Source of the DNA: a virus
Strand: one strand, 5' to 3'
DNA: 20,885 nt
IMG/VR virus record: IMGVR_UViG_3300020190_000428
Span: 1-20,885 of that record
The notes under the pieces are model-generated. The model saw only the letters and a list, made by a program, of their open reading frames with translations, was not told the DNA's origin and did not search any database. The position numbers and the translations under genes are program-made. This document shows, piece by piece, positions 1 through 20,885 of the stretch. Every line of letters starts with the position of its first letter. Position 1 is the stretch's first letter.

Positions 1-96
1 TTCGTAAAGTGATTGTAAATCAGTTGGAAAATATGAACAACTTACAATGCCATTGTTAACTGAATTTTCATTGAAATATAAATAATTGTATGGCAT
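1..96 (-). CDS. Partial CDS, 5' end only, unknown function
   Basis: An open frame starts at the ATG at 96 and runs off the left edge without a stop (32 codons; begins MPYNYLYFNE). The stop of the preceding gene ends one base upstream, at 98, which matches the tight packing of the rest of this baseplate block. That spacing is the main reason to believe it. The visible part is too short to identify. By position it is probably another tail or baseplate protein. Confidence 0.6.
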   Translation of the reverse strand, partial: MPYNYLYFNENSVNNGIVSCSYFPTDLQSLYE

Positions 97-97
97 A

Positions 98-565
98 TTA
101 TACTAATGGTAAATATGGAAAATCGTCACTAAAATCTGATGCTACCGTTCCTTGTCCAAGTTGAATTCTTAAATTAATTATTGTTTTTTGTTGTTCATTA
201 ATCACTTGTTTATCATCATTGTTTTCATATTTTTCAACCAAATCATTTACCGTTTGATTCAAAATACGATTTTCTTCTAAAAGAGTATTATAAGCATTCA
301 AAATTTGATTTACATCTCTTTTTTCTTGAGTTTGACTAGTTTGTAACTCATCAAATGATGTTGAATTAGAATCCAATATTTTTTCTTCATTATATACCAA
401 AGTACGAATATCAAGTTTAATGTAGAAAAATTTACCTTGGTTAGCTTGGTCTACATTAAAAACCAATTGGTCGTTTCCAAAAGGATCAAAATTATTTTGA
501 AACTGACCATAATTACGGAAATTGTCGTAATCGACTAATGCTTTATTATAAACTAGTTCAATCAT
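98..565 (-). CDS. Hypothetical coiled-coil protein of the baseplate block
   Basis: A 155-residue protein I do not recognise. The first 55 residues are rich in Asn, Phe and Tyr (GQFQNNFDPFGNDQLVFNVD) and look globular. Residues about 75-135 are Glu/Asn/Gln/Leu-rich with heptad-like spacing (NAYNTLLEENRILNQTVNDL) and should form a coiled coil. The acidic-aromatic tail ends DDFPYLPLV. There is no signal peptide or membrane segment. It starts one base after the stop of the 627-residue structural gene and is followed one base later by the partial gene at the left edge, so it is cotranscribed with the baseplate wedge genes. A structural or assembly role is inferred from position only. Confidence 0.75.
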   Translation of the reverse strand: MIELVYNKALVDYDNFRNYGQFQNNFDPFGNDQLVFNVDQANQGKFFYIKLDIRTLVYNEEKILDSNSTSFDELQTSQTQEKRDVNQILNAYNTLLEENRILNQTVNDLVEKYENNDDKQVINEQQKTIINLRIQLGQGTVASDFSDDFPYLPLV

Positions 566-566
566 T

Positions 567-2450
567 TTATCGTGTCACTTTAAAGATTTTTTGAGTATCA
601 ACTATATCAGTAGTACCATCAGAATATTCTACTTTAATAAGTATTTTAAAATAACGTTCTTGAGGAAGGAATGATGTATCTAATTTAAAATAGTTACCCT
701 TTGTAGCATCACAACTCAATTTAGAATATTCGTCAAATTCAACTAAAACCTCTTCGGATTCTGCATCTTTAATCATATAATATGAACTGGATGGAAGATA
801 CTTTGGTGTTAACATAGCAGACTGTTGATAAGCTTTAGTGAATCCTTTCAAAGGATATCTATCTCTACCAAAAACGAATATTTTTGGTAAACTACCAGCT
901 TTGTAAGCATCTTTGATATATTGTAAAAGTATTACATTATCAGTTGATCCGCTTAATGGTGCTAAATTTCCTGTATTGAATACACTGTCGTCCCACGCCA
1001 CATCTATGTATGGACTATAAATGGTATTTGTTTCTCTACTGAAAAACTGTAGTAAACCATCTGTATGATAAACAGGTGGTACATCAATTTCAAACGAACT
1101 CAATAAAATTAATCCGTTATTTGGTACACACCCACATAACCACGAACGAACTATTTTAGTTATATCCATTTCTAAATCTGATTGTTGTCCATAAGAAAAC
1201 TGTTGATAAGTTATCAAACTGGAACCACTTAATGGTGTATAAGCTGATGAGGAACAAATCCAATGTTTTTTGTTGTTATACGATTCGGGTACATCATAAA
1301 ACCAAGTTCCTCCTCCATTTTGCCAACTTGCAGAAGCAAACGAACTTGTTTCAAGATAGTCAACAGCCTCATATAATTGTACATAATTGCCATCATCATA
1401 CCAAGTACCACTACCTGAATAATTTCTAAAGTACCAACTTACACCTAATTCACTACCGTCATCAGCGTATCTTCCATTACCGTTTTGCCAACTTTGACTT
1501 ACTGGAAAGGCGTAGATTTTATAATCTAGTGGTAGATTTCTAGCACCACAGGCTTTGAGATTAAGTGTAAATTTTACATTTGATCCCGAAATCGTATTAT
1601 TCGCCACAGATTTACTTATTTCGGTTAAATCAAATTGCAATAAAGTTCTAGAAAATTCAGGATAAAGTAAATATTCTGCTGATTTTGGTCGGGTAAAAGA
1701 TCCAGTATAGATACCTTTAAAATAACCTAGAAAATCGGTTATTTTAGCAAAGTAAACTCTTTGATCGGTGAGTTCGCTTGAAATTAACCCGTTGAATACA
1801 GAAGAAGTTATCTTTACAGTTCCGCTACCAGAATAAAGACAGTTTGCTCCACATTTTGGTCCTGTTCTAATAAATGACGAAGTAATTATACCAGAAAAAT
1901 TTCCAAAACTTCCAGATCCTTGAATTGAAGATGTGAGTGGATTAGATGTAAAAACTTTATTATTTAAAAATAAAGAACCGAAAGATGAACCTTGTTTTAT
2001 AGATCCTGTAAAGCTACCAGTAGAAATACTACCACTAATAGTAGAATTGGTTGTTAACTGAAAACTTCCACTTAAATATGACGAAAAAGAAGTTCCGCTG
2101 CCACTAACGTATAACTCGCTAATAGTACTTGACGTTTTATTTAAAAATTTACCGTTGAAATTAGCTAGAAAAGAAGTGCCTGTGATTGTATCCGACGTTA
2201 AATCAAATCTTCTCCATTTACTACCGGAATAAACGTAAAGAGATGATGTAGTGAAAGCTAACCATCCTTCATTACCGTATGAGGATGTGGTTTGTGGCGC
2301 GTCGTGCCAATAGTAACTTAAGAACTCGGTCTTCGTACCTTTATTTGAAGCATAAATTTCTAAAACTTCGTCAATTCCAAAATTTTTTCCTTCATACTTA
2401 CTCGTATTGTTTATGTAAGAATCTTTTGTTGAGTAAATAAATTTATGCAT
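567..2450 (-). CDS. Virion structural protein with DNRLRE-like domain, downstream of gp6
   Basis: A 627-residue probable baseplate or tail protein. Residues 1-35 (KDSYINN...NFGIDEVLEI) resemble the first strands of a DNRLRE/CBM96-type beta-sandwich. The fold seems to resume at about 268-280 (RTLLQFDLTEI) and continues through DYKIYAFPVSQSW to about residue 500. Between them, about 36-258 is a Ser/Gly/Thr-rich insertion with repeated SGSF and TGSF motifs. The C-terminal ~80 residues (YYMIKDAESEEVLVEFDE to QKIFKVTR) form a separate domain resembling the end of proteins found beside gp6 in marine T4-like phages. That comparison is from memory, not a search. It starts one base after the gp6 stop, and an AAAGGAG ribosome site lies inside the gp6 3' end. 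T4 gp7/gp8 are functional alternatives, but no sequence signature of either is visible. Confidence 0.8.
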   Translation of the reverse strand: MHKFIYSTKDSYINNTSKYEGKNFGIDEVLEIYASNKGTKTEFLSYYWHDAPQTTSSYGNEGWLAFTTSSLYVYSGSKWRRFDLTSDTITGTSFLANFNGKFLNKTSSTISELYVSGSGTSFSSYLSGSFQLTTNSTISGSISTGSFTGSIKQGSSFGSLFLNNKVFTSNPLTSSIQGSGSFGNFSGIITSSFIRTGPKCGANCLYSGSGTVKITSSVFNGLISSELTDQRVYFAKITDFLGYFKGIYTGSFTRPKSAEYLLYPEFSRTLLQFDLTEISKSVANNTISGSNVKFTLNLKACGARNLPLDYKIYAFPVSQSWQNGNGRYADDGSELGVSWYFRNYSGSGTWYDDGNYVQLYEAVDYLETSSFASASWQNGGGTWFYDVPESYNNKKHWICSSSAYTPLSGSSLITYQQFSYGQQSDLEMDITKIVRSWLCGCVPNNGLILLSSFEIDVPPVYHTDGLLQFFSRETNTIYSPYIDVAWDDSVFNTGNLAPLSGSTDNVILLQYIKDAYKAGSLPKIFVFGRDRYPLKGFTKAYQQSAMLTPKYLPSSSYYMIKDAESEEVLVEFDEYSKLSCDATKGNYFKLDTSFLPQERYFKILIKVEYSDGTTDIVDTQKIFKVTR

Positions 2451-2451
2451 A

Positions 2452-4431
2452 TTACATTACTACTCCTTTAATATCTTTATTCGGAAATTTAACTTCAAAA
2501 ACAGATGGGTCTTTTGAAGGATAAATTATATTGTTTTGTGTAGCTACGTCGATGTTGTAAGCGATTGGAGAATAATCGCCATCATCAATTGTAAAGTTTT
2601 TTATACCCAAATCAGTTACTGATTGTACACCTTCGTTTTTCATGATTTCAAATGATAATTGACTTAAATTTATAACTTGGTTGAAACTCCAATTATCGAT
2701 ATTAAAAAATGATTTAACAGAATTAATACAGTTATCTAGAACGTCTTTTTTATTAAATCCTTTGAAAACTGTAATTTTAAATTCAACCCCGATGTTAATT
2801 ATATATCCATCGATTATATTAATTTTGTCGGTAAGAATTTTATAATTGTTTAAATAAGTTACTAAATTTTGAACAGTTGCTTGGTTAATTTTTGTTAAAT
2901 TTTTATTTGCATTGAAAGTCAAAACGTATAAATTATTTGTAAAAGGATTATTAGATTGTAAAAACTTTTGTCTATCTAATGGACTCAATGGGGACAAATT
3001 AAGATTCTGATTACCATTATCATCAGTTATACCATTAATCAACCCATTATACATTACTTCTCTTGTAGCATTAGGTTCTATATAAGCTTTTGCAATAGAT
3101 CCAAATCTAGATGGTAAAGAATAAACTCTCAACAACATATCATCGTCTGTTACCATACGATTTTGTGTTGAAAAATTTAATAAACTATTTTGTCGTATTT
3201 CTTCATCTGACTCAGCGTCATCCCCGCCTGTTGACGGATTCACGTTATTAACTCTTAAAGAGTTCTTTATATTATTTAGTATTCTTAATTCACTGTCAGA
3301 TAAAGTACTTTTATCATTTAAAAATGCAACTGATCCAATTGTATTAATCTCATCACTATTAACATTACTTGTCAGTCCACCACCAACAACATATGTAATT
3401 GTTAGTGTTGTATTAGAAGGAGATACACCATAACTGTTTGATTTTAATGTATTTGTAATGTCAAGTGATATGTTTAAATTTTTAAGATTTGATAATCCAA
3501 CTCCAACATTTGTTGGATTAGGAATAATCACTGTATTATCATAATTTTCTAAATTAGCTCCGAATTGAAGATAAGTGTTGTTATTTTCATCAATTTCAAG
3601 TACATAACGATTTTCCGTTCTTAATACTTTTAATATCTTAGGAGTTTCGGATCTATATTGTGATAAAAATTGATTGTTAATTGGTAAATTATCTACTTCG
3701 ATTGGAATTGTATCTTGTGCTAGAAAGTAAACTTGGTAGTAATTGTTGTTATTACTATCGATTACACTTATTATTTTAAGAACGTTTGTTTCGTTCAATT
3801 TAATTTTAAGAAACGGTTGTTGTTCGTTTACAACTATTTCTTTGGTAACAACTTTACCAGAATAAGTTTGTGCTTTTTTATTTATCAAATAATAAAGTGG
3901 TGCTCCAGTATTGTCTCTACTATAAACACTAATAGTACGTGGAGAAAACTTACTGTCTTCACTGAAATCTATACTATCTTCAATTACGAATGGTACATTA
4001 CTTACACTTTTTAGTTGTGTAAACGGTTTTAGAATTAAAGCGTATCTATAATCGGGTAAATACTCGTTATTTTCATTACGAGTAGATGGTATTAATTGAT
4101 ACAAATCGACTTCGGTTGATGATGCGGAAGATACTTTAGGTGTATAACCTAGAATCTTAGATAAATTAACTAGATTTTTACGTTCAGTTGCAAACTGTAC
4201 AAAACTTTCTTTAAATTGATAATCAGTATAATACGAAAGAATATCACCGACGTAAGCCGCTTGTTCAATAAAAATTTGACCGGGTGAACTATCACTAAAA
4301 TCCTTATAACTTTGAGGATAATATTGTTTTGTAAAATCTATCAATTGTTGACGTAATGATGCAAAATCTCTATTGACGTAGTTAACGTCTTTTGTATTTG
4401 CCTTAAATGTTTTATTTACTATTTGTGCCAT
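2452..4431 (-). CDS. 6: Baseplate wedge protein gp6 (baseplate J-like)
   Basis: A 659-residue homologue of T4 gp6 (660 residues), the protein whose dimers form the inner ring joining baseplate wedges around the hub. The N-terminal region has the typical FVNRDF-like start (VNYVNRDFASLRQQLIDFTKQYYP) and the SSPGQIFIEQAAYVGDILSYYTDYQFKESFVQFA segment at about 48-82, followed by NLVNLSKILGY. The middle and C-terminal part carries the baseplate J-like region, including DAESDEEIRQNSLLNFSTQNRMVT (about 404-427). The C-terminus has a domain with repeated insertion-type beta segments. It overlaps the gp25 stop by one base (TAATG), so the two wedge proteins are translationally coupled. Identification rests on length, motifs and the gp25 neighbour. 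Confidence 0.93.
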   Translation of the reverse strand: MAQIVNKTFKANTKDVNYVNRDFASLRQQLIDFTKQYYPQSYKDFSDSSPGQIFIEQAAYVGDILSYYTDYQFKESFVQFATERKNLVNLSKILGYTPKVSSASSTEVDLYQLIPSTRNENNEYLPDYRYALILKPFTQLKSVSNVPFVIEDSIDFSEDSKFSPRTISVYSRDNTGAPLYYLINKKAQTYSGKVVTKEIVVNEQQPFLKIKLNETNVLKIISVIDSNNNNYYQVYFLAQDTIPIEVDNLPINNQFLSQYRSETPKILKVLRTENRYVLEIDENNNTYLQFGANLENYDNTVIIPNPTNVGVGLSNLKNLNISLDITNTLKSNSYGVSPSNTTLTITYVVGGGLTSNVNSDEINTIGSVAFLNDKSTLSDSELRILNNIKNSLRVNNVNPSTGGDDAESDEEIRQNSLLNFSTQNRMVTDDDMLLRVYSLPSRFGSIAKAYIEPNATREVMYNGLINGITDDNGNQNLNLSPLSPLDRQKFLQSNNPFTNNLYVLTFNANKNLTKINQATVQNLVTYLNNYKILTDKINIIDGYIINIGVEFKITVFKGFNKKDVLDNCINSVKSFFNIDNWSFNQVINLSQLSFEIMKNEGVQSVTDLGIKNFTIDDGDYSPIAYNIDVATQNNIIYPSKDPSVFEVKFPNKDIKGVVM

Positions 4432-4841
4432 TATATGTTATTGGTTTGTAATGTTACTTGAGTTTGTGACGTTACGTTTCTATAAGTAAATACTACACTT
4501 ATAAATACTTTATTTAAGTCATTATTAACAGACCCTAGAAAATTTTGGTTGTTTGATAATTCTACTTTTACATCTTGAATTAATGCACCTTGTATAAATC
4601 TATTTAAATCCGTTTGTATTACATCAATAATTATCTGTTTAAACTGTTCTAAACTATTTTGTTCAAACAACAATTTATGTAAACCTGAACCAAAACTGTT
4701 ATTGAATCTTCTTTCACCCGGTTTAGTTAATAAAAGATTTTGAATATTACTACTAATCTGATCAGCAGTAGTGTCATTGGTTTCAAAATATCCATTTTGA
4801 CCTAATCTAAACGGTATTTTTAAACCAATAGATTGTTTCAT
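4431..4841 (-). CDS. 25: Baseplate wedge protein gp25 (GPW/gp25 family)
   Basis: A 136-residue protein close in length to T4 gp25 (132). The diagnostic loop of the family is LTKPGERRFNNSFGSGL, residues 38-54. It corresponds to the conserved EPR-type motif (here PGER) that in this family contributes to the core bundle of the wedge and helps start sheath assembly. The rest matches the fold: an N-terminal segment (GLKIPFRLGQNGYFETND), a helix (ISSNIQNLLLT), a central helix (EQFKQIIIDVIQTDLNRFIQG) and C-terminal beta strands (NKVFISVVFTYRNV). It is placed between gp6 and the 144-residue gene, with one-base TAATG overlaps on both sides. Confidence 0.95.
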   Translation of the reverse strand: MKQSIGLKIPFRLGQNGYFETNDTTADQISSNIQNLLLTKPGERRFNNSFGSGLHKLLFEQNSLEQFKQIIIDVIQTDLNRFIQGALIQDVKVELSNNQNFLGSVNNDLNKVFISVVFTYRNVTSQTQVTLQTNNI

Positions 4842-5275
4842 TAATCTTTGGTGCCTTTCTTTTTATCAATAGCTTTCAATAATTTTGAATAATCCCTGGT
4901 CATAGCATTATACACCGTCTTAACAGGCTCAGATGCATTTTCAGGAGGTTTTACTTCATTGAGAATGCTATTTTGACTTCCATTAAAACCCTCTGTTAAA
5001 TCAACCATAGATCCTTCTCTCGGTATTCCACCTGTGGTTTCATTCAAAATTTGATTCAACATATCATTTTTCGTATATTTGACAAATTTTTTGGTTGGTT
5101 GTGGTTCTTGAACTATATGTTCAACAGATTCTTCCACTACAGTTTGTTTTTTGGCCAAAGATCCGTTGCCAATCAATATTTCACTCAAATGTTCACGTAG
5201 TTCAACTTTTAATACATTACGAACTTCTTGTTGAACAAGTTTTTTAATATAATCTTTTAGTACTTCAGCTTTCAT
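4841..5275 (-). CDS. Hypothetical protein upstream of gp25
   Basis: A 144-residue charged protein that I do not recognise. The N-terminal amphipathic helix (KAEVLKDYIKKLVQQEVRNV, continuing to about residue 36) is likely a coiled coil or docking helix. Residues 40-80 are polar and Pro/Gln-rich. Residues 70-105 contain DMLNQILNETTGGIPREGSM. The Lys-rich C-terminus (YSKLLKAIDKKKGTKD) follows a possible helix. No membrane segment is visible. Its stop overlaps the gp25 start by one base (TAATG), so gp25 translation probably depends on it. A 43-base gap separates it from the Gly-repeat gene upstream. A baseplate wedge or assembly role is inferred from context. Confidence 0.8.
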   Translation of the reverse strand: MKAEVLKDYIKKLVQQEVRNVLKVELREHLSEILIGNGSLAKKQTVVEESVEHIVQEPQPTKKFVKYTKNDMLNQILNETTGGIPREGSMVDLTEGFNGSQNSILNEVKPPENASEPVKTVYNAMTRDYSKLLKAIDKKKGTKD

Positions 5276-5318
5276 ATTATAATATATAATTATTAAATTA
5301 TTTGTTATTTAACAAAAT

Positions 5319-7619
5319 TTATCCTTTAGGAACTTGAGAATATAACTGACCTTGTACCTGACCAGTTAATGAACTTAACTGACCTTTTGCCTGACCAGTT
5401 AATGAACTTACCTGACCCGAAACTGATTGTAATTGACCTTTAACTTTATCAGAGGTACTTTTTAAAGCATCTGCCGCGGCTTTATTTATATTTGGAGCTT
5501 TTATTTTTACAGTTTTAATACGTGGAGTACTCGGTGGTTTTGGTATATTTGGTTTAGGCATACCTTTTTTAACCAAAGCAAGTTTACCAGCCGCGGCACC
5601 AATAGCACCTGTAGCTCCACTTATGGCACCACCTACTAATCCGCCAGCTCCGCTCACTAAACCACCGGCAGCGCTGCCAACACCACTTACTAAACCACCT
5701 GCTGCGCCACCAACACCACTTACTAAACCACCTGCTGCGCCACCAACACCACTTACTAAACCACCTGCTGCGCCACCAACTAATGGGATTTTACTTAATG
5801 CACCGCCAACTGCACCGGTTACTCCACCAACCACACTACCCGCTGCACCCGTTACTCCACCTACCACACTACCCGCTGCACCCGTTACTCCACCAACCAC
5901 ACTACCTGCTGCGCCAGTTACTCCACCAACCATACTACCTGCTGCGCCAGTTACTCCACCAACTAAACTACCCGCTGCACCCGTTACTCCACCAACTAAA
6001 CTACCCGCTGCACCTAATACACCACTTGCAGCACCTTTAGCTTTACCAATTAAACCCCCAACTGATTTTGCTAGTTTTGAAGTAGAACCAATAACTCCTG
6101 TTTTAGGGTCAACGAATTTATCGTTACCAGCGATATCTGCGGGTGAAAATTTGTTTGGATTCCAGTTTTTACCTAACCCATCAGCTTTAGATTTAAGTTT
6201 ATCAACAGCCTTACCTAACGATTTGCCCGCTAATAAACCAACTCCCGCACCTATTAAAGCACCTTTTTTACCACCCGCCAATGCTCCTATACCCGCGCCT
6301 AATGCACCACCACCCAATGAACCTTTAACGCCGGATGATAGATTACCTAGTATATCGCCGGCAGATCCACCAATACCACTTACTAAACCACCTGCTGCGC
6401 CACCAATACCACTTACTAAACCACCTGCTGCGCCACCAACACCACTTACTAAACCGCCTGCTATACCACCAACTAATGGTATTTTACTTAATGCACCGCC
6501 AACTGCACCGGTTACTCCACCTACCACACTACCTGCTGCACCAGTTACTCCACCAACTAAACTACCCGCTGCACCCGTTACTCCACCAACTAAACTACCC
6601 GCTGCACCCGTTACTCCACCAACTAAATTACCTGCTGCACCAGTTATTCCACTTGCAGCACCTTGAACTTGACCAATTGCACCACTTGCAGCACCTTGAA
6701 TTTTACCAATTGCACCACTCGCAGCACCTTGAGCTTGTTGTATTGCTGAACCCACTTGAACACTAGGCGTAGCCTGAGAAACTGCATCTGTTGCAGATGT
6801 AGCTGTAAGACTTTTAACTTCTTGTGTTGGTAATTTTATATTTGGATTATCTACGGTTGGTGCTTTATTTGTTATCCCGGTTATAGTTTGTGTAGGCGGA
6901 CCCGGCAAAGCTGGTTCAGGATCACTTGGTAAATTAAAAACCGATCCGAAATCTTTACGAATTTCTTGATTGCCGGCTTTAGCTTTTTCTTTAAAACTTT
7001 TATAAACATCAATTAATTCATTATATGTATCTCGTTGTGTGTTTACATAACCACCCGTCGTAGTTTTACTAAAAAGAAGTCGGGTTTTTACAGAAAATTC
7101 GCCGCTTAATAATTGTAGTTCAGCAACTAATACTTGATTACGCCAAATTGAAATAAATTTATAATTGTTTTTTATAGCTGCACTTATAAAAGCTTTATCA
7201 TCACTGGCATATTCTTTTTTAAACCAATCTCTTTCAGATGTCTCCGCTAAAATTAAAGTAAAAGTTTTTGATTGATCTGGTTTATCGTTTTCTAAATCGT
7301 AATTCGATCTAATAATCAACGGACTAACAGATAATGGATCTCTACCAAATGCAGTATTAATAGTTTTAAACGCGTTAGGATCGCCAATAGGAATATTTTG
7401 TATATTATTTACATTATTTTTAATTTCATCTGGTAAATTTGAATATTTTACATGGTTTTTTAAAACATCCAATAAATCGCCAACTAATGGTACACCATCA
7501 AAAAAAAGAATTATAGAAATATCATTTGTGTCATTTATACTCTTAACAGGTTTTTTACTGGATTGTAAATTACCTAAAAGATCGACTGTAGGATAATCAA
7601 AAAATAATTCTTTTGCCAT
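5319..7619 (-). CDS. Gly/Ala-rich 11-residue-repeat virion protein next to the baseplate hub
   Basis: A 766-residue protein from the start MAKELFFDYP. The longer frame beginning at 7691 would overlap the hub gene by 71 bases. The chosen ATG lies one base past that gene's stop and has a good ribosome site (GGAGAAC). Residues 1-235 look like a folded alpha/beta domain of unknown family (ISIILFFDGVPLVGDLLDVL; TFTLILAETSERDW; FISIWRNQVLVAELQLLSG). Residues ~260-320 are a Pro/Thr/Gln linker. Then come two copies of one module: tandem GAAGSLVGGVT units, GAVGGALSKIPLVGG, then tandem AAGGLVSGVGG units (about 327-421 and 536-660). Between the modules sits a glycine-zipper-like stretch (ALGAGIGALAGGKKGALIGA). 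The tail is basic with Pro-Lys runs and SSLTGQ repeats. The Gly/Ala composition suggests tight helix packing, membrane insertion or a polyglycine bundle. Position between the hub and gp25 suggests a baseplate, hub or injected component. No known family could be assigned. Confidence 0.85.
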   Translation of the reverse strand: MAKELFFDYPTVDLLGNLQSSKKPVKSINDTNDISIILFFDGVPLVGDLLDVLKNHVKYSNLPDEIKNNVNNIQNIPIGDPNAFKTINTAFGRDPLSVSPLIIRSNYDLENDKPDQSKTFTLILAETSERDWFKKEYASDDKAFISAAIKNNYKFISIWRNQVLVAELQLLSGEFSVKTRLLFSKTTTGGYVNTQRDTYNELIDVYKSFKEKAKAGNQEIRKDFGSVFNLPSDPEPALPGPPTQTITGITNKAPTVDNPNIKLPTQEVKSLTATSATDAVSQATPSVQVGSAIQQAQGAASGAIGKIQGAASGAIGQVQGAASGITGAAGNLVGGVTGAAGSLVGGVTGAAGSLVGGVTGAAGSVVGGVTGAVGGALSKIPLVGGIAGGLVSGVGGAAGGLVSGIGGAAGGLVSGIGGSAGDILGNLSSGVKGSLGGGALGAGIGALAGGKKGALIGAGVGLLAGKSLGKAVDKLKSKADGLGKNWNPNKFSPADIAGNDKFVDPKTGVIGSTSKLAKSVGGLIGKAKGAASGVLGAAGSLVGGVTGAAGSLVGGVTGAAGSMVGGVTGAAGSVVGGVTGAAGSVVGGVTGAAGSVVGGVTGAVGGALSKIPLVGGAAGGLVSGVGGAAGGLVSGVGGAAGGLVSGVGSAAGGLVSGAGGLVGGAISGATGAIGAAAGKLALVKKGMPKPNIPKPPSTPRIKTVKIKAPNINKAAADALKSTSDKVKGQLQSVSGQVSSLTGQAKGQLSSLTGQVQGQLYSQVPKG
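5641..6014. repeat. 33-bp tandem repeats, module copy B
   Basis: In-frame 33-bp repeats inside the Gly/Ala-rich gene. On the coding strand there are six GAAG(S)(L/M/V)VGGVT units, the fixed block GAVGGALSKIPLVGG, then four AAGGLVSG(V/A)G units. Adjacent units differ by only a few bases, mostly at third positions, so the array is recent or kept homogeneous by recombination. The unit boundaries respect codon phase throughout. Confidence 0.9.
6357..6641. repeat. 33-bp tandem repeats, module copy A
   Basis: The second occurrence of the same module, nearer the N-terminus. It has four GAAG(N/S)(L/V)VGGVT units, then the identical GAVGGALSKIPLVGG block and three AAGGLVSG(V/I)GG units. The shared order of parts in copies A and B shows a duplication of the whole module followed by unit gain or loss (4+3 versus 6+4 units). 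Confidence 0.9.
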
Positions 7620-7620
7620 A

Positions 7621-9300
7621 TTAGTTCTCCAATTCAAATTCAATTTGTACCGGACCTTCACGACGATTTCTACCTTTGAAATCACCAACAACGCCTTCTC
7701 CCGTAACTGTATTTATTTCAACTGGATCTTTACACTCACCGCCAGATCCCGGTGGTTTAACGCCGTTACTACCAGGTGCATATCCACCGCCTGTTAAAAA
7801 TACTCTTCTACTTAGATTTTTGTGTAAATTGTCTCTTAATAGTCTTAATTTAATTTGTTGTACTGGTATTTGTGTTTGATCTGGTACAGCATCATTTGTA
7901 TTTTCCGCATTAATTTTGCCAGCATCTTCGTGACCGTGTGGATGTGGGTGTACATGATGATACCAATGTACGTGATCCAATAACCAGTTACACAAATCAT
8001 ACAACCAATCTACCGTTGTTTGACCTAATAGTGCCGGTTCGTTTGTTTCTCCATATTGACCTAAGAATATTTGTGGAGAATTTATACACGTTGAATTGTT
8101 TGTAGTTAATACAATTTTATCATTCGCGTCAACGGTATATTCATTATCAGTTACGACACTATAACGTTTCTTACTAAAGTGAAAAGTTTCTGCAAATCTA
8201 CTACTCAATATTAATCTATCGGTGTTGAGTACAACTTGGTCACCGGCCAATATTGGAAATCTAAAAACGGTTGAACCTGGTGGATTAAACTTTGTTTGTT
8301 CTTCTGTTGGTTCACCTTTCTCTGTATTACCAAATATACTTTTATAAACCGTTGTTTTCCAACTTGAGACGGTATAACCGGATGTAATATAAATCGAAGA
8401 ACCGTCGTGATTTATATCTTCCTCAATCTGTCCTCCATAATTCTTTTCAATATTAGGTACAACGGGGATTGGAGGCAATTTTGGATGTATAAGTTGAGGA
8501 GCATCTTGTGCTAAATTTCTCTGACGATTACGAATAACGATCATCGGATTGCCGTTACCACCATCACTGCTGTCTGGAAATAAATTATTATCTAAAGCAT
8601 AAGATGGATAAAACCCTTTATCATTAAATCTACTATTATCGTAAGTAGACATTCTAATCGATTGACCATTTCTACTTTCAATCACAGTATCACCTTCGTA
8701 TTTTTTAACAGACCTTATATTTTTATTAATTATAAAATAGTCGCCTAAATAACCTTTGTTGCTGTTTTTAATATTTCTCGGATTGGACAAATAAGATTCA
8801 TTTTTATCGGAACGTATTTGTTTTTGATTTTGAGAAAATGACAATTTTAAATTTTGTCCAAAATCTGCATTATTATTGATAAAATTACGTGATGACAATA
8901 CATTGGCGTAATAAAATGTACCATTAATTTCATAAACTAATACGTTTTCATTTAATAATGGTATTTGAGATATGTCTCTATTAAGAGGTAATGCCCACGG
9001 TAATTTATCTAAACTTACACTTGAGTCATCCAATTTTCTAATTTTAATACGACCTACGTAACTATAATCAATATCATTCGACTTTGCAGCTTCGTCTTTG
9101 TAATTTACAGGTGTGTTTGAACTGTCAATTTTCTTTGCGGTTTTAAAATATGGGTGATTTTCGTTGAAAATTGCATCAACGACGGTTGCAATAAAAACTC
9201 CTACTTCACTTTTCAAACCACTACTACCTATTAATCTGTCGTTTTTTGCAGCAGTAATACTAGTGAGATTTGAATTAATATGACTTTGGTTTGTAATCAT
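7621..9300 (-). CDS. 5: Baseplate hub/spike protein, gp5-like OB-fold, no lysozyme domain
   Basis: A 559-residue protein resembling the gp5-type hub of aquatic T4-like phages. The N-terminal ~170 residues hold an OB-fold-like region (IATVVDAIFNENHPYF; YVGRIKIRKLDDSS; LPLNRDISQIPLLNENVLVYEINGTFYYANVL), as in gp5/gpV/VgrG spikes. The later part has short beta-strand repeats. At about 440-460 is a His cluster, LLDHVHWYHHVHPHPHGHED, comparable in kind to the His motifs of phage spike proteins. The C-terminus is Gly/Pro-rich and ends EGPVQIEFELEN. T4 gp5 carries a lysozyme domain between OB-fold and beta-helix; nothing like it is seen here, so cell-wall cleavage must come from another protein or be unnecessary. 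It overlaps the 115-residue gene by four bases (ATGA). The gp5 assignment is from motif and context, not alignment. Confidence 0.75.
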   Translation of the reverse strand: MITNQSHINSNLTSITAAKNDRLIGSSGLKSEVGVFIATVVDAIFNENHPYFKTAKKIDSSNTPVNYKDEAAKSNDIDYSYVGRIKIRKLDDSSVSLDKLPWALPLNRDISQIPLLNENVLVYEINGTFYYANVLSSRNFINNNADFGQNLKLSFSQNQKQIRSDKNESYLSNPRNIKNSNKGYLGDYFIINKNIRSVKKYEGDTVIESRNGQSIRMSTYDNSRFNDKGFYPSYALDNNLFPDSSDGGNGNPMIVIRNRQRNLAQDAPQLIHPKLPPIPVVPNIEKNYGGQIEEDINHDGSSIYITSGYTVSSWKTTVYKSIFGNTEKGEPTEEQTKFNPPGSTVFRFPILAGDQVVLNTDRLILSSRFAETFHFSKKRYSVVTDNEYTVDANDKIVLTTNNSTCINSPQIFLGQYGETNEPALLGQTTVDWLYDLCNWLLDHVHWYHHVHPHPHGHEDAGKINAENTNDAVPDQTQIPVQQIKLRLLRDNLHKNLSRRVFLTGGGYAPGSNGVKPPGSGGECKDPVEINTVTGEGVVGDFKGRNRREGPVQIEFELEN

Positions 9301-9644
9301 TTTTTGATATCAAATTGAATATTTTTTACTTCTTCTAATAACTGTTTTTTCTCATCGTCTGACAAAACAAGATTACCACCTTCGCCAGATTGTTCTCCTC
9401 TACTTACCAATCTTTGGACTACAGCGGCAAGTTTTACTAACTGTTCATCGTTTTTCACACCAACATCATAATAGTCCTTAATTAAAGGTACGACAATTAT
9501 GGCATCATTTACAGTTTTAATTAAAGTTCGTAATTCTGAAATTAAAATATCAATTTGATCCTTTTTACTCTCAGAATTTTTAACTATATCTTTACAAAGG
9601 TGACCAAAAGTCTTTCCTTTATATATTTCAAAATCAAGTTCCAT
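9297..9644 (-). CDS. Hypothetical 115-residue protein upstream of the hub gene
   Basis: A predominantly helical, acidic protein I do not recognise. It begins MELDFEIYKGKTFGHLCKDI, followed by long helices (DQIDILISELRTLIKTVNDA; EQLVKLAAVVQRLVSRG), a Gly-rich turn (GEQSGEGGNL) and a final helix (DEKKQLLEEVKNIQFDIKK). The layout suits a small coiled-coil assembly or scaffold protein. Its TGA overlaps the hub ATG (ATGA), implying translational coupling. Its start is preceded by a promoter-like element and a perfect palindrome, so it may be the first gene of the baseplate transcript. Confidence 0.8.
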   Translation of the reverse strand: MELDFEIYKGKTFGHLCKDIVKNSESKKDQIDILISELRTLIKTVNDAIIVVPLIKDYYDVGVKNDEQLVKLAAVVQRLVSRGEQSGEGGNLVLSDDEKKQLLEEVKNIQFDIKK

Positions 9645-9647
9645 ACC

Positions 9648-9657
9648 AATAAATATA
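9648..9657 (-). promoter_or_regulatory. Promoter-like TATATTTATT element before the baseplate block
   Basis: On the coding strand this reads TATATTTATT and lies three bases before the ATG at 9644. It matches 9 of 10 bases of the element repeated before six other starts in this window. It overlaps the 28-bp palindrome. A promoter role is inference. Confidence 0.4.
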
Positions 9658-9678
9658 AAACTATATAGTTTTATATTT
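9651..9678. repeat. Perfect 28-bp palindrome
   Basis: The left half is AAATATAAAACTAT and the right half is its exact reverse complement, with no spacer. It fills the gap between the sigma factor stop (9678-9680) and the 115-residue gene (start 9644). It could be an operator or transcription signal, or an AU hairpin in the mRNA. It lacks the GC stem and U-run of a standard terminator. Confidence 0.85.
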
Positions 9679-10646
9679 TAAATGTTACCTCTATTTTGGT
9701 AAGATTGTAAAACTGCATTTTGATAACTTTTCATTTTGTTTATAACTTTTGTTATCTGTTGAGTTTTACAATTACTTATTTCACGTATATATAAATAAAG
9801 TGTTTTTTTGTTAAAATCATCTAGTCTGTCACTGTTTCTGAACAATTCAATTACAGCATTAGCAATGTTTAAATCTCTTTGTTTTGAAAAGATTTTATTT
9901 ACATTTTTCTCCCAATAATCAATCATGAGCTTCATAAACTCATTAGTTTCTTTTTGTTTATGATGAACATCTTCGGTTTGTAAACATACACTAGATTCAG
10001 ATGGTTGCTCTGAAATATCTACATGTTGATTAAATCTTTTAAAGTTGTTATTATTGTGAAATATGAGGTAGTTTTTTGCAATTATACTAAAATAACTAAA
10101 TGCTTTTCCTTTGCCAGATTCAAATTTTTGAATATTAGAAACCAAATGAGTAACTGTTTCTTTTTGAATTTCTAGTGGACTGTTATCAAAATATGTAAAT
10201 TTGAATGTATTGAAAATATTTTCAACTAACTTCTCAAAACTAAATTTTATACGCGTCTCATAAATATGATTTCTTTCGGTCATATTCTCAGAAGAATTAT
10301 ATGCTACTATTGCTTCTTCAGTTGCTTTAGAAAAATAAATTTTATCTTTCTTGTTTCTACCACGACGTTTTTTCTTGGGACCATCTAACAAACTTTCATC
10401 TGTAATTTCGTAAGATACATCTTTTACACTAGTTACGGATTCGACACTTCTAGGCACACGAATTTCCAGTTTAGAAAAAAGTTTAGGTTTGTTTTCTTTT
10501 GTTTTTGATTCTTTAACAACCGGTTTTAATTTTTTATTTATTTTAGTTACCGGTTTTAAAAATACATTTTTAATTGTAATTTTATTACTTTTGGTTTTCT
10601 TATTTTTTGAAATTTTCATCGGTGTTTGGTGAACTGTTTGTATCAT
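9678..10646 (-). CDS. 55: Late-transcription sigma factor, gp55-like
   Basis: A 322-residue protein whose central part matches gp55-type late sigma factors of marine T4-like phages. The core runs from about 102 (KIYFSKATEEAIVAYNSSENMTERNHIY) through FEKLVENIFNTFKFTYFD (137-154). The strongly conserved stretch is FESGKGKAFSYFSIIAKNYL at about 175-194, a sigma region 2-type segment that binds core RNA polymerase and the -10 element. gp55 normally works with the sliding clamp and gp33 to activate late promoters. T4 gp55 is 185 residues; here an extra N-terminal ~100 residues are Lys-rich (KISKNKKTKSNKITIKN; KKKRRGRNKK). The ATG at 10646 overlaps the preceding gene by 47 bases. Met10 (ATG at 10619) is an alternative; neither has a clear ribosome site. 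Confidence 0.88.
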   Translation of the reverse strand: MIQTVHQTPMKISKNKKTKSNKITIKNVFLKPVTKINKKLKPVVKESKTKENKPKLFSKLEIRVPRSVESVTSVKDVSYEITDESLLDGPKKKRRGRNKKDKIYFSKATEEAIVAYNSSENMTERNHIYETRIKFSFEKLVENIFNTFKFTYFDNSPLEIQKETVTHLVSNIQKFESGKGKAFSYFSIIAKNYLIFHNNNNFKRFNQHVDISEQPSESSVCLQTEDVHHKQKETNEFMKLMIDYWEKNVNKIFSKQRDLNIANAVIELFRNSDRLDDFNKKTLYLYIREISNCKTQQITKVINKMKSYQNAVLQSYQNRGNI

Positions 10647-10911
10647 ATTTTTGTATCTGAACTCTTTCGTTACATTTTTTAATAATATCGACTATAGCCG
10701 TAAATGTTACGCCGACATCATCATCTTTTTCAAACATACCACGATCATCGATTTGTTTCAAATTATTATATAATTTATTAATTAAATCTTTAAAATCGAT
10801 AACCCACGATTCTAAAACGTCAATTGTACTAAAAGCTTTTCTTAGGCTAATAATTAGAAAGAAATTGGCGATCACAGAGACCGTGAGTAAAAGTAATAAT
10901 AAAAAATACAT
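10600..10911 (-). CDS. Small membrane-anchored protein upstream of gp55
   Basis: A 103-residue protein with one N-terminal hydrophobic segment (residues 2-23, YFLLLLLLTVSVIANFFLII) followed by basic residues (LRKAF), so an inner-membrane anchor with a cytoplasmic C-terminus is likely. The soluble part has a helix (VLESWVIDFKDLINKLYNNL) and then DRGMFEKDDDVGVTFTAIVD, continuing to KCNERV. I associate that last block with small proteins next to gp55 in cyanophages, from memory. Its 3' end overlaps the sigma factor gene and its ATG abuts the stop of the 46-residue gene, so the three form one translational unit. Function unknown. Confidence 0.8.
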   Translation of the reverse strand: MYFLLLLLLTVSVIANFFLIISLRKAFSTIDVLESWVIDFKDLINKLYNNLKQIDDRGMFEKDDDVGVTFTAIVDIIKKCNERVQIQKYDTNSSPNTDENFKK

Positions 10912-11052
10912 TTAATAATCCGTGTCTTCTTCTGAATCCCCTTCGATATAATCTTCAAGATATGCCATGGCTTCTTCTATTTTTGTCCAATCTGCGTTGT
11001 TAAACGCATCTTTTAATAATCTATAAACTTGGTTTATTTCGGAGTCATTCAT
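10912..11052 (-). CDS. Small acidic protein, 46 residues
   Basis: ATG at 11050-11052, TAA at 10912-10914, directly abutting the ATG of the next gene at 10911. The product starts MNDSEINQVYRLLKDAFNNA, continues DWTKIEEAMAYLEDYIEGD and ends in an acidic tail (SEEDTDY). It looks like two short amphipathic helices. The exact head-to-tail junction with the following gene and the strongly biased amphipathic composition support coding. The family is not identified. It could be a small regulator or adaptor near the sigma factor gene; that is inference. Confidence 0.7.
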   Translation of the reverse strand: MNDSEINQVYRLLKDAFNNADWTKIEEAMAYLEDYIEGDSEEDTDY

Positions 11053-11079
11053 TTTTAAGCTAAAATTAAATATGTTTTA

Positions 11080-11109
11080 AAAAACAAAAACACTATTATT
11101 TTCATAATA
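11080..11109 (-). terminator. Possible AU-rich terminator after the membrane protein gene
   Basis: On the minus strand, TATTAT-GAAA-ATAATA (11094-11109, six pairs, GAAA tetraloop) is followed by GTGTTTTTGTTTT. It lies between the stop at 11145 and the start at 11052. The stem is all A-U, so termination would be partial at best. Confidence 0.4.
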
Positions 11110-11144
11110 AAATAAACCAATCGTATAAAATACTTTTTTTAATT

Positions 11145-12134
11145 TTAACGACCAAACATTCTTCCGAAATAACCAGATGATTTAGCTCTGATTTTAGCTT
11201 TTCTTTCTTTTTCTTTTTCAATTAACTGTTCTTCGGTTAATTTAATAGGCTTCTCAATATTACTCGGAATTTCTTCATTCTTTTCCGTAGGAATTTCTGT
11301 CTTAATTTCAATTTTTTGTTCTTCTTTTTTGATTTCTTCAGCTTCTGTGATTAAATCATCAATTATTTTTTTTTGTTTAAAATTATAGGCAATTAATAAT
11401 ACAATTGCTAATGGATCGAATACAGTAATCAACATGATTATAAACCATTTTGCTACTTTAGGCACAGTAGTTCCAAATTCATCCGCTACGAATTTAAATG
11501 TCGTGATATCTTTTCTCTGACTATTTTCTACTTTTAACTTGAAAATTTGTTCATCAATAGACAAAATTTTAGTTTCATTAATTTTTATTTTTTCATTCTC
11601 AGATTTTATCTGCTCATTTAAATCCGAAATTTGTTCGTTAATTTGATTTTGAAGGTTTTGCATTGCAATAGGATTTCGTACAATCAAAGCATTGGTCATA
11701 CTTTCATTTAATCTATTTTCCTGAGAAGACCTTAGTTTATAAAGATTATCAATCGTAGATTTTATAGTGTCCGTCTTTTTAGACTCATCCAATTTTTGTG
11801 TTTCTAGACTTACAATCTTGTTATTTGATAATTCACTTTCTAATGAAGATTTTTGAAAAGCGGCTGTTAAATAACCAAATATACCCAAAGATGTAATTAC
11901 CATTAGAATAAAGACAGCACTAGTTAAATATAATTTAATCAATAAATTTACTTTCTTCCAATTTTCAAACACAAACTTAGTTGAAACTAACTTTCCCAAT
12001 TCAAGACTTGTCGCCATTATCATAGCAGCAATTGCTGCGCCTGAAAATAATAATCCAATACCATAAACACTAAAATAAGCAGCACATCCAGCAATAAATA
12101 AAGAAGTTAATAATATTACTTTTTCAAATTTCAT
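11145..12134 (-). CDS. Polytopic membrane protein with central coiled coil
   Basis: A 329-residue protein from MKFEKVILLT. A longer frame would start at 12164, inside the loop of the preceding terminator hairpin, so the inner ATG is preferred. Predicted membrane segments are residues 4-20, 24-42 and 66-90. Then comes a long Ser/Asn/Glu/Lys/Gln coiled coil (about 95-215), a fourth membrane segment (KWFIIMLITVFDPLAIVLLI, about 230-252) and a charged Glu/Lys tail ending in a basic patch (KIRAKSSGYFGRMFGR). This four-segment plus coiled-coil layout recalls conserved membrane proteins of marine T4-like phages; function is unknown. Envelope remodelling or superinfection exclusion are possibilities only. 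It has its own promoter-like element right behind the terminator. Confidence 0.82.
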   Translation of the reverse strand: MKFEKVILLTSLFIAGCAAYFSVYGIGLLFSGAAIAAMIMATSLELGKLVSTKFVFENWKKVNLLIKLYLTSAVFILMVITSLGIFGYLTAAFQKSSLESELSNNKIVSLETQKLDESKKTDTIKSTIDNLYKLRSSQENRLNESMTNALIVRNPIAMQNLQNQINEQISDLNEQIKSENEKIKINETKILSIDEQIFKLKVENSQRKDITTFKFVADEFGTTVPKVAKWFIIMLITVFDPLAIVLLIAYNFKQKKIIDDLITEAEEIKKEEQKIEIKTEIPTEKNEEIPSNIEKPIKLTEEQLIEKEKERKAKIRAKSSGYFGRMFGR

Positions 12135-12137
12135 ATA

Positions 12138-12147
12138 TATAAATATA
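12138..12147 (-). promoter_or_regulatory. Promoter-like TATATTTATA element
   Basis: An exact copy of the element, three bases before the ATG at 12134 and touching the terminator hairpin at its other end. Only 53 bases separate the hsp20 stop from this start, and the terminator takes 28 of them. If the gene has its own promoter here, this is the obvious candidate. Inference. Confidence 0.45.
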
Positions 12148-12174
12148 AAACCCTCCACTTTCATGGAGGGTTTT
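12147..12174 (-). terminator. Strong intrinsic terminator after hsp20
   Basis: A ten-pair perfect stem AAAACCCTCC / GGAGGGTTTT with an 8-base loop, beginning 14 bases past the hsp20 stop. The GC-rich core followed by U residues is a standard intrinsic terminator on the minus strand. The stem is symmetric, with A/T runs on both sides, so it could also stop plus-strand transcription. Confidence 0.88.
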
Positions 12175-12187
12175 GAGTTTTTATAAC

Positions 12188-12673
12188 TTAATTAATTTTT
12201 ATTCGTTTAGACTGTGGTATAACAGGTTTTACCTTTTTAAGTACAACCTTTAGTAAACCGTTTTCAAACTTAGCTTCAGGTTCTGCCGTATCAATTACGT
12301 CGCCTAGTGTAAAACTACGTTTAAAACTACTGTGTTTTAGTTCTCTACGTATATATCTACCATCAGTCTCTTTATCATCAACTGATTTTACTTTTTGACC
12401 ACTTATCGTAAGTATATTTTCTTGTAAATCTACATTTACTTCGTCTTTTGATAATCCAGGTATTTCCGCTAAGATTTCTACTCTGTCCGAATAATCAACT
12501 ACATCTACACGTGGATAACTTTGTTTTTCAAAGAAACCGACGCCCAATTCTTTGGTAATTTCGGGGAATTGTGATGTAAATACCTCATCGAATAATTTAT
12601 CGAAGGGTGCTAAAAATTCATCGCGGTCAACGTGACGCAATGCAAACGGACTACCATATTTAATAACTGCCAT
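12188..12673 (-). CDS. hsp20: Small heat shock protein Hsp20
   Basis: A 161-residue ATP-independent chaperone of the alpha-crystallin family, which holds unfolding proteins in large oligomers. The N-terminal arm is residues 1-50 (FALRHVDRDEFLAPFDKLFD). The alpha-crystallin domain runs from about 53 (YPRVDVVDYSDRVEILAEIPG) through DEVNVDLQENILTISGQK to the family signature AKFENGLLKVVL (about 136-147). The C-terminal I-x-I anchor is RIKIN. Length and domain order are normal for the family. A good ribosome site (AAAGGA) precedes the ATG, unlike most genes here. A 131-base upstream gap with a sigma-70-like promoter and a terminator downstream suggest a single-gene unit. Hsp20 genes are common in aquatic T4-like phages. 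Confidence 0.96.
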   Translation of the reverse strand: MAVIKYGSPFALRHVDRDEFLAPFDKLFDEVFTSQFPEITKELGVGFFEKQSYPRVDVVDYSDRVEILAEIPGLSKDEVNVDLQENILTISGQKVKSVDDKETDGRYIRRELKHSSFKRSFTLGDVIDTAEPEAKFENGLLKVVLKKVKPVIPQSKRIKIN

Positions 12674-12804
12674 ATATTTCCTTTCTTTTAATAATTCAAT
12701 TTGAACTTATTAACCTAATAGTCTCATTATGAGCACTATAGTAGATAATACACACATACTATCTAAAAATATATAGTATCAATCTATTTAGAAATGTCAA
12801 TTTA
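12674..12804 (-). promoter_or_regulatory. Intergenic region with candidate sigma-70-type promoter for hsp20
   Basis: On the minus strand, TTGACA (12800-12795) is followed by the AT-rich block GATACTATATAT (12780-12769), giving -10-like hexamers at spacings of 16-19 (best by eye TACTAT or TATATA). Inverted repeats flank it: ATACTAT/ATAGTAT around 12757-12779, and CTCAT-T-ATGAG at 12722-12732. A host-polymerase (early) promoter for hsp20 with a possible operator is plausible. The -10 match is imperfect. Confidence 0.42.
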
Positions 12805-13158
12805 TTATCTATGTTTTGAATGATAACGAGGACCGTTTCCAACCCAAACAACTCCACTTACAGGTGAACGATAACAATCAGAACTATAATAATTTACAAC
12901 AGGAACCGTACAAATAGGTTGTTGTACAATAACAGGTGTGGTATGAACCACGTGTCCAACAACTGGTTGTGTATAAACAACATGACGAACTATAGTTGGT
13001 TGAACATAAACTACGGTTGGTACACATACTACCGGCGGTGTATAAACAGGAACACAGTTACCGATTCCTACCGATACACTCCAGCTAAAATTAGCGGCAT
13101 TAATTGATGCAGCACAAAAAGTGCTGATTACAGCTACTAACATTAATATTTTTTTCAT
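12805..13158 (-). CDS. Secreted Val/Pro/Thr-rich protein
   Basis: A 117-residue protein with a clear Sec signal peptide: MKK, a hydrophobic core (ILMLVAVISTFCAASI) and a likely cleavage after NAA or ANA near residue 21-22. The mature part begins ANFSWSVSVGIGNC and continues in a Val/Pro/Tyr/Thr low-complexity region with VYTPPVV-, VYVQPTIV- and VYTQPVV-like repeats. It ends in a Tyr/Ser/His-rich basic tail (GPRYHSKHR) with Cys residues at about 34, 45, 82 and 95. Such proteins are typical of cell-envelope proteins in environmental Gram-negative bacteria, and unusual among virion genes. It starts two bases after the S74 fibre gene stop, so it is probably cotranscribed with the fibres. It may be acquired from a host. 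Function unknown. Confidence 0.8.
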   Translation of the reverse strand: MKKILMLVAVISTFCAASINAANFSWSVSVGIGNCVPVYTPPVVCVPTVVYVQPTIVRHVVYTQPVVGHVVHTTPVIVQQPICTVPVVNYYSSDCYRSPVSGVVWVGNGPRYHSKHR

Positions 13159-13160
13159 AT

Positions 13161-14345
13161 TTAATTTAATTTACTTTTTAATTCATCAACTTCTTTTCTA
13201 AGTTGTTGAATTTCTTGAATTAAGAAAGGAATTAATGATGTGTATTTTACAACTTTAAAACCACCTAAATCTTCCTTAATCAAATTTGGAAGTTCTTTTT
13301 CAACTTCTTGTGCTATTAAACCGAAATCTGGTTTATTATTAGTATTCCAAGTAAATGAGACAGGTCTTAATTTTGCCAATGTTTCATTCGCATTTTCTAA
13401 TGTTGTGATATTAGATTTTAATCTTTCATCAGATGATCCATATGTAGAAAACGCTACAATATCACCTTTTACATCTAACTGTCCAGAAGCGCTTACATTC
13501 AATAATATTGCACCACCGGCCGTAGTTGTTGTAGAAGTAACAGCCGAATTACTACCAGATGTAATTCTGAATGGATTTTTTCTAGCAATAGTTAATGCTT
13601 CACCATATGAATAAACCCAAGGTGTTTTTGTATTTGGATTGCTAAATGCTCCATCAGAATTTTGTAATTTTGATGCGGTTAAATGTAAATGTAATATAGC
13701 ATTAATACCTAGTGGAGTACTAAAACCACCTATACCCACGTTATCATAATATGTTCCTAATATTGTACTACCACTTAAACCTGGTTGGAAATCGGCCGTC
13801 TCGGTACTATCATGTTGACCACCACAATATAAAACAAATGAATTATTTAGGTCTTCGGTTTGGGTTGTTCTAAAATATGTTTTGTATGGTTGACCACCAA
13901 AACCAACGAAGTTTTTAAACGAAGCACTTCTAAAATAAATTTTTTTAGCTAGGGTAGCTTCAGACAAATCAATTGTTTTTTCAAACTTTACATTATTATT
14001 TGAATTTAGAATGTCAGATCCACCGGTATTACCTGATATATCGTCAGCATTTTTCCAAATAGTGTAATAGTTTGTTGTGCCTGTACCAAATTTTATATAA
14101 CTTGCTGTTTTTGCATAACTCGCTGTTCCTATTAATTCACCTTTTAAACTACCAGTAAATGAACCTGAATAACTACCAGTACCATTAAAAATACTACTAA
14201 AAAGTCCGTTTACTGAAGATCTCTTGGAAATAAGAGTTGAACCGCTTTGTATCACCATTACAAAATCTTTTCGAGTTGGTGTATAAAGTGGTAATTGACT
14301 TACTTTTATTGTTTGTACATTTAGACTATTACAAGGACTTGCCAT
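13161..14345 (-). CDS. Tail fibre protein with C-terminal S74 intramolecular chaperone
   Basis: A 394-residue fibre-like protein. The N-terminal ~35 residues (NVQTIKVSQLPLYTPTRKDF) resemble the start of the 410-residue fibre upstream and are probably the virion-attachment segment. Residues about 45-80 hold SGSF/TGS and TASYAKTASY repeats. A beta-rich receptor region follows. The last 100 residues are a Peptidase_S74 domain: DIVAFSTYGSSDERLKSNI, LRPVSFTW, DFGLIAQEVEKELP and a terminal coiled coil (IQEIQQLRKEVDELKSKLN). S74 domains trimerise the fibre and then cut themselves off. The catalytic Ser305 and Lys310 in SDERLK are both present. It sits in a run of three fibre-like genes and has a promoter-like element before its start. 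Confidence 0.9.
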   Translation of the reverse strand: MASPCNSLNVQTIKVSQLPLYTPTRKDFVMVIQSGSTLISKRSSVNGLFSSIFNGTGSYSGSFTGSLKGELIGTASYAKTASYIKFGTGTTNYYTIWKNADDISGNTGGSDILNSNNNVKFEKTIDLSEATLAKKIYFRSASFKNFVGFGGQPYKTYFRTTQTEDLNNSFVLYCGGQHDSTETADFQPGLSGSTILGTYYDNVGIGGFSTPLGINAILHLHLTASKLQNSDGAFSNPNTKTPWVYSYGEALTIARKNPFRITSGSNSAVTSTTTTAGGAILLNVSASGQLDVKGDIVAFSTYGSSDERLKSNITTLENANETLAKLRPVSFTWNTNNKPDFGLIAQEVEKELPNLIKEDLGGFKVVKYTSLIPFLIQEIQQLRKEVDELKSKLN

Positions 14346-14349
14346 ATGT

Positions 14350-14359
14350 TATAAATATA
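14350..14359 (-). promoter_or_regulatory. Promoter-like TATATTTATA element before the S74 fibre gene
   Basis: An exact copy of the element, four bases before the ATG at 14345, in the 39-base gap after the 549-residue gene. No ribosome binding site is visible. The promoter role is inferred from recurrence. Confidence 0.45.
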
Positions 14360-14384
14360 TATTGGTTTCGATTTACAATAATAA

Positions 14385-16034
14385 TTAACGTGTTCGATAA
14401 TTTATACTAAAACCAGGCGCATCCGAGGGACTTCCCATGATTCCGTTAAATATTCTTTTGACGAGTGTATTAGTTTTTACTAATTCTCCGTCGGGCGTGC
14501 CCGACGCGGTGCGTCCTATATTAAAATTTCTAGCATTCAATTCTAGAAAATCTGTAGACTCATCAATATCATAACCTGTGTTTACTGGTGTGCCATGAAT
14601 AACACCATCTATGGAATTATTATAAGATGACGGTGGAATTGCAGTAAAATTTGTTGCATCAGATGGCAACTCAGCGTACGCATCATATATTCTGTTATGT
14701 TGTAAAAAGAATCCCGATTTTTTGAATCCAAAATAACCAAAAAACGTATTAAATTGTGAAAAATTGTTTGCTCCTGTTAAGGATTGAAAATTTGTAGTTG
14801 GATTAATTGCAGGTATTGGTATTTTTGATAAATTTGATTCACCAAATAAAGCTGTTTGATTGTTAGGCCTAGTTAATAAATCTGTCAAAATTTGAGATGT
14901 ATATGTAAATAAGAATCTAATATGTGTAGCTGTACCTGTGTGTGTAGTATACATTTTTACCTTCCACAACTTTAATTTTAAAGGACCAGAAACAGCCGAA
15001 CTATTTTCGTACGTACTAATAGGACACGATAATAACAATGCGTTATTACTATCTACAAAATGACCATCAACTATACCAAGTGTAGAAGTTGACGTAGCAG
15101 GTCTATACATTACATGAGCAAATCTATCAACAGGGCCGAGTCCATAAGTTTGTATATTTGGTGAAAGTCGACAACGTGTATGTCTAGTTCCAGCAATATA
15201 ACTTGAAATAAAAGTGTAATTATTATTTTGTTGTGTAAAATATTTAGTTGGTCCTCCCACATTATTTATCACAATTACACTCACACCTGCTGTGTTACTA
15301 TCACCATACGTATTTACTACTGTAGAAGTATCAATGCCGGTGGCTTTCACAGAACCAGATCCACATCCAATTGCACCACCTCCGCCACCTCCGCCACCTC
15401 CGCCGCTACCTGTATACGCATTAAAAAAACTAGATGTAAACGCGTTGCTTGTACCATCGATTAAACTAATTTTTGTACTAATATTTGGTCTTTTAAATGA
15501 TTGTGTATGTTGAACACCTATATTAGTATATCCACTACCACCAGGTGGAGATGGATTATTTGTTTTTTTTATGACAATTTTAGAACTAGTAGCCTCAAAA
15601 ATGTATTTAAAGTATTTATAACCGTCAGTACTGTTTATAACACTAGACGAATCGAATCTAGTAATAATAAATCCTCTATTAGATATATCACTACCAACAA
15701 TTTTAAAACTAGCACTTAAAAATTGACCTTGATAAAATTCACTAACTTTTATCGGATTTGATCTAATTACGAATCTGTCTGTGCCTACTAGTAAAAGATT
15801 TGGATCATCATCATTAATTAATTTACCACCACGTGCTTTGCTATCAATAACAGCCGCACCAATATTTGGTGTAAGAGAACTTGTATTACCAATATTTTTT
15901 GTTATAAATTGTCTAAATCCAGAAGAAGAAATGGCAGAGTTTGATGATATTCCCGAATTGTAACGATTCATCAATTTGTTTAAATCACTGAATCGTATCG
16001 GATTGCCAGAAGATGAAAGTACGTTGACAGGCAT
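14385..16034 (-). CDS. Putative tail fibre/adhesin with oligoglycine hinge
   Basis: A 549-residue protein, probably virion-exposed. The N-terminus (VLSSSGNPIRFSDLNKLMNRYNSG) looks like a phage fibre or collar attachment segment. Residues about 75-190 form a beta-rich domain (LLVGTDRFVIRSNPIKVSEFYQGQFLSASF). At about 211-222 is a run of ten glycines followed by AIGCGSG, a likely flexible hinge. The C-terminal two thirds form a second beta-rich region (YGLGPVDRFAHVMYRP; LKLKLWKVKMYTTH; HIRFLFTYTS), perhaps a receptor-binding or carbohydrate-binding head. No enzyme motif is seen. It lies between the 410-residue fibre and the S74 fibre, with 30-40-base gaps. Assignment to a fibre role is by context and composition. 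Confidence 0.72.
   Translation of the reverse strand: MPVNVLSSSGNPIRFSDLNKLMNRYNSGISSNSAISSSGFRQFITKNIGNTSSLTPNIGAAVIDSKARGGKLINDDDPNLLLVGTDRFVIRSNPIKVSEFYQGQFLSASFKIVGSDISNRGFIITRFDSSSVINSTDGYKYFKYIFEATSSKIVIKKTNNPSPPGGSGYTNIGVQHTQSFKRPNISTKISLIDGTSNAFTSSFFNAYTGSGGGGGGGGGGAIGCGSGSVKATGIDTSTVVNTYGDSNTAGVSVIVINNVGGPTKYFTQQNNNYTFISSYIAGTRHTRCRLSPNIQTYGLGPVDRFAHVMYRPATSTSTLGIVDGHFVDSNNALLLSCPISTYENSSAVSGPLKLKLWKVKMYTTHTGTATHIRFLFTYTSQILTDLLTRPNNQTALFGESNLSKIPIPAINPTTNFQSLTGANNFSQFNTFFGYFGFKKSGFFLQHNRIYDAYAELPSDATNFTAIPPSSYNNSIDGVIHGTPVNTGYDIDESTDFLELNARNFNIGRTASGTPDGELVKTNTLVKRIFNGIMGSPSDAPGFSINYRTR
15376..15402. repeat. Three tandem 9-bp GGN-codon repeats in the Gly hinge
   Basis: Three perfect copies of CCACCTCCG on the plus strand, encoding most of the ten-glycine run of the 549-residue protein. 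Gain or loss of units would change the hinge length by three residues without a frameshift. Confidence 0.85.
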
Positions 16035-16066
16035 ATTATTTAATAATTAAATAAGTTACTCATTTT

Positions 16067-17299
16067 TTATTTTTTAGCATATGCTTTTAACAGTAAATAA
16101 ACACTACGTACTCCAACCGTCAAAATTGTAAATGTAGATTTAAACGATAAAGTAGCACCTGTATTAAATGTAGATGTAACAATTCCTTCGTGTTTCCAAA
16201 CACCCGCTGTGTTATCATCACTATTTGCTAGATTAAATACTTGAGTTGAATTTCCGGTACCTTGTGTAGAAGATATCGGTAAACTAGTACCATCGCCATA
16301 TTGTAATTCAGCACTAATAGTACCACCTGCATTATTAGTTAAATTTGTAATACATTCCAATGAAAATTCTTCCCATTTAGTGTATCCAGACGGCATAGTT
16401 ATAGTAACTGGCGATGTAGTAAAGGTTGAAGAGCTTACCGTTGTTAAATCTGCCGAAAATCTACCAAATACAGGAACTTTGTCATAATAACTAGCGGTTT
16501 TTGCATTTGTCGCAAAACTCGCAGATTTTGCATTTGTCGCAAAACTTGATGTACCATTAAACGAACCTTGTAAAATGGCACCATCAAATAAAATATATGA
16601 AGCTGTATAAGCATTATTTGCATTATCGGATGTAATAGCATTATTAGCGGTTGTAGCGGAATCAGCATTTAAAGCAAAATCAGCATAACTTGAACTAATT
16701 GCGGTAAAAGAAAAACTTGAAGTTAGTGTTTTTATAGAAAAACTTGCGGTGCCATTTGGTGTACCAGAATAAACCAAGAAAGACGATGTGTCAGCATTTA
16801 TAGCAGTTGTTTCACAAAACAATGTGGTATTTGATATCAATGCGTGACTTGCTGAGATTGACCTTCTACTCACAGAACCTGTACCTTTTAAACTACCAGT
16901 AATATTTGCAGCAGTTAATCTGTTTGTTACAGTAACGTTGTATATTGTAGCTGATCCGGTAATATTTACATTATTAAAGTTTGTTATTGTATTATTAAAA
17001 GAGGTAGTATCAGGAAGGTTTATACTGTTTAAAACTCTTAAATCGTGAAATGTACCTCTGTTAGTAACATGTATTTTACTAGCAGAAATTAAATTGTTAC
17101 CTGACGACGGAAAAAGTGTCAGTTGTGAGGATTGTATATCCGTTGAAATTTTATCCTTTAAACTTTGAAAAGAAACATTTTTTGTAGTGGACGTGGGTTG
17201 TACATCTTGAATTACTAATAGATCCACATTTGAAATCTGATTAGAATTAAGACTTACCAATTCATCAATACGTTTACCTTTGTTGGATAATACTGCCAT
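16067..17299 (-). CDS. Putative tail fibre protein with TASYA/SASFA repeats
   Basis: A 410-residue virion protein. The N-terminal segment (GKRIDELVSLNSNQISNVDL, then LVIQDVQPTSTTKNVSFQSL) is a typical attachment domain that recurs in related form at the start of the S74 fibre. Residues about 85-290 are Ser/Thr/Asn/Ala-rich with short-period repeats (NITGSATIYNVTVTNRLTAA; ATNAKSASFATNAKTASYY), suggesting a trimeric beta-helical or coiled shaft. The C-terminal ~115 residues look like a compact beta domain (FSLECITNLTNNAGGTISAE; TLSFKSTFTILTVGVRSVYL) and could be the tip. There is no chaperone domain, so folding may need another protein. It starts 22 bases after phoH, behind a promoter-like element. 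Confidence 0.75.
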   Translation of the reverse strand: MAVLSNKGKRIDELVSLNSNQISNVDLLVIQDVQPTSTTKNVSFQSLKDKISTDIQSSQLTLFPSSGNNLISASKIHVTNRGTFHDLRVLNSINLPDTTSFNNTITNFNNVNITGSATIYNVTVTNRLTAANITGSLKGTGSVSRRSISASHALISNTTLFCETTAINADTSSFLVYSGTPNGTASFSIKTLTSSFSFTAISSSYADFALNADSATTANNAITSDNANNAYTASYILFDGAILQGSFNGTSSFATNAKSASFATNAKTASYYDKVPVFGRFSADLTTVSSSTFTTSPVTITMPSGYTKWEEFSLECITNLTNNAGGTISAELQYGDGTSLPISSTQGTGNSTQVFNLANSDDNTAGVWKHEGIVTSTFNTGATLSFKSTFTILTVGVRSVYLLLKAYAKK

Positions 17300-17305
17300 A
17301 TGTTA

Positions 17306-17315
17306 TATAAATAAC
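17306..17315 (-). promoter_or_regulatory. Promoter-like element before the 410-residue fibre gene
   Basis: The coding strand reads GTTATTTATA, matching 8 of 10 bases of the recurring element, six bases before the ATG at 17299. It overlaps the AATAACTA/TAGTTATT hairpin (17310-17330) that covers the phoH stop codon. Inference. Confidence 0.4.
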
Positions 17316-17330
17316 TATAAGTTAGTTATT
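17310..17330 (-). terminator. Weak AU-rich hairpin at the end of phoH
   Basis: A perfect eight-pair inverted repeat AATAACTA / TAGTTATT with a five-base loop, spanning the phoH stop codon. It is low in GC and has only a short U-rich run after it, so it is at most a weak terminator or an mRNA end-stabilising hairpin. Confidence 0.35.
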
Positions 17331-18029
17331 ATTTTTAAGTTTTTTTAATATAAATTTAACCAGTTCACTTCTCACTATGTCTTCCTCTGTAAATTTAAAT
17401 ACAAAAATGCCATGATTTCGACTTTCTTCATCATCAAATGATGTCATTATTGGTAAAAATCCACTCTTTCCATTAATATCACTTTGATCGGGATCTCCAC
17501 AAATAAACAATTTACTAAACTCACCAACACGTGTAATAAGAGTTATTAATTCTTTTTTAGTCATGTTTTGCGCTTCATCGGCTACAATACATTTAGCGTT
17601 CCAATTTAATCCTCTTAAAAAATTAACAGGAACACCTAAAATTCTTTCATCTTTTTTAAGTTTATCTATTTGAAATTTTGGTAAAAGTTCTTCAAGTTTA
17701 TCAACTAGTGGTTGTATATACGGACTCATTTTTTCGTCCATTTCACCTGGTAAAAATCCAAGTTTACTATCAGCACTTTCTACTGCACTGCGAACATATA
17801 TTAGCTCGCTAACTCGTTTATCATTTAATAGATTGAGTGAACAATAAACGGAAATAAACGTTTTTGAACTACCTGCTGGACCTGATAAAAAGACTAATTT
17901 TGTTTGTTTATTTTGTAATATATTGATTAATAGTTTCTGTTTCTCTGTAAAATCAACTTTACTGTTGATTGTCAGTGTTTCTTTTATTTTTTCGTTTTGA
18001 TGAACCTTTGGGCTTTTGTCTTTTTTCAT
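17322..18029 (-). CDS. phoH: PhoH-family P-loop ATPase
   Basis: A 235-residue PhoH-like protein, a common gene of aquatic T4-like phages. PhoH proteins are P-loop NTPases related to the helicase-like module of PhoH2; their role in phages is unsettled. The conserved core starts at about residue 28 (TEKQKLLINIL). Walker A is GPAGSSKT at 50-57, where most relatives have T-G instead of S-S. The family block YVRSAVESADSKLGFLPGEM is at 78-97 and includes YIQPLVDKL nearby. Walker B is CIVADEAQN at 147-155, and the GDPDQ motif is at 178-182. The ATG at 18029 overlaps the upstream gene by 71 bases. No later Met exists before the core, so the overlap appears real. It is short for the family but complete. 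Confidence 0.93.
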   Translation of the reverse strand: MKKDKSPKVHQNEKIKETLTINSKVDFTEKQKLLINILQNKQTKLVFLSGPAGSSKTFISVYCSLNLLNDKRVSELIYVRSAVESADSKLGFLPGEMDEKMSPYIQPLVDKLEELLPKFQIDKLKKDERILGVPVNFLRGLNWNAKCIVADEAQNMTKKELITLITRVGEFSKLFICGDPDQSDINGKSGFLPIMTSFDDEESRNHGIFVFKFTEEDIVRSELVKFILKKLKNNN

Positions 18030-18339
18030 TTGTATTTTTGTTATTTAATAAAAGTTCCAAATCCTTAACATGTTTACATTTTTCATATTGTTCACTGTCA
18101 ATATAGTATTTGTAAATATTGTTTAGATTTTCCATAAACGTTTCAGATTGTAAGGTAATAATAAAATCTGAATCCTTAAAATTAAAGACTTCTACAACAC
18201 TTAGATCGTTTTGTATAGCATGTTCAATGCTATCAGTAACTTGATTAGTAAGTAAATTTTTGTTTTGTATAATAAATTGTTCTAACTCATCAAACTCCGA
18301 TGGTAACAGTTGCGTAACGTACATTTTTACTTTCGCCAT
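17959..18339 (-). CDS. Hypothetical protein overlapping phoH, UVR-like helix-hairpin
   Basis: A 126-residue protein from MAKVKMYVTQLLPSEFDELE. An ATG two codons earlier (18345) is rejected because it would overlap the promoter-like element, and MA- starts are common here. Residues 15-75 look mixed alpha/beta (QVTDSIEHAIQNDLSVVEVF; FIITLQSETF). Residues about 75-97 (YIDSEQYEKCKHVKDLELLL) resemble the UVR-type helical hairpin motif of UvrB/UvrC and related proteins. The last 25 residues are Lys/Arg/Asn-rich and probably disordered, and their coding DNA doubles as the phoH 5' end. The tight overlap suggests a functional link to PhoH, but function is unknown. Confidence 0.78.
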   Translation of the reverse strand: MAKVKMYVTQLLPSEFDELEQFIIQNKNLLTNQVTDSIEHAIQNDLSVVEVFNFKDSDFIITLQSETFMENLNNIYKYYIDSEQYEKCKHVKDLELLLNNKNTNEKRQKPKGSSKRKNKRNTDNQQ

Positions 18340-18344
18340 ACTCA

Positions 18345-18354
18345 TATAAATATC
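18345..18354 (-). promoter_or_regulatory. Promoter-like GATATTTATA element before the phoH unit
   Basis: The coding strand reads GATATTTATA, matching 9 of 10 bases, five bases before the ATG at 18339. It lies between the 18377-18402 terminator and the gene, so it is the natural candidate for starting the phoH-fibre transcript. Inference. Confidence 0.45.
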
Positions 18355-18376
18355 AATAACAATAACAAAAACAAAA

Positions 18377-18402
18377 AAGACGCCAAAGTAATTTGGCGTC
18401 TT
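18377..18402 (-). terminator. Strong intrinsic terminator
   Basis: A perfect 11-pair stem AAGACGCCAAA / TTTGGCGTCTT with a four-base loop, followed on the minus strand by a U-rich run (TTTTGTTTTTG). It lies 20 bases after the stop of the 73-residue gene. It ends the unit containing the TIG-domain gene and the two small genes. Confidence 0.9.
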
Positions 18403-18421
18403 AGGTTTAATTTTTTTATTT

Positions 18422-18643
18422 TTACTTTTTTGTCTTAACAGTCTTTTTCTTTTCCGATTTTATCGGAGATTTGGGTGTTTGTACTGGATTGTTACTATCC
18501 AACTGTGCAATTCTAAATCTAGCGGTCGATCTCCAAGATTGTCTTGTACGTACCGATGCCATATCAAAAGATTTACCTTTTGAAATTAGTGTGTTTACCT
18601 CATCTACTGATGAAGCATTTTTAATTTGTTCTCTTAATCCCAT
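18422..18643 (-). CDS. Small basic hypothetical protein
   Basis: A 73-residue protein. Residues 1-50 look helical (GLREQIKNASSVDEVNTLIS; SWRSTARFRIAQLD). The C-terminal 20 residues are Lys/Pro/Thr-rich (TPKSPIKSEKKKTVKTKK) and probably disordered, so nucleic-acid or acidic-protein binding is possible. I do not recognise the family. It is 13 bases downstream of the next small gene and ends at a strong terminator, which supports its being a real last gene of a unit. Confidence 0.72.
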   Translation of the reverse strand: MGLREQIKNASSVDEVNTLISKGKSFDMASVRTRQSWRSTARFRIAQLDSNNPVQTPKSPIKSEKKKTVKTKK

Positions 18644-18656
18644 AACTTTATATTAA

Positions 18657-18860
18657 TTAATAATGTGATTTTGCATCAAACTTAGCAACCGTCAACTTTG
18701 TTCCATCCGGCCACCGTTGAATAATACGTTGCCAATGTGAAAGTTCTTCATTAGCATCCTTGATTGAATCATATTGAATATCTGATACCAAACGACCATT
18801 TCTCAATACAACATATTTTTCCCCGACATTTTCTTTTGTTACTTTTTTAGTTTTACTCAT
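18657..18860 (-). CDS. Small hypothetical protein
   Basis: A 67-residue protein from MSKTKKVTKENVGEKYVVLR. An upstream ATG at 18896 would add 12 hydrophobic residues not fitting the rest and run into a hairpin, so the inner start is preferred. After a basic start there are two short beta strands (KYVVLRNGRLVSDI), a helix (DANEELSHWQRIIQRW) and a final strand (PDGTKLTVAKFD). The compact beta-beta-alpha-beta layout suggests a small folded domain. Not identified; similar short proteins are common in aquatic phages. It is transcribed with the 73-residue gene. Confidence 0.72.
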   Translation of the reverse strand: MSKTKKVTKENVGEKYVVLRNGRLVSDIQYDSIKDANEELSHWQRIIQRWPDGTKLTVAKFDAKSHY

Positions 18861-18890
18861 TTTTATTTGAACTACAATTATAAAGTTACT

Positions 18891-18916
18891 AGACAAAAAC
18901 CTAAGTGTTTTTGTTT
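18891..18916 (-). terminator. Possible weak terminator hairpin
   Basis: ACAAAAAC (18893-18900) and GTTTTTGT (18907-18914) form a perfect eight-pair stem with a six-base loop, extendable by a G-U and an A-U pair. It sits between the TIG-domain gene and the 67-residue gene. It has no separate U-run, so activity is uncertain. Confidence 0.35.
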
Positions 18917-18965
18917 AAACTTCAGTAAAAACTATACACTACATTCCAACAGATACAAGAAAAAT

Positions 18966-19460
18966 CTAATCAATTGTATGTGTAATAGAACCATTACTAG
19001 TAGTTAGAGTAAAAGAAGTAATTATGTCTTGTTCATTAATCTTTTCAAATGAACCTTCAGTTGGCGTGTAAACTTGTACAGGTAAATTTGTACCATTATA
19101 ATTAATTGTAGTAGTACCGTACGTTAGATTAGAAGCATAAAGATAAACACAACCTCGAACTCCTGGATGTTCTACTACACCAACAACACTAGACGGTTCA
19201 GTTGGTATTCCTACAGTGTAGGCTATATCTGTAGTAAACTCACCTTCGGGTGAAACAACCTTAAAAAAGTCAGTACCTGAACAATTTGCTGGTAATTTAA
19301 ATTTTATTTCGCCGTATTGTTCAAAACACTTAAATTGAGTAATTTCGGTTGAACCGAAAAAAACTTGAATTTGATTAGAAATAAAATTTTCACCAGATAT
19401 GACAACTCCTTGTCCTACAGGACCAAGTTGTGGATAAACATTATTGATAATTGGTGCCAT
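18966..19460 (-). CDS. IPT/TIG-domain virion protein
   Basis: A 164-residue protein. Residues 2-82 match the IPT/TIG immunoglobulin-like fold: PIINNVYPQLGPVGQGVVIS, then GENFISNQIQVFFGS, then IKFKLPANCSG and FKVVSPEGEF. This is the usual order of P-x-x-G-G-x-V-x-I-x-G-x-N-F, strand, and P-x-x-x-x-G. A second beta-rich half follows (VVEHPGVRGCVYLYASNLTY; VQVYTPTEGSFEKI). Ig-like domains in phages usually decorate head or tail proteins and bind surface glycans weakly. There is no signal peptide. It faces the plus-strand glycosyltransferase gene across a 50-base divergent gap. It could be a decoration protein or a small adhesin. Confidence 0.82.
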   Translation of the reverse strand: MAPIINNVYPQLGPVGQGVVISGENFISNQIQVFFGSTEITQFKCFEQYGEIKFKLPANCSGTDFFKVVSPEGEFTTDIAYTVGIPTEPSSVVGVVEHPGVRGCVYLYASNLTYGTTTINYNGTNLPVQVYTPTEGSFEKINEQDIITSFTLTTSNGSITHTID

Positions 19461-19463
19461 GTT

Positions 19464-19473
19464 TATAAATATA
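19464..19473 (-). promoter_or_regulatory. Promoter-like TATATTTATA element before the TIG-domain gene
   Basis: An exact copy of the element, three bases before the ATG at 19460, in the divergent gap with the glycosyltransferase gene. On the opposite strand the same bases read TATAAATATA, which contains the T4 late-promoter octamer TATAAATA. They could therefore serve the plus-strand gene instead, or both genes. Confidence 0.45.
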
Positions 19474-19510
19474 AAAAATTAATTTAAATATAAAAATTCT
19501 ATATATATCC

Positions 19511-20128
19511 GTGAAAAATAATTTGTATCATATAGTAACTAGATACACAAGAAAAGATAAATTATTAAACGAAAAGCCACATGATTGGTTAGAAAATTGT
19601 TATAAAAGTATTACTAATTTAAACATAGATTTCAGATGGCATCTGATTGCACCATACGATAAAGATCAAGTAGATATATCTGGTTATAAAAATACTCAAT
19701 ATACACAATTTAAAGATCAAATAACAATGTGGAATATGTTTGATTTTTATTTTGATTCAGTTATACAGGAAGGACAGTGGTTTTATGCATTAGACGATGA
19801 CAATTTAATGCACCCTAATTTTAAATTGTTGGATTATGTTACCGAAGATGATACAAAAATGATTTTTTTCAGTCAAGAATATAACGAACAGTGCGATTTT
19901 AGATTTGCATGTGAAGAAAACATAATGATAAAAAAAATTGATATAGGTCAAATATGTTTTAAAACTGAAATAGTAAACGAACTTAGATTTTGGAATCTAT
20001 ACAGAGCAGACGGTTATTTTATAATGGAATTGAATTTAAGATCACAAGAGCGTGGTATAAAAAAACAAATACTTCCAGATATTGCATCCTATTACAACGC
20101 ACAACTTTGGATAAATAATAAAGTTTAA
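19511..20128 (+). CDS. Small GT-A-like glycosyltransferase
   Basis: A 205-residue protein, the only plus-strand gene seen. It starts with GTG; no in-frame ATG lies upstream. The N-terminus (NLYHIVTRYTRKDKLLNEKP) is a first strand and loop of a nucleotide-sugar-binding fold. WFYALDDDNLMHP at 90-102 contains the DDD form of the DxD metal and nucleotide-sugar motif. RADGYFIMEL at 165-174 is similar to the acceptor-side Asp loop of GT-A enzymes. It is short for GT2 but appears complete. It probably transfers a sugar to phage DNA, a virion protein or a host surface structure; the target cannot be told. Its stop overlaps the convergent 59-residue gene by four bases. It lies alone against the late-gene direction, which suggests later insertion. 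Confidence 0.75.
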   Translation: MKNNLYHIVTRYTRKDKLLNEKPHDWLENCYKSITNLNIDFRWHLIAPYDKDQVDISGYKNTQYTQFKDQITMWNMFDFYFDSVIQEGQWFYALDDDNLMHPNFKLLDYVTEDDTKMIFFSQEYNEQCDFRFACEENIMIKKIDIGQICFKTEIVNELRFWNLYRADGYFIMELNLRSQERGIKKQILPDIASYYNAQLWINNKV

Positions 20129-20304
20129 TTGTTTTTGTGTACGGATTCAGTCCAATATCTTCTATGTTTCTCCATCCAATCTATTAACGCCGTTTCAAAT
20201 CCAATATCGCGTCCAGCCTTTTCGCTTTCTATCCATTTATGGACCAAAATTTCGTTTTGCATATCAAGAAATTTTTGATACATTGACTTGGATTTTACTT
20301 CCAT
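20125..20304 (-). CDS. Small protein, 59 residues, convergent with the glycosyltransferase
   Basis: ATG at 20302-20304, TAA at 20125-20127. The product starts MEVKSKSMYQKFLDMQNEIL and continues VHKWIESEKAGRDIGFETAL, then IDWMEKHRRYWTESVHKNN. It is rich in Trp, Lys, Glu and Arg, predicted mostly helical, and well composed for a folded small protein. The KWIESEKAGRDIGFE stretch looks like a conserved motif, which supports coding, but I cannot name the family. A DNA-binding or adaptor role is possible. The 3' ends of this gene and the glycosyltransferase overlap by four bases, and a 17-base gap separates it from the upstream coiled-coil gene. Confidence 0.72.
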   Translation of the reverse strand: MEVKSKSMYQKFLDMQNEILVHKWIESEKAGRDIGFETALIDWMEKHRRYWTESVHKNN

Positions 20305-20321
20305 GTAACATATATAGTAAA

Positions 20322-20627
20322 TTATATATCTAAAATTTTATCTTTTGAAGCTTTATAGACTGCACTAGATGCTTTCTTTTTGTCTTTTAATTTGTTAATA
20401 ATTTGATTGTACTTTTCTTTTTGATCATCATTATCGGTTTCAGATCTTTTATCTTCAGCAGATTTAATTTGTTTATCAATTTCTTTTTGGATTTCGATTT
20501 CTACTTTTTGTTTATCAATTTCTACTCTTTTACGTGCATTACGTATTTCATCACTATCAATATTATCATCTTGTTCCGTCAACTGAATTTTTATTTTATT
20601 AATTATGCTAGTGATTTTACGTGTCAT
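20322..20627 (-). CDS. Coiled-coil hypothetical protein
   Basis: A 101-residue protein from MTRKITSIINKIKIQLTEQD. The longer frame from 20666 uses a TTG and would cover the promoter-like region, so the inner ATG is chosen. Residues 22-95 are almost entirely Lys, Glu, Asp, Gln and Ile (RVEIDKQKVEIEIQKEIDKQ; KYNQIINKLKDKKKASSAVY), so a long single helix or coiled coil is expected. There is no membrane segment or enzyme motif. Unknown function; a scaffolding or spacer role is possible. It is preceded by a promoter-like element and followed by the 59-residue gene. Confidence 0.7.
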   Translation of the reverse strand: MTRKITSIINKIKIQLTEQDDNIDSDEIRNARKRVEIDKQKVEIEIQKEIDKQIKSAEDKRSETDNDDQKEKYNQIINKLKDKKKASSAVYKASKDKILDI

Positions 20628-20630
20628 ATA

Positions 20631-20640
20631 AATAAATATT
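20631..20640 (-). promoter_or_regulatory. Promoter-like AATATTTATT element before the coiled-coil gene
   Basis: The coding strand reads AATATTTATT, matching 8 of 10 bases of the element, three bases before the ATG at 20627. It is the weakest member of the set. Confidence 0.33.
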
Positions 20641-20666
20641 ATAAATTTACGGTAATAACTTGACAA

Positions 20667-20743
20667 GTCAAAGGAATAGAACTTTTTTGGAACAGAATTG
20701 CCTGCTCCTTTACCACGCCCTACACACTAGCACCTATCAAAAA
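20667..20743 (-). other. Non-coding stretch with GC-richer hairpin
   Basis: No plausible start codon opens a frame here and the sequence is visibly richer in GC than its surroundings. On the minus strand, GGAGCAG (20708-20702) pairs with CTGTTCC (20695-20689) around a six-base loop, with seven pairs including one G-U. The plus-strand version has an A-C mismatch, which favours a minus-strand RNA. It could be the 3' end structure of the upstream partial gene or a small RNA. Confidence 0.4.
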
Positions 20744-20885
20744 CTAATCTGTAATAACCGTAAATGTTAAACTTCTTATCAATAATTTAAAGTTTTTGTC
20801 TTTAACTTTACTTAACGATAGTTTAATATTTTTTGGATATCCAAATAAAGATGTATTTAAATCATTTGTTAATGACTGTTTACCT
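20744..20885 (-). CDS. Partial CDS, 3' end only, unknown function
   Basis: An open frame enters at the right edge (first complete codon at 20884) and ends with TAG at 20744-20746, giving 46 visible residues (GKQSLTNDLNTSLFGYPKNI, then KLSLSKVKDKNFKLLIRSLT and FTVITD). The other two minus-strand frames are closed within a few codons. The length is only modestly above chance in AT-rich DNA and the family is unknown. It would be followed by the non-coding hairpin region. Confidence 0.5.
   Translation of the reverse strand, partial: GKQSLTNDLNTSLFGYPKNIKLSLSKVKDKNFKLLIRSLTFTVITD

Follow-up and report, generated by a model that had tools for sequence, protein, structure and literature searches.

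What a small secreted protein is doing between the tail fibre genes and the hsp20 gene of a phage, and whether it came from a bacterium, are the questions raised by this locus. The window considered here is the whole stretch of DNA analysed, 20,885 nucleotides of virus record IMGVR_UViG_3300020190_000428. The initial annotation had described a secreted, Val/Pro-rich open reading frame at positions 12805-13158, two bases from the stop codon of an S74 fibre gene, and this description was confirmed, the strand being the minus one: the gene comprises 117 codons with its ATG at 13158, two bases past the fibre stop, and the plus strand across the same positions is interrupted by several stops. With the 20 other genes of the window as training set, the codon log-odds were +18.6 for the sense frame, the other five frames scoring -53 to -110. 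The synonymous preference was 0.094 per codon, to be compared with 0.03-0.13 for the training genes (the best antisense frame being also slightly positive, 0.04), and the GC3 of 0.16 is similar to that of the other window genes. A spurious ORF was ruled out by the codon log-odds and by the dN/dS values reported below; the ORF is real and coding.

The anatomy of the product was also found as annotated, namely a signal peptide, a low-complexity mature part of the VYTPPVV type and a basic end. A Sec/SPI-type signal peptide is predicted for residues 1-21 (13096-13158, minus strand; MKKILMLVAVISTFCAASINA, followed by ANF), as judged by eye from a Lys-Lys pair, a hydrophobic core (11-residue mean hydropathy of up to 2.7) and an Ala at the likely cut, and it is kept in the homologues. 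The sequence lacks a Sec/SPII lipobox, Cys15 having Phe at -1. The mature protein of 96 residues contains 27% Val, 11% Pro and four Cys, has a pI of 9.1 and ends in PRYHSKHR. A V/Y/P/T/Q repeat region spans residues 38-82 (12913-13047, minus strand) and is followed by a C-terminal block, residues 83-107 (12838-12912, minus strand; CTVPVVNYYSSDCYRSPVSGVVWVG), whose conservation is seen from the homologue alignment and a low dN and which bears the invariant pair Cys83/Cys95. Structure predictions from the single sequence and from a five-row alignment gave mean pLDDT values of 35 and 37, that is, no confidence.

The gene is bordered upstream by the gene of a 394-residue tail fibre protein with an S74 chaperone domain (13161-14345, minus strand; PF13884, E=1.2e-14) and downstream by hsp20 (12188-12673, minus strand; PF00011, E=1.1e-17), whose promoter (TTGACA ... 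TATATAT; 12769-12800, minus strand) begins a few bases past the stop of the secreted gene and is found in relatives both with and without the insert. Since the stretch from this promoter to hsp20 is similar whether or not the insert is present, the secreted gene sits exactly between the fibre stop and the hsp20 promoter. An hsp20 scan gave 131 relatives, the best 80 of which were used for slot counts. The slot was empty in 51 of these best 80 loci, a large gene of 383-962 codons, taken as a fibre gene from the N-terminus of its product, stopping 116-137 bp before hsp20. Among the same 80, a glycosyltransferase-like gene adjoined hsp20 in six loci (with PF11397 in the two tested), two other ORFs in one (L036), 17 had an unrelated context, on four the contig ended too early and one (L003) was the same virus. 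Many of the hsp20 contigs are near-duplicates, with 31 distinct leaders among 59 compared. The first scan found the gene on one other contig only, IMGVR_UViG_3300020220_000725, which represents the same virus, with 12 mismatches over 9247 bp and none within the ORF. Among the loci scanned, the gene thus occupied the fibre/hsp20 slot in this virus only (two contigs); a composition scan of 86 loci revealed no second ORF resembling it, and 50 records of relatives contained no match to it beyond the same virus. Accessory genes may be accommodated at the border between fibre and hsp20.

Several further features were observed around hsp20 and elsewhere. The two glycosyltransferases tested are of the GlcNAc type (PF11397) and lie in the same place upstream of hsp20 (L055, 3938-4870, E=3e-67; L060, 3568-4863, E=6e-73), and similar ORFs occur in L056, L059, L061 and L062. 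At 12674-12800 of the window (minus strand), hsp20 has a conserved promoter of its own, and its leader comprises about 95 nt with three hairpins followed by the AAAGAAAGG SD. Across 27 relatives, hairpins 2 and 3 were 96.9% paired with 22 two-sided changes, compared to 5 in column shuffles, and sliding the hairpins gave 29-52% pairing with 0-6 two-sided changes; pair types were not above the shuffles (8 versus 9.4), five single folds had z values of -1.3 to -4.1, and Rfam held no match to the leader. It is possibly a regulatory leader of the phage small heat-shock gene. A search of bacterial genomes with hsp20 returned nothing informative. On the unrelated contigs L065, L071, L075 and L076, a lipoprotein-like ORF of about 140 residues (e.g. 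MKWLFLVVLLVSGCSDS...) stands about 400 bp upstream of hsp20. L085 (6261-8153) and L084 (1279-3171) encode a 630-residue fibre-type protein with the C-terminus CPAAWQL...VIGHN, which appears Hint/intein-like by eye and had no Pfam match. The window itself contains, at 5319-7691 on the minus strand, a 790-residue ORF with long GAAGSLVGGVTGAAG-type repeats and a GC content of 41%, the window standing at 31%.

Searches with the window protein against Pfam, PHROGs, NCBIfam and PDB, by tblastn against phage and plasmid sequences and by viral and bacterial pattern scans gave no relative at first. The NCBIfam Shiga toxin B model, matched at E=0.19 over residues 1-22 only and with 11.8 of 203 bits, was rejected as a signal-peptide resemblance. 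A degenerate DNA pattern for VVYTQPVV matched eight viral contigs, four of which encode, by translation, a window-type protein (this virus, L089, L091 and L094); the L096 product is an exported VYVQP protein of another kind, and the other three matches are unrelated frames. The L091 and L094 proteins, of 129 residues, differ by one residue, and these and the L089 protein share 58-60% identity with the window protein, with FSW, Cys83, Cys95 and DCYRSPV.G..WVG retained. No further contig was found by a scan with the alignment of L089 and L091/L094, and when the FSW stretch of the N-terminus was used as a pattern, this virus alone was hit. The family so defined, family B, has a signal peptide, FSW..S.G.G and C[TI]xPVVNYYxxDCYRSPVxGxxWVG, a pattern found in the window protein, and its contigs besides this virus's two are L089, L091, L094 and L133. 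A sister family, family A, is laid out as a signal peptide, GDREWATVGKVLTG..., (VVYVQPQP)n and a His-rich part, with a GD[RK]EWA... motif, many members ending in HHYHHHHH. The signal peptide is retained in both families, and a profile comparison aligns them (98%), it being noted that low complexity and a common signal peptide inflate such scores.

Nothing over the curated cut-offs was obtained when family members were compared with Pfam, PHROGs and NCBIfam, and small exported low-complexity phage proteins would thus be easily missed. The PXPV repeat proteins (PF12778), bacterial Val/Pro-rich exported proteins, are similar in having a signal peptide and V/Y/P/Q repeats; the family A protein L104 matches this model at E=0.11 with 12.9 of the 23.1 bits required, under the curated cut-off, and the window protein gave no match to it even at E up to 10. 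A tblastn search over 50,697 phage records gave no match for the family, a negative weakened, like the other tblastn ones, by the low-complexity filter of BLAST, and the literature searches listed no paper on this exported-repeat family. Judged by their sequences, these proteins constitute an undescribed family of small exported phage Val/Tyr/Pro/Gln-repeat proteins carried by dozens of related freshwater phage contigs; the family is new and its broad kind, that of small exported phage accessory proteins, is known.

The family B homologues are encoded upstream of a MoxR-like AAA ATPase/vWA pair and not behind fibres. A MoxR scan yielded 131 relatives, and in 44 of the best 80 an exported V/Y/P/Q-repeat protein was encoded at most 1.6 kb upstream of MoxR, 40 of family A and four of family B (L133 and L101, L102 and L166, which are the contigs of L094, L089 and L091, respectively). 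The crude signal filter missed five carriers, which were recovered on reading the ORFs of 21 filter-negative loci, the other negatives being those of the filter. Within the best 80, the family was present in 43 of the 44 loci with a MoxR identity to L094 of at least 77% (exception L128) and in 1 of 36 below this value. A family A scan gave 56 loci, all with a 209-codon gene upstream; MoxR is next downstream in 54 and the other two are cut off at contig ends, and neither hsp20 nor the window's fibres were near the family A gene in any of the 56. MoxR lies about 0.1-0.3 kb from the family A gene. In L215, L221 and L222, which are the contigs of L131, L115 and L132, the distance is about 1.1 kb, the two such gaps looked at contain no sizeable sense ORF, and the gap is perhaps an insertion. 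A family B profile found 12 of 50 MoxR records, four true family B members at E<1e-49 and eight weaker matches (6e-11 to 5e-4), six of which are family A carriers by contig and the other two by place.

The two loci could be compared within one phage in a few cases, most records being fragments: MoxR was found in 2 of 50 hsp20 records (that of L032 and Microcystis phage Mel-JY01) and hsp20 in 1 of 50 MoxR records. On the 132-kb contig of L032, hsp20 lacks the insert and MoxR is preceded by a family A gene; on the 134-kb contig of L011, whose slot is also empty, a family A gene (L200) stands at the end, ahead of the expected MoxR position; and the contig of L137 carries a family A gene and an hsp20 63% identical. 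The Mel-JY01 MoxR is 50% identical and no secreted ORF was seen in the stretch read. Because the slot is empty in most hsp20 loci and the relatives keep the family at MoxR, two of them with an empty slot, the window appears to hold a moved or extra family copy tied to the fibre gene.

The two locations also differ in their apparent expression signals. In the relatives, a promoter-like site (TTGACA/TATAAT-like, at least 10 of 12 bases, within 80 bp upstream) was present in 21 of 35 distinct upstream sequences, 0.9 being expected from shuffles, and AAGGA or AAAGG stands ahead of the ATG in 25 of the 35. A terminator-like hairpin with a T run follows the gene in 33 of 36 distinct downstream sequences (0.4 expected; the exceptions are L215, L221 and L222), backed by an alignment of 14 and by tool scans of L102 and L194, and TTGAC occurs within 110 bases downstream in 33 of 36; all these counts come from related sequences and hence are not independent. 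At the MoxR locus, family B genes have upstream scores of 10, 9 and 7 of 12, and the hairpin follows all three. In relatives, the gene therefore looks like a single-gene transcription unit, and the sigma70-like promoters of these units suggest early expression there. The window copy has no promoter-like site above 7 of 12, no SD upstream and no hairpin downstream. Given the 2-bp gap to the fibre stop and the absence of an own promoter and SD, it presumably relies on the fibre transcript and is co-expressed with the fibre. The earlier proposal that the protein is made late may hold for this copy but is not general for the family, which in the relatives forms a unit of its own at another locus. 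CutF-like nascent-chain sensors share with the window protein a Sec signal, Cys residues, a Pro-rich sequence and a place upstream of another gene (as described in the accessible part of PMC9973294), but the window protein has no DUF2946 match; a sensor of this kind was rejected, as 33 of 36 relatives have the hairpin and a new TTGAC promoter before the next gene, and control through a shared transcript and stem-loop does not apply in the window, where hsp20 has its own promoter.

Comparison of the window gene with its three homologues gave dN of 0.33-0.44 and dS of 1.3-2.1 (saturated), with dN of 0.16-0.24 in the C-terminal block, values that cover the whole divergence, beyond the time since the move alone. 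Judged from these rates, the family is under purifying selection. Repeat number in family A varies even with identical 900-base MoxR segments (L118 and L121, 66 versus 72 residues after NPP). The initial annotation had suspected a bacterial donor, to be sought in the genomes of the host group. This found no support: the homologues found are all in viral contigs, and GC3 and codon use are phage-like, which also led us to reject a recent bacterial gene as far as a scan of bacterial genomes with exact peptide patterns of the window protein can tell. That scan gave no match, although the same method, a weak one, missed the 58-60% identical homologues in viral contigs. By its baseplate protein, the nearest named relatives of the virus are Microcystis phage Mel-JY01 (42%), an uncultured 484-kb phage (37%) and Flavobacterium phages (35%). 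Canonical TTGACA/TATAAT promoters would be unusual for a Bacteroidota host.

Regarding function, the idea of a secreted, non-structural protein of envelope type was upheld, the signal peptide being kept and the relatives lying away from structural genes. We tentatively prefer, as possible rather than probable, a phage envelope effector that would lower adsorption or injection by further phages. The protein would leave the cytoplasm of the infected cell through Sec, lose its signal peptide to signal peptidase I and, on maturing outside, form a disulfide within the conserved C-terminal block; it would then stay in the periplasm or at the outer membrane. By binding or covering components of the envelope, its repeat region and basic tail might make adsorption or injection less efficient for further phages and for progeny on debris. 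With the gene placed directly after that of the fibre, the phage would make blocker and adhesin together. The closest precedents are Llp of T5 and Cor of T1, phi80, N15 and HK022, superinfection-exclusion lipoproteins of known fold that target FhuA. In the accessible parts of the two sources (PMC9586334, PMC13164509), these are small exported phage proteins that contain a Cys pair; their genes directly adjoin those of receptor-binding or fibre proteins and are carried by some phages but lacking in close relatives. Since the genes of Llp and Cor neighbour receptor-binding genes, the window protein, with its 2-bp distance to a fibre gene, is a fair candidate for the superinfection block proposed initially and is perhaps, by this analogy, an exclusion factor; its MoxR-locus relatives, however, including the 56 family A loci, are not beside fibres. 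It differs from Llp and Cor in having no lipobox, in its Val/Pro repeats and in belonging to a family found mostly at another locus. Lacking the lipobox, it is not a member of their group but may still work alike. Rtp45 of phage Rtp, an exclusion lipoprotein of LptD with a disulfide-bearing beta hairpin (PMC12685063, accessible part), is likewise small, periplasmic and disulfide-bearing, as would be the window protein, but it is a lipoprotein and the likeness is one of description.

The retained signal peptide, a dN well below dS, more so in the C-terminal block, the single gene order of all 56 family A loci and the repeat number that shifts beside identical MoxR segments are in agreement with an envelope effector. 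The own promoter and terminator of most relatives point the same way, to a gene expressed early like those of T5 Llp and T1 Cor, and the fibre gene adjoining the window copy recalls the Llp/pb5 and Cor/tail-fibre clusters (as far as the accessible parts of the sources go). By contrast, the three known proteins are all lipoproteins, the relatives lie beside MoxR/vWA, exclusion proteins act early but the window copy, if transcribed with the fibre, would be made late, and both structure predictions are without confidence. Such an association with MoxR would suit a partnership, in which the cytoplasmic AAA/vWA pair acts on a target by remodelling or metallating it, and the exported protein deals with metal or stress on the outside. 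MoxR follows in every family A locus not cut off, it matches phrog_249 'porphyrin biosynthesis' (E=2e-25), and family A is often His-rich, family B being Cys-containing and basic; yet the hairpin and new promoter separate the two genes in 33 of 36 distinct sequences, many lower-identity MoxR loci have no secreted gene and, within the 20.9 kb, no MoxR accompanies the window copy, and we regard this partnership as unlikely. A more general surface protein of the infected cell (a stabiliser, a coat or an effect on adhesion or grazing), not aimed at other phages, would have the same anatomy, and low-complexity Val/Pro repeats of variable copy number would need no specific receptor. None of the results distinguishes it from superinfection exclusion, and we also doubt it, the place behind the fibre then being meaningless.

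The fibre operon itself invites two further explanations. An aid to lysis or release, as proposed in the initial annotation and exemplified by a spanin-like protein, would be Pro-rich, exported and, here, co-transcribed with late genes, but there is neither a lipobox nor a C-terminal membrane helix, no i-spanin partner was recognised alongside and the relatives have early-type promoters; we consider it very unlikely, and an o-spanin in particular was rejected, the neighbours being a fibre and hsp20. A virion or fibre-assembly protein, which the operon would also suit, seems very improbable in view of the signal peptide, of relatives that keep the gene apart from structural genes and of the 51 empty slots among the best 80 of 131 loci. 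Finally, occupation of the slot in a single virus, by a gene with no own promoter or SD, could indicate a passenger without lasting function; the intact frame, the phage-like codon use, the dN well below dS against three homologues and the conserved C-terminal block make this quite improbable.

Returning to the envelope effector, a broader version of it, which we hold to be rather doubtful, is that a freshwater T4-like phage lineage carries a single-gene cassette whose exported repeat protein would coat or jam the envelope as a new, non-lipoprotein exclusion factor of fast-changing repeat number, the coding part of which became hitched to a fibre gene in one phage. If the protein is indeed an exclusion or envelope factor, it would add a non-lipoprotein type to those known, testable by expression of a single gene, and the fibre-linked copy would show that such a gene may switch both its timing and its partner.
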